Positions 1 through 64,000 of a stretch of DNA of 64,000 nucleotides are shown here, piece after piece. The notes beneath the pieces are model-generated. The model did not search any database. It saw only the letters and a program-made list of their open reading frames with translations, and was not told the origin of the DNA. The stretch's first letter is position 1. Each line of letters begins with the position of its first letter. The position numbers and the translations under genes were made by a program. The DNA comes from Gammaproteobacteria bacterium. Its GTDB lineage: Bacteria > Pseudomonadota > Gammaproteobacteria > Acidiferrobacterales > Sulfurifustaceae. Location: contig JACQFZ010000022.1 of assembly GCA_016199745.1 (NCBI GenBank), positions 62,001 through 126,000 on the forward strand, read 5' to 3'.

Positions 1-547
1 TGACTTCGGCGATCGGCGTCTTGTTGGGCACACGCACGACATCGGCCAACCGAGCAATGCCCTGCAGGCGTTGATCGATGTTGACGACATAAAAATAATC
101 GCCGAGGTCGTGATGCGCGCGGCGTAAGCGCTCCAAGGCTTCTTTGACGGTGGCATCGGGCGGCAATGCCGGTGCGCGCGAATCGATCCAGGCGCCGACG
201 GTGTCGTCGGGATAGCTCAGCAGTAAGCGCAGCGTCAGCGCAATACCGGCGGGCAACTGGGCGAGTAAGCGTTCGCGCGCTTCATCCGGTAAATGTCGTA
301 GCAGATCGGCGCCGGCCTGCGGCGCGAACCGCCGCAATAGCACGATCACCAATCGCGGTTTCAGATTTTCCAGACAGCGCGCGGCGTGTGCCGGCAACAA
401 GTGCTTCAAGATATCGATCGCCAGTTGGCCGGAAATCGAATTGAGCAGCGCGGCGCAATTGGCCGGTGGTACGTGCTCGAGCACGCGCGCTGCCTCGGCC
501 GGATGGGCTTCGAGGAAGGCGCGTGTCAGGCCGTTGACCTTAGCCAT
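1..547 (-). CDS. MgtE-like protein, N-terminal part (runs off the left edge)
   Basis: Translating the minus strand from the ATG at 547 gives 182 codons, open to the window edge. The first about 115 residues are a helical, Leu/Ala/Arg-rich repeat domain like the MgtE intracellular N domain. From about residue 116 there is a CBS-type stretch (TVKEALERLRRAH, then DYFYVVN and LQGIARLADVV). MgtE proteins are Mg2+ channels or transporters with N, CBS and membrane domains; the membrane part would lie outside the window, so a soluble CBS protein is also possible. The start overlaps the stop of the upstream mscS-like gene by 8 bp (ATGGCTAA), which indicates translational coupling in one operon. Confidence 0.72.
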   Translation of the reverse strand, partial: MAKVNGLTRAFLEAHPAEAARVLEHVPPANCAALLNSISGQLAIDILKHLLPAHAARCLENLKPRLVIVLLRRFAPQAGADLLRHLPDEARERLLAQLPAGIALTLRLLLSYPDDTVGAWIDSRAPALPPDATVKEALERLRRAHHDLGDYFYVVNIDQRLQGIARLADVVRVPNKTPIAEV

Positions 548-1376
548 TCGGGTCGTTGCCCATCAGCAGCACGGTCGGTTGTTCGCTGAAAAATTTGGCG
601 GGCAATGTAACGCGACCCTCGGCGGTTTCGAGGATGACGGCCGTCGGCGTGAGCGCGAGGATCCGGCCTTCGTAGTTGGCGATACGAATTCGTTGACCGA
701 CACGGTAGAGCGTGCGCACCGACTGGCCGCTGATGAGATTGGCGACGAAAGTCTTGCTGCCTAAGCTCACCGCCAAGGCGACGCCGCCGAGGAAAGTCCC
801 GAGTACCACCGACGCCAAGATGACGAGGAAGGTGGTGTTGACGCCGATCTGCTCGGCACCGATGACGACGGCGGTGACGAGAATGACGAGTTGGGCAAGG
901 CGGCCGAGCAGTAGCCGTTGATGTTCCTCGAGCGGAGCGGTGGCGATGACGACATCGCGCGCTAGCGTGCTGACCAGAAAGCCGGCAAGGACGATAAGCG
1001 CACCGACGAACAGCGTCGGCAAGTAGAACACGACGCGGTTGACCCAGGCGGTAAAAGCATCGAGCTCGAGCACTTGCGTCGCCAGCGCCAGGAAGAACAG
1101 GATCGTCGCCCAGAAGACGATGCTGCCGAGCGCGCGACCCCACGTCGGTGTCAGCGATGTTCCGGGTGGCAACGGGCGTTTAACCAGTTGCAGGATCGCA
1201 TGCTCCAGCAAATTGACCAGACGTACCGCACCGCCGCTCAATAAGCGGGCGACGATCCATCCAAGCATTAACAGACCGAGACCACCGAGAATGTTTGGCA
1301 GGTAGTCGATGGTGGGCGCGAACCAATACAAAAAGTCGCTGACGAGGGTGTGAATCCAATTAACCATGTCGTTCAT
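540..1376 (-). CDS. MscS-family mechanosensitive ion channel (short form)
   Basis: Inner-membrane channel of 278 residues. About five hydrophobic segments are visible, near residues 25-48, 86-107, 118-140, 158-176 and 180-205. The last is a Gly/Ala-rich pore-type helix (ASVVLGTFLGGVALAVSLG). It is followed by a beta domain with VGQRIRIANYEGRI near residue 227 and a VTLPAKFFSE strand at the end. The large C-terminal alpha/beta domain of E. coli MscS is absent, as in many small conserved-TM-helix/MscS proteins. MscS channels open under membrane tension during hypo-osmotic shock. The gene overlaps the MgtE-like gene downstream, so the two are probably co-transcribed; what ions it passes is not visible. 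Confidence 0.85.
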   Translation of the reverse strand: MNDMVNWIHTLVSDFLYWFAPTIDYLPNILGGLGLLMLGWIVARLLSGGAVRLVNLLEHAILQLVKRPLPPGTSLTPTWGRALGSIVFWATILFFLALATQVLELDAFTAWVNRVVFYLPTLFVGALIVLAGFLVSTLARDVVIATAPLEEHQRLLLGRLAQLVILVTAVVIGAEQIGVNTTFLVILASVVLGTFLGGVALAVSLGSKTFVANLISGQSVRTLYRVGQRIRIANYEGRILALTPTAVILETAEGRVTLPAKFFSEQPTVLLMGNDPNG

Positions 1377-1418
1377 TGTTGTCTCGCAGCGGCAACCCCG
1401 GGCTGCCGGTTAAATACG

Positions 1419-1595
1419 CTAACTCTGTTTGACCAAGTACATTTTTTCCAAGGTAATTTTTCCTTCTTTCGCCAACTGTACCGCATGCTGTGTTAGATCA
1501 GTCATGCCTTCGAGGTTAGCTTGCTCGCGAATTTCCGACGCTGGTCGGCCGCCATCGATCATCCGGCGGATTTCCGGTGCGACGCGCAACGTCAT
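1419..1595 (-). pseudogene. Orphan fragment resembling the C-terminal end of GspE/PilB-type ATPases
   Basis: A 58-codon minus-strand ORF starts at the ATG at 1595. It encodes APEIRRMIDGGRPASEIREQ and, further on, EGMTDLTQHAVQLAKEGKIT LEK, which resembles the final helices of type II secretion/type IV pilus assembly ATPases (APEIRRLI...EIREAA...EGM.TL..DG...V.EG.T.LEEV). No Walker motifs or other ATPase parts are nearby, and an in-frame TAG closes the frame upstream at the end of the sugar dehydrogenase gene. It is most simply a relic left by deletion. It could instead be a small expressed protein, but no clear ribosome-binding site is visible. Confidence 0.5.
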
Positions 1596-1664
1596 AGGCC
1601 AGCGCTTTGTAAGTATATGCCGCGCACAACCGAGCAGAGATCCGTCGGCCGAGGATGAAGTGCA

Positions 1665-2873
1665 CTACGGTGCGACGATTTTGAGAACGCGACCGCCGCT
1701 GTGGTCGGCGACGTAAAGTTCGAGCTCGTCGTCTTGACCAAAGCTGCTGATGTTAGGGAGGGTAGTGATGCCGAGCTTGCCGGCGATCTTGTCGGTCAGC
1801 GACGGACCGATGAGTTCTTGCTGCCGTGTCACCTTATGACCGTCGTAACGCAGACCGGCGAGGCGTTTGCTCACATAATCGCCGTACAAATAGGTGCCGC
1901 ACAGTCCGGGCACGGCGCGACCGCGATAGACAAAACCGCCGGTGATGGAAAAGCCGAACTCGCTGTAGTGGTATGTATGGATCGGTGGTTTTAGCCCGGT
2001 GGCATCGCATTTCGGGTTCACGCCGGGCGTGCAGATGTCACCTTCCATGATGTTCCAGCCGTAATTACCGCCTTTATCGATGACGTCGATTTCTTCGCGC
2101 GCGCTTTGACCGACGTCGGCCAGGTACAACCAGCCGTTGCCGGCGTCGAACGAAAAGCGCCACGGATTGCGCAGGCCGAGCGCCCAAATCTCCGGACGAT
2201 AAGCGGCTTGGCCGCGAAACGGATTATCCGTCGGAATGGCGTAGGGCTTGCCGGGATCGGTGCGATCGACGTCGATACGCAGGAGTTTGCCGAGCAGCGC
2301 GTTTTTCTTTTGGCCGTTGCCGTGCGGATCGTTGGCCGAGCCGCCGTCGCCCATGCCGATATAAAGCATGCCATCGGGACCGAAGGCGAGTTGCCCGCCG
2401 TTGTGGTTGGCGTACGGCTGCTCGATTTCCAGCAACACCTGCTCGCTGGTGGCGTCGGCACGGCCGTCAGCGCCGCGTTGCAACCGCGAGACATGCGTCA
2501 CCAGCTTGCCGCCAACGCGCGCGGTGTAGTCGATAAACAGTGCGCCGTTAGCGCGGTAACGCGGATGAAACGCGACGCTGAACAGACCCTTTTCACCGCC
2601 GCTCTCGACGTTGGACGACAAGTCGAGAAACGGCGTGGCTTGTAGATGGCCGTTGTCGATTACCCGGATCGTCCCGGCTTGCTCGACGACGTAAAGCCGA
2701 TGGCTGCCGTCGCCGCTGCCGGTGATGTGCACGGGTTGGTGCAGACCGGTTGCTATCTCCTTGAGCGCAATACTGGGAATGACAGCGTTAGCGACCGGTT
2801 CCGGGCAGGCGCTGGCCGCCATGGCCGCGGTCGGCGTCAACAACACTAGAGCGATCCACCAATAGCGTGACAT
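1665..2873 (-). CDS. Secreted PQQ-dependent sugar dehydrogenase (GSDH/YliI-type)
   Basis: Six-bladed propeller aldose dehydrogenase family of about 400 residues. I chose the ATG at 2873 because it begins directly with a signal peptide (MSRYWW, hydrophobic core, cleavage after AMA-A); an in-frame ATG 39 bp upstream only adds a charged leader. Family hallmarks: LHQPVHITGSGDG, GEKGLFSVAFHPRYR, PYANHNGGQLAFGPDGMLYIGMGDGG, WALGLRNPWRFSFD, ADVGQSAREEIDVI, NYGWNIMEG and SSFGQDDELELYVAD. These include the NHNGG and GLRNPWR motifs that line the PQQ/Ca site in this family. Periplasmic oxidation of sugars to lactones is expected. The gene is divergent from dapA. No PQQ biosynthesis genes are in the window. 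Confidence 0.88.
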   Translation of the reverse strand: MSRYWWIALVLLTPTAAMAASACPEPVANAVIPSIALKEIATGLHQPVHITGSGDGSHRLYVVEQAGTIRVIDNGHLQATPFLDLSSNVESGGEKGLFSVAFHPRYRANGALFIDYTARVGGKLVTHVSRLQRGADGRADATSEQVLLEIEQPYANHNGGQLAFGPDGMLYIGMGDGGSANDPHGNGQKKNALLGKLLRIDVDRTDPGKPYAIPTDNPFRGQAAYRPEIWALGLRNPWRFSFDAGNGWLYLADVGQSAREEIDVIDKGGNYGWNIMEGDICTPGVNPKCDATGLKPPIHTYHYSEFGFSITGGFVYRGRAVPGLCGTYLYGDYVSKRLAGLRYDGHKVTRQQELIGPSLTDKIAGKLGITTLPNISSFGQDDELELYVADHSGGRVLKIVAP

Positions 2874-2943
2874 GACGGTCTTATAACGTAGTGGGCGCCG
2901 CGAATAAACCACGAGCGGGTCGGAACTTCTCCGGTGTTATTCC

Positions 2944-2962
2944 CGTCATTGTAGGAATGACG
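2944..2962. repeat. Short perfect hairpin upstream of dapA
   Basis: CGTCATT-GTAGG-AATGACG is a 7-bp perfect inverted repeat with a 5-base loop in the dapA leader, about 100 bp before the start codon. No T-run follows it. It could be a small regulatory hairpin or chance. Confidence 0.3.
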
Positions 2963-3060
2963 TTAAGTAACGCGTTTGGCGGTTCTGTTGGCTTGTCAGC
3001 GCCCGGATGGGCAAGTACCATGCCGGTTTCTCCGGTTTTACCTCAGCAGGTCAAGCCTTT

Positions 3061-3939
3061 ATGTTTCATGGCAGTTTAGTGGCGCTCGTAACGCCGATGC
3101 GGGAAGACGGTTCGCTTGATCGCGCGGCGCTCAAGCGGTTGGTGGATTTTCATATCGAGCAAGGCACCGATGCGATCGTGCCAGCCGGCACCACCGGCGA
3201 ATCGCCGACGCTCGATATGGAAGAACATTGCGAAGTGATTCGGTTGGTCGTCGACTATGTCGCCGATCGCGTGCCGGTGATCGCTGGCACTGGCGCGAAT
3301 TCCACCGCCGAGGCACTTGAGCTCACTCGCTGTGCCGAGAAGGCCGGCGCCGACGCTTGCTTGCTCGTGACCCCGTATTACAACAAGCCGACCCAAGAAG
3401 GTTTGTACCGGCATCACAAGCTTATCGCCGAGGCAGTGCCGATCCCGCAGATCCTTTATAACGTCCCCGGTCGCACCGCCGTCGACATGCTACCCGAGAC
3501 CGTCGAACGGCTCGCGGCCATACCTAATATAGTGGGTATCAAAGAGGCGACCGGTAACCTGGATCGCAGCCGCGAAATCCTGCGTCGTTGCGGCGACAAG
3601 CTGGATGTCTATTCCGGCGACGACGCGACCGCGCTTGACCTGATTCTGCTCGGCGCCAAGGGCGATATTTCGGTGACGGCCAACGTCGCGCCGCGCCTGA
3701 TGCATGAGATGTGTGCTGCCGCTCGCGCCGGTAACGAAGCGCAGGCACGCGCCATTAACGAACGGCTTATGGGACTGCACAACGGACTGTTCGTCGAATC
3801 TAATCCAATCCCCGTGAAGTGGGCCCTGCAGGAAATGGGTTTGATTGAAGGCGGTATCCGCCTTCCACTCACATCGCTGTCGGAGAAGCACCATGAAAGG
3901 GTGCGGTCGGCGATGCGCACCGCGGGTGTCATTGCCTAA
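3061..3939 (+). CDS. dapA: 4-hydroxy-tetrahydrodipicolinate synthase
   Basis: DapA condenses pyruvate with L-aspartate semialdehyde, the first dedicated step of lysine/meso-diaminopimelate synthesis, in the cytoplasm. The 292-residue TIM barrel has the pyruvate-binding motif AGTTGESPT at residues 42-50, catalytic Tyr133 (ILYNVPGRT) and the Schiff-base Lys161 (GIKEAT), matching the usual family numbering. I chose the start MFHGSLVAL at 3061; an in-frame ATG 54 bp upstream would add a non-homologous extension. bamC follows after 12 bp, the conserved dapA-bamC arrangement of gammaproteobacteria. Confidence 0.97.
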
Positions 3940-3951
3940 CGAGGTATACCG

Positions 3952-5061
3952 GTGAAACATTCTTTTCTTAAAGTCAGCGCGTGCTTGTTAGCGGCGCTGT
4001 TGGCGAGTGGCTGCGAAACGATCAACGAAAAGCGCCACATCGATTACGGCAACACGCAAACGTTGCCGCCGCTCGACGTTCCACCCGGTATGTCCGGCCC
4101 GGACCAATCGACTGGCGCTAATGCCGCGACTTATTCTAACTATGCCGGCGATCAGAAAACGACGGCGCCAGCGGCCGACGCCACGGTGTTGCCGCAATAC
4201 CCCGAAGTAAAGCTCGGCCGCGAAGGGCAGACTCGTTTCTTGATCGTGCAAGCGAAACCGGAACAGTTATGGGATTCGGTGCGCGAATTTGTTCTGCAAA
4301 GCGGTCTGCTGATTGAGGCGGAAGACCAAACGGCTGGCACGATCGAAACCGAATGGGCCGAGAGCCGCGACTTGCTGGTCAAGAGCAGTTTGACGAATAA
4401 CATTGCGAAGTTTTTCTCGAGTCTGACGTCGAGCAGCATGCGCGATAAATATCGGCTGCGTTTGGAGCACGGCCTGACGCCGGGTACGACCGAGATCTAT
4501 GTCAGCCAGCGTGGCCTGGAGCAAGATGTGCAAGGCACCGGCCGCGGTGCCTCGGCAAAAGAAGTGTATTGGCATTCGCGCCCGAACGACCCGGCGTTGG
4601 AAGCGCAGTTGTTGCAACATCTGGCAGCGCACATCGCCGGCGGCATGGAAAAGCCAGCGACCAAAGCAGTGACGGCCGCCATCAAAGCCGAGGTGCCGCC
4701 GCCGAACGCGAGTCTCGGACACGACAATAACGGAGCGCCGTTGCTGACGTTGCAAGACAGCCTCGATCGCGCTTGGCGTCGCGTCGGTCTGTCGTTGGAT
4801 CGCGTTGGCTTTACCGTTGAGGATCGCGACCGCTCGAAGGGCGTGTATTACGTGCGCTACATCGATCCCGACACGCAGACCAAGAAGGGTTGGTTCTCGG
4901 GATGGCTCGGATCGGAAGAGCCAGCGAAGAATCAATACCAGGTTCATTTGCAGCCGATAGAAACCGGCACGACGGTCGCCGTGCTGAATAAGGACGGTGC
5001 GCCGGAGGCGACCAAGATCGGCGAGCGTATTTTGAGCCTGCTGCAAGAGCAGCTTAAGTAG
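3952..5061 (+). CDS. bamC: Outer-membrane assembly lipoprotein BamC
   Basis: BamC is an accessory lipoprotein of the BAM complex, which folds beta-barrel proteins into the outer membrane. The 369-residue product has a lipobox LLASGC with lipidated Cys21. An unstructured N-terminal stretch (YGNTQTLPPLDVPPGMSGP) follows, like the segment that binds BamD in the family, and then two helix-grip domains (about 95-220 and 255-369). The start is GTG at 3952, preceded by an ACGAGG Shine-Dalgarno. The gene is directly downstream of dapA, as in E. coli. Confidence 0.93.
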   Translation: MKHSFLKVSACLLAALLASGCETINEKRHIDYGNTQTLPPLDVPPGMSGPDQSTGANAATYSNYAGDQKTTAPAADATVLPQYPEVKLGREGQTRFLIVQAKPEQLWDSVREFVLQSGLLIEAEDQTAGTIETEWAESRDLLVKSSLTNNIAKFFSSLTSSSMRDKYRLRLEHGLTPGTTEIYVSQRGLEQDVQGTGRGASAKEVYWHSRPNDPALEAQLLQHLAAHIAGGMEKPATKAVTAAIKAEVPPPNASLGHDNNGAPLLTLQDSLDRAWRRVGLSLDRVGFTVEDRDRSKGVYYVRYIDPDTQTKKGWFSGWLGSEEPAKNQYQVHLQPIETGTTVAVLNKDGAPEATKIGERILSLLQEQLK

Positions 5062-5163
5062 TGCCGCGATTAAGGATCCACGTGAGGAACTCGATTCTCA
5101 CTCGCCGTTGCCGGGGAATGGGGACAGTTAAAGTACGGCCGATGGTTCATGAGGAGTTAGCGC

Positions 5164-8100
5164 ATGACCTCGGGTGATCACAAAGTCGCAAAGACCGCTT
5201 CGATCGACCAGCCACCGTTGTTGTGTCTACCCGCTAGCCGCGCGCTATCGGCGTTTCGGCGCGAACGGTTGCTCGCTGAATTGCAAAAACGGGTACCGGC
5301 GCTAACCGGCGTCGAAGCGCGTTACTGGCATTTCGTCTTGCTGCGCGAGACCTTGGATACGGCCGAGAATGCCGTGCTCAATCGCTTGCTGCGTTATGGC
5401 CCGCAGTCGCAAGCGGTCGAGTTCGCTGCTACCGGCGAATTGTTGTTGGTAGTGCCGCGGGTCGGCACGATCTCGCCGTGGTCGAGCAAAGCGACTGATA
5501 TTGCCCGACGCTGCGGCCTTACCAAGATCGATCGTCTCGAGCGCGGCATCGCTTGGCATGTTACCCACGAGCAGGGCGTGGCGCTGAGTAGCGACGAGCG
5601 CGAGCGCATCGCCGCGTTGTTGCACGACCGCATGACCGAGACAGTGTTCGTCGAAGTCGACCAGGTGGCGGCGCTGTTCGAGCGATCGGCGCCGACACCG
5701 TTGGCATTGGTCGATTTGCTCGGTAACGGCCGCACGGCGTTGGAAGCCGCCGACCAGCAACTCGGCTTGGCCTTAGCGCCGGACGAAATCGATTATCTGC
5801 TCGATTACTACGCGCGCCTCAAACGCAATCCGACCGACGTCGAGCTCATGATGTTCGCGCAGGCGAACTCGGAGCATTGCCGACACAAGATTTTCAATGC
5901 CGACTGGGTGATCGACGGCAAGCGCCAGACGCATTCGCTGTTCGGCATGATTCGCGAGACCCATGCGCAAAATCCGAAAGGCACGTTGTCGGCGTACAAG
6001 GACAACGCCGCCGTTATCGAAGGCGGGCGCATCGGCCGTTTCTTCGCCGATCCGTCGACCGGCGAGTACGGCTATCACGAGGATGACACGCACATCCTGC
6101 TGAAGGTCGAGACGCATAATCACCCGACGGCGATTTCGCCGTTCCCGGGTGCCGCTACCGGTTCCGGCGGCGAGATCCGCGACGAAGGTGCGACCGGCCG
6201 CGGCGCCAAGCCGAAGGCGGGGCTCGCCGGGTTCTCGGTGTCCAATTTGCGTCTGCCCGGTGCCGTGCGGCCGTGGGAGGGTGACAACGGCAAGCCGGAA
6301 CGTATCGCCTCGGCGCTATCGATCATGCTCGAAGGCCCGATCGGTGGAGCGTCGTTCAACAACGAATTCGGCCGACCGAACCTAGCGGGTTACTTCCGTA
6401 CGTTCGAAGAAACCGTCGCCGGCGAAGTGCGTGGTTACCACAAGCCGATCATGATCGCCGGCGGTCTCGGCAACATCCGCGGTGACCACGTCGAGAAATT
6501 ATCGATCCCAGCGGGTGCCAAGATCGTCGTGCTGGGCGGTCCGTCGATGTTGATCGGTCTCGGCGGCGGTGCCGCGTCGAGTGTCGCCACCGGCACGAGC
6601 GCCGCCGATCTCGATTTTGCCTCGGTGCAGCGCTCGAACGCGGAAATGCAACGACGTTGCCAGGAAGTCATCGACCAGTGCTGGGCGCTCGGCGACGAAA
6701 ATCCGATTCTGTCGATCCACGACGTCGGCGCCGGCGGTTTGTCGAACGCCGTACCGGAGATCGTGCACGGCAGCGACCGCGGCGGTCGCTTCGAGCTACG
6801 CGCAATCCCGAACGATCAGCCGGGTATGTCGCCGATGCAAGTCTGGTGCAACGAATCGCAGGAGCGCTACGTGCTCGCGATCGTTGCCGATCAGATCGAG
6901 GCGTTCGTGCGTTTGTGCGAGCGCGAGCGTTGCCCGTACGCCGTTATCGGCGAGGCCACTGCCGAGACGCATCTGCTGGTGCATGACAGTTATTTCGACA
7001 ACGACATGGACGCGTCGCCCGAGTCGGAACGGCGCGCGCGGCCGATCGACGTCGACCTCGGCGTTATTCTCGGCAAGCCGCCGCGCATGAAGCGCGAGGT
7101 GAAGCGTACTAAGCGTAAGCTCGTCGGATTCAACACCAAAGAGATCGACGTCAAAGATGCGGTCTATCGCCTGTTGCGTCTACCGACCGTGGCCGACAAG
7201 ACCTTTCTCATTAGCATCGGCGATCGCAGCGTCGGCGGTCTTACCGCGCGCGATCAGATGGTCGGTCCGTGGCAGGTGCCGGTCGCCGATGTCGCGGTGA
7301 CGGCGAGCGGTTATCAAAGTTACAGCGGCGAAGCCATGGCTATGGGCGAGCGCACACCGATCGCGTTGATCGATGCGGCCGCTAGCGGCCGCATGGCGAT
7401 CGGCGAAGCGTTAACGAACATCGCCGCCGCCCGTATCCGGGCGTTGCCCGAGGTGAAGCTATCGGCCAATTGGATGGCGGCCGCCGGCCACCCGGGCGAA
7501 GATGCGGCGCTATACGACACCGTGCGCGCAGTAGCACTTGAGCTGTGTCCGGCGCTCGGCATTGCGATTCCGGTCGGCAAAGATTCGATGTCGATGAAGA
7601 CGGTGTGGCAAGAAGGCGCGGAGCAACGCGCCGTCACCGCGCCGCTGTCGCTCATTATCTCGGCGTTCGCGCCGGTGACGGATGTACGCAAGACGCTGAC
7701 GCCGCAACTACGGACCGATAAGGGTGCGACCGATTTGATTCTGGTCGATCTCGGCAAAGGCCAGAATCGCCTCGGTGGCTCGGCGCTGGCGCAGGTTTAT
7801 CGCCAAATCGGCGATGAAGCGCCGGATGTCGACGATCCGCGCACGCTGCGCTTGTTCTTCCATGTGATCCAGGCATTGAACGAGCTCGGCTTCGCGTTGG
7901 CGTACCACGATCGCTCCGACGGCGGCTTGTTCACGACGATTTGCGAAATGGCATTCGCCGGCCACACCGGTGTCAGCATCGATCTCACGGCGCTCGGGCG
8001 CGATCCGGTGGCGGCGCTGTTCAGCGAAGAATTGGGTGCAGTGTTGCAAGTGCCGCGCGCGCGTCGCGACGGTATTCTCGGCGCCTTGAAGAAGGCCGGA

Positions 8101-9147
8101 CTCGGGCGCCAATCGTTCATCATCGGTTCGGTCAGCGACGACGACCTCGTCAGCTTCCGCCACAACGGCAAAGATATTTTTTACGATTCGCGCGTGAACT
8201 TGCACCGCGCCTGGTCCGAGACCAGCTATCACTTGCAGCGGCTGCGCGACAATCCGCAATGCGCGCAAGAGGAATACGATCGGTTGCTCGACAACAAAGA
8301 CCCGGGATTATCGGCCGATCTGACGTTCGATCCGAGCGAAAAAGTTGCCGCGCCTTTCATCGGTCGCGGTGCGCGGCCGCGTATGGCGATCCTGCGCGAG
8401 CAGGGCGTCAACGGCCAATTGGAAATGGCGGCGGCGTTCGAGCGCGTCGGCTTTAGCGCGGTCGACGTGACCATGAGCGACATCATCGACGGCCGCATCG
8501 GCTTGCAAGATTTCAAGGGTTTCGTTGCCTGCGGCGGTTTCTCGTACGGCGATGTGCTCGGCGCCGGCGAGGGTTGGGCCAAATCGATTTTGTTCAACGC
8601 GCGTGCGCGCGACGAGTTTGGCGCGTTCTTCCAACGCAGCGACACGTTCGCGCTCGGCGTGTGCAACGGTTGTCAGATGATGTCGAACTTGCGCGAGCTG
8701 ATCCCGGGCTCAGAGCAATGGCCGCACTTCGTGCGCAATTTGTCCGAGCAGTTCGAAGCGCGCGTCTGCCGCGTGCAGATTCCGAATAATCCATCGCTAT
8801 TTTTCCGTGGCATGACCGGCTCGATGTTGCCGATCGCGGTGGCGCACGGCGAGGGTCGCGCCGAATTCCGCTCGGAAGAGCAGATGCAACGGCTGATCCT
8901 CGATCGGCAAGTGGCGTTGTGTTACGTCGACAACCGCGGCGATCTGGCGGCGAGCTATCCCTACAATCCGAACGGCTCGCCACACGGCATCACCGGCGTG
9001 ACCACGGCGGACGGCCGCTTCACCATCCTCATGCCGCATCCGGAACGCGTGTTCCGCACCGTGGCGAATTCCTGGCACCCGGACGAATGGGGCGAAGACG
9101 GCCCGTGGCTGCGTATGTTCCGCAATGCGCGCGTATGGGTCGGGTAG
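5164..9147 (+). CDS. purL: Phosphoribosylformylglycinamidine synthase (single-chain)
   Basis: PurL makes FGAM from FGAR, glutamine and ATP in de novo purine synthesis. The 1327-residue protein is the large fused form of Proteobacteria. It has an N-terminal PurS-like region, the HANSEH-like motif [14 protein letters not shown] (about residues 227-240), two AIR-synthetase-like halves ([41 protein letters not shown]) and a C-terminal class I glutamine amidotransferase. The amidotransferase nucleophile is Cys1167 (GVCNGCQMM), with a MPHPERVF His/Glu pair near the end. A GAGGAG Shine-Dalgarno precedes the ATG. It stands alone, about 100 bp after bamC. Confidence 0.98.
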
Positions 9148-9209
9148 GCGTTCTGAATTCGTTGGCGCTACCTTAACGATTTTCAAGTAACGCCCCATTG
9201 CCTCTTATT

Positions 9210-9322
9210 CCCTCTCCCCCGTGCTTTTCGGGGGAGAGGGTTAGGGAGAGGGGGTGAAAGTAAAACCATCGATACTTCACGTACCCCTCTCCCTCGCCCT
9301 CTCCCCGCAAGCGGGGAGAGGG
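9210..9322. repeat. Two GC-rich REP-like hairpins
   Basis: Hairpin 1 has arms CCCTCTCCCCC (9210-9220) and GGGGGAGAGGG (9230-9240). Hairpin 2 has 12-bp perfect arms at 9297-9308 and 9311-9322 around an AA loop. Both share the CCCTCTCCC core found at many intergenic sites in this window. Here they lie between purL and a convergent lipoprotein gene and may act as bidirectional transcript ends. Confidence 0.75.
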
Positions 9323-9439
9323 GATATTCATTTAAGGTAGTGCCATGGCGTTCTGAATTAATTTTTAGGCGGAGACGCAAAAGCGCAGAATTTTTTTGCT
9401 GCGCTTTTGCGAGCGAGTCACCGAACTATTTGTCCCTCC

Positions 9440-9829
9440 TTAGATGATCGTTCCGCAGGTCGATTCGGAAAACGCCGATTCAAGACCTCGCGCGTACGCC
9501 TTTAACCGAAAACAAACAAAATCGCCGGTCGTAAGACTAAGGTCGCGCTCAGCGATGTAGCTCACGCTGGGGGTTTTTGGATTGAAGCCGGGACTGTCGA
9601 GGCTGATGTCGGAAAGTAACGTCGGAGTGTCGTCGCTGCTCCGTCCGTAATAAACCAAATAGCCGGTGATCGTATCGGTGTTTGGGTTCCACTTGAGATC
9701 AAGTTGTGTTGCTGACAACTTGGCTTTACCTGCTGCTGCTTCTCCGGCCGTGGATCCGCTGGTCGAATTGCCGCAGCCGGCGATTAGCGCTGCTACAACA
9801 GCGGCGACGACGTGCGCTGGTGAATACAT
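9440..9829 (-). CDS. Small lipoprotein with a fibronectin-III-like domain
   Basis: Predicted 129-residue lipoprotein. I chose the ATG at 9829 because it has an AGGAGC Shine-Dalgarno 7 bp upstream and opens with a signal peptide ending in LIAGC (lipidated Cys19). A low-complexity Ser/Gly/Ala linker follows, then a strand-rich domain: LDLKWNPNTDTITGYLVYYG, then YIAERDLSLTTGDFVCFRL and KAYARGLESAFSES. This is the pattern of a fibronectin type III fold (W.....I.GY.VYYG...). Two cysteines near the end could form a disulfide. It follows the sigma/anti-sigma pair on the same strand and may be a target or partner. The specific function is unknown. Confidence 0.75.
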   Translation of the reverse strand: MYSPAHVVAAVVAALIAGCGNSTSGSTAGEAAAGKAKLSATQLDLKWNPNTDTITGYLVYYGRSSDDTPTLLSDISLDSPGFNPKTPSVSYIAERDLSLTTGDFVCFRLKAYARGLESAFSESTCGTII

Positions 9830-9966
9830 TGGTGCTCCTGTGGGTTCCATCCCCGACCACTATGATTCAATGGGAACTCGGTGTGAGTCGTCGTTAGACA
9901 ATCGTCGGTCAGTCGCAGATAGACGGCGAGCAGCAAAAGCGCAGGAGCACTGATGGTTGGCGATAG

Positions 9967-10665
9967 TTAGCTCAATGAATGCCAGGCGCCTTTGAACAAC
10001 ACTGGCCCAGTCGGTGAGCCGGTTGGCGAGCCACCGGCGGGTTCGAGACTGATCGCTAATAGCGCGCCTGGAATCAACATCGGTTGCAGTGCCTGGGCGA
10101 CGACCAGGGTGGTGGCGTCGGTGGGCGCAATCAAGCCGAGCGATCGTGGGGTACCGTCTGCGGGGATCAACCAAAGCTCGAGCGCACGCTGCTGCGCCAG
10201 CGTTTGCGGTTGCAGTGGTTTGATGACGATTTCGCCGGTGGTACGAGTCGTGTTGATCAACCAAGTCGATTGCGCTTGGCGGTCTTGTAGCATCGCCATG
10301 AACGATGGTGCTGCTGGTGGCGACGTTAGCGGCGTGACGCCGATGTAAAGCAGTAACGCTGCCGCCACGGCGCCGATGGCGAACGTTCGCCAGAACGATA
10401 ACCGCTGGCGCCATCCGGGCAAATGCGGCTGGTTATCGAGCCGGCGCTCGATCGCTCGCCAAACCCGTGCCGGCGGCGCGACCGGTGGTGCTGCCGCTTG
10501 TAGCAATAACTCGCTTAAACGACGTTCCCAAGCGGTGACATCGGCGCGCAGGGCAGCGTCCGTACGTAACAAGCGCAGGAAGCGCTGGCGGGCGGCACCG
10601 TGCAGCGTGCCGAGCACGAATTCGGCCGCCAGTCTTTCGCGCAATGTGGGGTCGCGGTAGTTCAT
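9967..10665 (-). CDS. RskA-family anti-sigma factor
   Basis: A single-pass inner-membrane protein of 232 residues. The cytoplasmic N-terminal domain has the anti-sigma zinc-finger-like/RskA pattern without an evident CHCC zinc motif (LRERLAAEFVLGTLHGAARQ, then WERRLSELL). A transmembrane helix (FAIGAVAAALLLYIG) lies near residue 85. The periplasmic RskA domain ends in LWLIPADGTPRSLGLI and ISLEPAGGSPTGSPTGPVLF, the typical family ending. RskA proteins sequester a partner ECF sigma factor until processed. The ATG at 10665 overlaps the sigma factor stop by 4 bp (ATGA). A much longer in-frame ORF upstream only shadows the sigma gene. Confidence 0.88.
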   Translation of the reverse strand: MNYRDPTLRERLAAEFVLGTLHGAARQRFLRLLRTDAALRADVTAWERRLSELLLQAAAPPVAPPARVWRAIERRLDNQPHLPGWRQRLSFWRTFAIGAVAAALLLYIGVTPLTSPPAAPSFMAMLQDRQAQSTWLINTTRTTGEIVIKPLQPQTLAQQRALELWLIPADGTPRSLGLIAPTDATTLVVAQALQPMLIPGALLAISLEPAGGSPTGSPTGPVLFKGAWHSLS

Positions 10666-11207
10666 TCGTCGAAGCAGATCTTCAGGCGGTCGAGACCGCG
10701 TCGTACCCGGCTTTTGACGGGACCGAGTTTTTCGTTGAGGTGTACCGCCAGCGCCGAGTGGGTTAAGCCTTGGTAAAACGCCAGCTGAATTGTTTGCCGC
10801 TGCTTGGCATCGAGTCGTTCCAGACAGCGCTGTAACCCTTGGGCCCGGTGCTGGCGTTCGGTATGCGGCAATGGGCCGGATGGGTGATCGATGTCGCTGT
10901 CCATCGACGGCGGACGGATGACATCGATGATGGCGTCGTGTGGACGCAGATCTAACGCCTGATAGCGCACGACGGTCGCCATCCACGCCATCGGCGGGGC
11001 GCGTTCGGGTCGATAGTCGGCGGCGTGTTGCCAGATACGCATGAATCCGTCCTGCAATGCCTCTTCGGCGCGATGACTGACCTTCAATATACGTAGGGCG
11101 ATGGCGAATAGTTGCGGTGCGGTCAGCCGATAGAGTGGCTTGAGTGCCGCGCGGTCGCGCTGCGCACAACGCGCAAGCAGTGTCGCCAGCTCATCGACGG
11201 GAGTCAT
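10662..11207 (-). CDS. ECF sigma-70 factor (SigK-type)
   Basis: RNA polymerase sigma factor of 181 residues. Region 2 spans about 15-90 (YRLTAPQLFAIALRIL, EEALQDGFMRIWQHAADYR, MAWMATVVRYQALDLRR-like) and region 4 about 115-175 (CLERLDAKQRQTIQLAFYQG, then LNEKLGPVKSRVRRGLDRLK). The truncated helix-turn-helix motif LTHSALAVHLNEKLGPVKSRV is typical. I chose MTPVDELATLL at 11207 because the 22 codons upstream do not fit the family. It is coupled by a 4-bp overlap to its RskA-like anti-sigma factor. The regulon cannot be seen; the downstream lipoprotein is a candidate. Confidence 0.9.
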   Translation of the reverse strand: MTPVDELATLLARCAQRDRAALKPLYRLTAPQLFAIALRILKVSHRAEEALQDGFMRIWQHAADYRPERAPPMAWMATVVRYQALDLRPHDAIIDVIRPPSMDSDIDHPSGPLPHTERQHRAQGLQRCLERLDAKQRQTIQLAFYQGLTHSALAVHLNEKLGPVKSRVRRGLDRLKICFDE

Positions 11208-11360
11208 GAAAGTTACTACGTGGGTCGTGTGTTTCTGGATGCAGTGACAGTACCGGGTAATGCGCGTGGGCATTGCGCGAGCGTTAGTGTGAAATGGCTG
11301 ACGATCCGGCCAGCGCGAGCGATAATGTTCGAGCTCGTCACGTGATCCTGGAGGGAGTGC

Positions 11361-11441
11361 ATGGCTAATCCCGTCGTCTGGTTCGATATTCCGGTGCTCG
11401 ACCTCGATCGAGCCATCCGATTTTACTCAGCTCTGATGTAA
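11361..11441 (+). pseudogene. Truncated N-terminus of a glyoxalase/VOC-family protein
   Basis: A 26-codon ORF (MANPVVWFDIPVLDLDRAIR, then FYSALM, then TAA) matches the first beta-alpha unit of VOC-superfamily proteins (VVWFEIPV.DLDRAI.FY). It has a good Shine-Dalgarno (GGAGGGAG, 11350-11357) and stops 19 bp before the gnd start. Everything after the first helix is missing, so this is a 5' gene remnant created by a deletion that joined it to gnd. It might still be translated and couple ribosomes to gnd. Confidence 0.7.
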
Positions 11442-11460
11442 TCACTTGGACGAACGTCGC

Positions 11461-12372
11461 ATGCAACTCGGTATGATCGGTTTAGGCCGCATGGGCGGCA
11501 ATATGGTGCGGCGGTTGCGGCGCACCGATATCCACGTCGTTGCTTACGATCGCGACACGGCGATCACGCGCGCATTGGCTGACGAGACCGGCTGCGTGCC
11601 GGCGGATACGCTGGAACACATGGTCGAGCAACTCGCCACACCGCGCGCGCTGTGGTTGATGTTGCCGGCCGGTGAAATTACCGAACGGCAAATCGTCTCG
11701 TTGGCGGGATTACTGACACCCGGCGATATCGTCATCGATGGTGCTAACTCGCATTACAAAGATTCGATGCGCCGGGCAGCGACCCTCAGTGCGCGCGGTC
11801 TGCCTTTCATCGACGCCGGCGTCTCCGGCGGTATCTGGGGCTTGGCAGAAGGTTACGCGTTGATGGTCGGCGGGGCGGCGCCGGCGGTACGCCAAATTGA
11901 GCCGGTGCTAAAGGCGTTGGCGCCGGCACCGGATCGCGGTTGGTTACATTGCGGGCCGGTCGGCGCCGGTCATTTCGTGAAGATGGTTCATAACGGCATC
12001 GAGTACGGCATGATGCAGTCGTATGCCGAAGGGCTGGCGTTGTTGGAAGCGCGGGACGATTTTTCGTTTGATCTGGCGGCAATCACCGAGATGTGGCGCC
12101 ACGGTAGCGTCGTCCGCAGTTGGTTGCTCGACCTTACGGCCGAGTTCTTGGCCGAAGATGCGAGCCGCGACAATGTCGCGCCGTATGTGGCCGACTCTGG
12201 TGAAGGCCGTTGGGCGGCGATCGAGGCGGTCGAGCAGGGCGTGCCGGCGCCGGTGATGAGCCTGGCGCTCATGATGCGTTTTGCCAGCCAGGGAAAATCG
12301 GATTACGCCGCGCGGTTGTTGGCGTTGATGCGCCAGGGTTTCGGTGGCCACGGACTGAAGCCGAAGGTTTGA
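11461..12372 (+). CDS. gnd: 6-phosphogluconate dehydrogenase, short decarboxylating type
   Basis: Oxidises and decarboxylates 6-phosphogluconate to ribulose 5-phosphate. The 303-residue length matches the short GndA/YqeC-type rather than the roughly 470-residue enzyme. Visible: nucleotide-binding LGMIGLGRMGGNMVRRL at residues 3-19, the substrate-binding DAGVSGGIWGLAEGYALMVGG (about 122-142), and the active-site KMVHNGIEYGMMQ (about 178-190) carrying the catalytic Lys and the HNGIEY motif. I chose the ATG at 11461; an in-frame TTG lies 15 bp upstream. zwf begins 1 bp after the stop and pgl follows, forming an oxidative pentose-phosphate operon. Confidence 0.94.
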   Translation: MQLGMIGLGRMGGNMVRRLRRTDIHVVAYDRDTAITRALADETGCVPADTLEHMVEQLATPRALWLMLPAGEITERQIVSLAGLLTPGDIVIDGANSHYKDSMRRAATLSARGLPFIDAGVSGGIWGLAEGYALMVGGAAPAVRQIEPVLKALAPAPDRGWLHCGPVGAGHFVKMVHNGIEYGMMQSYAEGLALLEARDDFSFDLAAITEMWRHGSVVRSWLLDLTAEFLAEDASRDNVAPYVADSGEGRWAAIEAVEQGVPAPVMSLALMMRFASQGKSDYAARLLALMRQGFGGHGLKPKV

Positions 12373-12373
12373 C

Positions 12374-13834
12374 ATGGCAACCGGCGAACCCTGTACCTTC
12401 GTTATTTTCGGCGCGACCGGCAATCTCGCCAGCCTGCTGTTGTTGCCGGCGTTGTATCAGCTCGATGTCAACGGCCACTTACCGCCGAAACTGCGTTTTG
12501 TCGCTTGTGCGCGCCGGGAGATGCCGCGCGAGCAGTGGTTGTCGTATCTGCAGGGTGTACTACAGGAACGGTTGCCGGAGCATTACCGGTCGGATGCCGC
12601 CGCATCGTTCGCGCAGCGGTTCGATTATGTCAGCGGCGATTTGCACGATGCCGCGATGTACCAACGATTGCTGCAACGGCTCGGTCGCGTGCACGCGAAT
12701 TGCGAGAACATAATATTTTATCTAGCTATCAAGCCGGCCGATTTCGACGATGTCGTGGAGCATCTCAATCGCGCCGGCATCAACCGCCAGCGTGGTCGCC
12801 ACCGCATCGTCGTCGAGAAACCGTTCGGCGAGGATATCGACAGCGCGCGTCAACTGAACGCCAAACTCCATCGGTATTTCGACGAAGAGCAGATTTATCG
12901 CATCGACCATTTCCTCGGCAAGGAAGCGGTGCAGAACCTGTTTGTGTTCCGCTTTGCCAATACGTTAATTGAGCCGATCTGGAATCGTCAGGTTATCGAC
13001 CACGTGCAGATTACCGTCGCCGAGGCCGGCGGCATTGGCAATCGTGCCGACTATTACGATCGTGCCGGTGCGTTGCGCGATATGGTGCAGAATCATTTGT
13101 TGCAACTGCTGGCGGTCGTCGCCATGGAACCGCCGGCACAGCTCGAGGCCGACGCGCTACGGGATGAAAAGGTGAAGGTACTGCGTTCGATCCGACCGAT
13201 TCCGCTGGACGCCGTCGATTCTTACGCGGTGCGTGGGCAGTACGTCGCCGGCAATGGGCTGCCCGGTTATTGCGACGAGCCGAACGTGCCGCGTGATTCC
13301 GCCACCGAGACCTTCGTCGCTGCCAAGTTTTATATCGACAACTGGCGTTGGCACGGCGTGCCGTTCTATCTGCGCACGGGTAAGCGCCTGGCGCGGCAGA
13401 CCTCGTTCATTGCCATTCGTTGCCGGCAGCCGCCGCAATTATTGTTCGACGGTAGCGCCGGCGACCGCATCGATCCCAACGGGATTATTTTGTCGATCCA
13501 GCCGGACGAGGGCATGCGCCTGGAGATCCAAGCCAAACAGCCCGGGCTCGTCCTGCGCTCGCGTCCCTTGTCGTTGAATGCCTCGTACCGCACGACCCAA
13601 GTGGTGTCGATGGAGGCTTACCAGACGCTGCTGCTCGACGTCATCGAAGGCGATCGCAGCCTGTTTTTACGATTCGACGAGGTCGAATGGTCGTGGCGGG
13701 TGGTCGACCCAATTCTGCAATATTGGGCGAAAAATAAAGATTTCGTCCATACTTATCCCGCGGGCACCAGCGGTCCGGAAGAGGCGAACCGTCTGTTCGA
13801 TCACAAGGATCAGGCTTGGCGTAACGAGGGCTAA
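12374..13834 (+). CDS. zwf: Glucose-6-phosphate 1-dehydrogenase
   Basis: Oxidises glucose 6-phosphate to 6-phosphogluconolactone with NADP+ or NAD+. The 486 residues include the coenzyme-binding FVIFGATGNLASLLLLPAL (about 8-26), the family signature around RIDHFLGKEAVQNLFVFRF with catalytic His (about 176-194), EKPFGEDIDSARQLN, and VPFYLRTGKRLARQ. The start follows the gnd stop after 1 bp, which implies translational coupling. The order gnd-zwf-pgl keeps the whole oxidative branch together. Confidence 0.97.
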   Translation: MATGEPCTFVIFGATGNLASLLLLPALYQLDVNGHLPPKLRFVACARREMPREQWLSYLQGVLQERLPEHYRSDAAASFAQRFDYVSGDLHDAAMYQRLLQRLGRVHANCENIIFYLAIKPADFDDVVEHLNRAGINRQRGRHRIVVEKPFGEDIDSARQLNAKLHRYFDEEQIYRIDHFLGKEAVQNLFVFRFANTLIEPIWNRQVIDHVQITVAEAGGIGNRADYYDRAGALRDMVQNHLLQLLAVVAMEPPAQLEADALRDEKVKVLRSIRPIPLDAVDSYAVRGQYVAGNGLPGYCDEPNVPRDSATETFVAAKFYIDNWRWHGVPFYLRTGKRLARQTSFIAIRCRQPPQLLFDGSAGDRIDPNGIILSIQPDEGMRLEIQAKQPGLVLRSRPLSLNASYRTTQVVSMEAYQTLLLDVIEGDRSLFLRFDEVEWSWRVVDPILQYWAKNKDFVHTYPAGTSGPEEANRLFDHKDQAWRNEG

Positions 13835-13839
13835 AACGC

Positions 13840-14535
13840 ATGCAACAAATCCGTCGCTGGCATATTTATCCCAATATCGAAGATCTTGAGCTGCACGCGG
13901 TCCGCGCCATTCTGCGGGCGGCGGCGCAAGCGATCGAGCTACGCGGCCATTTTTCCATCGTTCTCGCCGGCGGCGACACGCCACAGCGGCTGTACGCTCA
14001 GTTGGCAGGGGCGGTGTCCGATTGGGGTCGTTGGCATATTTATTTTGGCGACGAGCGCTGTCTGCCGGCCGGTCACACCGATCGCAACGACCAGCGCGCC
14101 CGCCAGGTATGGTTGAACCATGTAGCGATTCCCGGTGCGCAGATCCGGCCGATTTCGGCCGAATTTGGACCGGAAAAAGCGGCGACGCTGTATGCCGATC
14201 GGTTGGCGCCGGTCGAGTTATTCGATCTCGTGTTGCTCGGTCTCGGTGAGGATGGCCATACCGCGAGTTTATTCCCCGGCCTGTGGAATCCGAGCGATAC
14301 CGTTGATGTGTTGCCCGTGCGCGAGGCGCCGAAGCCGCCGTCGGAGCGGGTAACATTGAGTGCGCGCCGACTGAGCCGGGCGCAGCAGGTATTGTTTGTC
14401 GTCGCCGGCGCGCACAAGCGCGAGGCGATGGCGGCGTGGCGCCGTGGCGACGCGATTCCGGCGGCCGGAATCGTGCCAGCTTTAGGTGTTGAGATTTTGG
14501 TCGATGCGACTGCCTGGCCGGATGGGATGGCGTAG
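13840..14535 (+). CDS. pgl: 6-phosphogluconolactonase (DevB/SOL type)
   Basis: Hydrolyses 6-phosphogluconolactone to 6-phosphogluconate. The 231-residue NagB-fold protein has FSIVLAGGDTPQRLYAQLA (about 38-56), the WHIYFGDERCLPAGHTDRND motif (about 65-84) and the signature DLVLLGLGEDGHTASLFPG (about 130-148). It starts 5 bp after the zwf stop, in the same operon. Confidence 0.95.
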   Translation: MQQIRRWHIYPNIEDLELHAVRAILRAAAQAIELRGHFSIVLAGGDTPQRLYAQLAGAVSDWGRWHIYFGDERCLPAGHTDRNDQRARQVWLNHVAIPGAQIRPISAEFGPEKAATLYADRLAPVELFDLVLLGLGEDGHTASLFPGLWNPSDTVDVLPVREAPKPPSERVTLSARRLSRAQQVLFVVAGAHKREAMAAWRRGDAIPAAGIVPALGVEILVDATAWPDGMA

Positions 14536-14560
14536 GTACAAACGACCAGTAGGTTAAGTC

Positions 14561-14785
14561 ATGGCAAAAAAGAAAGACGACCTCATTACGCTATCGCAGG
14601 CGGCCGAGACCTACGGCTATTCGGGCGACTATCTGCGCCGGCTAGCGGAGAACGGTCGGCTGCGCGCGCGCAAGTTTGGCCGCAATTGGCTGACCACGTC
14701 CGACGACGTTGAAACGTTTATCGAGAGTCGCGAGCAGCGCGGCGTTTATAAAAAAAATCCGCGTACGCCGCGCAAAAAAAAATAG
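14561..14785 (+). CDS. Small excisionase-like/MerR-type helix-turn-helix protein
   Basis: A basic 74-residue protein with one winged HTH of the HTH_17/excisionase type: LITLSQAAETYGYSGDYLRR, LAENGRLRARKFGRNWLT and DDVETFIESR. The tail is very Lys/Arg-rich and encoded by A-runs. Such proteins are phage/ICE recombination directionality factors or small regulators. It sits between the pgl operon (26 bp upstream) and an AT-rich patch with an XRE-CsrA pair, so it could belong to a small acquired island. No integrase is nearby. Confidence 0.8.
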   Translation: MAKKKDDLITLSQAAETYGYSGDYLRRLAENGRLRARKFGRNWLTTSDDVETFIESREQRGVYKKNPRTPRKKK

Positions 14786-15039
14786 GAGTTTAAGTCAGCA
14801 TTGTCTTTCCGGCAAACGCCCAAATTAAATTTTACTCTGCCAAAAATAGTTTCCGTCTTCGGAAGCGACAGCGAGACCAAGTTTTCTTGGTGCCATACAA
14901 AGCATCGACCTGCGGTGAAAGTTGTTAACGTCGAGCGAACGATGCATTGCATCGCCAATATTTCCCTCATGGGTTGGCCGCGCCTTATTCAGTGAATGTC
15001 CCCTGACTTACGCAAACGCACTATTTGCATTTCTTTACT
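14786..15039. other. AT-rich stretch without a convincing gene
   Basis: Clearly richer in A and T than the flanking DNA. Small ORFs here show no family motif, codon preference or good ribosome-binding site. It leads into a perfect palindrome and an XRE gene, and likely holds their promoter and the edge of an acquired segment. Confidence 0.5.
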
Positions 15040-15059
15040 ATAGCACGATATCGTGCTAT
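15040..15059. promoter_or_regulatory. Perfect 20-bp palindrome, probable operator
   Basis: ATAGCACGAT/ATCGTGCTAT is perfectly self-complementary and lies in AT-rich DNA about 155 bp upstream of the XRE start. Length and symmetry fit a dimeric repressor site, and autoregulation by the XRE protein is the simplest reading. No binding evidence exists in the sequence itself. Confidence 0.55.
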
Positions 15060-15214
15060 TTGTTGCACGTAGTTCAGTGGGAGAGTTTATGGGTGTGGGG
15101 TTGCGCCAATGCATAAAGGGCGACGCGGATTGGAAATTATCTTCTGCGAATCGATACATAAACACGTCACAGCGAGAATCAACCGCTGTAGACGGCGACA
15201 TAAGCAACAACATA

Positions 15215-15505
15215 ATGAACGCCATGGGAAAGAGGGCAAGGGCTCTGCTCGCGCAGAATTTACGGATCTTACGGTTGATGCGTGGCTGGTCACAGGAACA
15301 GCTTGGCACGGCAAGCGGATTGCATCGGACATACATCAGTCTTGTCGAGCGGTCGGCTTGTAACATCAGCTTGGATAACTTGGAAAAACTCGCGGATGCT
15401 TTTGGGTTGGGATTGCATCAACTGCTGGCGATGCCCGACGCGGCAACGTTCGGTGAGGAGCTGCTCAGCGCATTGCGATCAAGCGATAAACGGAAGGAGC
15501 GTTGA
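15215..15505 (+). CDS. XRE-family transcriptional regulator
   Basis: About 96 residues from the ATG at 15215 (an alternative ATG lies at 15224). A Cro/CI-type HTH_3 is clear: NLRILRLMRGWSQEQLGTAS, GLHRTYISLVERSACNISLD, then NLEKLADAFGLGLHQLL. The reading frame stays open further upstream but that part has no homology. It precedes a CsrA-like gene by 2 bp. XRE-CsrA-paralogue pairs are known from integrative conjugative elements of Legionella and relatives, where they control element maintenance. Function here is inferred from that. Confidence 0.85.
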   Translation: MNAMGKRARALLAQNLRILRLMRGWSQEQLGTASGLHRTYISLVERSACNISLDNLEKLADAFGLGLHQLLAMPDAATFGEELLSALRSSDKRKER

Positions 15506-15507
15506 CG

Positions 15508-15720
15508 ATGTTAATTGTGAGTCGCAAGGTTAAGCAGAGTTTGTGCATCGCGCTCGATCCTACGATCGATCCAAAAACGCCAATCGGCGAGATCTTCGCG
15601 CGCGGGCCGATTCGTGTGGTGGTGGCGTGTATCGAAGATACCTACGTTCGTCTGGGTATCAGCGCCCATCCTGGGTTGGCTATTCTGCGCGAAGAGTTGC
15701 ACGTGTTCCCGGAAATATAA
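15508..15720 (+). CDS. Divergent CsrA-family RNA-binding protein (CsrT-like paralogue)
   Basis: A 70-residue protein with the CsrA frame: MLIVSRKVKQSLCI at the N-terminus (Leu2 and Arg6 kept) and VRLGISAHPGLAILREEL later, keeping the key Arg of the VHREE motif. About 17 extra residues (PTIDPKTPIGEIFARG region) are inserted between strands 1 and 2, and the C-terminal helix is short. A GGAAGGAG Shine-Dalgarno sits 8 bp before the ATG, inside the end of the XRE gene. Canonical CsrA binds GGA motifs in mRNA leaders; this looks like a specialised paralogue, not the housekeeping copy. Confidence 0.8.
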   Translation: MLIVSRKVKQSLCIALDPTIDPKTPIGEIFARGPIRVVVACIEDTYVRLGISAHPGLAILREELHVFPEI

Positions 15721-15900
15721 AACGCAGGCGCGGGATGAACGGTACCGTGCCGTTTGTCCCGCAGGTCTGATCATTCAATGGTGGCTCGTCCGATTGTCGG
15801 CCCAACAAAAACCGATACTTAGGCGAAAAACCTCTAATTTCTGCTTATTTGGCACAGCCTGTGCTTTGTGTCAGGGAAAGCGAATGCGAGGTTTACCGCT

Positions 15901-16518
15901 ATGTCGATCAGTCAACGGTTGGGATGGGCGATCATCATGGGCTATCTGGTGGCGACACCGGTAGCGCAAGCGGGGATTTACGTTTACGAGCTGCCGGACG
16001 GGTCGCGCGTGGTGACCGATCATGCCATGGCTAATCCGCTGTATAAGTTGGTTCGCAGCGGCGACGTCGCGAAGGGCATGGGTCAATTGGTGGCGCATCA
16101 GAACCCGCAGTTCTTCCGCGCTGACCCATCGGCGTACGATCGCATGATTCATCGGCTAGCATCGGAAAACAAGGTGGACTTTGCCTTGGTAAAAGCGGTG
16201 ATGCATGTCGAATCGGCGTTCAATCCGTATGCCCGCTCGAATAAAGGCGCACTCGGTTTGATGCAGCTGTTACCGCAAACCGCACAGCGCTACGGCATCA
16301 ACGACATCTACGACCCGATGCAGAACATCGCCGCCGGTGTTAAACATTTGCGCTATCTGCTGGGTATGTTTAACAACAAGCACAAGCTCGCGCTCGCCGC
16401 TTACAACGCCGGTGAGCAAGCCGTGATTCGCCATCGCGGCGTGCCGCCGTATCCGGAGACACAGGAATACGTGCGCAAAGTCATGCACTATCAGAAGCAG
16501 TACAGCCGGTCTTCCTAA
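15901..16518 (+). CDS. Secreted lytic transglycosylase (SLT domain)
   Basis: A periplasmic peptidoglycan-cleaving enzyme of 205 residues. I chose the ATG at 15901, preceded by GCGAGG, because it opens with a signal peptide ending APVAQA-like (VATPVAQA). A DUF4124-like strand segment follows (IYVYELPDGSRVVTDH). The SLT domain runs from about 85: FALVKAVMHVESAFNPYARS with catalytic Glu, KGALGLMQLLPQTAQRYG, IAAGVKHLRYLL and LALAAYNAGEQAV. The domain order and size match the small MltE/Slt-like proteins that often carry an N-terminal DUF4124. It is monocistronic. Confidence 0.92.
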   Translation: MSISQRLGWAIIMGYLVATPVAQAGIYVYELPDGSRVVTDHAMANPLYKLVRSGDVAKGMGQLVAHQNPQFFRADPSAYDRMIHRLASENKVDFALVKAVMHVESAFNPYARSNKGALGLMQLLPQTAQRYGINDIYDPMQNIAAGVKHLRYLLGMFNNKHKLALAAYNAGEQAVIRHRGVPPYPETQEYVRKVMHYQKQYSRSS

Positions 16519-16656
16519 AGCGCTCTGGTATTCCGCGAAGTTTCGCCAGTCAGCTTGTTATTCACCCGACGTAATCCTGAGCTGTATTTTCTAGGTGATG
16601 TCATCGATCAAACCGATGCGAAGCATTTGTTCCGTGGCGCCGGAAAGTTTCTTCTA

Positions 16657-16752
16657 AGAGACGGTAACAAAATGAAATAGCTTTAACGTAGCCGTCCCCT
16701 CCCCCTCAGGGGAGGGAGTTAACGTGCCAACGTTCATTTTGTTACCGTCTCT
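16657..16752. repeat. Composite inverted-repeat element with a central REP-like hairpin
   Basis: Perfect 20-bp terminal arms, AGAGACGGTAACAAAATGAA at 16657-16676 and its complement at 16733-16752, enclose a CCCCTCCC/GGGGAGGG hairpin (16696-16716). The 96-bp unit lies between convergent genes. It may be a small non-autonomous palindromic element, and it could fold into a long cruciform or end transcripts from both sides. Confidence 0.75.
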
Positions 16753-16769
16753 AATCAGAAATCGCTCGA

Positions 16770-18002
16770 TTAATTAAGCTGGACGCGCTGTCCCCACGGC
16801 ACCGGCTTTTTGCCTTTTACTAACCACAACACCGGGAACGTCGGCTCGCGTTCCGGAAACTCGCCGTCGGCATCGGTAAAGTAGAGCAACAAATCGGGCG
16901 ATCGATCCAGCTGCTCGGCCCATGCAATCGCCGGTGTAAAGCGCGTACCGCCTCCGCCATGTAGCTCTGACGGTAGGCGCGCCTCTTCCCAGGGTTCGAA
17001 GATCCACGGTCCGTGGGTTGCCAGCATTGCGTCGCACGCGTGCAGTGTGATGCGGGCGTTGATGTTGCCTTTGATGGCATTGATTTCGGTGAGAAACTCG
17101 CGCAACTCGTCCGACTCGATCGAGCCGCTAGTGTCGACGATTACGACAATGTCGACGCAGCCGGAGCGCAATCCCGGTAACAGCGCCTTGCCTTCGCGAC
17201 GGTTCGGGCGGGCGAAGCTGTAGTCAGTGCGGGCGACGTTAGTCATGTAGCGCGCGAGCAGCATGCGCCAGGGAAGTTGCGGTTGCAGTAAATCGCCGAT
17301 GAGCCGCGCCATCGATTCGCTCAGCTTGCCGGCCCGTAGCGCCGCTTGTGCGGTACCGGCCAGGCTAAGTTGCCACTGCGCCGCCAGTTGCTCGCGCTCG
17401 GCGCCGCCCAGCGGCGGCGGTTTCGGTGCACCGCGTTGCGGCTCGTTGTTATCCGGGGTTCGGTCACCGCCAGTCGAGGCGTCACTCGGCGGCGGTGCCT
17501 CGTCGGTACCACTACTGCTATGCGCGCCCTTGCTCGATCCGTCGTTGGCGTCGTCGTAGAGATGTTTGTCGAGGGTATGCTCGTCGGGGTTTTCTTTGAT
17601 ATACGGATAAATTTGTTCGGCGGGCATACCTTGAAACACCGTCTGCAGTAACGCGCCCGACGGCGGTTGCAGACCGTCGGCGACTAGCAACGAATTGATC
17701 GCGTAGTCGCAGGCGACATCCCAACGTTGCTTCGCGCGGTGTTGTCGTCGATGAAAATGCGACAGCGCGCAGTGCAGCGCCTCGTGCGCCAACATGAATT
17801 TGGTTTGCTCGAGATTAAGCGCCTCGATATAAGCGCGGTTGTAATAGAGCGAGCGCGCGTCGGTCGCGGTTGTTTGGCACCAATCGGGATCCGCCTTCAC
17901 CAGCGGCAGGCGCAAGACCAATGCGCCGAGGAAGGGTTTTTCGGTGACGAGCTGCGCGCGGGCGGCGGTCAGCTTGCGTTCGATATCGTCTTGCGGGTCC
18001 AT
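16770..18002 (-). CDS. DUF2201 metallopeptidase-like/VWA domain protein
   Basis: A 410-residue cytoplasmic protein in two parts. The N-terminal half has a zinc-peptidase-like motif KFMLAHEALHCALSHFHRR (HExxH) near residue 70. The C-terminal half is a VWA-like domain with VDIVVIVDTSGSIESDEL (MIDAS DxSxS) near residue 285. Between them is a Pro/Gly/Asp-rich linker. Such proteins pair with MoxR AAA+ ATPases, and one lies 15 bp upstream here. MoxR-VWA pairs act as chaperone-like systems that activate or assemble metalloenzymes and complexes; the client is not visible. Confidence 0.88.
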   Translation of the reverse strand: MDPQDDIERKLTAARAQLVTEKPFLGALVLRLPLVKADPDWCQTTATDARSLYYNRAYIEALNLEQTKFMLAHEALHCALSHFHRRQHRAKQRWDVACDYAINSLLVADGLQPPSGALLQTVFQGMPAEQIYPYIKENPDEHTLDKHLYDDANDGSSKGAHSSSGTDEAPPPSDASTGGDRTPDNNEPQRGAPKPPPLGGAEREQLAAQWQLSLAGTAQAALRAGKLSESMARLIGDLLQPQLPWRMLLARYMTNVARTDYSFARPNRREGKALLPGLRSGCVDIVVIVDTSGSIESDELREFLTEINAIKGNINARITLHACDAMLATHGPWIFEPWEEARLPSELHGGGGTRFTPAIAWAEQLDRSPDLLLYFTDADGEFPEREPTFPVLWLVKGKKPVPWGQRVQLN

Positions 18003-18017
18003 CGGCGCCGGTAATTA

Positions 18018-19091
18018 TTAATTGGTGCGGCCGGCCGGTTTTCGCCAAAGGTCGTAGAGCATCACATCGGCGATGTTCTTCGCCCATTGTCCGAACTGCG
18101 GCAGCTTGAACAATTGCTCGCCGACCGCGCGTTGCAGGTCGGACACCAGCATCACGCCCATCTCGCGTGTCGGGAAGGTATTGGCGTAGCTGAGGATATG
18201 GCCGTAGACCTTGGTCTCGTCCGGTGTGCCGCGGGCGCGCATGGCGCGGGCGACCAGCGCCGAGGCGACGGCGTATTGCAGATCCATCTCTTTCGGCACT
18301 GGCGCCGCTTGGCCGTTGACGATGGCCTCGACGTCCGGCAGGCGCTCGATGTTGTCGATGAACGCCTTGAGCTCGACGCCGGCGGCTGGGCCGACGCATG
18401 CTTGCAGTGCGCCGAGCAGGAGCTGCGGTTGATCGCCGAACTTAGCGAGCGCTCGATGGGCGAATTCCCACGAGCGTGGGCTCGGAAAGGCGACTGGGTT
18501 GTGCGCCGGATCGAATTGGAACAATAACTCCGGGCGGAAGCGCAGGAAGCCGATCAAGCGTTGATCGAGTTTGTGCTCGTGCGCCCAGGCGACCCAGTCG
18601 TCGAGATGGGTTTCGACTTCGAAGTGCGAGAAGCGGTTGGCGAGCGGCGCCGGCATGCTGTAAGTGACGCCGCGATCGCCTTGGCGATTGCCGGCGGCGA
18701 AGATCGCCCAACCGGGCGGGACCTCGTAGTTACCGAGGGCGCGGTCGAGGATCAATTGATAAGCCGCGGCCGATACGGTCGGTGCGGCCGAGGTGATTTC
18801 GTCGAGAAACAAAATCCCGAACGGCCCATGCCGTACCGCATCCGGCAACATCGCCGGAATCGCCCACTCGACGACCTCGTTAATACGAAACGGAATGCCG
18901 CGCAGATCGGTTGGTTCCATCTGCGATAAGCGCAGATCGATGACCGGTATGCCGTGCCGCGCTGCCACCAGCGCCACCATTTGCGATTTGCCGACACCCG
19001 GCGGTCCCCACAGCATTACCGGCGTGTGGTGCCCGTGACGGGCGCTTTGGTATTCACGGTCGAGGATGGCCAAGATATGAGCGGGGCGCAT
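18018..19091 (-). CDS. MoxR-family AAA+ ATPase
   Basis: A 357-residue ATPase with Walker A LWGPPGVGKSQMVALVA (about 28-44), Walker B GILFLDEITSAAPTVS (about 91-106), sensor-like IFAAGNRQGDRGVTYSMPAPLANRF and a C-terminal lid. It is transcribed with the DUF2201/VWA gene that follows after 15 bp. Together they form a typical MoxR-VWA chaperone module. The leader contains a repeat of the CCCTCTCC family. Confidence 0.92.
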   Translation of the reverse strand: MRPAHILAILDREYQSARHGHHTPVMLWGPPGVGKSQMVALVAARHGIPVIDLRLSQMEPTDLRGIPFRINEVVEWAIPAMLPDAVRHGPFGILFLDEITSAAPTVSAAAYQLILDRALGNYEVPPGWAIFAAGNRQGDRGVTYSMPAPLANRFSHFEVETHLDDWVAWAHEHKLDQRLIGFLRFRPELLFQFDPAHNPVAFPSPRSWEFAHRALAKFGDQPQLLLGALQACVGPAAGVELKAFIDNIERLPDVEAIVNGQAAPVPKEMDLQYAVASALVARAMRARGTPDETKVYGHILSYANTFPTREMGVMLVSDLQRAVGEQLFKLPQFGQWAKNIADVMLYDLWRKPAGRTN

Positions 19092-19106
19092 AGGGTCGTG
19101 CTTGAT

Positions 19107-19142
19107 TCCCTCACCCCGTCCCTCTTCCGGAGGAGAGGGGGA
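19107..19142. repeat. REP-like CCCTC/GAGGG palindrome (imperfect)
   Basis: CCCTCACCCCGTCCCTCTTCC, then GG, then AGGAGAGGGGGAGG forms an imperfect GC-rich hairpin of the same family as the purL, bufB and 62.8-kb repeats. It lies between the divergent moxR gene and the broken GCS2 gene. Confidence 0.6.
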
Positions 19143-19242
19143 GGTAGTTTGCTGATGGGGTTAATATTGCTTGAAGTATAAGATGGCCTCGGAAGACCGT
19201 CCATTTGTCAGGTGTAAGCAAGACTGACGGAGGGAAACGTTT

Positions 19243-20253
19243 ATGGGCGAGGAGATAGGGACGCACCGTTTTCGGTCCGAGGATTTTGCGGAATACCGCT
19301 GTCGTTTGTTGCACGAGACGGCGTTGTTGGAAGAGTGCCTGCAGAGTGCCGTATTTCCGCCGGTCGAGCCGACCGGCGGTTACGAGGTCGAAGCTTGTCT
19401 AGTGGATGCTGCCGGGCAGCCATGTGCCGTCAACGCCGCCTTGCTCGACCGACTTTGTAGTCCCGCTGTCGTTACTGAGCTGGCGCGGTTCGATATCGAG
19501 ATCAACGGGCCGCCGCAACGTCTGTGTGGTGGCGCGTTGCGCGCGATGCAACAGGACATCGATCGACTCTGGCAACAATGTAACGCCGTCGCCCGTGAGT
19601 TCGACACTGAATTACTAGCGGTCGGTATTCTGCCGACGCTAACCGACGATCACCTCACGCTCGAGCGCATGTCGGCCCAGGAACGTTATCGCGCGCTCAA
19701 CGAGCAGGTTTTTCGCTTGCGCCGCGGCGAGCCGATCGCGCTCCATATCAGCGGTCGCGAGCAGCTGCGTACTATCCATCGTGACGTGATGCTGGAGGCC
19801 GCGGCAACCTCGTTTCAGATCCATCTGCAAGTCGCGCCGGAACGTGCGGCGCGCCTCTATAACCTTGCGGTGATTTTGTCGGCACCAATGGTGGCGGTAG
19901 CGGCAAACTCGCCGTTCCTGTTCGGCCGCGATCTGTGGGACGAGACGCGGATCCCGCTGTTCGAACAGTCGGTAGATCTGACACCGGCCGGTAGCGCACC
20001 GCGCGTGACATTGGGCGACGGTTATGTGCAAGAGTCGCTGATCGAGTGCTTCCATGAAAATGTAGCGCGGCACGTCGTGTTGCTGCCGATCTTGAAGGAC
20101 GACCGACCGGACACGTTCGCACATGTGCGGTTGCACAATGACACCATCTGACGCTGGAACCGGCCATTGATCGGCTTCGGCGACGACGGTTGCCCGCATT
20201 TGCGGATCGAACATCGGGTGTTGCCGGCAGGACCGAGCTTGATCGATCAAATT
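19243..20253 (+). pseudogene. Broken glutamate-cysteine-ligase-like gene (GCS2 family)
   Basis: The first 302 codons follow the proteobacterial GCS2-type glutamate-cysteine ligase family closely: GGYEVEACLVD, ARFDIEINGPPQRL, VGILPTLTDDHLTLERMS, FQIHLQVAPERA, MVAVAANSPFLFGRDLWDET and LHNDTI. An in-frame TGA at 20149-20151 then replaces the Trp expected in TIWRWNRP. The same frame continues with RWNRPLIGFGDDGCPHLRIE and HRVLPAGPSLIDQI up to 20253, after which homology ends. The usual product is about 480 residues, so the C-terminal third is gone. An SD-like GGAGGG precedes the ATG. The gene is likely non-functional; a true GshA must be elsewhere. Confidence 0.8.
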
Positions 20254-20853
20254 CCTGCGCATCAGCGATGGCGAGATTCGGACGGCGGTGCCGCTAATGC
20301 CGGCGATGTTTACCGTCAACGTGCGGGCGATTCGCGAGGATTGTCTCGGTTACTTGTTGGAACGGCCGCCGATCGCGTTAACCGCTGGCCAGCAGCGGCG
20401 GGCGCGCTGAATGGCAGGGCCGCTGAGTATCGAGTTTACCGGCCGGTTGCGCGACGGTTTCGGCATTGCTCTGTGGCAGGCCGCCGGCAGCGGCCCGGAG
20501 CCCGCTGCCGGCGGCCATACGTTCCAAACACCGCTTTATCCGATTACGGCGCATTACTACATCGCCTCGCGCGATTACGTCGATCACGGTGCTGCCGGCG
20601 GATTGGTGGCGACCGAGATACGCGGCGATTGGTCGGCGCTGCCGGCGGCGCTGGTTCGGCATCGGCACCCGCTGAGCGAACTACGCATGCGCTTGCCGCT
20701 CACCACGCCGAAATTCCGACGGCGCGGTTGGAAACGGTGTAATTTGCTGCGGTGGAATCGGCTTATAAACGGCTGGAATTCGCTCGTGCAGACGCCGCGC
20801 ACCGCCTCGGCTATATTTCTCTTAAACTAAACGCCCGAACGAGCTGTCCTTCC
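20254..20853 (+). other. Unrecognised coding debris after the broken GCS2 gene
   Basis: A second frame shows coding-like sequence (KFLRISDGEIRTAVPL, FTVNVRAIREDCLGYLLERP), stops at a TGA (20408-20410), then resumes in the same frame at ATG 20411 (GPLSIEFTGRLRDGFGIALW, FQTPLYPITAHYYIASRDYV). I do not recognise the family. It may be the 3' part of a second decayed gene, or a 139-codon protein starting at 20411. The last about 35 codons look non-coding. Confidence 0.4.
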
Positions 20854-21819
20854 ATGTCAAACCGTACACCGGCGCCGGATGAGTTGCCGCAATTGCTGCT
20901 GGTGGAAGATTCCGAAACCTCGGCGACGTTGTTGCATCGTTATCTCAACGGACGTTACCAGGTCCGGCACGCGCGCGACGGCCAAGAAGCGTGGGATATC
21001 TTGGCGAGCGATCCCCAAATCGACCTGGTTGTCACCGACATCCAAATGCCGAACATGAGCGGCCACGAGCTGTTACGCAAAATTCGTAGCTCCGAGCACC
21101 GTTGGCTGCATAGCTTGCCGGTGATCGTTATGACCACCGCCGATGACAAGTCCGAGCGTGATAAGGCATTCGCCAACGGCGCCAACGATTTCATCGTTAA
21201 GCCGGTCGATGCCATCGAGCTACAGGCCCGTGTCGGTGTGCACCACAAGCTCGCTCGTACTATTCGCCAATTGGAGGCAAGCCAGCAGCGGTTACAAGAA
21301 CAAGCGACCACCGATCCGCTGACGCTGCTTAAAAACCGCCGTGCCTTCACCGAAACCGGCACGCGCCACTTCGCGTTGGCGCGCCGCCATGGTCAAGATT
21401 TGTCGCTGGTCGTGATCGATATCGATCATTTCAAAAAGGTCAACGATACCTTTGGTCATATGGCCGGTGACGATGCGTTAGTCGGCTTGGCCAACGTGCT
21501 GGTGGCGAATTCGCGTACCGAGGACACACCGGCGCGTATCGGTGGCGAAGAGTTTGCGATCCTGCTGCCGAATATCAACCGCCTTGGTGCGGCGCTGTTC
21601 GCTGAGCGGTTGCGCGAGACGATCGAGAAGACGCCGTTCTTGGTCGGCGGACAGGCGATGTCGTTGACCGTCAGCGGCGGCGTCTCGTCCTATGGCGCCG
21701 ACGGCGGCGAGAGCCTAGACGATCTTATCCTCGTTGCCGATAAGCGTCTCTACATCGCCAAACAGAACGGCCGCAATCGTATCGTCGTGCGCGACCTACC
21801 GAACGAGTCGACCGCTTAA
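20854..21819 (+). CDS. Response regulator with GGDEF output (diguanylate cyclase)
   Basis: A 321-residue REC-GGDEF protein that should make c-di-GMP on phosphorylation. The REC domain spans about 14-135, with acidic residues LLLVEDSE, phospho-acceptor Asp in VVTDIQMPNMSG and conserved Lys in FIVKPVDA. A short helix follows, then GGDEF (about 160-318) with TDPLTLLKNRRAF, VVIDIDHFKKVNDTFGHMAGD and active site RIGGEEFAILLP. The inhibitory I-site RTED sits five residues before GGEEF, so product feedback is expected. I chose the ATG at 20854; upstream in-frame codons do not match. The cognate kinase is not adjacent. Confidence 0.92.
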   Translation: MSNRTPAPDELPQLLLVEDSETSATLLHRYLNGRYQVRHARDGQEAWDILASDPQIDLVVTDIQMPNMSGHELLRKIRSSEHRWLHSLPVIVMTTADDKSERDKAFANGANDFIVKPVDAIELQARVGVHHKLARTIRQLEASQQRLQEQATTDPLTLLKNRRAFTETGTRHFALARRHGQDLSLVVIDIDHFKKVNDTFGHMAGDDALVGLANVLVANSRTEDTPARIGGEEFAILLPNINRLGAALFAERLRETIEKTPFLVGGQAMSLTVSGGVSSYGADGGESLDDLILVADKRLYIAKQNGRNRIVVRDLPNESTA

Positions 21820-21838
21820 TAACTACCACGATCGCTTT

Positions 21839-22462
21839 TTAGATCGACGTAACCGCCCGGGCACGTCGGTTCGATTCAAGAATATTATCGCGCTCAGGCG
21901 CTTTGCCCGTTCGTATGGCGGTAATCCATTCCTCCGTGCGCATTACCGCTGCAAAAGATGACTGCATCACCACCGTCAACACACGGTGAATTTCTTCGGC
22001 GCTGGCCGTGCCGGCGCGATTGGCATACGACAGCGAACCGGTGGCGTCGGCCAATAGCTCCACGGCAAGCCCGGCGTGCACGGCATGTTTTACCGTCGAG
22101 TCGTCGCAATGCTGAGTCATGTAACCAACGACCACGAGCGTGTCGATCCGATGCGTGCCGATCCATTCGGCGAGATCGGTGCCGACGAACGCACTCGGAA
22201 GTTTTTTCTCAATGTAATGCGTGCGCGGTCGGGCGTTGACGATGTCGTGCAGCTCCCAGCCGGCCGTTCCTCTGGCGAACGCCGGTGATCCGGTCGGTGA
22301 CGTATGTTGCACGACGACGATCGGAATCGCCGCTGCGTCGGCGGCGTCCATCGCCTTACTGATATTAGACAACGAACGACGAACGTCGGGGAACTCGATG
22401 GCTAAATTGCCGGTGACATATTCGTTCTGAACGTCGATAACGACGAGCGCGCGGCGCGGCAT
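21839..22462 (-). CDS. Isochorismatase-family cysteine hydrolase
   Basis: A 207-residue alpha/beta hydrolase. The catalytic triad is readable: Asp in ALVVIDVQNEYVTG (residue 10), Lys in HYIEKKLPSAF (about 85), and Cys in VVGYMTQHCDDSTVKHA (about 118) in the usual cis-peptide/Cys region. Such enzymes act on amide or vinyl-ether substrates (nicotinamide, carbamoyl compounds, isochorismate); the substrate here is unknown. It is followed, in the same direction, by nothing before the GGDEF gene's 3' end. Confidence 0.87.
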   Translation of the reverse strand: MPRRALVVIDVQNEYVTGNLAIEFPDVRRSLSNISKAMDAADAAAIPIVVVQHTSPTGSPAFARGTAGWELHDIVNARPRTHYIEKKLPSAFVGTDLAEWIGTHRIDTLVVVGYMTQHCDDSTVKHAVHAGLAVELLADATGSLSYANRAGTASAEEIHRVLTVVMQSSFAAVMRTEEWITAIRTGKAPERDNILESNRRARAVTSI

Positions 22463-22489
22463 ATCGATTCTCCTGAGCTTGAGTTGTGA

Positions 22490-22999
22490 CTAGCAAGGAT
22501 GTTTCGGTGATTCGGCAAGATCCAGCCTTTTGCTGAACAGCACGCGATCCGCGCCGTTACCGTCGTAATCTCCTACGAATGAAATTCCGTCGATCGTTTT
22601 TTCACTCGGTTCAATCGAAAAGCCCATGCGCAGATGAAACGATATCGACGCCTTGTTGATCGGTGCGGCAACACAACGAATAACGTTGCGACCGGAGGTT
22701 TGCGCGGCGGCGAAGAATCGCTCGTACAGCAAGCGTCCGAGACCTCGTTTTCGAAATTCCGGGTGCGTGCTCACAAAATGTATGTACGCCTCATTCTTGA
22801 AAGTTTGCGAAACAAAGCCGACGACGAAGCCGACGATCTCACGCTCGTGCTCGGCGACAAAACTGGTTGGGCGAAAATGAACCAGGAATAATTTCGGCAA
22901 CATGTCGGCCATGTGACGGCCGCCCCACCAGTCATTAACCACGGAAATCAGAAATGAATAATCCGTCGGCTCGGCGTTACGAATCAGAATATCTTTCAT
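22490..22999 (-). CDS. GNAT-family N-acetyltransferase
   Basis: A 169-residue acetyl-CoA-dependent transferase fold: FVAEHEREIVGFVVGFVSQT (motif D/strand 4), VSTHPEFRKRGLGRLLYERF (motif A with R.RG.G), and ISFHLRMGFSIEPSEKTIDG (motif B). The substrate is unknown. It starts 28 bp upstream of the isochorismatase-like gene in the same direction, so the two may be co-transcribed. It is divergent from the GlxA-type regulator. Confidence 0.88.
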   Translation of the reverse strand: MKDILIRNAEPTDYSFLISVVNDWWGGRHMADMLPKLFLVHFRPTSFVAEHEREIVGFVVGFVSQTFKNEAYIHFVSTHPEFRKRGLGRLLYERFFAAAQTSGRNVIRCVAAPINKASISFHLRMGFSIEPSEKTIDGISFVGDYDGNGADRVLFSKRLDLAESPKHPC

Positions 23000-23117
23000 G
23001 GTTATCTCCCCACTGAATCCACGCCGACATTATGATCGTCGCCGCTGCTTCGACCAGTGACCCGAATGACATTCACCGATAGAATCGGGTCATTCGCTAA
23101 CGTGCCGAGCTCGGTCA

Positions 23118-24074
23118 ATGCGCGCCAATACGATTGCCGTTATCGCCTTCAACAATATCTGCCCGTTTCATTTGGCCGTGCCGATCGCCGTTTTCGCCGA
23201 GGATCGGTGTGATGCCGGTGTACCGAAGTTCGAATTATTGGTATGCGCCGCGGAAAGAGGCGCATTGCAAACCAGCGGCGGATTTTCGATTAATGTGTCG
23301 TACGGTTTGCGCGATTTGGCAAAGGCCAAAACTATCATCGTGCCGAGTTGGCGTAACCCGGATGAGCTCCCACCCGCGGATTTATTGACGGCGTTGCGCA
23401 AGGCGCACGCGCGCGGCGCGCGGCTGGTCGGTTTGTGCCTCGGCGCGTTCGTGTTGGCCGCCGCCGGCATTCTCGATCGCCGGCCGGCGACGACGCATTG
23501 GTTGTGGGCGCCGGCGTTTGCCAAGCGCTACCCGCAGGTGCAGGTGAAGCCGGACGTGCTGTATGTCGACGACGGCGACGTGCTCACGTCGGCCGGGACC
23601 GCCGCCGGTATCGACTGTTGCTTACACTTGCTGCGCCGGCAATACGGCGCCGAGGCGGCGAGCCGTGTGGCCCGGCGCTTAGTAGTGCCGCCGCATCGGC
23701 AGGGTGGACAAGCGCAATATATCGAGCAGCCGCTGCCGAAGACGGAAACCATCGATCGGTTTTCGGAGGTACTGACGGGGATGGCAAAGCATTTAGAACG
23801 GCCGCACCGCCTGGATGGTCTAGCGAAGCGGGCGTTGATGAGCCGGCGCACGTTCACCCGGCGCTTTCGCCAGGTGACCGGCACGACGGTTGGTAAGTGG
23901 CTGCTAAATCAGCGGTTGTCGATGGCGCAACGCTTACTCGAGACCACCGACAAACCGGTCGAGCGCATCGCCCAGCTTGCCGGATTTGGATCGTCGGTAT
24001 CGCTTCGGCAACGCTTTGCGACGGCATTCAAGATCTCGCCGTCGGCGTATCGTCGCGAATTTCGCGGGAGCTGA
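23118..24074 (+). CDS. GlxA/FtrA-type AraC-family transcriptional regulator
   Basis: A 318-residue protein with an N-terminal DJ-1/PfpI-like domain (about 1-185) and a C-terminal AraC-type double HTH (about 220-315). The nucleophile-elbow Cys107 is present (LVGLCLGAFVLAAAGILDRR), as are TTHWLWAPAFAKRYP and VLTSAGTAAGIDCCLHLL. The DNA-binding part shows LAKRALMSRRTFTRRFRQVT and VERIAQLAGFGSSVSLRQRF. It probably controls the divergent GNAT/isochorismatase pair. The ligand is unknown. Confidence 0.9.
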   Translation: MRANTIAVIAFNNICPFHLAVPIAVFAEDRCDAGVPKFELLVCAAERGALQTSGGFSINVSYGLRDLAKAKTIIVPSWRNPDELPPADLLTALRKAHARGARLVGLCLGAFVLAAAGILDRRPATTHWLWAPAFAKRYPQVQVKPDVLYVDDGDVLTSAGTAAGIDCCLHLLRRQYGAEAASRVARRLVVPPHRQGGQAQYIEQPLPKTETIDRFSEVLTGMAKHLERPHRLDGLAKRALMSRRTFTRRFRQVTGTTVGKWLLNQRLSMAQRLLETTDKPVERIAQLAGFGSSVSLRQRFATAFKISPSAYRREFRGS

Positions 24075-24085
24075 AGCGATCGCCG

Positions 24086-25894
24086 CTACGAGGCGGCGAT
24101 CGCGCGGTTCGGTTGTTCCTCTTCTTCCTTCAATTGCAGCGCCCACAGATGCGCGTACACGCCGTTAGTGGCGAGCAGTTCGTTGTGGGTACCTCGCTCA
24201 GCGATGCGTCCGCCTTCCATGACCAGAATCTGGTGCGCGTCCATGATGGTCGACAGTCGATGGGCGATGACCAGCGTCGTATGTTTGGCGGCGATTTCGC
24301 GTAACGCTTCTTGAATAACTTTTTCCGAATGCGAATCGAGCGCCGACGTTGCTTCGTCGAACACGAGAATGCGTGGCCGTTTCAGAATCGTGCGGGCGAT
24401 GGCAACGCGCTGCTTTTCACCGCCGGATAGTTTCAGGCCACGCTCGCCGACCATCGAGTCGTAGCCTTGTGGCAACGACTCGATGAAGTGATGGATATGG
24501 GCGTGCGTGGCCGCTTGGATAATTTCATCACGGCTGGCATCCGGGCGGCCGTAGGCAATGTTGTAGTAGATGCTGTCGTTGAACAGCACCGTGTCCTGCG
24601 GAACGATGCCGATGTGCGCCCGCAGGCTCTTCTGGGTGACGCTACGAATGTCTTGACCGTCGATCAGAATGCGGCCGTTGGTAACGTCGTAAAACCGGAA
24701 CAGCAACCGGGCGAGGGTGGACTTCCCGCCGCCGCTGGAACCGACGACCGCGACCTTCTGGCCCGCCGGGATTTCGAAATTGACGTCGAATAAAATCTGT
24801 CGATCGGGCTCGTAGGCGAAGTCGACGTGCTCGAAGCGCACTTCGGCCTCGCGAATCGTCAGCGCCCGTTGATCCGACGGGTCGCACACTTCTGGGTCGC
24901 GTCCGAGCAGGCCGAACATGCGCTCCATGTCGGCGAGCGAATGGCGGATCTCGCGATAGACGAAGCCCAGGAAGTTGAGCGGCGTATACAGCTGGATCAA
25001 AAAGGCATTGACCAACACCATGTCGCCGAGCGTCATTGTGCCGCGGACCACACCGATGCCAGCGAGCGCCATGAGGATGGTGACGCCGACGGCGATAATC
25101 GCGCCTTGACCCATGTTGAGGTATGACAGCGATGTTTGGTTCCGCACCGCCGCCGTTTCCCACAACGTCAGCGTCTCGTCGTAACGTTTGGTCTCGTAGG
25201 CTTCGTTGTTGAAGTACTTTACGGTCTCGTAGTTGATGAGGCTGTCGATAGCGCGGGTGTTGGCCTTCGAGTCCATGTCGTTCATGGTACGACGGAACAC
25301 CATGCGCCACTCGGTCACCCAAAGCGTGAAAATCACGTACACCACGAGCGTGGCGAGCGTGACGATGCCGAACCACGGGTCGTACTTGAAGAACAGAATG
25401 CCGGCGACGAAGGCGATCTCGAGGATCGTCGGTAAAATATTGAACAGCATGAAGTTGAGCAGGAAGCGGATGCCGGCGGCGCCGCGTTCGATGTCGCGCG
25501 ACACGCCGCCGGTTTGGCGTTCGAGGTGAAACCGCAGGCTCAATTGATGGAGATGTTCGAACACCTTCAGCGCTACGCGCCGGATCGAGCGTTGCGTCAC
25601 TTTGACGAAGACAATGTCGCGTAGCTCGCCGAATACGCCGTTGCCTAAGCGCAGCAAGCCGTAGGCGGCGAACAGAAATACCGGAATCGTCAGCAACGCC
25701 TGCGGCTGCTGGAAGGTATCGACGATCTGCTTCAGTACTAACGGCACCGTCACATTCGCGACTTTGGCCGCCGCCAGGAATATCAGCGCCAACAACACGC
25801 GCCCGCGGAACTCCATCAGGTACGGCAGCAGGCTGCGGATAGTGAACCAGTCGTCGCGATTACTTGGGGGTTTGCCGTGGTGGCTGAAGCGCAC
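24086..25894 (-). CDS. Atm1/HMT1-type ABC exporter (permease-ATPase fusion)
   Basis: A half-transporter of 602 residues that should act as a homodimer in the inner membrane. Six transmembrane helices occupy about 25-310, and the ATPase has Walker A GSSGGGKSTLARLLFRFYD (about 383-401), signature LKLSGGEKQRVAIARTIL and Walker B ILVFDEATSALD. The sequence style (NSDWFTIRSLLPYL-type start, FGLVYREIRHSLADMERMF-like linker) fits Atm1/HMT1, the group exporting glutathione- or thiol-bound metals and persulfides. The start is GTG at 25894. It follows bufC by about 80 bp on the same strand, suggesting a role in metal-bufferin physiology. Confidence 0.9.
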   Translation of the reverse strand: MRFSHHGKPPSNRDDWFTIRSLLPYLMEFRGRVLLALIFLAAAKVANVTVPLVLKQIVDTFQQPQALLTIPVFLFAAYGLLRLGNGVFGELRDIVFVKVTQRSIRRVALKVFEHLHQLSLRFHLERQTGGVSRDIERGAAGIRFLLNFMLFNILPTILEIAFVAGILFFKYDPWFGIVTLATLVVYVIFTLWVTEWRMVFRRTMNDMDSKANTRAIDSLINYETVKYFNNEAYETKRYDETLTLWETAAVRNQTSLSYLNMGQGAIIAVGVTILMALAGIGVVRGTMTLGDMVLVNAFLIQLYTPLNFLGFVYREIRHSLADMERMFGLLGRDPEVCDPSDQRALTIREAEVRFEHVDFAYEPDRQILFDVNFEIPAGQKVAVVGSSGGGKSTLARLLFRFYDVTNGRILIDGQDIRSVTQKSLRAHIGIVPQDTVLFNDSIYYNIAYGRPDASRDEIIQAATHAHIHHFIESLPQGYDSMVGERGLKLSGGEKQRVAIARTILKRPRILVFDEATSALDSHSEKVIQEALREIAAKHTTLVIAHRLSTIMDAHQILVMEGGRIAERGTHNELLATNGVYAHLWALQLKEEEEQPNRAIAAS

Positions 25895-25973
25895 AGGGGT
25901 ACCGATGTCCGTTGAGTATCAGCTCGAATTCTAGCCGAGCGGCAAGGCGCGCGCGAATCGCGCGTCCGCGGAC

Positions 25974-26759
25974 TTAGGCAACGGTCAGTTCCCGCAGCAT
26001 ACCGTCAGCGAGCCACTGTTTGAGGAAACCGGCGGCATGAGCGGCGACGTTGGCCGGATCGATCCATTCGCACAAGCCTTCGCAGATGGCGGCGAAGCAG
26101 TCGCCGCGCAGTAATGCATCGAGCGCGTACGTCTCATCGACCGCGAGCGAGCGGAAGTAGCTGTTGAGATCGTGGCGCCAGATTAGCCAAGCGACCGGCA
26201 CCTCGGTCTGTTCCGGCGTCGGCAATGCTTCTTGCTTTGTTTCCGCCGCTTTCCAGATGGCCGGCGCGTTCCAATGGAGATCCAGGCGAATGACCGACGC
26301 GTGCGCGCGGAACGAGAGGTTGGGCCAGTCGGCCGGCGCGACCGTGCCGACGTCGTCGATCGTCAGCAGCGGATCGTCGCTGGCATCGAATGCCGACGTC
26401 AGCGCCCAATCGAACGCTGCCAGCTCCGCCAGCAGCGGCGTCGCTGTGAAGGGCGCGGTGGCGGCGAGAAAGCGCGCCATGTACTGGCCGAAGTAGCGCA
26501 GCGAGTAATGCGCCGACGGATACGCTTGTATGTATGCCTCGCCGAGCGCCGCAAAATCGTCGGCGCCGAGGTATGCCTGCAGCGCAACGAAATCGGTTGC
26601 CAATGCTTCGAGCAGCCGTAACCGATAAGCCTCGCCGTAAACTTGTAAGCGCTCGGCGGCGGTCATATCGTCGGCGTCACTGATCTTGCTGACGACCGAG
26701 CTCGATGCGCCGAGTAAGTATTCTTGAAAATCCTTTTGTAGATCGTGCAGCGCCGGCAT
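25974..26759 (-). CDS. bufC: DUF2063 (BufC/HvfC-type) bufferin-system protein
   Basis: A 261-residue protein of the family that partners DUF692 enzymes. It opens with LHDLQKDFQEYLLG, continues LQVYGEAYRLRLLEALATDF and LGADDFAALGEAYIQAYPS, and has HYSLRYFGQYMARFLAAT, all typical of the DUF2063 N-terminal domain. In the related methanobactin system the partner MbnC presents the precursor peptide to MbnB; by analogy this protein should recruit the BufA precursor. It follows bufB across a 111-bp gap filled with REP-like repeats. Confidence 0.88.
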   Translation of the reverse strand: MPALHDLQKDFQEYLLGASSSVVSKISDADDMTAAERLQVYGEAYRLRLLEALATDFVALQAYLGADDFAALGEAYIQAYPSAHYSLRYFGQYMARFLAATAPFTATPLLAELAAFDWALTSAFDASDDPLLTIDDVGTVAPADWPNLSFRAHASVIRLDLHWNAPAIWKAAETKQEALPTPEQTEVPVAWLIWRHDLNSYFRSLAVDETYALDALLRGDCFAAICEGLCEWIDPANVAAHAAGFLKQWLADGMLRELTVA

Positions 26760-26798
26760 GTCTTACAAGATCGCGTGCGTCGAGCGCGCAACGGCTCG

Positions 26799-26911
26799 AT
26801 CCCCTCTCCCTTCGGCAGAGGGGATGGGGGTGAGGGAGGTTTGAGATATCGCGGCGATCATTCGCATCCCTCACCCCATCCCTCTCCCGGAGGGAGAGGG
26901 GGAAGTGGGTG
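26799..26911. repeat. Paired REP-like palindromes (REPIN-like) between bufB and bufC
   Basis: Outer arms GATGGGGGTGAGGGA (26823-26837) and TCCCTCACCCCATC (26867-26880) are complementary apart from one bulged base. They flank a 29-bp spacer. Each side carries a CCCTCTCCC hairpin (about 26800-26824 and 26880-26901). The right hairpin overlaps the 3' end of bufB and encodes its last residues. Confidence 0.75.
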
Positions 26912-27755
26912 CGTTGCTGCGCGCCATAATTCCGGCGGCCAGTTGGCGCGCCTGATCGAGCTCAGCCAGCAGCTCAGCCAGTTCGGGGACATTGTCGTCG
27001 CGCTCGATCATGGTCGATATCGGACCGAAGCGGCGCACCGCCGTTTCGTACAACGACCATACGTCGTCCACCACCGGCTCGTCGTGCGTGTCGATGATAT
27101 GAGTTCCAAGATGGCGATGACCGGCGAGATGAAACTGTTGCACGCGCTCGCGCGGTACGCCGTCGAGATACGCCTGCGCATCGAAACCGTGATTGAAGGC
27201 ACTGACGTAAATATTATTAATATCGAGCAGCATCAAACAGTCGGCACGTTCGACTACGTTCGTCAGAAATTCCCATTCGCTCATGGCCGAATCGCGGTAG
27301 CTGACGTAGCTCGATACATTTTCGATCAAGATACGGCGGCCGAGTGTGTCCTGAACTTGGGCGATACGATCGGCCACGTGCGCGATCGCCTCTTCGGTGT
27401 AAGGCAGTGGCAGCAAATCGTGCATGTTCTTACCGTGCACACCGGTCCAGCAGAGATGATCGGAAATCCACGCCGGCTCAACCCGTTGCGCCAGTGCTTT
27501 GAGTTCCCGCAAGTAATTGCGATCGAGCGGATCGGTCGAGCCGATCGACAACGATACGCCGTGCATGACCAGTGGGTAACGACTGCGAATGCGGTCTAGA
27601 TAATGGAGCGGCTTGCCGCCGGGAACCATGTAGTTCTCCGACAGGATTTCGAACCAGTCGACCGCTGGTTGCGTCTCGAGAATGGTTTCGTAATGCGGAA
27701 TGCGCAGGCCGAGACCGAAGCCGAGGTAGGGGGGTTTTGTTGCTATGGTCACCAT
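26871..27755 (-). CDS. bufB: DUF692 multinuclear iron enzyme, bufferin maturase
   Basis: A 294-residue TIM-barrel-type protein of the MbnB/TglH/BufB family, which uses two or three iron ions to oxidise peptide cysteines. Family landmarks: [84 protein letters not shown] and FHLAGHRH, whose His/Asp/Glu/Asn residues match the family's metal ligands. In bufferin systems it converts precursor cysteines to copper-binding thiooxazoles. The last about 12 residues ([12 protein letters not shown]) are encoded by a REP-like repeat, so the natural end was replaced or extended. bufA precedes it by 45 bp. Confidence 0.92.
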
Positions 27756-27763
27756 AGATAAAG

Positions 27764-27790
27764 CAGGGCGCTCTCGAAGAGAGCGCCCTG
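27764..27790. terminator. Strong hairpin between bufA and bufB
   Basis: CAGGGCGCTCTC-GAA-GAGAGCGCCCTG is a perfect 12-bp stem with a 3-base loop. On the minus strand it is followed by CTTTATCT, a weak U-tract. It probably stabilises or partly terminates the bufA message, so that precursor is made in excess of the modifying enzymes. Confidence 0.65.
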
Positions 27791-27800
27791 CGAGTGCAGC

Positions 27801-28070
27801 TTAGCTCTGCTTCTCGGCCTTGCCACCCTTGTCGGTGCATTCCTTGTCGGTCTTGGTGTGCATCATGCCCTTGCCCTTGCAAGAGTTCTGGCCCTTGCAG
27901 GAGTTGGACGCGGTTTTGCACTCGCTCTTGCCTTTGCAGGCGTTGATGCCCGTGCAAGCGACTTTGCCGGCGTCGGCGGTGGTGGTGGTGTCAGCCATCG
28001 CCGAGGTGGCGAACAGGCCGGCAGCGGCGGTGGCGAGAGCGAAACCAGCAATTTTCTTAGCGTTCAACAT
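27801..28070 (-). CDS. bufA: Bufferin-type Cys-rich secreted precursor peptide
   Basis: An 89-residue protein with a Sec signal peptide (MLNAKKIAGFALATAAAGLF, ending SAMA) and a mature part holding six Cys in a CxGxNACKGKxxCKTxxNxCKGQNxCKGKG pattern plus KECTDKGG. The pattern resembles the BufA2-like branch more than DUF2282 BufA1, though I cannot run the models. Post-translational modification by BufBC and copper binding in the periplasm are expected from characterised systems. A GGAG Shine-Dalgarno lies 9 bp before the ATG, and TATATATC (28099-28106) could serve as a -10 element. It is the first gene of the bufABC-exporter operon. Confidence 0.85.
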   Translation of the reverse strand: MLNAKKIAGFALATAAAGLFATSAMADTTTTADAGKVACTGINACKGKSECKTASNSCKGQNSCKGKGMMHTKTDKECTDKGGKAEKQS

Positions 28071-28324
28071 TTGTTATCTCCACTACAGTGTTTGGGTTGA
28101 TATATACGCATTAGCGCGGCTGTCGGATGCAGTCGACCCGACCGCCGCGGCGGATTAGCGCCCAAGTCCGAGGCGAGTACCAGTCCTCGGCAGTATGGGT
28201 TCAATCTCGGCGCGGCATGGTAACGCATGCGCGCGATGAACACGATCCGTAGTCGCCGCTGTGCGTCGCCGTTGATCGGCGAAAATAATCAGTGGGTGTG
28301 AATAATTCGTGAAGGGTTGTGTTG

Positions 28325-28354
28325 ATCGCCAGGACGCGGATGCGTCCTGGCGAT
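28325..28354. terminator. Perfect 13-bp hairpin after ettA
   Basis: ATCGCCAGGACGC-GGAT-GCGTCCTGGCGAT begins 10 bp past the ettA stop, read on the minus strand. The U-tract on that side is poor, whereas six Ts follow on the plus strand. It probably protects or ends the ettA transcript. Confidence 0.6.
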
Positions 28355-28363
28355 TTACCTTTT

Positions 28364-30040
<1,677 letters not shown>

Positions 30041-30091
30041 ATGGTTTAAAGACCCGTATGAAACGTTAGAAGAGGTGAAACGGAAAAAGAA

Positions 30092-32380
30092 TCAGCGGCT
30101 CTTGGTTTTCGTGGTCGCCCAGTGCGGACTATCTTCGGAGGACAGCGTCGTCTCGTTTTCGAACTCGTAGTCCGGTGCGGATTCCGCCTGTTGGAAATAG
30201 TGTCCCTGCGCATAATCGACGCCGAGCGTCCATAACACCGAGAGCGCACCGGCCGACTCCACGCCCTTGGCGACGGTTTTGCGGTCCAATTTCTTGACGG
30301 CCTCGACCGCGCGCTTGAGCGCGGCGTGAATCGCGTTGTCGCTGTGGACGTTGCTGACGAGGCCGCTGTCGATCTTGAAATAATCGATCGGCAGCTCTTG
30401 CCACTGGTTGAGCGTCGCCAAGTTGCGCCCGAAATTATCGAGGCAGAAGCCGCAGCCGACGCGCTTGGCGGCGCGCATGAACGCCGCCGCCGGTCCGGCG
30501 TGCGCCAGCATCGCTGCTTCTTCGAGCTCGAGAATCAGATGTTGACCGCGCACAACATTTTCGTTCAACCAGCGCTGCAGCATTACCACCATTTCCACGT
30601 CGTTGAGCGCGTTCGCCGATAAGTTGATAAAGAAGGTCGCGCGCCGATCTTGTCGATGCAAGTCGGCGAGCGCGCGGATCGCATGACGCAGGACCCAGCG
30701 GTCGATAGTGTTTGCCAAGCCGGTTTGTTCGGCCAGCGGCATGAACTGGCCGGGCGGGATGCGTTGTTCGTTGGGATCGATCATGCGCACCAGCACTTCG
30801 AAATATTCGGCGGGGTCGCCGTGCAGGTTGATAATCGGCTGATAGTTCAGCTCGAACGCTTCTTGCTGAATCGCCCACTGCAGGCGTTCGAGTCCTTCGG
30901 TCGGTACCGCGGTTGCCGACGCCGACGGCGTGGTGAGAATCGGCGGTGCCGAAGGAGCCGCCGGCGTCGATGTGGCGGCTGCTGGCGCCGTTGCCGGTTT
31001 TGGCGCCGCCGTCACCGCCGGCTTAGTTGTCGGTTTGCTCGGCACGGTTGCGGCTTTCGTCGGCGATGGCGCTGCAGTTGTCGGTGCTGCGGTTGCGGCC
31101 GGTGTCGGCGCTGCCGCGGTCGAAGTACCGCTCTGTAGCTCGAGCGTGTGATAAAGATTGGCCAGGATTTTTTGACCGTTGTCGGCGGTTCGATCGATTA
31201 GTGCGCTAGCCAACCGACAGTTGCACTTGGTCTGCGTGCCGTCGTCGTCGAACGACGTGGCATTGAGCGCTTGCTCGGCGCGGTGCGCCAGATCGCGCAA
31301 TAGTGCGGTTTGCGTGCTCGCCAACAGCGCGGCGAACTCATGATCGCCGCAGCGCGTCAGCACCGCCCGCTCGCCGAAGATCTCGCGCAAAATGCGCGCC
31401 GCCGCCAATAAGAAGCGGTCGGCGGCGGTGTGACCATGGGTTTTGCTAACTCGCCGCAGGTCATGAAAGTCGACATAGACAATGCCGCCGCTGGTACCGC
31501 CGTCGCTTTTGGCGCGTTCGATCGTGCGCGTTAGCTCTTGCAGGAAGTAGTGGCGATTGTAGAGGCCGGTCAGCGGGTCGTGTTCGTTGAGATAACGCAA
31601 CTTGGTCTCGACCGCGCGACGCTTGGAGACGTCGGTCACCAACACCTGGGTGCAGGCCTCGCCGCTGATCATGATCGGCGACAAGGTAACCTCGACGTGG
31701 AAGCACGCGCCACCCTTGCGCACGGCCAGAAACTCTTGCGCGGCGCCGGCCTTGTTGCCGGTTTTGCGCACGTACTCTTTGAAGCGCGTTTGGTCGGCTT
31801 TGTCGATCAGGTTCATCAGCGGCACGCCTTCGAGCTCGCTCTGATCTTCGTACTCGAACATGTCGAGGTACGGTTTGTTGGCGTTGATGTGCATGCCATC
31901 CTGGCTATAACAGATCGCTTCGCGCGCGCTTTCAATGACGGCGCGGTGCTTGTCTTCCATTTCCTTAAGCGATTTAGTGGCTTGCCGGTATAGCGCTCGT
32001 TCGTGGGCGACGGCGAGCTCGCGTTCGATCGCAGGTAACAAACGTGCCGGTTGGCTTTTGAGGACGACGTCGCGGGCACCGGCGCGCATGATCTTGAGCA
32101 GATCGGCGTCGCGGATTGCGCGCGTCAGGACCAGTAGCGGAATATCGAGCTGGGCGCGACGCAACCATTCGAGTACCAGTGCGGCGCCGAAATGCGGTAA
32201 CTGATACTCGGCGACTACCGCGTCCCATTCGCCTTTCTCGATGGCTGCCTGCAGGCCGGTGAGGTCGTGTACCCGCAGCGACTTGAGCATGTAATTGCCC
32301 TTGCTCAATGCCGTTGTAACGATTTCGGCATCGTCTGGCGAGTCATCCACGATCAACAGGCGCAGGATCTTTTTTTCCAC
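30092..32380 (-). CDS. FimX-like REC-PAS-GGDEF-EAL protein with degenerate motifs
   Basis: A 762-residue protein. Order: REC (1-125), PAS (about 140-260), GGDEF (about 270-430), an Ala/Pro/Thr-rich linker of about 75 residues, EAL (about 515-755). REC keeps IVDDSPDD and the Lys in VVLKSQ but has Glu (VVAEYQLP) where the phospho-Asp belongs. The GGDEF motif reads RCGDHEF, EAL reads EVL (YFEVLVRM), and the metal-binding DDFG reads DNFG. This matches Pseudomonas FimX, a non-catalytic c-di-GMP receptor that controls type IV pili. Enzyme activity is therefore unlikely. No pilus genes are adjacent. Confidence 0.87.
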   Translation of the reverse strand: MEKKILRLLIVDDSPDDAEIVTTALSKGNYMLKSLRVHDLTGLQAAIEKGEWDAVVAEYQLPHFGAALVLEWLRRAQLDIPLLVLTRAIRDADLLKIMRAGARDVVLKSQPARLLPAIERELAVAHERALYRQATKSLKEMEDKHRAVIESAREAICYSQDGMHINANKPYLDMFEYEDQSELEGVPLMNLIDKADQTRFKEYVRKTGNKAGAAQEFLAVRKGGACFHVEVTLSPIMISGEACTQVLVTDVSKRRAVETKLRYLNEHDPLTGLYNRHYFLQELTRTIERAKSDGGTSGGIVYVDFHDLRRVSKTHGHTAADRFLLAAARILREIFGERAVLTRCGDHEFAALLASTQTALLRDLAHRAEQALNATSFDDDGTQTKCNCRLASALIDRTADNGQKILANLYHTLELQSGTSTAAAPTPAATAAPTTAAPSPTKAATVPSKPTTKPAVTAAPKPATAPAAATSTPAAPSAPPILTTPSASATAVPTEGLERLQWAIQQEAFELNYQPIINLHGDPAEYFEVLVRMIDPNEQRIPPGQFMPLAEQTGLANTIDRWVLRHAIRALADLHRQDRRATFFINLSANALNDVEMVVMLQRWLNENVVRGQHLILELEEAAMLAHAGPAAAFMRAAKRVGCGFCLDNFGRNLATLNQWQELPIDYFKIDSGLVSNVHSDNAIHAALKRAVEAVKKLDRKTVAKGVESAGALSVLWTLGVDYAQGHYFQQAESAPDYEFENETTLSSEDSPHWATTKTKSR

Positions 32381-32599
32381 GGCGAATCGACTAGGGAAGT
32401 TGAGCGGTAGCCATTTTAGGCCAAAGGCTAGGACCTACCAAATTTAATCTTCTGGCATGCGCGAGTGACGAGGGGTAAGTGACTAATTCGGCCCGAAATT
32501 AGCCTTTTCATCTATCTTCCTGCCAGCGGGCGAAGTGCCCGATATTGTCACGGGTGGCACGTAGCGACGACGTGTTCCCGGCTGGGCGTAACAGGGGGA

Positions 32600-33505
32600 T
32601 TAAGGGGTGAGCAGAAACTCGAGCAATGCCTTCTGCGCGTGTAGGCGATTTTCCGCCTCGTCCCAGACGACGCTTTGCGCGCCGTCAATGACATCGGCAG
32701 TGACTTCGTAACCGCGGTAGGCCGGTAGGCAATGCATGAACAGTGCATCGGCTTTGGCCTGTTGCATCAAGCCGGCGGTCACTTCGAAGCCGCCGAAGTC
32801 TTGTTGGCGTTTAGTTTTTTCCGCCTCTTGGCCCATGCTCGCCCAAGTGTCGGTAACGACTAGGTCGGCGCCGCGTACGGTCGTCGCGGCATCGTTCGAT
32901 AGCACAACGCTCTTGCCGCAAGCTTTGACGATATCGGCGTTCGGCGCGTAGCCGGCCGGTGTGGCGATGCGCAAGCTAAAACCGAAATGCTTGGCCGCTT
33001 GCATCCACGAATGACAAACATTGTTGCCGTCGCCGACCCAAGCGGCAGTGCGGCCGCTGATATCGCCGCGCTGTTCGATCCAAGTTTGCATATCGGCCAG
33101 CAGCTGGCAGGGATGATGTAAGTCGGTGAGCGCGTTGATAACCGGCACCCGCGAGTGCGCGGCGAAACGCTCGACCATGGCGTGATGGCCGGCGCGGATG
33201 ACGACGACGTCAACCATGCGCGATAGCACGCGCGCGGTGTCTTCGATCGGTTCGCCGCGATCGAGCTGCAGGTCGCGCGGCGCAAGGAACAGGCTGGTGC
33301 CACCGAGCTGGGCGAAGCCGGCTTCGAACGACACGCGGGTGCGGGTCGATGGCTTATCGAAGATCATTGCCATGGTTTTGCCAACGAGCGATGCATGGCG
33401 TTCGCCGCGTTGCTGCAGACGTTTGAGCTCGATGGCGCGGGCGATCAGCCGCTTGAGCTCGGCGGTGGAAAAATCCGCGAGCGTCAGCACGTGCCGCGTA
33501 GTCAC
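32600..33505 (-). CDS. argF: Ornithine carbamoyltransferase
   Basis: Makes citrulline from ornithine and carbamoyl phosphate in arginine synthesis. The 301 residues contain the carbamoyl-phosphate site FDKPSTRTRVSFEAGF (about 47-62), HHPCQLLADMQT (about 124-135), WVGDGNNVCHSWMQA and the ornithine loop FMHCLPAYRGYEV (about 258-270) that separates OTC from aspartate carbamoyltransferase. The start is GTG at 33505, overlapping the argD stop by 4 bp (GTGA). The ORF stays open upstream but only as a shadow of argD. Confidence 0.95.
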   Translation of the reverse strand: MTTRHVLTLADFSTAELKRLIARAIELKRLQQRGERHASLVGKTMAMIFDKPSTRTRVSFEAGFAQLGGTSLFLAPRDLQLDRGEPIEDTARVLSRMVDVVVIRAGHHAMVERFAAHSRVPVINALTDLHHPCQLLADMQTWIEQRGDISGRTAAWVGDGNNVCHSWMQAAKHFGFSLRIATPAGYAPNADIVKACGKSVVLSNDAATTVRGADLVVTDTWASMGQEAEKTKRQQDFGGFEVTAGLMQQAKADALFMHCLPAYRGYEVTADVIDGAQSVVWDEAENRLHAQKALLEFLLTP

Positions 33506-34677
33506 GCCGACCCCGCGAAGGTGCGCACGCTGTCGGCAACCACCGTAACGATTTGATCGGCTTCGGCGTCGCTGATAGTGAGCGGCGGCAGTAACCGCAC
33601 GACTTTGTCGGCGGTGACGTTGATCAATACACCGCGCTCCAACGCGCGTGTCAAAATTTCTTTGCACGGACGATCGAGCTCGATGCCGATCATCAGGCCG
33701 AGACCGCGAATCTGTTTGATTCCCTTCACGCCGTCGAGCTGTTGCTTCAAACCGTTGAGCATGCGCTGACCGAGCAGGGCGGCACGTTCCTGCAGCTTGC
33801 CCGACTGAAGCGCTTGCAACACCGCCAGCGCCGCGCGACAGGCGAATGGATTGCCGCCGTAGGTAGAGCCGTGGTTGCCGGGCTGGAACAGCCGCGCCGC
33901 TTCACCGCGCGCGAGGCAGGCGCCGATCGGCACGCCGTTACCGAGCGCTTTGGCGACGGTAATGACATCGGGTTGTATACGTTCGTGTTGATAGGCGAAC
34001 CAGCGGCCGGTACGGCACAGACCGGTCTGGATTTCGTCGAGCATCAACAACCAGCCGTGTTGATCGCACAGTGCGCGCAATCCTTCTAAATAACCGCGCT
34101 CGGGTATGACGATGCCGCCTTCGCCGAGTACCGGTTCGACCAGCACCGCGACCACGTCCGGATTATGTTCGGCGACTTGGCGAACGGCGGCGAGATCGTT
34201 GTAGGGCACGCGATTGAAGCCCGACACCAGCGGCTCGAAGCCGGCTTGAATGCGGCGGTTGCCGCTGGCGGAAAGGGTAGCGAGTGTGCGGCCGTGGAAA
34301 CTGCCTTCCATGACGATGATCGTCGGATTGCGGCGCTCGCGTTTGTTGCCGTAGAGGCGCGCGAGCTTGATGGCGGCTTCGTTCGCTTCGGCACCGGAGT
34401 TGCCGAAGAACGCTGACTCCATGCCGGCGAGTTGGCAAAGCTTGTCACCCAGCTGTTCTTGCAGTGGGATGCCGTACCAGTTGGAGGTGTGCAGCAGCTG
34501 GCCCGCTTGCTCGCGGATCGCTTCGGTCACGCCCGGATGCGCGTGCCCGAGGCTGCACACGGCGACACCGGCGAGCGCATCGAGGTACTTGCGGCCCTGA
34601 GTATCCCAGAGCCAGGCCCCTTCACCACGGACAAAGGCGACCGGTAGCCGCCCATATGTTTGCATTAAGTGTGTCAT
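33502..34677 (-). CDS. argD: Acetylornithine aminotransferase
   Basis: PLP enzyme converting N-acetylglutamate semialdehyde to N-acetylornithine. The same family does succinyl-DAP in lysine synthesis. The 391 residues show FGNSGAEANEAAIKLAR (about 95-111), SFHGRTLATLSASGN, LMLDEIQTGLCRTGRWFAYQ and the PLP-lysine motif DVITVAKALGNGVPIGA (about 235-251). I chose MTHLMQTYGRLPV at 34677; an in-frame ATG lies 36 bp upstream. It is coupled to argF by a 4-bp overlap, so argD-argF is an arginine operon. Confidence 0.94.
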   Translation of the reverse strand: MTHLMQTYGRLPVAFVRGEGAWLWDTQGRKYLDALAGVAVCSLGHAHPGVTEAIREQAGQLLHTSNWYGIPLQEQLGDKLCQLAGMESAFFGNSGAEANEAAIKLARLYGNKRERRNPTIIVMEGSFHGRTLATLSASGNRRIQAGFEPLVSGFNRVPYNDLAAVRQVAEHNPDVVAVLVEPVLGEGGIVIPERGYLEGLRALCDQHGWLLMLDEIQTGLCRTGRWFAYQHERIQPDVITVAKALGNGVPIGACLARGEAARLFQPGNHGSTYGGNPFACRAALAVLQALQSGKLQERAALLGQRMLNGLKQQLDGVKGIKQIRGLGLMIGIELDRPCKEILTRALERGVLINVTADKVVRLLPPLTISDAEADQIVTVVADSVRTFAGSA

Positions 34678-34820
34678 ACAAAATAATAAAGGCACCCCCG
34701 CTGGAACAATCACGACAGGTCGTTGAACCTGACCGTTCCGGCGCGAGGCGCCATCCGTTGAATGGAAACGATTTTAGCCCTTTAGCTTAGCAACGCAAGC
34801 GCCGCGGGCACCAAAGACAA

Positions 34821-34841
34821 AGCCCGGCGGAGTGCCGGGCT
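34821..34841 (-). terminator. Rho-independent terminator of the PuuD-like gene
   Basis: AGCCCGGC-ACTCC-GCCGGGCT on the minus strand, followed by TTTGTCTTT. It lies 26 bp after the stop of the membrane protein gene and before the argD promoter region. Confidence 0.75.
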
Positions 34842-34867
34842 CGGTCAGACAACAGTGTGTCAGCTGC

Positions 34868-35362
34868 TTAAAAGACAGGCAAGCCGTGGCCGCTGGCGAC
34901 CATGAAGAACAACATCGGCATCGACAGCATGGTGTTCGTGCGCGAGGCCAAGAAGGCGATACGGGCGGACTTGGCCTTAGTGGCGTCGTCGGCCGGCGTG
35001 ATACCGAGCACCTTTTTCTGATTTGGCCAGATCAGGCACCAGACGTTGAACAGCATGATCGTGCCGAGCCAGGCGCCGATGCCGATCGGGGCGGCCGAAC
35101 CTTTGAGCAAGAACGCGTTCACGAAGCCTAGGCGATCGGGATCTCTCATTAAATAGAAGGCGCCGGTTAGCCAGGTGACTAACGCCGCGTAACGAAACCA
35201 GAACAGCGCGCGCGGGGCGATATGCTTGGTGATGCCAGCAGCGGTACCGTCGGCCTTAGCGGCGGCGACGCCGGGTATTTGCACGGCATTGAAGTAGTAC
35301 AGCAAGCCGATCCAGGTAATGCCGGCCCAAATGTGCAACCAACGATCGAGAATTAATTCCAT
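34868..35362 (-). CDS. PuuD-like four-helix membrane protein
   Basis: A 164-residue integral membrane protein with about four hydrophobic helices (DRWLHIWAGITWIGLLYYFN, FWFRYAALVTWLTGAFYLM, IGIGAWLGTIMLFNVWCLIW, TMLSMPMLFFMVASGHG). The His residues and Trp-rich helices fit the membrane domain annotated as urate hydroxylase PuuD/DUF989. The cytochrome c domain of full PuuD is absent, so urate oxidation cannot be assumed. It could be a haem- or redox-linked membrane protein. A 32-residue single-span protein is encoded 38 bp upstream on the same strand. Confidence 0.75.
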   Translation of the reverse strand: MELILDRWLHIWAGITWIGLLYYFNAVQIPGVAAAKADGTAAGITKHIAPRALFWFRYAALVTWLTGAFYLMRDPDRLGFVNAFLLKGSAAPIGIGAWLGTIMLFNVWCLIWPNQKKVLGITPADDATKAKSARIAFLASRTNTMLSMPMLFFMVASGHGLPVF

Positions 35363-35400
35363 GTTTCCCCCATTAAGCGGTTATTGGTGAGCGTCAGCGA

Positions 35401-35499
35401 TTAGTGCTGCAAGAAATTGACGACGATCACGTACAGAACGACGGTGAGGACCAATCCCGAAATAATGGTGCCACAGAGTGAATCCAACGGTGTCTTCAT
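35401..35499 (-). CDS. Small single-span membrane protein (32 residues)
   Basis: An ATG at 35499 with a TGAGGAAA Shine-Dalgarno opens a 32-codon frame: MKTPLDSLCGTIISG followed by the hydrophobic helix LVLTVVLYVIVVNFLQ and His-stop. A charged/polar N-terminus and one membrane span are clear. It precedes the PuuD-like gene on the same strand by 38 bp and may be a small subunit of a membrane complex, like the tiny subunits of respiratory oxidases. It is too short for homology to be decided by eye. Confidence 0.6.
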   Translation of the reverse strand: MKTPLDSLCGTIISGLVLTVVLYVIVVNFLQH

Positions 35500-35754
35500 T
35501 GATAGATTTCCTCAAGTGCGTGGTATGAAGGTTGTTATACGGTGCTTGAGTCTTTCAAGGCGGCGTTAGGGTACGGCACAAACTGCCTCTATTTCAAGGC
35601 GACTTTGCCGGTATCGACGAGATCGTCCGTCATGTGATGTGAAGCCTGCGGTAACGAACCCACCGCGTCGGATGCACGAGAGTCGGTTAAAATCGATAGA
35701 TAGCAGGATAGTCAGGCATATATTAAGGAACTGCCGCTGACGCTACAGCAGTCG

Positions 35755-35910
35755 ATGGCACAACACGCCGCCGGTCAGGCATACGATCCGACGGTCTATC
35801 GCGACGCAGAGCGGCAGTACTACCAAAAGCACCTCTGCCGGATGCATCCGTGGCCGCCGTCGATACAAGCGACCGAAGGTGGAAATATTATTTATGCCGA
35901 GGCGCGGTAG
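35755..35910 (+). CDS. Unassigned short ORF, possible gene remnant
   Basis: A 51-codon frame ([20 protein letters not shown], then [20 protein letters not shown]) with a protein-like composition that stays open 17 codons further upstream without a start codon. It overlaps the 3' end of dadA by 19 bp. No ribosome-binding site or family is recognised. It may be the tail of a lost gene. Confidence 0.25.
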
Positions 35911-37154
35911 CGTTCTAACGTCAGCCCACTGAGGTCGATGTCCGCCGGCCGCCCCGATATCACATCGGCCAACACACGTCCCGAGCCCGCGCTCATGGTC
36001 CAGCCCAATGTGCCGTGGCCGGTATTGAGAAATAGGTTGGCGTAGCGTGTCTTGCCCACGAGCGGCGTACCGTCCGGTGTCATCGGCCGCAGCCCGGTCC
36101 AAAAAGTGGACCGCGACAGATCGCCGCCGCGCGGGAACAGATCGTTAACCACGTAGTTCAGCGTTTGCCGCCGTGCGTCGCGCAACTTGAGACTGTAGCC
36201 GGCGAGCTCCGCCGTGCCGCCGACGCGGATGCGATCGCCCAGGCGCGTGACCGCTACCTTATATGTCTCATCCATCACCGTGGATTCCGGTGCACCGCTG
36301 GCATCGGCGATGGGCACGGTGATCGAATACCCCTTAATAGGAAAGACCGGTAGCCGCAAGCCGAGCGACTGCAGCAACAGCGGCGAGTAGCTGCCGAGCG
36401 CAACCACATAAGCATCGGCGACGAATTCGCCGACATCGGTAACGACGCCGGTAATGCGCGCACCATCGCTGCGGATATATCGAATGCGTGTGTTGAAGCG
36501 AAACGTTGCGCCGAGTTCTTCCGCCAATGCCGCCAAGTTGTGCGTGAACTTAAAACAATCGCCGGTCTCGTCGCCCGGTAGCCGCAGGCCGCCGACGAAT
36601 TTTTCTTTGACTAACGATAATGCCGGCTCGACGCGAATGCAGGAATCGCGATCGAGTTTTTCATACGCCACGCCGAAACGATCGAGAATGCTCATGTCGG
36701 TCTGCACGCTGTCGAATTGCCTCTGCGTGCGGAATAGCTGCAGCGTTCCCTGCGTGCGCTGGTCGTACTGAATGCCGGTCTGTGCGCGCAACTCGCGTAA
36801 ACAATCACGGCTGTATCCGGCGAGTCGCAGCATGCGGCTCTTGTTGAGCTCGTAGCGGGCGGTTGTGCAGTTGCGTAGCAGGCTGGCGATCCAGCGCCAC
36901 ATCGCCGGATCGAGCTTCGGCCAAATAACGAGCGGCCGGTGTTTCATGAACAACCAGGTGATGGCTTTCAGCGGCAACGCCGGCCCGGCCCACGGCGCCG
37001 AGTAACCGGGCGATACTTCACCGGCGTTGGCGAAACTGGTTTCCAGCGCCGCCCCGTTTTGCCGTTCGAGTACCGTGACTTCGTGGCCGGCCTTCGTCAG
37101 GTAGTACGCGGTCGACACGCCGATGGTGCCACTGCCGAGGACAAGCACTTTCAT
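35892..37154 (-). CDS. dadA: D-amino acid dehydrogenase, FAD-dependent
   Basis: A 420-residue FAD oxidoreductase that deaminates D-amino acids to 2-oxo acids and passes electrons to the respiratory chain at the inner membrane. Dinucleotide-binding [20 protein letters not shown] is at 2-21, followed by [21 protein letters not shown] and [17 protein letters not shown]-like substrate/FAD contacts. The C-terminal FAD motif is [17 protein letters not shown], then [20 protein letters not shown]. Spacing and length fit DadA. It is divergent from an amino-acid ABC transporter, which suggests joint use of amino acids, perhaps D-alanine or D-glutamate/aspartate. Confidence 0.93.
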
Positions 37155-37413
37155 GAGGGTTTCCGTTTTTTGTCGCGCATGTTTCCGGTGAGAAGTATGG
37201 GTATTGCTGACTTATGATTATGGTCCGTTCTAAATTCTTCGGCCGGGTCACTGATAATAGCGATCGAGTTGCACGACGCAAGCATAGGTCGGTATAGGGA
37301 TAGCGTCAGCGAGACGGTAAGTGTTTGTAACGTGTTACTTTAGCGTGTTGCCAGCAGCAGCTGGCCACTGCTTTAAATCAAATCACATAAGACCCACTGA
37401 AAGGAGACACCGT

Positions 37414-38310
37414 ATGTACGCAAGGCACGCCCTCGGAATATTCCTCGCCTGTATCGTCACTACCGGACCGGTAGCGGCCGCAGACCTCACCGGCACGCTG
37501 AAGAAGATCAAAGAGACCAACACCATTTCGCTCGGTCACCGCGAATCGTCGATTCCGTTTTCCTACTACGACGATAAGCAGCAAGTGATCGGCTACTCGC
37601 AGGAGATCCAGCTCAAGGCGGTCGATGAGATCAAGAAGCAACTGAACCTGCCGAATCTGCAAGTCAAGCTGGTGCCCGTCACGTCGCAGAATCGCATCTC
37701 GCTCGTGCAAAACGGCACGGTCGATCTCGAATGCGGCTCGACCACGAATAACACCGAGCGCCAACAACAGGTGGCGTTCTCCAATTCCATCTTCGTCATC
37801 GGCACGCGGCTGCTGACGAAGAAGGATTCCGGCGTCACCGATTTTGCCAATCTCGCCGGCAAGAACGTCGTCACCACTGCCGGCACGACGTCCGAGCGTC
37901 TGATTCGCAAGTTGAACGACGAAAAGAAAATGGGCATGAACATCATCAGCGCCAAAGACCACGGCGAATCGTTTCTGACGCTGGAGAGCGGCCGCGCGGT
38001 GGCATTCATGATGGACGACGCAATTTTGTACGGCGAGATTGCGAAGGCGCGCAATCCCGGCGATTGGGCGGTGGTCGGTACACCGCAATCGCGTGAGGCT
38101 TACGGCTGCATGATGCGCAAGGATGATGCGCCATTCAAACAAGTGGTCGATAAGACCATTGCTAAGGTGCAGACCTCCGGCGAGGCCGAGAAGATTTACA
38201 AGAAGTGGTTCCTGTCGGCGGTGCCGCCGAAGGGTTTGAACCTCAACTATCCGATGAGCGACGACGTGAAGGCGCTTTATAAAAATCCGAACGATAAGGC
38301 GTTCGAGTAG
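37414..38310 (+). CDS. gltI: Amino-acid ABC transporter periplasmic binding protein (GltI-like)
   Basis: A secreted 298-residue SBP family 3 protein. Signal peptide MYARHALGIFLACIVTTGPV, then the mature part begins ADLTGTLKKIKETN. Family features: ISLGHRESSIPFSYYDD, GYSQEIQLKAVDEIKKQLN, VQNGTVDLECGSTTNNTERQ, TAGTTSERLIRKLN and GRAVAFMMDDAILYGEIAK, typical of glutamate/aspartate-binding proteins. I chose the ATG at 37414 because an AAGGAG sits 8 bp upstream. A REP-like repeat separates it from the permease genes, so binding protein mRNA may be more abundant. Confidence 0.92.
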   Translation: MYARHALGIFLACIVTTGPVAAADLTGTLKKIKETNTISLGHRESSIPFSYYDDKQQVIGYSQEIQLKAVDEIKKQLNLPNLQVKLVPVTSQNRISLVQNGTVDLECGSTTNNTERQQQVAFSNSIFVIGTRLLTKKDSGVTDFANLAGKNVVTTAGTTSERLIRKLNDEKKMGMNIISAKDHGESFLTLESGRAVAFMMDDAILYGEIAKARNPGDWAVVGTPQSREAYGCMMRKDDAPFKQVVDKTIAKVQTSGEAEKIYKKWFLSAVPPKGLNLNYPMSDDVKALYKNPNDKAFE

Positions 38311-38358
38311 TTTTTATGTCGCCAACGTAATACCAGCACTAAAGCTGATTAGCAGGTT

Positions 38359-38452
38359 CCTTCCCCTTCAAGGGGAAGGGCAGGATGGGGATGGGTTTTC
38401 GCAGTGACGCTAAACCCACCCCCACCCCGACCCTACCCCCCAGGGGGAGGGA
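38359..38452. repeat. REP-like hairpins between gltI and gltJ
   Basis: CCTTCCCCTT-C-AAGGGGAAGG (38359-38379) is a perfect 10-bp stem. It is followed by GATGGGGATGGGTTT pairing roughly with AAACCCACCCCCACCCC, and a second CCCTACCCCCC/GGGGGAGGG stem near 38431-38452. Such intercistronic hairpins often protect upstream binding-protein mRNA. Confidence 0.65.
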
Positions 38453-38488
38453 GTTGCCGCGAGCCAGGTTGTAGGAGAGGTGCTTTCC

Positions 38489-39226
38489 GTGAGCTACCAC
38501 TGGAACTGGAACGTCTTCTTACAACAGGCTCCATCCGGCAACGCCACCTATCTCGACTGGATGTTGTCGGGCCTGACGGTCACAGTCGTGTTGTCACTCA
38601 GCGCCTGGATCTTGGCGCTGATCTTAGGTTCGCTCATGGGCGTGTTGCGGACCGTGCCGAACCGTTGGCTACGTAGTAGCTCTGCGGTGTACGTCGAAGT
38701 CTTTCGCAACATCCCGTTACTGATTCAATTATTCATTTGGTACTTCGTCTTTCCTGAGCTCTTGCCCGAGACGTTGGGCAACGCGATCAAGCAATCCAAT
38801 CCGATGGTGCAGCAATTCATCGCCGCCACCATCGCGCTCGGTTGCTTCACCGGCGCCCGTGTTGCCGAGCAAGTGCATGCCGGTATCCATTCGCTCGGCG
38901 GCGGTCAGAAGAACGCCGGCTTGGCGCTTGGCTTTACCTTGCCGCAGACCTATCGCTACGTGCTGTTGCCGATGGCGTTTCGCATCATCGTTCCGCCGAT
39001 GACGTCGGAGTTCATGGGCTTGTTCAAGAACTCGGCAGTGTGCTCGACCATCGGCCTGCTCGAGCTGGCGGCGCAGAGTCGGCAGCTGGTCGATTACACC
39101 TCACAGCCGTACGAGTCGTTCATCGCCGTAACCGTGCTGTATTTGTTGATCAACGTGGTTGTCATGGTGTTGGCGCGCTGGGTCGAGCAGTGGGCGCGCG
39201 TGCCCGGTTACATCGGCGGCCGATGA
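38489..39226 (+). CDS. gltJ: Amino-acid ABC transporter permease (GltJ-like)
   Basis: A 245-residue HisM/GltJ-type membrane permease with about five helices. [20 protein letters not shown] begins the His/Glu/Gln/Arg-opine TM family signature, and the cytoplasmic EAA loop lies near [21 protein letters not shown] chose GTG at 38489 because AGGAGAGG ends 8 bp before it; a GTG three codons earlier lies inside that site. Its stop overlaps the gltK start by 4 bp. Confidence 0.9.
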
Positions 39227-39903
39227 TGCAAAGCTTCGACTGGAGCTCGATACCCGGAGCGCTGCCGTATCTCTGGACCGGCATGAAGGTTACGCTGCAG
39301 ATCACCGCGATTGCGGTGGTTGTCGGCATCGTCTGGGGCACACTGTTGGCGATGATGCGGTTGTCGAGCATGTCGCCACTGTCGTGGTTCGCGGTGACGT
39401 ACGTGAATTTATTTCGGTCGATACCGCTGGTGATGGTGTTGTTGTGGTTCTTCCTGCTTGTACCGCAGCTGTTGCAATCGACGCTCCACCTGGGGCCGAC
39501 CACCGATGTGCGCTTGGCGTCGGCCCTGGTCGGTTTCTCGTTGTTCGAAGCGGCTTACTATTCCGAAATCATTCGCGCCGGAATCCAAAGCGTCGGCAAG
39601 GACCAAGTCAGCGCCGCCTACGCGTTGGGCATGACTTACGGCCAAGCCATGCGGCTGGTGGTATTGCCGCAGGCGTTGCGCAATATGGTGCCGCTATTGC
39701 TTACGCAGGGAATCATTCTGTTCCAGGACACGTCGCTGGTGTATGTAAGCGCGCTCGCCGATTTCTTCGGTGCGGCTTATAAAGTCGGCGAACGCGACGG
39801 TCGTATCGTCGAGTTGTTGCTGTTCGCCGGTGCCGTCTATTTCGTGATTTGTTACAGCGCGTCGCTGCTGGTGCGGTGGCTGCAGAAGAGGGCGGGTGCA
39901 TGA
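39223..39903 (+). CDS. gltK: Amino-acid ABC transporter permease (GltK-like)
   Basis: A 226-residue second permease of the same family: [40 protein letters not shown], and EAA-loop [20 protein letters not shown], with the last helices [20 protein letters not shown]. Starts ATGATG overlapping the gltJ stop and ends overlapping gltL, so translation is coupled through the operon. Confidence 0.91.
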
Positions 39904-40628
39904 TATCGATAAAAAACGTCAGCAAGCTTTACGGCAGCTTTCAGGTACTGACCGATTGTTCGACCGAAGTGGAGAGCGGTGAGGTCATCGTCGTCTGCGG
40001 ACCGTCGGGTTCCGGCAAGTCGACATTGATCAAATGTGTCAACGGCCTTGAGCCATTCCAGAAAGGCGAGATCATTGTCGACGGTATTTCCGTCGGCAGC
40101 AAAGCGACCGACTTGCCGACATTGCGTGCGCGCTTGGGCATGGTGTTTCAGAACTTCGAGCTGTTCCCGCATATGCGGGTGATCGACAACCTGACCATTG
40201 CCCAAACTCGCGTGCTCGGTCGCAGCGCCGACGAAGCGCACGCCAAAGCGATCAAGCTGCTCGATCGCGTCGGTTTGATAACGCAGGCGGAAAAATTTCC
40301 CGGTCAACTTTCCGGTGGCCAACAACAACGCGTCGCCATCGCCCGCGCGCTCGCCATGGACCCGATCTGTATGCTGTTCGACGAGCCGACGTCGGCGCTC
40401 GACCCGGAGATGATCAACGAAGTGCTCGACGTCATGGTGCAGCTCGCCAAAGACGGTATGACGATGATGGTCGTGACGCACGAAATGGGCTTTGCCAAGA
40501 AGGTGGCGCAGCGTGTGATCTTTATGGACCAGGGCCGCATCGTCGAAGACGATGCCAAGGAAGCGTTCTTCAACTCGCCGCGCTCGGAGCGGGCGCAGCA
40601 GTTTCTGTCGAAAATCCTACCGCACTAA
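39900..40628 (+). CDS. gltL: Amino-acid ABC transporter ATPase (GltL-like)
   Basis: A 242-residue ATPase that powers uptake with GltIJK. Walker [22 protein letters not shown]-loop [13 protein letters not shown], signature [20 protein letters not shown] and Walker [16 protein letters not shown]. Overlaps gltK by 4 bp. Its 3' end overlaps the convergent yfcE-like gene by 12 bp, so there is no terminator space between them. Confidence 0.95.
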
Positions 40629-41099
40629 CTCGACGATCTCGGCACCGAACGGTTCGGTATTCATATGCAGTAGCGCCAGCGCGATCGGCAAGGTAAATCG
40701 CCGCGGTCCGGCGCTGCCCGGATTTAAAAACATCACAGATCCGCGTCGTTCAATCGACGGCTGGTGCGAGTGGCCGGCGATGACGAGGTGAAAGCCGGCG
40801 GCCTCCACATCTATGTCGAGATCGCGGATGTTGTGCAGCACGTAAATGAGGGAGTCGTTGACTTCGACGGCTTCCGTTTCCGGAATGTCGCGTGCCCATT
40901 TCTCGGTGTCGTTGTTGCCGCGTATCGCCACGAGTGGGGCGATTGAGCGTAACTGTTCGAGTACTTCCGCTGCGCCGATATCGCCCGCATGAATGATGAG
41001 ATCGACGCCGGCGAGGGCGGTGACGGCTTCGGGCCGCAGCAGACCGTGCGTGTCCGAGATAACGCCGATCCGGCGGACGCCGTTGAATTTAGTTGGCAT
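40617..41099 (-). CDS. YfcE/MJ0936-type metallophosphoesterase
   Basis: A 160-residue binuclear-metal phosphodiesterase. All five motifs are present: GVISDTHG (8-15 region), [29 protein letters not shown] and [12 protein letters not shown]. The MJ0936/YfcE family hydrolyses phosphodiesters such as bis-p-nitrophenyl phosphate in vitro; the natural substrate is unknown. It is convergent and overlapping with gltL. Confidence 0.9.
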
Positions 41100-41134
41100 C
41101 GGCGGATGTTACTCGGAAAGAATCCATTCTAAAA

Positions 41135-41168
41135 ATGTAGGGTGGGCAATTTGTTGCCCACCCTACAT
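41135..41168. repeat. Perfect 15-bp inverted repeat (TGTAGGGTGGGCAA type)
   Basis: ATGTAGGGTGGGCAA-TTTG-TTGCCCACCCTACAT. The left part recurs at 47051-47064 after aceF (ATGTAGGGTGGGCA). It lies 4 bp past the stop of the M17 peptidase gene and probably also acts as its transcript terminator. Confidence 0.75.
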
Positions 41169-41171
41169 TAA

Positions 41172-42656
41172 TTAGCTAGCGAGTTTCTGATCGAGCAACA
41201 GATTCAGCGTGAAGCGCACGCCGAAGCCGGTGGTATCGGTGGGGATATGCGCTAACCCGCCTTTGTGATTGCCGGCGGCGAGGTCGACGTGTATCCAATC
41301 GGGATCGTGGTTCAAGAAGCGTTTCAAGAACAACGCCGCGAGAATATGATCGGCCTCGCTATCGATGGTGCACTGCTTCACATCGGCGACATCGCTTTTC
41401 AACACCTCGGCGAAATCCGCCGGCAACGGAAACGGCCACACGCGTTCGCCCGACGCGTCGCCGGCTTGTATTAATTTCGCAATCAACGCCGGTCGGTTGG
41501 TCAGCACGCCGGACAGGCGCGTGCTGAGCGCACCGACGCAGGAACCGGTGAGCGTCGCATAGTCGATGACGAGCTTCGGTTTTGCGCGCGTCGCTAACGT
41601 CAGTGTATCGGCCAACACCATGCGACCTTCGGCGTCGGTGTGCACGATCTCGATGGTCGTGCCGTTGGCGGCTTTCACCACTTCGTTTTGGCGATAAGCC
41701 TTCGGGCCGATATGGTTTTGCGCTAACGCCAACCAGCACTCGACCGGGAAATCGACTTTCAATTCGCTGAGCGCGAGCAAGGTACCGAGCGCAACCGCGC
41801 TGCCTTCCATGTCTTCGTGCATGCCTTGCATGTGCTTGGCACTTTTCAGATTGGTGCCGCCGGTGTCGAAACAAATACCTTTACCGACAAGTGCAATGCC
41901 CGCATGCCTTGTGCGTTTGCGCGGCGTATAGCGCAAGCGCAAGATACCGGCATCCGCTTCTGGACTGCCTTGGGCAACGGCGATGAATGCGCCGGCGCCC
42001 AGCCGACGTAATTTTTTGAGATCGATGAACTCACTCTGCCAGCGATTCGCCCGCGCCAGTTGTTCAGTGCGGCGTCGATAGTTGCCGGGCGTCAATTCGT
42101 TCGGCGGCAGTACCGTCAGGTAGCGTGCCAGATTGTTGCCGCGCGCGCCGGCAATAGTCCGCGCTAGTGTCGCCGCCGGCAGCGTGCCGCGCACGATCAG
42201 CTCGCGCAGCGCGCGCGGTTTGCGGTCGCCGCTTTTGAAATGCGGCAACTCGAAGTCGGCCGCCAGCGCGGCGGCGACGAGCGCTTCGAGCGCATTCGTT
42301 TCATCGTCACCGAGCGCATGACTAGCGAGCATTAGCTTCGCCGGGTTTTGTTCGAGTTGGGCACCGACGAGTTTGCGCGCGAGCGTTAATCGGTCGAACG
42401 CGTTGGTATCCGCCGGCAGGCCGGCGATCGCCAACCGCGTGCCGGCCGGGTTAGGTAGATCGATGAGAAAGGGCTTGGCATCGCCGAGCTTATGGCCGGC
42501 GCGGCGCATACGTTCGGCGATCAAATCTCCCCAGGGCAGGGTGCGTAGGTTTGCACCATCAGCGGCCACCAGCAGCGCCAAATGGGTGCAGCTTTCGTAA
42601 TCGTCGACGCGAATAGCGCCGGCGGCGGGGCGAATTTTCGGGACTCTTATTTGCAT
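41172..42656 (-). CDS. Leucyl aminopeptidase family protein (M17)
   Basis: A 494-residue di-zinc aminopeptidase. The C-terminal catalytic domain shows metal/active-site motifs LVGKGICFDTGGTNLKSAKH (Lys and Asp ligands), MHEDMEGSAVALGTLLAL, and the family signature VHTDAEGRMVLADTL with Asp/Glu ligands and Arg. The N-terminal half is the variable regulatory domain. The first motif reads TGGTNLK where PepA has TGGISLK, placing it in the shorter 'leucyl aminopeptidase family' branch rather than classic PepA. Confidence 0.92.
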   Translation of the reverse strand: MQIRVPKIRPAAGAIRVDDYESCTHLALLVAADGANLRTLPWGDLIAERMRRAGHKLGDAKPFLIDLPNPAGTRLAIAGLPADTNAFDRLTLARKLVGAQLEQNPAKLMLASHALGDDETNALEALVAAALAADFELPHFKSGDRKPRALRELIVRGTLPAATLARTIAGARGNNLARYLTVLPPNELTPGNYRRRTEQLARANRWQSEFIDLKKLRRLGAGAFIAVAQGSPEADAGILRLRYTPRKRTRHAGIALVGKGICFDTGGTNLKSAKHMQGMHEDMEGSAVALGTLLALSELKVDFPVECWLALAQNHIGPKAYRQNEVVKAANGTTIEIVHTDAEGRMVLADTLTLATRAKPKLVIDYATLTGSCVGALSTRLSGVLTNRPALIAKLIQAGDASGERVWPFPLPADFAEVLKSDVADVKQCTIDSEADHILAALFLKRFLNHDPDWIHVDLAAGNHKGGLAHIPTDTTGFGVRFTLNLLLDQKLAS

Positions 42657-42866
42657 AGGTGTCGATGGTTCGATCTGAAGATTGAAGGAGGCGGGTTCGC
42701 CGTCGTAAAGCTTTCAAGAAACTGTCACTCGCCGATGGAGACAATCATACCGTGCAAACCTAACTTCGCCGCGGTAAACCGCAATATTGGATCTGCCCAT
42801 TTGGCACGCATTCTATATATAGTTAGCAGTAACGACCCGATCAGTTATTAGAACAGGAGAAGAGGT

Positions 42867-45545
42867 ATGGCCGCTGTTCCCCGTATTCCGTTGCATGCCG
42901 ATGCGGACGCGCAAGAGACCCAGGAATGGCTCGACGCCCTCGGCGCGGTCATTCAGCAGGAAGGCGCCGAGCGCGCGCATTATCTGATCGAGAAGCAAAT
43001 CGAATTGGCGCGCGCCGCCGGCATCAATTTTCCGTATTCCGCGAACACCGCCTACGTCAACACTATCCCGCCGGAACGAGAAGTTCGTTCACCCGGCAAC
43101 CATGAGCTCGAGCACACCATCCGCTCGTACGTGCGCTGGAACGCGCTCGCCATGGTGCTCAAGGCCAACAAAGACGATTCCGGTTTGGGCGGACACATCG
43201 CCAGCTTCGCGTCGGCGGCGACGCTCTATGACGTCGGCTTCAATCATTTTTGGCGCGCACCGAAGGCGGAGCACGGCGGCGATTTGATTTTGTATCAAGG
43301 TCATTCGGCGCCGGGCATCTATGCCCGTTCGTTTTTGCAGGGCCAGCTAACGGCCGAGCAGATGGATCAGTTCCGACGCGAGGTCGACGGCAAAGGTTTA
43401 TCGTCGTATCCGCACCCGTGGTTGATGCCGAACTTCTGGCAGATGCCGACGGTGTCGATGGGCCTCGGACCGATTCAAGCGATTTACCAAGCGCGCTTCA
43501 TGAAGTATCTGCACGATCGCGGTCTCGCCAACACCGAGAACCGCAAAGTCTGGTGCTTCGTCGGCGACGGCGAAACCGACGAACCCGAGTCGCTCGGTGC
43601 CATCGGTCTCGCCGGTCGCGAGAGTCTCGACAACTTGATCTTCGTCATCAATTGCAACTTGCAGCGGCTCGACGGTCCGGTGCGCGGCAACGGCAAGATC
43701 ATTCAAGAGCTCGAAGGCGAATTCCGCGGCGCCGGTTGGAATGTCATCAAGCTCATTTGGGGCAGCTATTGGGATCCGCTACTAGCGCGCGACACGCAAG
43801 GCTTGCTGCGCAAGCGCATGGAAGAGTGCGTCGACGGCGATTATCAAACGTTCAAGTCGAAAGACGGCGCTTATGTGCGCGAACACTTCTTCGGCAAGTA
43901 TCCCGAGTTGAAGGCGATGGTCGCCAACTGGTCGGACGACGACATCTGGCGTTTGAACCGCGGCGGCCACGATCCGCACAAAGTGTACGCGGCTTATTAC
44001 GCGGCAATGAATCATACCGGCCAGCCTACGGTCATCCTGGCGAAGACCATCAAAGGCTACGGCATGGGCGAGTCGGGCGAGGCGCAAAACATCACCCATC
44101 AACAGAAGAAGATGGGCACGATTTCGCTCAAGACGTTCCGCGACCGCTTTAAGTTACCGCTCAGCGACGCGCAATTGGAAAACCTCGATTACATCAAGCC
44201 GGCCGATGATTCGCCGGAAATGAAATACATGCATGACCGCCGCCAGGCGCTCGGCGGCAACCTGCCGGTACGCCGGCCGCAAGCACCGGCGCTCGAAGTG
44301 CCGGCATTGTCGGCATTCGACGCATTGCTCAAGGCGTCCGGCGAAGGCCGCGAATTTTCCACGACCATGGCGTTCGTGCGCTTGCTCAGCGTGTTAGTGA
44401 AAGACAAAAAAATCGGCAAGCATGTCGTGCCGATCGTGGCCGACGAATCGCGCACCTTCGGCATGGAAGGCATGTTCCGTCAGCTCGGCATCTGGTCGCA
44501 CGTCGGCCAGCTGTACACGCCGCAAGATAAAGACCAGCTGATGTTCTACAAGGAAGAAAAGACCGGTCAGATTTTGCAGGAAGGCATCAATGAAGCCGGC
44601 GCGACCTGTTCGTGGTTGGCGGCGGCGACGTCGTACTCGATGCACGGCGTGCAAATGATTCCGTTCTTTATTTTCTATTCGATGTTCGGCGTGCAGCGTG
44701 TCGGCGATTTGTGGTGGGCGGCGGGCGACTCGCGCGCACGCGGCTTCCTGCTTGGCGGCACTTCCGGCCGGACGACGTTGAATGGCGAAGGCTTGCAGCA
44801 TGAAGACGGTCACTCGCACGTGTGGGCGGCGTCGATTCCTAACTGTATTCCGTACGATCCGACTTACGCCTATGAGTTGGCGGTGATCATGCACGACGGC
44901 TTGCGCCGCATGTTGCAGCAGCAAGAAGACGTTTATTACTACATCACCGTGATGAACGAGAACTATGAGCATCCGGCGATGCCGGAGGGTGTCGAGCCGG
45001 GCATCTTGAAGGGGATGTACCTGCTGAAGAAGGGCGCCGCCGGTAAGGGTGCGCGCGTACAGTTGCTTGGTAGCGGCGTGATTCTGCGTGAAGTGATCGC
45101 CGCCGCCGAGTTGCTCAAGAAGGATTGGAACGTCGATGCCGACATCTGGAGCTGCCCGAGCTTCACGTTGCTCGCGCGCGACGGTAACGACGTCGCGCGC
45201 TGGAACCTGCTGCATCCGACGGCGGAACCGCGGTTGACGTACGTCGAGCAGAACCTGAAGGACACCAACGGCCCGGTGATCGCCTCGACCGATTATGTGC
45301 GTGCCTTCGCTGAGCAGATCCGTCCGTTCGTGCCACGGCGTTATTCGGTGCTCGGTACCGACGGTTACGGTCGCTCCGATACGCGCGAGAAGCTGCGTCA
45401 TTTCTTCGAAGTGGATCGCCGCTGGATCGTGTTGGCGGCATTGAAGGCATTGGCCGACGAAGGCCAAGTGGATCGCGCTAAGGTGGGCGAGGTAATCAAG
45501 AAGTACAAGCTCGATCCAGAGAAGCCGAACCCGACAAAGGTTTGA
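42867..45545 (+). CDS. aceE: Pyruvate dehydrogenase E1 component
   Basis: A homodimeric TPP enzyme of 892 residues that decarboxylates pyruvate and reductively acetylates the E2 lipoyl group. TPP-binding motif WCFVGDGETDEPESLGAIGL ... VINCNLQRLDG (GDG...NCN, about 228-270), the substrate/TPP loops YQGHSAPGIYARSF and EDGHSHVWAASIPNC, and VPIVADESRTFGMEGMFRQL. N-terminal PLHADADAQETQEWLDAL matches the E2-binding region of the family. An AGGAGAAGAGG Shine-Dalgarno precedes the ATG. First gene of the aceE-aceF-lpdA operon. Confidence 0.97.
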   Translation: MAAVPRIPLHADADAQETQEWLDALGAVIQQEGAERAHYLIEKQIELARAAGINFPYSANTAYVNTIPPEREVRSPGNHELEHTIRSYVRWNALAMVLKANKDDSGLGGHIASFASAATLYDVGFNHFWRAPKAEHGGDLILYQGHSAPGIYARSFLQGQLTAEQMDQFRREVDGKGLSSYPHPWLMPNFWQMPTVSMGLGPIQAIYQARFMKYLHDRGLANTENRKVWCFVGDGETDEPESLGAIGLAGRESLDNLIFVINCNLQRLDGPVRGNGKIIQELEGEFRGAGWNVIKLIWGSYWDPLLARDTQGLLRKRMEECVDGDYQTFKSKDGAYVREHFFGKYPELKAMVANWSDDDIWRLNRGGHDPHKVYAAYYAAMNHTGQPTVILAKTIKGYGMGESGEAQNITHQQKKMGTISLKTFRDRFKLPLSDAQLENLDYIKPADDSPEMKYMHDRRQALGGNLPVRRPQAPALEVPALSAFDALLKASGEGREFSTTMAFVRLLSVLVKDKKIGKHVVPIVADESRTFGMEGMFRQLGIWSHVGQLYTPQDKDQLMFYKEEKTGQILQEGINEAGATCSWLAAATSYSMHGVQMIPFFIFYSMFGVQRVGDLWWAAGDSRARGFLLGGTSGRTTLNGEGLQHEDGHSHVWAASIPNCIPYDPTYAYELAVIMHDGLRRMLQQQEDVYYYITVMNENYEHPAMPEGVEPGILKGMYLLKKGAAGKGARVQLLGSGVILREVIAAAELLKKDWNVDADIWSCPSFTLLARDGNDVARWNLLHPTAEPRLTYVEQNLKDTNGPVIASTDYVRAFAEQIRPFVPRRYSVLGTDGYGRSDTREKLRHFFEVDRRWIVLAALKALADEGQVDRAKVGEVIKKYKLDPEKPNPTKV

Positions 45546-45562
45546 GAGCTTCTCTCTGAGCA

Positions 45563-45590
45563 TTTCCTCTCGCCGAATGGCGAGAGGAAA
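45563..45590. terminator. Intercistronic hairpin between aceE and aceF
   Basis: TTTCCTCTCGCC-GAAT-GGCGAGAGGAAA is a perfect 12-bp stem followed by TT only. It is more likely an mRNA-processing or stabilising hairpin (possible partial terminator) than a full stop, since aceF follows 30 bp later. Confidence 0.55.
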
Positions 45591-45621
45591 TTAAGGAAGG
45601 TCAGGATTTAACGAGAACAAC

Positions 45622-47007
45622 ATGTCAAAAACGATCGAAGTCAAAATCCCCGACATCGGTGACTTCAAAGATGTGCCGGTCATCGAAGTCTTGGTTAAAC
45701 CCGGCGACACCGTCAACACCGAAGACTCGCTGATCACGCTCGAATCCGATAAGGCGACGATTGACGTGCCGTCACCGGCCGCCGGCAAGGTGAAGCAAGT
45801 CAACGTGAAGGTGGGCGACAAAATTTCCGAAGGCGCGCTGGTGTTGTTACTCGAAACGGGCGATGCCACCAACGGCGCGACCGCACCGGCCGTCAAGCCA
45901 AGCGTAATCACGGCGGCGCCTGCGGCACCGGCCGCCACACGTGCCCCAACCCCGGCCCGCGAAGCGGGACAGAACAAGGACGGGAGTCATGCAACCCGGG
46001 CGGATCTTTCGGCGCCGCCGTTGCCGATGGCCGAGTTGACCGAAGCGCCGCCGGTGATTCCGTTGCCGACGCCGGAAGATCTCGTGTTCCAGGTCGTCGG
46101 CGGTTACAAGTCGCATGCAAGCCCGGCGGTGCGTCAGTACGCGCGCCAACTTGGCGTCGATATCGCCAAGGTGCAAGGCTCCGGTCCGAAGGGTCGCATT
46201 CTCAAAGAAGACGTGCAGGCGTATGTGAAGGGTGTGCTCACCGGCGCAGCACCGGCTGCCAGCAGCGGCGGCGGGCTCGATTTATTGCCGTGGCCGAAGG
46301 TCGACTTCGCCAAGTTCGGTCCGATCGAAGCGAAGCCGTTGGCGCGCATCAAAAAAATTGCCGGCGCCAATCTCGCTCGCAATTGGGTATTGATTCCGCA
46401 CGTCACGCAGTTCGACGAAGCCGATGTCACCGATCTCGAGCAGTTCCGCGTGTCGATCAACAAGGAGATGGCTGACACCGGCGTCAAAGTCACGATCCTT
46501 GCGTTCCTGATCAAGGCGAGCGTCGCCGCGCTCAAAAAATTCCCCGAGTTCAACAGCTCGCTCGACGGCGACAATCTCATTTATAAGCAGTACTTCCACA
46601 TCGGTTTCGCCGCCGATACACCAAATGGTTTGGTCGTGCCGGTGATCCGCGATGTCGACAAGAAATCGGTGGTCGAGATCGCGCGCGAGACCGCCGAACT
46701 CGCTAAGAAAGCACGCGACGGCAAATTGGCGCCGACCGAGATGCAGGGTGGTTGTTTCTCGATTTCGAGTCTCGGCGGTATCGGCGGCACCGCTTTCACG
46801 CCGATCATCAACGCTCCCGAGGTCGCCATCCTCGGTGTATCGAAGAACGAGATCAAACCACGCTGGAACGGCAAAGAATTTCGGCCGCGGTTGATGTTGC
46901 CGCTGTCGCTGTCATATGACCATCGCGTGATCGACGGCGCCACCGCCGCGCGCTTCATCGCTCATTTAGCGGAAGTGCTGGCCGATATGCGCCGGGCGAT
47001 GTTGTAA
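45622..47007 (+). CDS. aceF: Pyruvate dehydrogenase E2, dihydrolipoamide acetyltransferase
   Basis: The complex core, transferring acetyl groups from lipoamide to CoA. The 461 residues have one lipoyl domain (1-76) with lipoylated Lys44 ([10 protein letters not shown]), an Ala/Pro-rich linker, the E1/E3-binding domain (ASPAVRQYARQLGVDIAKVQ, about 160-200), and the catalytic domain ending in SYDHRVIDGATAARFIAHL with the active-site His and Asp. Only one lipoyl domain is present, whereas E. coli has three. The missing lipoyl capacity may be supplied by the domain on E3. Confidence 0.96.
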   Translation: MSKTIEVKIPDIGDFKDVPVIEVLVKPGDTVNTEDSLITLESDKATIDVPSPAAGKVKQVNVKVGDKISEGALVLLLETGDATNGATAPAVKPSVITAAPAAPAATRAPTPAREAGQNKDGSHATRADLSAPPLPMAELTEAPPVIPLPTPEDLVFQVVGGYKSHASPAVRQYARQLGVDIAKVQGSGPKGRILKEDVQAYVKGVLTGAAPAASSGGGLDLLPWPKVDFAKFGPIEAKPLARIKKIAGANLARNWVLIPHVTQFDEADVTDLEQFRVSINKEMADTGVKVTILAFLIKASVAALKKFPEFNSSLDGDNLIYKQYFHIGFAADTPNGLVVPVIRDVDKKSVVEIARETAELAKKARDGKLAPTEMQGGCFSISSLGGIGGTAFTPIINAPEVAILGVSKNEIKPRWNGKEFRPRLMLPLSLSYDHRVIDGATAARFIAHLAEVLADMRRAML

Positions 47008-47050
47008 GCGATGCGTCCGGTCTCGTTGGCGAATTTCTGAATTTATAAAA

Positions 47051-47089
47051 ATGTAGGGTGGGCAGCGTTTTTCTGCCCACGCGTTTTTT
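47051..47089 (+). terminator. Terminator-like hairpin carrying the TGTAGGGTGGGCA repeat
   Basis: GTGGGCAG-CGTTTTT-CTGCCCAC followed by GCGTTTTTT, between aceF and lpdA. It shares ATGTAGGGTGGGCA with the palindrome at 41135. A partial terminator or attenuator of lpdA expression is likely. Confidence 0.65.
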
Positions 47090-47128
47090 AATTCGCGTTA
47101 TTCAGTCGGTCATAGGAAAGCGAACAAC

Positions 47129-48922
47129 ATGTCCAACCCGATCGAAGTCAAAATCCCCGACATCGGCGACTTCAAAGACGTGCCGGTGATCGAGGTCCTG
47201 GTCAAACCCGGCGATAGCGTCAACGCTGAAGATGCGCTGATCACACTCGAGTCCGACAAGGCGACGATCGACGTGCCGTCGCCGGCGGCGGGCACGGTGC
47301 AGCAGATCAAGGTCAAAGTTGGCGACAAGGTGTCGCAAGGCAGCTTGGTGTTGGTGCTAGAAGGTGCCGATGCCACCGCTGAAAAGTCCGCGGCCCCCAC
47401 GCCAACCCCGGCGCGCGCAGCGGCGCAGGAAACAGCAGAGGGCACGACGGTTCCAATGACTCCAGCCGCCAAGCACACCGGCAAGTTCGATATGGAATGC
47501 GAAGTGCTCGTGCTCGGTTCCGGCCCGGGTGGTTATGCAGCGGCGTTCCGTGCCGCTGATCTCGGTATGAAGACAGTATTAGTCGAGCGCTACGGCGTGC
47601 TCGGCGGTGTCTGTCTGAACGTCGGCTGCATTCCGTCGAAGGCGTTGCTACATGTCGCCGCCGTCGCCGAGGAAGCGCAACGCTTGGGCGATCACGGCGT
47701 CAGCTTCGGCAAGCCGACGTTCGATCTCGACAAGCTCCGCGGCTGGAAATCCAAAGTTGTCGGTAAGCTCACCAGCGGTATCTCGGCGATGGCGAAGGGG
47801 CGCAAAGTGGACGTCGTGCGCGGCGTCGGTTGGTTTCTCGATCCGCAGCACCTAGAAGTTGCACTCACGTCCGGTAACGGGGCGCAGCCGACCGGTGAGA
47901 AAAAGATTATTCGTTTCGCCAAAGCGATCGTTGCCGCCGGTTCGCAGCCGGTGAAGCTGAAATTCCTGCCCGACGATCCGCGCATCGTCGATTCCACCGG
48001 CGCGCTCGAGTTGCCGCGGCTGCCGGCGAAGTTGCTCGTTATCGGCGGCGGCATTATCGGCATGGAGATGGCCACGGTTTACTCAGCGCTCGGTACGCGC
48101 GTTGACGTCGTCGAGATGCTAGACAGTCTAATGGCCGGTGCCGATCGCGACTTGGTTAAGGTTTGGAACAAGATGAACGCGAAGCGCTTCGATCGCGTCA
48201 TGCTCAAAACCAAGACAGTCAAAGTCGAGGCGCACGAGCAGGGCATTAAGGTTTGGTTCGAAGGCGAGCAAGCGCCGGCCGAGCCGCAACTTTATGATTT
48301 GGTGTTGGTGTCCGCCGGGCGTGCGCCCAATGGCAAGCGCGTTGGTGCCAAGAATGCCGGTGTCGCCGTCGACGATCGTGGTTTCATCACCGTCGATAAA
48401 CAGATGCGCACCAATGTTCCGCACATTTTCGCCATCGGCGATATCGCCGGCCAACCGATGCTGGCGCACAAGGCGACGCACGAAGGCCATGTCGCCGCCG
48501 AAGTCGCCGCCGGCCACAAATCGTTCTGCGATGCGCGCGTCATTCCGGCGGTGGCTTACACCGATCCGGAGATCGCTTGGGTCGGCGTGACTGAGGATGA
48601 AGCGCAGAAAAGCGGACGCAAAATCGGTAAGGCGGTGTTTCCGTGGGCCGCCTCCGGCCGCGCGATCGCAAATGGTCGCGACGAGGGTTTCACTAAGCTG
48701 CTGTTCGACGAAGAGACCCATTGGATCGTCGGCGCCGGCATCGTCGGTACGCACGCCGGCGATTTGATCGGCGAGCTGGCGTTGGCGGTCGAAATGGGTT
48801 GCGATCCGGTGGATATTGCCAAGACGATTCACCCGCATCCAACGTTATGCGAGTCAGTCGGTCTTGCGGCCGAGGTATTTGCGGGAACTTGTACCGATTT
48901 ATTGCCGCCGCGCAGAAAGTAG
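47129..48922 (+). CDS. lpdA: Dihydrolipoyl dehydrogenase (E3) with N-terminal lipoyl domain
   Basis: Reoxidises dihydrolipoamide with NAD+. The 597 residues include an extra N-terminal lipoyl domain (1-76, Lys44 in [10 protein letters not shown]), an Ala/Pro linker, then FAD-binding [20 protein letters not shown], the redox disulfide Cys162/Cys167 in [22 protein letters not shown]-binding [20 protein letters not shown], and the C-terminal His-Glu pair in [16 protein letters not shown]. This lipoyl-E3 fusion is known from Neisseria, Ralstonia and other betaproteobacteria. The lipoyl domain is nearly identical in sequence to that of aceF, evidence of duplication or gene conversion. Confidence 0.96.
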
Positions 48923-49352
48923 CGGCGATATTCGGCGTTATAGCCGGGTGGATGGCAGCGATAGACGGTCGGTCCAGTTATTCAAAGGCGACCTGGACAG
49001 ATCTATCCTCCACCAAAATCCGGGATCGACATTGACCAAGGCGATTTTTGTGCCACGTTTATTGTGGGTATGCGACGGCCAGTATCTGGCAATACATCAC
49101 TTTCATAAGCCCAATCTTGTACCTTTATTGACTAAATTTGTTGCGTCGTATCTAAATTCTGTAGTCTACTTTTGTCGATTTTGCTGCGGACGCTCCGCAG
49201 CAAATAGGTGTATTTTTGAGCGGTATTCATACCAAGGACGGCCTAAACGTAGTGGCCCATAAGACGGCAACGATGGGATGCTCGCATCACCTAGGCGACC
49301 GATAGTCATGAATGTACCGGGTTCGTATCGGTAACCAGCAGCGGAGCGATTA
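48923..49352. other. Gene-free stretch with one strong hairpin
   Basis: A 430-bp region, AT-richer in its centre, with no convincing gene. It contains TTTGCTGCGGA-CGC-TCCGCAGCAAA (49180-49204), an 11-bp stem followed after 9 bases by TTTTT. It may end the pdh transcript or lead into the GGDEF/EAL gene promoter. Confidence 0.6.
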
Positions 49353-52133
49353 GTGATACGTCTCAAGCTGCGTTCGTCCATCGTCCTCGCCGTTATCGGC
49401 GGACTGTTGATTCCCGCTGTCGTCGGCATCTGGCTGACATTAAGTCAGCAGGAAGCGGCACTCATTCGCCAGTTATCGTCCGACCACGAGCGCTTGGCCG
49501 AGAGCCTGGCGCTCGGCATGCGCGAGCCGTTGTGGAATTTCGATGCCGATACGGGTAATTCGTTGATCGAATCGGCGTTGGAGGACGAGCGTGTGATCGG
49601 CGTCGTCGTGCGCGACGAGAAAGAAAACGTATTCCTGCTGCAACAGCATCCCGAGCGGCGGCTGGGACACCAGCTCAAAATCGATCGCGATATCTTTCGC
49701 GATAATAAAGTGGTCGGGCACGTGTCGGTCGAGATCGACACCGGCCAACTCGATGCCGCGATCGTCAGCAACCGGCAAATATTTTTGGCGACCGTGCTCG
49801 GCCAATTATTGCTGAGCTTGTTTCTAATCCTAGTCGTGTTCCAGGTACGCTTGCTCGCGCCGATCCGGCGGTTGATGCAGGAGTCCGGACGCTTGGCGCG
49901 ACGTGAGCTGATGGAGCCGTTTGTTTGGTACCGTAACGACGAGCTCGGCATGCTCGGCGACAGTCTCGAGCGTACGCGCCAGTCGTTACAGACATTGTTC
50001 AATGAGCTCGAAACGAATAACCGTGCCCTCGAATCGCTAACCGCGGAACAACAAAGCATTTTCGAAAACGCCGGCGTCGGTATCGCTTTCCTCAAGCAGC
50101 GCCGGATCGTTCGTTGCAATCAAACCTTCGCCGCCATGTTCGGTTACCGAACCGAGCAGCTCGTCGGCGCGTCGACGCAAATGTTGTATCAGTCGGAAGT
50201 ACAGTACGAGGTGATCGGTGCTGAAGTTTATGCCGCTGTCGAGCGCGGCGGCTCGCACGTGGTGGACGAGGAGTTGCGCCGGCGCGATCGCACTTTTTTT
50301 TGGACCACCAGTACGTTAACCGCGGTCGATTGCGCCGATATGTCGAAGGGTGTGATTTGGGCGGTGCAAGACGTCGATCAGCGTAAGCGCGCCGAATCGG
50401 CGCTGCGCGAGCGTGAGGCGCGCATCCACCGCTTAATCGAATCCAACATCATCGGCGTATTTTTCTTCGATCTCGGCGGACTGATCTCGGACGCCAATGA
50501 TGCGTTTCTGCAGTTGCTGCGCTACAGCCGCGACGATCTGTTGGCGCAGAAGATCCATTGGTCGGCGTTGACGCCGCCGGAGTATCGCGCGGCCGACGAG
50601 TTCGGCATCCAGGAGACGTTGCGCACCGGCAGCTGTACGCCGTACGAAAAGGAATATATCTGTGAGGACGGTACGCGCGTGCCGGTGTTGATGGGTATGG
50701 CGCTGCTCGAAGGGTCGAGAAAACAGGCGGTAGCGTTTGTGCTCGATCTCACCGAGCGCAAGCACGCCGAGGAGCGTATTCGTTATCTGGCGCAGCACGA
50801 TGCGCTGACCGGTTTGCCCAATCGCTTATTGTTCCGCGATCGCGTCAGTCAGGCGATCGTGCAGGCGCGACGCGCGGGGCGCGCGGTCGCGGTGATGTTC
50901 GTCGATCTCGATCGTTTCAAAGACATCAACGATTCGCTCGGTCACCCGGTCGGCGACCGGTTATTGCGCATTACCGCGCGGCGTTTACAACGTTGTTTGC
51001 GCCAGGGCGACAGCGTCGCCCGCCTCGGCGGCGATGAGTTCGTCATCAGCTTGCCCGACCTCGTCAATGACGACGACGTGGTGTTGATTGCCGGCAAGAT
51101 TTTGGAATCTTTGCGCCGACCGTTCCTGGTCGACAAGCAAGAGCTACACGTGACCGGCAGTATCGGTATCAGTCTTTATCCGAACGACGGCGAGGACGTG
51201 GAGGCGTTGATGCGCGCCGCCGATACCGCCATGTACCACGCCAAGGAACACGGCCGAAATAATTACCAATTCTTCACGCCGCGCCTGAACGAAGCGGCGC
51301 AGCGCCGGCTCATCATCGCCAACCGGTTGTATCACGCGCTCGACCGCCATGAACTTTTTCTGCACTTTCAGCCGCAGGTGGATCTGCGCAGCGGCCGCAT
51401 TTTCGCCGCCGAAGCGTTGCTGCGCTGGCGTCAACCCGATGACGAGGTCATTAGCACTAGCGAGTTCGTCAAGATCGCCGAAGAGAGCGGCTTGATCCTG
51501 GCGATAGGGGCGTGGGTGTTGCGCGAGGCGTGTCTGCAGCTCAAGCGTTGGCACGATGCCGGCTTCCCGGATCTTTGTATTTCGGTCAATCTGTCGCCGC
51601 ACCAGTTCCGCCATGCCGATCTGTCGGATCTGACGGCGCGTATCCTCGACGAGACTGGTGTGCCGCCGTCGTCGTTGAATCTGGAGATTACCGAGGGCGT
51701 ATTGATGATGCAGAGCCCGGAGAACATTGCGACGTTGCAACAACTCGCGGCGATGGGTGTGCGGCTGTCGGTCGACGACTTCGGTACGGGTTATTCGAGC
51801 TTGAGCTATCTGCAGCGTTTCCCGATTCATGCGCTCAAGATCGACCAGTCGTTCGTCGATGGCATCGGTCAGGACAGTAACGACACCGCCATCGTCACTA
51901 CCGTAATTGCCATGGCCGATAGTTTACGGTTGAACGTGGTCGCCGAGGGCGTACAGACGGTGGAGCAGGCGGTGTTCCTGCGGTCGCACGGTTGCTCGGC
52001 GGCGCAGGGCTTTTACTTTTCGCAGGCGGTTTCGGCCGACGACTTTAGCGAATTGTTACGGCTTACCGATACCTCGGACCTTTGGACGCTTATCCGTGGG
52101 CCCGCCGGGCGTCCGTTGGTTGCCGGTCAGTGA
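49353..52133 (+). CDS. Membrane PAS-PAS-GGDEF-EAL c-di-GMP enzyme
   Basis: A 926-residue inner-membrane signalling protein. A helix at about 8-30, a periplasmic sensor-like region (about 31-140) and a second helix at about 145-165 lead to a HAMP-like segment. Two PAS domains follow (about 230-345 and 355-460), then GGDEF (about 465-625) with LARLGGDEFVISLPD and EAL (about 650-905) with EALLRWRQP, SVDDFGTGYSSLSYL and LKIDQSFVDGIG. Both catalytic motifs are intact, so it could make or break c-di-GMP; full EAL motifs favour phosphodiesterase activity. It follows the pdh operon after 430 bp and converges on the next gene with a 7-bp overlap. Confidence 0.92.
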   Translation: MIRLKLRSSIVLAVIGGLLIPAVVGIWLTLSQQEAALIRQLSSDHERLAESLALGMREPLWNFDADTGNSLIESALEDERVIGVVVRDEKENVFLLQQHPERRLGHQLKIDRDIFRDNKVVGHVSVEIDTGQLDAAIVSNRQIFLATVLGQLLLSLFLILVVFQVRLLAPIRRLMQESGRLARRELMEPFVWYRNDELGMLGDSLERTRQSLQTLFNELETNNRALESLTAEQQSIFENAGVGIAFLKQRRIVRCNQTFAAMFGYRTEQLVGASTQMLYQSEVQYEVIGAEVYAAVERGGSHVVDEELRRRDRTFFWTTSTLTAVDCADMSKGVIWAVQDVDQRKRAESALREREARIHRLIESNIIGVFFFDLGGLISDANDAFLQLLRYSRDDLLAQKIHWSALTPPEYRAADEFGIQETLRTGSCTPYEKEYICEDGTRVPVLMGMALLEGSRKQAVAFVLDLTERKHAEERIRYLAQHDALTGLPNRLLFRDRVSQAIVQARRAGRAVAVMFVDLDRFKDINDSLGHPVGDRLLRITARRLQRCLRQGDSVARLGGDEFVISLPDLVNDDDVVLIAGKILESLRRPFLVDKQELHVTGSIGISLYPNDGEDVEALMRAADTAMYHAKEHGRNNYQFFTPRLNEAAQRRLIIANRLYHALDRHELFLHFQPQVDLRSGRIFAAEALLRWRQPDDEVISTSEFVKIAEESGLILAIGAWVLREACLQLKRWHDAGFPDLCISVNLSPHQFRHADLSDLTARILDETGVPPSSLNLEITEGVLMMQSPENIATLQQLAAMGVRLSVDDFGTGYSSLSYLQRFPIHALKIDQSFVDGIGQDSNDTAIVTTVIAMADSLRLNVVAEGVQTVEQAVFLRSHGCSAAQGFYFSQAVSADDFSELLRLTDTSDLWTLIRGPAGRPLVAGQ

Positions 52134-52879
52134 ATCTCGGCAACGGCACTGTAGAACACTTTATTCGCGTTGATGCGCGTCAGTCCTTGGTGAAATAGCT
52201 GGCGCAGCCGTTCGCCGTCGGCGTTGCGCTGGAAGTAGACGAACAGCGGCTTGTCTTCCAACAGCGGCCCGTCGAACAACAGCTCCTCGCGGTGCGTCGT
52301 CAGTGTCGGTTGGGTGCGGAGCAAATAATCGAACACATTGCGATCGATTACTGCCAGATCGATGCGGCCGACGATTAGCTTTTTCAAATTGCTTTCGTCC
52401 GATGGCGCGATATCGGTTTGCAGCAATCCTTCGCTGACGCGCCGATCGAACTCGGCGGTGTTGATATAGCCCGAGACCACACCTAACCGAAACGAACCGA
52501 GCTCATCGAGGTTACGCCAGGTGATCGATCGATCCGCACGTCGCGCCATGCCGAGCGGGCTGGAACCGATGGGTTCGGAGATCAACGACACTTTAGAGCG
52601 TTCATCACCGCGGTAGGCCGGAAAGTAACCGGCATAACCCTTGCCGTAGCTGCCGGTCTTGAGCGCGCGGGTCCACGGCATGAATTCGATGCTAACGTCG
52701 ACACCGACCTCTTTGAACGCCGCTCGTACGACCGCCGCGGATCCTCCCTCATGCGGCAGCGTTTTCCCCACATACGGCGGCCATTCCAGCGTTACTAACC
52801 GCACGGTTTGTGCCGCTGCTGTCGTCGTTAGCCAAAGCAACAACGTGCCGCATAAAACAATCCACCCTCTTGTGTGCAT
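52127..52879 (-). CDS. Secreted solute-binding protein (SBP family 3-like)
   Basis: A 250-residue periplasmic protein of the amino-acid-binding-like fold. I chose the ATG at 52879 (AGGAGC 7 bp upstream), which begins MHTRGWIVLCGTLLLWLTTT ending AAA-QTVR, a signal peptide. Mature part: VRLVTLEWPPYVGKTLPHEG, FMPWTRALKTGSYGKGYAGY, LDELGSFRLGVVSGYIN and DLAVIDRNVFDYLL. No transporter genes are adjacent, so it may act as a sensor component or orphan binding protein. The ligand is unknown. Confidence 0.82.
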   Translation of the reverse strand: MHTRGWIVLCGTLLLWLTTTAAAQTVRLVTLEWPPYVGKTLPHEGGSAAVVRAAFKEVGVDVSIEFMPWTRALKTGSYGKGYAGYFPAYRGDERSKVSLISEPIGSSPLGMARRADRSITWRNLDELGSFRLGVVSGYINTAEFDRRVSEGLLQTDIAPSDESNLKKLIVGRIDLAVIDRNVFDYLLRTQPTLTTHREELLFDGPLLEDKPLFVYFQRNADGERLRQLFHQGLTRINANKVFYSAVAEIH

Positions 52880-53195
52880 GCAAGCGCTCCTGCTCGACAG
52901 ACCGAATGTCCGTGTCGTTTCGGCAAAATTATGCTGTCGATAGGGCAATTGCAAGATACTTCGCTGCCATACGGTTTTCGACGGTGTTGTGATTTGGCGG
53001 TGTGAGCACCCTGATAGGGCGTCGCGCGTTTTGACCATGCCGGGGCAGTCGGGCGGCCCGGCATTTTTGCCAATCGACCGGGTACCTAGATCGTCGGGAC
53101 CACGTATACGGTACGTCGCCGAGGCGCGTCCGACCGTATAAAATGCGCGACTTCGGAGCCGCGGCTCTTTCCTTGCATAACCTCACAGACGACAC

Positions 53196-54419
53196 ATGGC
53201 ACAGAAGATAAAGAAAGTAGTATTGGCCTATTCCGGTGGCCTCGATACGTCGGTCATTCTCAAATGGCTGCAAGAGAAGTACGACTGCGAAATCGTCACC
53301 TTCACCGCCGACATCGGCCAGGGCGAAGAGCTCGAGCCGGCGCGCGCCAAGGCGCAGAAGATGGGCGTGAAGCAGATTTTCATCGACGATCTCAAAGAAG
53401 AATTTGTGCGCGACTTCGTATTCCCGATGTTCCGCGCCAACACGATTTATGAAGGCGAGTATTTGCTCGGCACCTCGATCGCGCGGCCGCTGATCGCCAA
53501 GCGCCAGATCGAAATCGCCAAGAAGGTCGGCGCCGACGCCGTCGCTCATGGCGCCACCGGCAAGGGCAACGACCAAGTGCGTTTCGAGCTCGGTTATTAC
53601 GCGCTGAAGCCCGACATCAAAGTGATCGCGCCGTGGCGTGAATGGGACCTGAGCTCGCGCGAGAAGTTGATCGGCTACGCCGAAAAGCATCGCATCCCGG
53701 TCGACTTTAAAAAGAAGGGTAAAAAGTCGCCGTACTCGATGGACGCAAACTTGCTGCACATTTCCTATGAAGGCGGCGAGCTGGAAGATCCGTGGCTCGA
53801 GCCCGAAGCCGACATGTGGCGTTGGAGCGTGTCGCCGGAAAAGGCGCCGAACAAAGCGACCGTGATCGAGCTGACTTATAAGAAGGGCGACATCGTTGCC
53901 ATCGACGGCAAAGCGTTGTCGCCGGCGACGGTATTAGCGACGCTGAACAAGATCGGCGGTGCCAACGGCATCGGCCGCGCCGACATCGTCGAGAATCGTT
54001 ACGTCGGTATGAAGTCGCGTGGCGCCTACGAGACGCCGGGCGGCACGATTATGTTGAAGGCACACCGGGCGATCGAGTCGATCACGCTCGATCGCGAAGT
54101 GGCGCATCTCAAAGACGATTTGATGGCGCGCTATGCCAGCTTGATCTATAACGGCTACTGGTTCAGCCCCGAGCGGCAGATGTTGCAAGAGATGATCGAT
54201 GCATCGCAGGCGACGGTAAACGGCGTTGTCCGTTTGAAGCTGTACAAAGGCAACGTCATGGTCATCGGCCGCAAATCCGACAGCGACAGCTTGTTCGATT
54301 CGACCATCGCCACCTTCGAGGACGACCGCGGTGCCTACAATCAGAAAGATGCCGAGGGATTCATTCGCCTGAACGCGTTGCGCATGCGCATTGCGGCGCG
54401 GCGGCGGAAGAAGAAGTAG
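53196..54419 (+). CDS. argG: Argininosuccinate synthase
   Basis: Ligates citrulline and aspartate with ATP in arginine synthesis. The 407 residues start [20 protein letters not shown] (the P-loop-like SGGxDS motif of PPi synthetases, 8-27) and contain [56 protein letters not shown] and a C-terminal tetramerisation tail rich in Arg/Lys. It is monocistronic and far from argDF. Confidence 0.97.
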
Positions 54420-54475
54420 AGGTTTGTTGCATCGTAACCCTAGAGCTTCGTTCCTTCTCTATCCGCGAGCTATTC

Positions 54476-54596
54476 CCCTCTCCCTTGTTGTATTCCCACC
54501 TGGGTGTAGGAAAATCACCTGCACCCGTTCGGCGGCGCGAACACACGTTAAGTGTGTTCGCGAAAACTCCGCCTCACCTCCCGCAAAGGGAGAGGG
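54476..54596. repeat. Composite inverted-repeat region after argG
   Basis: CCCTCTCCCTT (54476-54486) pairs with AAGGGAGAGGG (54586-54596). Inside is an 11-bp perfect stem CGCGAACACAC-GTTAA-GTGTGTTCGCG (54536-54562). The outer arms share the REP-like core of this genome. It likely marks the argG transcript end. Confidence 0.65.
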
Positions 54597-54673
54597 AGAC
54601 GCTCGAATAAGCTGGCGGGATGCTGTAACAAATGAGTGACTCAGGACGCTAGAGGCGGATCAAATCGCAAACG

Positions 54674-55591
54674 ATGGCAAATTCGAATTCTGCAAAGCCC
54701 GCTAAGGTTCACTCGCTTGCTTTGCCCGCGCTATTGCTCGGCGCCACCGCCATCGGCATGGCGCCGATTTTTGTGCGGCTGAGCGAAGTTGGGCCGGTTG
54801 CTACCGCGTTTTACCGGTTGTTACTGGCGTTGCCGTTGCTCGGGTTGTGGTGGGCATGGGAACGGCGCGCCCAGCCGACGCCGCGGCCGAAGTTGGATCG
54901 ACAGACGCGGCGTTGGCTTATTGCCGCCGGCGTGTGTTTTGCCGGCGATCTCGGTGTATGGCATTGGTCGCTCATGTTGACCAGCGTTGCCAACGCTACG
55001 TTGCTCACCAATCTTGCACCGGTATTCGTTGCTGCCATTAGCCTGTGGTTTTTTCGCGAGCGCGTTAGCGGTCGATTGCTGTTGGCGCTGATCGTGGCGT
55101 TGGCGGGAGCAGCGCTGTTGATGGGGCAGAGCTTGGCGTTCGATCGGACGCGGTTGCTCGGCGATGCATTGGGATTGTGCACGGCGGTTTTTTACGCCGG
55201 TTACATCGTATCGGTTGTCCGGCTGCGCAGTAGCGTATCGACCGCCACGGTCATGTTCGTCAGTGGTTTAATAACAGCAGCGGTGTTGTTGCCGTTCGCG
55301 CTCGCCTCCGGCGAGGATATATGGCCGGAGCTGTGGCAGGGTTGGGCGGTGTTGCTTGGGCTCGCCATCGTCTCGCATGTCGGCGGGCAAGGTTTGATTG
55401 CTTGGGCGTTGGCGCACTTGTCGGCCGCATTCGGCTCGGTCAGCCTATTGTGGCAGCCGGTCGCGGCAACTTTGTTCGCCTGGCTGGTGTTGCGCGAATC
55501 GATCGGTGTTCTGCAGGCATTGGGTGGTGTACTGGTGCTGGCCGGTATTTTTTTAGCACGTAGGGCGGAATTACAGAGGAGGATGTCATGA
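54674..55591 (+). CDS. EamA-family drug/metabolite transporter
   Basis: A 305-residue inner-membrane protein with about ten helices in two EamA repeats. Repeat 1 has LLGATAIGMAPIFVRLSEVG and FYRLLLALPLLGLWWAWE; repeat 2 has LWQPVAATLFAWLVLRESIG and LQALGGVLVLAGIFLARRAE. Such transporters export metabolites or amino acids; the substrate is unknown. It overlaps ppnP by 4 bp (ATGA). Confidence 0.88.
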   Translation: MANSNSAKPAKVHSLALPALLLGATAIGMAPIFVRLSEVGPVATAFYRLLLALPLLGLWWAWERRAQPTPRPKLDRQTRRWLIAAGVCFAGDLGVWHWSLMLTSVANATLLTNLAPVFVAAISLWFFRERVSGRLLLALIVALAGAALLMGQSLAFDRTRLLGDALGLCTAVFYAGYIVSVVRLRSSVSTATVMFVSGLITAAVLLPFALASGEDIWPELWQGWAVLLGLAIVSHVGGQGLIAWALAHLSAAFGSVSLLWQPVAATLFAWLVLRESIGVLQALGGVLVLAGIFLARRAELQRRMS

Positions 55592-55896
55592 GTTTTCAAA
55601 ACGTTGAAGTTAAAAAGAAGGCGAACGTTTACCATGGTGGGCACGTGACCAGCCGCACTATTGTCACATCGACCGGCGAGAAGAAGACGCTGGGCATCAT
55701 GTTGCCCGGCAGCTACCGGTTCAACACCGATGCCGCCGAGCGCATGGACGTTACCCAGGGCCACTGCCGTGTCAAGCTCGCCGGCGAGCAGGGCTGGTGC
55801 GATTATCGGGCGGGGCAGCACTTCGATGTCCCGGCGAATTCATATTTCGAGATCGAGGTGATCGAGTTGTTCGACTACATTTGTCACTTCCTGTAG
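55588..55896 (+). CDS. ppnP: Pyrimidine/purine nucleoside phosphorylase
   Basis: A 102-residue cupin (DUF1255/PpnP) that splits purine and pyrimidine nucleosides with phosphate. Recognisable: FQNVEVKKKANVYHGGHVTS, LGIMLPGSYRFNTDAAERMD, CRVKLAGEQGWCDYRAGQHF and NSYFEIEVIELFDYICHF. GAGGAGG Shine-Dalgarno. Translationally coupled to the EamA gene. Confidence 0.93.
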   Translation: MSFQNVEVKKKANVYHGGHVTSRTIVTSTGEKKTLGIMLPGSYRFNTDAAERMDVTQGHCRVKLAGEQGWCDYRAGQHFDVPANSYFEIEVIELFDYICHFL

Positions 55897-55999
55897 CACC
55901 CGTGCTCCATCATCCCTTGGTCATAACTTGGGATTGTGGTCGCCGAGGGTGTCCGTTGAGTTAATCTCTTGGCGTTTTATCCTATTTTGAGCGGTTACG

Positions 56000-56239
56000 A
56001 TGCTTGCTTGGCTTGATCACATTCCGCTATTACCGCTGGCGATCGCTGCCGCTTTACTCGGTTTGGCGCCGTCGATAACGGAGCCACATTTGTGGCAGAA
56101 ACTCGAATGGTTTATGGCGGGGAGGCCGTTGTCGTCGTTGGAGGTTGCCGACGTTGTCATGCATGCGAGCTTGCCGGTGTTGTTGATGTTGAAACTTGTG
56201 CGGCGTTATTTGATGGGTCGGGGGAGTGGGGTGGGTTAG
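56000..56239 (+). CDS. Small conserved membrane protein
   Basis: A 79-residue protein with two hydrophobic helices: LPLAIAAALLGLAPSITEPH and VVMHASLPVLLMLKLVRRYL, with an EPHLWQKLEWFM segment between. The pattern resembles short Proteobacterial membrane proteins often mislabelled RND transporter; no transporter domain is present. Function unknown. Confidence 0.65.
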   Translation: MLAWLDHIPLLPLAIAAALLGLAPSITEPHLWQKLEWFMAGRPLSSLEVADVVMHASLPVLLMLKLVRRYLMGRGSGVG

Positions 56240-56315
56240 TTGAATCGCCCCGGTGGGGCGATGCGGGTCGAGGTAATAAAATATAATCAGCGGGATGCTC
56301 CGCCCCGCCGCCCAG

Positions 56316-56351
56316 GGTGACTTTCTCTTGCTGGTGCAAGAGAAAGTCACC
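56316..56351. repeat. Perfect 16-bp inverted repeat
   Basis: GGTGACTTTCTCTTGC-TGGT-GCAAGAGAAAGTCACC. Similar GCAAGAGAAAGTCACC(AAAGA) sequences are, from general recollection, common dispersed repeats in Gammaproteobacteria. It lies between a small membrane gene and a glycosyltransferase gene. Confidence 0.7.
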
Positions 56352-56419
56352 AAAGAGAAGCCCCCCCGGGGTGGCGCAAAACCTTCCTGTGCTTCTCACT
56401 TTTGGCGGCTAACTTAAGT

Positions 56420-57136
56420 ATGACAACGCCCACACACACCAACCGCGAACCATCGCTAGCTGTCATCGTACCCGTGCTCCATGAGCCCGATATCGGCGCA
56501 CAACTCAACCGCACATGTGCCCAATCCGCCAACGAGATAATCGTTGTTCATGCCGGCGATACCGCAACCACGGAGCAATTGCATAACTGGCAACAAACCA
56601 ATGCCAACACCGCACCGCGTATCCGCATCCTGCAAGCGCCGCGCGGTCGAGCACTGCAAATGAATGCGGGTGCCGCGGCCACGCAGGCCGACGTGCTGCT
56701 GTTTCTGCATGCGGATACGATCCTGCCGGACGCCGCGCTGGCACAGGTAAGAGCGGCGATTGTCGACGGCGCGATTTGGGGGCGGTTCGATGTGCGGTTA
56801 TCGGGTACGCATCTCGGCTTTCGATGGATCGAACGCTGCATGAATAGTCGTTCGGCTTGGACCGGCATCGTCACCGGCGATCAAGCGTTGTTCGTGCGCC
56901 GGGATGCGTTCGTCATGCTCGGCGGGTTTGCGCCCATCGCGCTTATGGAGGACATCGAGCTGTCGGCGCGGCTCAAGGGGATCGATTGGCCTTATCGATT
57001 GCGCTCGCCGGTTGTGACCTCCAGTCGCCGTTGGCAGCAAAACGGTATCCTCCGTACCGTGTTGAAAATGTGGGCACTGCGAGCGTTGTACGCGTGTGGC
57101 GTGTCGCCGGCTCGTTTAGCGCAGTGGTATAAGTAG
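56420..57136 (+). CDS. Glycosyltransferase, TIGR04283-type (arsenosugar-associated)
   Basis: A 238-residue GT-A family 2-like glycosyltransferase. Donor-binding LAVIVPVLHEPDIGAQLNR at the start, then IRILQAPRGRALQMNAGAAA and LLFLHADTILPDAALAQVRA (the DxD region is HAD-T), and GDQALFVRRDAFVMLGGFAP. Ends with a basic tail. TIGR04283 proteins co-occur with TIGR04282 and ArsS in arsenosugar biosynthesis. It starts 3 bp before the TIGR04282-like gene, so the two are an operon. Confidence 0.82.
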   Translation: MTTPTHTNREPSLAVIVPVLHEPDIGAQLNRTCAQSANEIIVVHAGDTATTEQLHNWQQTNANTAPRIRILQAPRGRALQMNAGAAATQADVLLFLHADTILPDAALAQVRAAIVDGAIWGRFDVRLSGTHLGFRWIERCMNSRSAWTGIVTGDQALFVRRDAFVMLGGFAPIALMEDIELSARLKGIDWPYRLRSPVVTSSRRWQQNGILRTVLKMWALRALYACGVSPARLAQWYK

Positions 57137-57139
57137 CGA

Positions 57140-57769
57140 ATGCCACAGCCGGCGCTTTTTATCTTTGCCAAGCAACCGATCGCCGGGCGCGTTAAGACAC
57201 GCCTGCAGCCGGATTTCACGCCGGCACAGGCGGCGGAGATCGCCGCCGTATTGATTTGCGAAACCGTTACGCTGGCAGTACGGAATTGGCCGGGCTCGGT
57301 CTACTTGTGCGGTGCGCCGGATTCTGAGCATCCGTTATTCGCGACGCTGGCGGATCAATTCAGTGTGAAATTGCTCGATCAAGGCGATGGCGATCTCGGT
57401 GCGCGCATGCAGCGGGCGTTGGCAAACGGCATTGCCATACATGGCGCCGCTGCGGTAATTGGCAGCGATGTACCGCATTGCCCGTGGACGATTTTGGACG
57501 ATGCCAATGACCTGATGGCGCGCGGGCACAACGTACTCGGGCCGGCCGCGGACGGCGGCTACTACTTCATCGGTCTGACTCGGCCCGGTCGCGAGCTGTT
57601 CACCGATATGGCGTGGGGCGCCGGTAGTGTGTTGGCAGAAACGTTGCGCCGCGCGACGGCGGCAAGCATCGATTTCAAGTTATTGCCGTCGTTGCGCGAT
57701 ATCGATACCGCTGCCGATCTTTGGTTGGTGGCGAGGCAGTTTGCACCACTGCATCGTTTCCTCGATTAA
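57140..57769 (+). CDS. Glycosyltransferase, TIGR04282-type (arsenosugar-associated)
   Basis: A 209-residue GT-A nucleotidyl/glycosyltransferase-like protein: LFIFAKQPIAGRVKTRLQPD, FTPAQAAEIAAVLICETVTL, GDLGARMQRALANGIAIHGA, VIGSDVPHCPWTILDDANDL and VLGPAADGGYYFIGLTRPGR (the DGGYY motif). TIGR04282/04283 and ArsS are grouped as arsenosugar biosynthesis genes; ArsS lies at 62.85-63.8 kb here. The enzyme's exact sugar and acceptor are not visible. Confidence 0.85.
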   Translation: MPQPALFIFAKQPIAGRVKTRLQPDFTPAQAAEIAAVLICETVTLAVRNWPGSVYLCGAPDSEHPLFATLADQFSVKLLDQGDGDLGARMQRALANGIAIHGAAAVIGSDVPHCPWTILDDANDLMARGHNVLGPAADGGYYFIGLTRPGRELFTDMAWGAGSVLAETLRRATAASIDFKLLPSLRDIDTAADLWLVARQFAPLHRFLD

Positions 57770-57884
57770 CGTCTCCCCGCTCAGGGCTATTTGTCGTTTT
57801 CGATTTCATTGCTTGACGCTGACGTAACTGCGCTCGCATACTTAACAGCGTTAACTAAAATAACTTCGTTACGACGGGAGGCCC

Positions 57885-58511
57885 GTGGCTAGCAACGATC
57901 GGCGGCAACGCGACTACGCGCGATTGCATACGAAAATTCTGAACGCTGCCCGCGCGTTGTTCATCGAGCACGGCTATGACGCTGTAACGATGCGAGCGAT
58001 CGCCAAGGAAATCGAATACTCGCCGACGACGATTTATCTGCACTTCAAAGATAAAGAACATCTCATTCAGGAATTGTGCGCCGCCGATTTTCTAACGTTG
58101 GCGAAAGTTTTTCAGCGTATTGCGCGTATCGCCGATCCGATCGAGCGGCTGCGCCAAGTTTGCGTAGCGTATGTCGACTTTGGTCGGCGTTATCCCAACC
58201 ACTATCGCCTTATGTTCATGACACCGTGTCCGCCGATGGAATCCGACCCGGCGGGTGTCCGCCGCGGTAATCCGGACGAAGACGCCTACGCCTTTCTCAA
58301 GAACACGATTGCCGACGGCGTTCGCGCTAAACGCTATCGCGCCGGCTTCAAAGATGTCGATCTCATCGCTCAAACCTTGTGGGCGGCGGGTCACGGTGTT
58401 GTCGCGTTGGAAATAACGAAAGCCAAAGATCATTGGTTGGATTGGCGCCCGCTGAAGAAGCGCGTGGCGTTGATGATCGATGTGATGTTGCAGGGATTGA
58501 CGAAAACGTAA
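57885..58511 (+). CDS. TetR-family repressor
   Basis: A 208-residue regulator with an N-terminal HTH (KILNAARALFIEHGYDAVTM, RAIAKEIEYSPTTIYLHFKD) and a C-terminal helical ligand domain (TetR_C33-like PNHYRLMFMTPCPPMESDPA). GTG start at 57885 with a GGGAGG Shine-Dalgarno. It precedes the RND gene by 20 bp on the same strand and probably represses that operon in response to a hydrophobic ligand. Confidence 0.9.
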   Translation: MASNDRRQRDYARLHTKILNAARALFIEHGYDAVTMRAIAKEIEYSPTTIYLHFKDKEHLIQELCAADFLTLAKVFQRIARIADPIERLRQVCVAYVDFGRRYPNHYRLMFMTPCPPMESDPAGVRRGNPDEDAYAFLKNTIADGVRAKRYRAGFKDVDLIAQTLWAAGHGVVALEITKAKDHWLDWRPLKKRVALMIDVMLQGLTKT

Positions 58512-58531
58512 ATAAGAGAAAGGGAGGCTGT

Positions 58532-60856
58532 ATGAACGAAGTTTTTGCGAATTGGGTTATTCGCCGGCGCGCTTGGATATTGGCCGGAACGGTGTTGCTG
58601 GTATTGCTGGCGGCGTTCGGGCTGCGCCGGCTCGAATTCAGCAACGACTACCGTGTGTACTTCGATGAGACCAATCCGCAGCTGCAGGCATTCGAAGCGC
58701 TGCAGGATATGTACAGCAAGACCGACAACATCCAGATCGCCGTTGCGCCGAAGAACGGCAAGGTATTTACCGCCAAAACGCTAGCGAGCGTGCGTTGGTT
58801 GACGCAACAGGCATGGCGCTTGCCGTACGCCGTGCGGGTCGATTCGATTACCAACTTTCAACACACCGAGGCGCACGGCGACGACCTGGTCGTACGCGAC
58901 CTGGTCGTCGATCCAGAAACGTTGACCCCGGCGCAACTCGAACACATCAAGCGTCTCGCCTTGGCTGAACCGCTGCTGGCGAAACGGTTGTTGTCGGCCG
59001 CTGCCGACGTCACCGCCGTCAATGTGGTTATCGGGTTGCCCGGCAAAAAGCTGGACGAAGTGCCGTATGTCATGACGGCGTTGCACCAGCTGGTCGATCA
59101 GTTGCGTGCCCGCGATGCCGACATTAACGTTTACGTAAGCGGTGCGGTACCGATCGACAACGCCTTCAGCGAGCAGTCCCTCAAGGATCTGCGCACGCTC
59201 ACGCCGATCATGTACGGCGTCATTCTCATCGTAACGTTCTTCATCTTGCGTTCATTGGCCGGTGTATTGGCGGCGATATTCATCATCAGCTTTTCCACCG
59301 TCCTCGCCCTGGGTGCGACTGGGTGGTTCGGTATTCAGCTAAGTCCGCCGTCCGCCGGTGCACCGACAGTGATCCTGACGCTGGCGGTTGCCCACTGCAT
59401 CCACATCTTGATGGCGGTGGTGCACGGCATGCGTCATGGTCTCAGCAAGAACGCTGCGATTGTCGAGAGCTTGCGACTGAATATTTATCCGATCAGCATC
59501 GCCGCGCTGACGGACGTCATCGGCTTTTTGACGATGAACTACAGCGACGTGCCGCCGTTCCGCGATCTCGGCAACATCGTTACCTTCGGTGTGGTCGCGG
59601 CCTACGCGTTGTCGATCGTGTTTCTGCCGGCGCTATTGGCGATATTGCCGCTCAAGGTACAGCGCCGCGAGGACGATGCGGTCACGACCATGGATCGTTT
59701 GTGCGAGTTCGTGATTCGCCGGCGGCGGCCGTTGTTGGTAGGGATGAGCTTGCTGGTGCTTGGCTTGGTGGCGATGATCCCGCGCAACGAACTGAACGAC
59801 AATTTCGTCAAATATTTCGACCACAGTGTCGAATTCCGGCGCGACAGCGATTTCATCGACGGCAAGCTCGCCGGGCTCGATGCCATGCTGTACTCGGTCC
59901 CCGCCGGCGGCAGCGGCGCCGTCAGCGATCCGACTTACCTCGCCAAGCTCGAAGAGTTCGCCGCTTGGTACCGCACCCAGCCGAATGTAATGCATGTGAC
60001 CAGCATCGTCGACGTCATGAAGCGCCTCAACCGCAACATGCACGGCGACGATCCGACGTGGTATCGCTTGCCGGATTCGCGCCAGCTGGCGGCGCAGTAT
60101 CTGTTGCTCTATGAAATGTCGCTGCCGTTCGGACTCGATCTCAATAATCAGATTAACGTCGATAAATCGGCGAGCCTCATGATCGTGATTATGAAGAGTT
60201 CGACGTCCAAGCAGATCTTGGGACTCGAAGCGCGCGCCCAACAATGGTTGGCGGCGCACGCGCCGCCAACTATGAAGACGACTGGCACTGGGCCGAGCGT
60301 CATGTTCGCCTACATCGGCCAGCGCAATATCTCCAGCATGATCAACGGCAACATCGTCGCGTTGATACTGATTTCGGCGGTATTGATGTTGGTGTTACGC
60401 AATATACGGGTGGGACTGTTAAGCCTGATTCCGAATCTGGCACCGGCCGCCATGGCGTTTGGCGTCTGGGGCATCTTCGTCGGCCAAGTTGGGTTGGCGT
60501 TGGCGGTGGTGTCGGTTATGACTTACGGCATCGTCGTCGACGACACTATTCACAGCATGACCAAGTATATGGAGTTGCGTCGGCAGGGCATGAGCCCGGA
60601 GAACGCGGTGCGTCATATCTTTTCGACCATCGGTTCGGCGGCGTGGGCCATGAGCGTGATTCTGGTGCTCGGTTTCTCGGTGTTGGCATTCTCGTCGTTC
60701 GAGCTGAACTCGAGCATGGGCATCATGACGGCGTTGACGATTGCGCTGGCGCTCGCTGGGGATTTCTTTTTGTTGCCACCATTACTCATGAAATTTGATC
60801 GGAGGGAGTATGTTGCGTCGCCTGTTACTGCTATTGCTGAGCCTCGGCGCGTGTAG
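58532..60856 (+). CDS. RND-superfamily MMPL/HpnN-type transporter
   Basis: A 774-residue inner-membrane protein with two SSD-like halves: helix at 10-30, a large periplasmic loop (about 40-225), five helices to about 400, then the second half with helix near 415 and helices from about 625. Signature-like PSAGAPTVILTLAVAHCIHI and ALAVVSVMTYGIVVDDTIHS motifs fit the MMPL/HpnN family, which moves lipids or hopanoids across the inner membrane using the proton gradient. I chose the ATG at 58532 (AGGGAGG). The 3' end overlaps the LolA-like gene by 47 bp. Confidence 0.9.
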   Translation: MNEVFANWVIRRRAWILAGTVLLVLLAAFGLRRLEFSNDYRVYFDETNPQLQAFEALQDMYSKTDNIQIAVAPKNGKVFTAKTLASVRWLTQQAWRLPYAVRVDSITNFQHTEAHGDDLVVRDLVVDPETLTPAQLEHIKRLALAEPLLAKRLLSAAADVTAVNVVIGLPGKKLDEVPYVMTALHQLVDQLRARDADINVYVSGAVPIDNAFSEQSLKDLRTLTPIMYGVILIVTFFILRSLAGVLAAIFIISFSTVLALGATGWFGIQLSPPSAGAPTVILTLAVAHCIHILMAVVHGMRHGLSKNAAIVESLRLNIYPISIAALTDVIGFLTMNYSDVPPFRDLGNIVTFGVVAAYALSIVFLPALLAILPLKVQRREDDAVTTMDRLCEFVIRRRRPLLVGMSLLVLGLVAMIPRNELNDNFVKYFDHSVEFRRDSDFIDGKLAGLDAMLYSVPAGGSGAVSDPTYLAKLEEFAAWYRTQPNVMHVTSIVDVMKRLNRNMHGDDPTWYRLPDSRQLAAQYLLLYEMSLPFGLDLNNQINVDKSASLMIVIMKSSTSKQILGLEARAQQWLAAHAPPTMKTTGTGPSVMFAYIGQRNISSMINGNIVALILISAVLMLVLRNIRVGLLSLIPNLAPAAMAFGVWGIFVGQVGLALAVVSVMTYGIVVDDTIHSMTKYMELRRQGMSPENAVRHIFSTIGSAAWAMSVILVLGFSVLAFSSFELNSSMGIMTALTIALALAGDFFLLPPLLMKFDRREYVASPVTAIAEPRRV

Positions 60857-61589
60857 CGCCGCCGCGCAAACGCCGGAAGAAAAGGGGTTGGCCATCGCCA
60901 CCGCCGCGGAGCGGCGCGACGACGGCTTCGGCGATTTCACCGCGAACATGGAAATGATTCTGAAAAACCGGCACGCCGAAGAGAGTCGGCGCAAGCTGCG
61001 CGTGTTGGAACGGGAAGTACCGGCCGACGGCGACAAGGGTCTGACGCTGTTCGACGAGCCGGCCGACGTTAAAGGCACGGCGTTGTTGACGTTCAGTCAT
61101 AAGGTTAACGACGACGACCAGTGGCTGTACTTGCCGGCGTTGAAACGGGTCAAGCGCATCAGCTCGGCCAATAAGTCGGGTTCGTTTATGGGCAGCGAAT
61201 TTTCCTATGAAGACATCGGCTCGCAAGAAATCGACAAGTACCGCTACAAATATCTGCGCGACGAGCCGTGCGATGGCAAACCGTGTTTCGTGATCGAGCG
61301 CTATCCGGTAAGCCCAAATTCCGGGTACACCCGCCAAGTAGTGTGGCTCGACCAAGCGCACTATCGCACTTGGAAGGTCGAGTACTACGATCGTAAGCAG
61401 AGCCTGTTGAAGACGCTGACGTTCAATGGCTATCAGCAGTATCTCGGCAAGCACTGGCGCGCCGCCGAGCTGTTCATGCAAAACCATCAGAGCGGAAAAA
61501 GCACGCTGCTCAAGTGGAGCGATTATAAATTTCGTGTCGGGCTGAAGGATGCCGATTTCAATGAAGCTAGCCTCAAGCGCCAACGTTAA
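60810..61589 (+). CDS. Outer membrane lipoprotein-sorting (LolA-like) protein
   Basis: A 259-residue secreted protein. Signal peptide MLRRLLLLLLSLGACSAAAQ, then a LolA/LolB-like half-barrel: LAIATAAERRDDGFGDFTAN, MILKNRHAEESRRKLRVLER and DDDQWLYLPALKRVKRISSA, then GSFMGSEFSYEDIG. Family members carry hydrophobic cargo between membranes. Start ATG at 60810 with GGAGGGA. Overlaps the RND gene by 47 bp and the barrel gene by 29 bp, so all three are tightly coupled. Confidence 0.88.
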   Translation: MLRRLLLLLLSLGACSAAAQTPEEKGLAIATAAERRDDGFGDFTANMEMILKNRHAEESRRKLRVLEREVPADGDKGLTLFDEPADVKGTALLTFSHKVNDDDQWLYLPALKRVKRISSANKSGSFMGSEFSYEDIGSQEIDKYRYKYLRDEPCDGKPCFVIERYPVSPNSGYTRQVVWLDQAHYRTWKVEYYDRKQSLLKTLTFNGYQQYLGKHWRAAELFMQNHQSGKSTLLKWSDYKFRVGLKDADFNEASLKRQR

Positions 61590-62775
61590 GCGCGCGCTGT
61601 ATATCGGCGTAACGTTATCGACGTTGATCGTGGCCGGTACGGCAGCGGCGGATTGGTCGGGATCGGTGGCGCTCGAGTATCGCGGCTTCACGCAGACGCC
61701 GCTCGATGACGAGCAGCATCGGCACTATTTTTCGGTCGCGGCGCAACCGGAGTACGTGTACGCGCTACCGGATTCCAAGGACCAGTTGCGGTTCGTGCCG
61801 TTCGTACGGGTCGATCAATACGATAGCGAGCGTAGTCACGCCGACATCCGCGAGCTCTCTTGGACCCAAGTCGGCGACAGCCATGAGTGGCGCATCGGCA
61901 TCGGCAAGGTTTTCTGGGGCGTGACCGAGTCGCAGCACTTGGTCGATATCGTCAATCAGACCGATCTAGTCGAGAACAGCGACGGCGAAGACAAGCTGGG
62001 TCAGCCGATGGTCAACCTGGCGCTGATTCGCGATTGGGGTACCGTTGATCTATTTGTATTGCCGTACTTTCGCGAGCGTACCTTTGCCGGTGCCGAAGGG
62101 CGGCTGCGCTGGCAGCCGCGGGTCGACACCGAGCAGGCGGTGTACGAATCGTCGCGCGGGCGCGACCATGTCGATTATGCGGCGCGTTGGGCCAAATCGT
62201 GGTCCGGTATCGATCTCGGTCTTTCCTATTTTTCCGGCACGAGTCGCGATCCGCGCTTGACGTTGGGCAGCGACGCCGGTGGGAACTTGGTGTTGGTTCC
62301 GCATTACGAGCTCATTCATCAAGCTGGGCTGGACCTAGCCGCCGTTCAGGGCGCGTGGTTGTGGAAGCTCGAAGCAATTTATCGTTCGGGAATAGATCCG
62401 GCTTACTTCGCGAGTACTGCCGGTTTCGAGTACACGTTGTCCGGTGCTTTCGATTCCGGCGTCGATCTCGGCTTACTGGCGGAATATTTGTACGACGATC
62501 GCGGCGATGATTCGCCGTCGCCGTTTCAAGACGATGCGTTCGCCGGCGTGCGTTTGGCGTTCAACGATGCCGCCAGCAGCGAGCTGCTGTTCGGAATCGT
62601 GCAGGACCTTACCAGCCAGGCGCGCATGTTTAACTTGGAAGCGAGCCGGCGATTGGGCGATCAGTGGAAGCTCAGCGTCGAAGCGCGCGCGGTTGCCGCT
62701 GCACCGGCGGACGATCCGGTATTTCCGATACGTCGTGATGATTATGTGCAGTTGGAGTTGGCGAGGTATTTTTAA
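61561..62775 (+). CDS. Outer-membrane beta-barrel protein (DUF1302-like)
   Basis: A 404-residue secreted protein: signal peptide MKLASSANVKRALYIGVTLS ending AAA-DWSGSVALEYRGF, then alternating amphipathic strands (EYVYALPDSKDQLRFVPFVR, WAKSWSGIDLGLSYFSGTSR, FEYTLSGAFDSGVDLGLLAE) ending in the terminal Phe (QLELARYF) typical of outer membrane barrels. Context suggests it is the outer-membrane partner of the RND/LolA-like pair. Substrate unknown. Confidence 0.84.
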   Translation: MKLASSANVKRALYIGVTLSTLIVAGTAAADWSGSVALEYRGFTQTPLDDEQHRHYFSVAAQPEYVYALPDSKDQLRFVPFVRVDQYDSERSHADIRELSWTQVGDSHEWRIGIGKVFWGVTESQHLVDIVNQTDLVENSDGEDKLGQPMVNLALIRDWGTVDLFVLPYFRERTFAGAEGRLRWQPRVDTEQAVYESSRGRDHVDYAARWAKSWSGIDLGLSYFSGTSRDPRLTLGSDAGGNLVLVPHYELIHQAGLDLAAVQGAWLWKLEAIYRSGIDPAYFASTAGFEYTLSGAFDSGVDLGLLAEYLYDDRGDDSPSPFQDDAFAGVRLAFNDAASSELLFGIVQDLTSQARMFNLEASRRLGDQWKLSVEARAVAAAPADDPVFPIRRDDYVQLELARYF

Positions 62776-62813
62776 GTATTGGTGATGTCGCGAACGGTCG
62801 GCAAGTTTTTCCA

Positions 62814-62838
62814 CCCCTCTCCCGCAAGGGGAGAGGGG
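62814..62838. repeat. REP-like hairpin between convergent genes
   Basis: CCCCTCTCCC-GCAAG-GGGAGAGGGG, preceded by a T-run on the plus strand. It sits between the converging barrel and arsS genes and probably terminates both. Confidence 0.72.
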
Positions 62839-62848
62839 AGCGCTTCGT

Positions 62849-63811
62849 TTACGTTAATGCGCCGCCACAGCTGCTGCCGGCGCCGGCGGTGCAGCCGAAG
62901 CAATGTGTGCCGGTGGCGATCGGTTTATCTGCCAGTGCCTCCGGCTCGATGTCCCATAAATATTGCAGTGCCCGATCGGGCAGCGGCAGATCGAGCATCT
63001 GATTAAAATCGCAGTCGTAAACTCGGCCGGTCCAGTCGACGCTCAGCAATTCGCGGCACATGAGCCCGGGCACGGTCGCTGAATTAAAGTTCTGCTCCAG
63101 CAGTTGCAGATACGACGCGTATTGGCCGGTGCGTTCGAGATAATGCGCGAACCGGTTGATCGGCAGATTGGTCAGTGTCAGCAGTCGATTGAAGACGATG
63201 CCGACGTCATCGCCTAGCCGTTGTTTGTAATCGGCTTCGAGCTTCGCCTGCGCGCCCGGCAAGAACGGACCGCCGGGGTTGTAAACCAGATCGAGCGTTA
63301 AGCCGGGTTGCACACCGTAGCCGACGTTATTCAGGCGTTGCAGCGCCGTCAGGCTTTTATCGAACACGCCGTCGCCGCGCTGCGCGTCGACGTTCTTTTT
63401 CGTGTAGCACGGTAGCGACGCGACTAAACGCACGCGGCGCTCGGCGTACCACTCGGCCAAGTCTTCTTGTCCGGGTTCCAGCAGTACGGTCAGATTGCAG
63501 CGGGACGTGATGCCGGCGCCGAGTGCAATCAAACCATCGACCAAGCGCCGGAAGTTAGGATTGAGCTCCGGTGCACCGCCGGTAATATCGGCGCGGCGAA
63601 TCGGCGTACGCTCGGTCCACGCCAATATTTTCTGCATCGTCGCCCATGTCATGATCTCTGTGCGCTTCGGTCCGGCGTCGACGTGACAGTGCGAGCACGC
63701 TTGGTTGCACAGCCGGCCGACGTTGATCTGCAGCTCGCGCAGCGGCGCGCGCCGCAACTCGGTGACGCCGTGGTGGGCAAGGGTGGTGCGGAACGAGGGT
63801 GCTGAATGCAT
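62849..63811 (-). CDS. arsS: Arsenosugar biosynthesis radical SAM protein ArsS
   Basis: A 320-residue radical SAM enzyme. The [4Fe-4S] motif is RLCNQACSHCHVDAGP (Cys35, Cys39, Cys42), followed by ITGGAPELNPNFRRLV (the GGE-like SAM contact) and SLPCYTKKNVDAQRGD. The C-terminal HCFGCTAGAGSSCGGAL is the rSAM/seleno-domain tail with Cys at the position that is selenocysteine in some relatives. ArsS builds the ribosyl-arsenic bond from SAM-derived intermediates in arsenosugar synthesis. The DoxX gene ends 10 bp upstream in the same direction. Confidence 0.92.
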   Translation of the reverse strand: MHSAPSFRTTLAHHGVTELRRAPLRELQINVGRLCNQACSHCHVDAGPKRTEIMTWATMQKILAWTERTPIRRADITGGAPELNPNFRRLVDGLIALGAGITSRCNLTVLLEPGQEDLAEWYAERRVRLVASLPCYTKKNVDAQRGDGVFDKSLTALQRLNNVGYGVQPGLTLDLVYNPGGPFLPGAQAKLEADYKQRLGDDVGIVFNRLLTLTNLPINRFAHYLERTGQYASYLQLLEQNFNSATVPGLMCRELLSVDWTGRVYDCDFNQMLDLPLPDRALQYLWDIEPEALADKPIATGTHCFGCTAGAGSSCGGALT

Positions 63812-63820
63812 GCGCTTAAC

Positions 63821-64000
63821 TTACATCCACTTACGGCGCAGCCAATGATCGATCGATAGTTTGCCGGGCCCGTGGAAAAAGATCACGAGCAGTAAGATAC
63901 CGTAGAACGTATGGTCTTTGAGGCCGACCTCCGACAAATCCGGGTAGGAGATGACGGCGATGAAATTGAAGCAGAACAGTATGAGCGCGCTCAAGCGCGT
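63821..64000 (-). CDS. DoxX-family membrane protein, C-terminal end (runs off right edge)
   Basis: 59 residues of the minus frame to the window edge: LSALILFCFNFIAVISYPD (helix), HTFYGILLLVIFFHGPGKLS (helix) and IDHWLRRKWM-stop. The final HGPGKLSIDHWL pattern is typical of the end of DoxX proteins. DoxX proteins are membrane partners in redox and sulfur metabolism. The gene lies directly upstream of arsS and may be co-transcribed. Confidence 0.8.
   Translation of the reverse strand, partial: TRLSALILFCFNFIAVISYPDLSEVGLKDHTFYGILLLVIFFHGPGKLSIDHWLRRKWM

Follow-up and report, generated by a model that had tools for sequence, protein, structure and literature searches.

The closest described counterparts of the small CsrA-like protein considered here are RsmN and RsmF of Pseudomonas aeruginosa, whose structures are available as PDB entries 4KJI, 4KRW and 4K59. 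In RsmN a helix of 16 residues is inserted between strands 2 and 3, and the protein is further marked by Arg62, by the pairing of Arg8 with Glu64, by a Gly-Ile motif and by a C-terminus that is short (PMC3791407, Morris et al. 2013). RsmN fails to complement for glycogen (PMC3791407). The RsmN/RsmF type is further characterised by a requirement for Arg62 in RNA binding and by a non-swapped dimer that binds ANGGA RNA. In PMC3791407 and PMC7366521 CsrA proteins of this rearranged type are described from Pseudomonas only. A second point of comparison is the lvrRABC / CsrT group of Legionella, which accompanies type IV secretion genes within integrative and conjugative elements (ICEs) and in which LvrR possesses SOS-repressor-like domains (PMC3864950, PMC7366521).

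The locus described here lies in a stretch of 64,000 nucleotides (the window) from a gammaproteobacterium of the family Sulfurifustaceae, and its features are collected in the table. It is a real, conserved chromosomal regulatory cassette that is composed of known parts in a new arrangement. Several elements of the original prediction were confirmed, namely an AT-rich island (GC 0.516 against 0.590 across the window, the 0.3rd percentile among 1160-bp windows), an excisionase-like helix-turn-helix (HTH) gene, a perfect 20-bp palindrome with zero mismatches, and an XRE gene that overlaps the ribosome-binding site of csrA. The low GC is mostly due to a 438-bp intergenic stretch with a GC of 0.463, and the csrA start codon is found 2 nt past the XRE stop codon (15503-15505).

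Table. Features of the cassette, with positions counted from the first letter of the window.
Feature	Position	Strand	Basis or remark
Xis-like / MerR-fold HTH protein, 74 aa	14561..14785	+	Begins 26 nt downstream of the pgl stop; matches Pfam HTH_17 as well as NCBIfam TIGR01764 'excise'
Promoter-like site P1, TTTACT - 17 nt - TATTTG, palindrome fills the spacer	15034..15062	+	Layout common to 10 xis-bearing loci
Palindrome ATAGCACGATATCGTGCTAT, putative operator within the spacer of P1	15040..15059	.	Conserved TAGCACG-N4-CGTGCTA
Promoter-like site P2, TAGACG - 16 nt - CATAAT	15189..15216	+	Sigma-70-like match; block conserved 5' of XRE elsewhere
XRE (HTH_3) regulator, 93 aa	15224..15505	+	Pfam HTH_3; start (ATG) set by conservation
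csrA Shine-Dalgarno sequence AAGGAG, within the XRE reading frame	15494..15499	+	Direct reading of the sequence
RsmN-type CsrA of 70 aa with a helix inserted between strands 2 and 3	15508..15720	+	Pfam CsrA; PDB profile; AlphaFold2

The CsrA protein of the window scores 35.9 bits against the Pfam CsrA family (cut-off 27) but falls far under the cut-off of the NCBIfam csrA equivalog (29.8 vs 73 bits). In a single-sequence search of the PDB the top matches were P. aeruginosa RsmF (E 0.0024) and RsmN (E 0.003), and a profile built from 20 relatives matched RsmF and RsmN over the full length (E 2.6e-12 and 3.2e-12), ahead of canonical CsrA, for which the best alignment was confined to the second half. 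With 13 relatives aligned, AlphaFold2 predicts for the monomer the order b1-b2-helix-b3-b4-b5 (pLDDT 90.8), in which the helix (residues 25-29) sits between strands at residues 11-16 and 35-38. RsmN and RsmF were also the only convincing matches with Foldseek and VIA (probability 0.89-0.93; Z 4.6-4.7, with the next row at 2.5), and the Foldseek E-values are weak (0.24), as is expected for a protein of 70 residues. The original prediction had correctly noticed a 17-residue insertion, although the model places it between strands 2 and 3 and not between strands 1 and 2. It had treated the insertion as the oddity of a divergent protein, a view that gives way to the known RsmN/RsmF rearrangement on the strength of the PDB matches and the predicted fold.

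The likeness extends to individual residues. The RNA-binding arginines are kept, as had been proposed, with R6 and R61 invariant and E63 nearly invariant among the 20 relatives, and R61, R6 and E63 are the equivalents of Arg62, Arg8 and Glu64 of RsmN in so far as the residues are present. The C-terminus is shorter than in RsmA, reaching only 9 residues past R61, and it has no C-terminal helix beyond a predicted helical turn of 3 residues. The inserted segment, of 16-17 residues in the two proteins, is followed by Gly33-Pro34-Ile35 in the window CsrA, where a proline splits the Gly-Ile pair of RsmN, and the protein has K9 in place of G9 and D44 in place of a glycine, in turns where glycines are otherwise conserved. 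Since the RsmN hallmarks are present, save for the split Gly-Ile, the protein is, on its sequence and modelled fold, RsmN-type by features; it is about 30% identical to RsmN/RsmF and is not claimed as an RsmN orthologue. Proteins of the same type were found in 34 of 96 relatives, and in contrast to RsmN/RsmF some relatives have several copies per genome, up to eight in one case (G020). A scan of genome contigs used a narrower alignment and may miss distant members. The genome of the window itself contains 16 CsrA-domain matches. Two copies elsewhere have other surroundings: one in G004 (L047, C1, around 2672931) lies beside dndC/dndD-like genes, judged by eye, and an RsmN-like gene on an IMG/VR contig (L061:7998-8255) has a Gly-Ile motif after the helix and no XRE gene upstream.

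A further difference from RsmN/RsmF is that csrA here follows XRE as the second gene in an operon that has an Xis-like regulator upstream. The XRE protein matches Pfam HTH_3 (E 6.8e-12), and at 14 distinct loci from three families (f1, f2 and f6) an XRE gene lies on the same strand, 3-18 nt upstream of an RsmN-type csrA; the RsmN-type copies tested from f4 have no XRE upstream, although in G040 and G044 an XRE match adjoins the weak CsrA match. The distances among the XRE proteins correlate with those among their CsrA partners (r 0.82; 0 of 5000 permutations), a relationship that partly reflects species history. Values of dN/dS range from 0.06 to 0.36 and are near 0.1 for both XRE and CsrA in close pairs. 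The close spacing of the two genes, and a weak resemblance of the XRE protein to HipB-type antitoxins (34 bits vs a cut-off of 71.65), would fit a toxin-antitoxin-like pair with XRE as the antitoxin and CsrA as its partner, but the second gene is clearly CsrA/RsmN with its RNA-binding residues kept and nothing toxin-like is present, making this reading very improbable. Target genes shared beside the XRE-CsrA pairs were also considered and rejected, as the neighbours differ among non-syntenic copies. The genome of the window has further XRE genes that share about 60% identity with that of the cassette (L057:12218-12961 on contig C55 and L059:10272-11149 on C69; also on C67), which lie upstream of tandem fused double CsrA genes encoding 113-133 residues. 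The first repeat of these fusions seems to be without strand 5, and a canonical csrA is found nearby.

In phage lambda, the HTH_3 repressor cI is made from a leaderless mRNA that originates at PRM. The XRE gene of the cassette, also encoding an HTH_3 regulator, appears from its sequence context to be expressed in a similar manner, although the cassette is not a phage and the partner of its XRE protein is an RNA-binding protein. P2 is the sole sigma-70-like match in 14400-16000 and is, taken alone, not above chance (shuffles give 1.2), but a P2-like block, accompanied by no clear Shine-Dalgarno sequence, is found 5' of XRE in f1, f2 and f6 loci. Because P2 ends 7 nt before the XRE ATG, we infer that the XRE mRNA is leaderless, with the transcript starting on the XRE start codon.

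Promoters activated by MerR have a spacer of 19-20 bp between the -35 and -10 elements, and a palindromic operator fills this spacer. The cassette shows a comparable arrangement, in that the Xis-like protein belongs to the winged-HTH superfamily and the palindrome fills the spacer of P1, but the spacer is 17 bp and the Xis-like protein lacks an effector domain. The palindrome occurs within 3 mismatches in no shuffle of the window and is unique in its own genome at 0 mismatches, and a copy of TAGCACG-N4-CGTGCTA at 0 mismatches is found exactly once per genome in six genomes, each time at the cassette locus; the G010 locus has a degenerate copy. Palindromes of this TAGCACG type begin directly after a -35-like hexamer and end in a -10-like hexamer, leaving a spacer of 17 nt. 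The operator lies within a P1-like spacer at 10 of 11 xis-bearing loci, with a mean of 8.0 of 12 consensus matches at these 10, where randomly chosen places within those loci give 2.8 (sd 0.47), the hexamers having been aligned only after the palindrome had been seen. The eleventh locus (L103, in G020), whose xis homologue is 42% identical, has no clear palindrome. A role for the palindrome as a transcription terminator was rejected, as orthologues have no T run behind it and the terminator scan did not pick it up, and so was a small RNA between P1 and XRE, where length and sequence vary strongly among orthologues. The window contains a second perfect 20-bp palindrome at 7374-7393, TGCGGCCGCTAGCGGCCGCA.

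The protein that binds the palindrome may be approached through the loci that have changed it. At L043, L102 and L100, whose Xis-like proteins have diverged, the half-site is AATATCC in place of TAGCACG, at the same place and preceded by TTGACA or TTGATA, so that the change of half-site goes with the type of Xis-like protein. An alternative, in the manner of cI/C-protein circuits, is that the palindrome is the binding site of XRE, which would thereby repress transcription of its own operon from P1, the Xis-like gene being an unrelated upstream gene. The length of the palindrome (20 bp), with about 11 bp from one half-site to the other, would suit an XRE dimer, and at L043 and L102 the XRE recognition helix is also changed (LDRSYVSS), but L100 combines the second half-site type with an XRE helix of the first type (LHRTYIS). 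Furthermore, L057-L059, with an identical XRE helix (LHRTYISLVER) and no Xis upstream, have no such palindrome, and at most loci the palindrome is close behind the xis stop whereas its distance to XRE varies. Binding by XRE is accordingly possible but rather unlikely. The Xis-like protein appears to be the likelier binder, because the palindrome sequence changes with it and not consistently with XRE, an argument that draws on only three loci of the second type, a small sample partly confounded by phylogeny.

The Xis-like protein scores above the cut-off against both HTH_17 (32.4, cut-off 27) and 'excise' (35.1, cut-off 28.8), and resembles an excisionase in these domains, but unlike an excisionase gene its gene has no linked integrase nearby. 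Within the order, homologues turned up in 10 of 57 genomes, and, with the L043 homologue as the query, none was found outside the family among 369 genomes of the class. At L102:932-1707 (G039) an Xis-like gene and an XRE gene accompany an operator of the second type, and no CsrA gene was seen after them, which shows that these regulators need not be paired with CsrA.

The occurrence together of an excisionase-like HTH, an XRE regulator and a CsrA paralogue, the lower GC of the patch and the presence of XRE-CsrA pairs at several places in the genomes of both G020 and G004 could suggest that the patch is what is left of a mobile element, such as an ICE, with a CsrT-like CsrA, as Legionella ICEs carry lvrRABC with the CsrA-like LvrC (PMC3864950). 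The cassette shares with that system a small CsrA paralogue 3' of a transcriptional regulator, but its XRE protein has no extra domain, the searches turned up neither a conjugation gene nor an integrase close by, and the arrangement of its genes is conserved by vertical descent. G001 and G004 keep gnd-zwf-pgl-xis-XRE-csrA-slt-vwa-moxR in full, G002, G009 and G011 keep the portion from xis to moxR, and G010 has the same order up to the contig edge, such that the cassette occupies the same chromosomal place across diverged genera; in G003 zwf-pgl is followed directly by slt with nothing between. In agreement with the original prediction of no integrase or conjugation gene, there is no integrase domain (PF00589) near the cassette, the closest on the contig being 265 kb away, and the TraG-D_C family, the only conjugation family searched, has no match in the genome. 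The att-like direct repeats that it had proposed to look for were not found flanking the patch, no tRNA was found in the window, and the plasmid and phage collections gave no hit. Given this synteny in most cassette-bearing relatives, and the absence of a near integrase, TraG/D, plasmid or phage match, the cassette is not taken as an ICE remnant, a reading that is mostly refuted and remains improbable; it looks, from its sequence and gene order, vertically inherited and chromosomal. Of the two possibilities that had been offered, an ICE remnant or a domesticated post-transcriptional switch, the first therefore falls and the second fits. The contrary picture, of a universal chromosomal locus of the clade with no mobile-element links, proved right as to a conserved locus without such links but not as to universality, as the cassette is missing from four genera of the family (g3, g5, g6 and g8). 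Separately, a MITE-like element is present at 16648-16761, with inverted repeat arms of 29 nt and 56 nt between them, and its arm sequence recurs at about ten more places in the genome.

The best overall explanation, which we consider reasonably probable, is that of a vertically inherited chromosomal cassette in which the Xis-like protein acts on the P1 palindrome, the XRE-csrA operon is expressed from P1 and P2, and the RsmN-type CsrA acts on mRNAs. Gene order and conservation, the type of fold, the spacing within the operon, the layout of the operator and selection were computed; that Xis and XRE bind DNA, that the promoters are active, that the transcript is leaderless and that CsrA binds RNA, as well as its targets, are inferred. 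The MerR-fold Xis-like protein would bind the palindrome between the -35 and -10 elements and control P1, with repression likelier than activation because the 17-bp spacer is already optimal. Both P1 and the leaderless P2 would transcribe the XRE-csrA operon, and XRE would most likely regulate its own operon at or near P2. Translation of csrA would begin from the ribosome-binding site inside the XRE gene and be coupled to that of XRE, and the RsmN-type CsrA would bind GGA motifs near the ribosome-binding sites of target mRNAs and so alter their translation.

More tentatively, and with somewhat less than even confidence, the Acidiferrobacterales lineage may possess a repeated type of XRE-CsrA operon, in which an RsmN-type or tandem-fused CsrA is translationally coupled to XRE as its dedicated DNA-binding repressor. 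One such operon, locked in the chromosome under a second, Xis/MerR-like regulator whose operator lies within the promoter spacer, would form a switch of three tiers that leads from DNA binding to RNA binding, with several parallel copies in each genome. In this little-studied lineage of bacteria related to sulfur oxidisers, which belongs to a gammaproteobacterial order distant from Pseudomonas, the rearranged RsmN topology occurs in numerous copies and is linked to a dedicated transcription factor. A patch of XRE, CsrA and Xis-like HTH genes is not necessarily the relic of a mobile element, and the multi-copy set offers natural material with which to probe both the role of the inserted helix and the insulation among CsrA paralogues in one cell.
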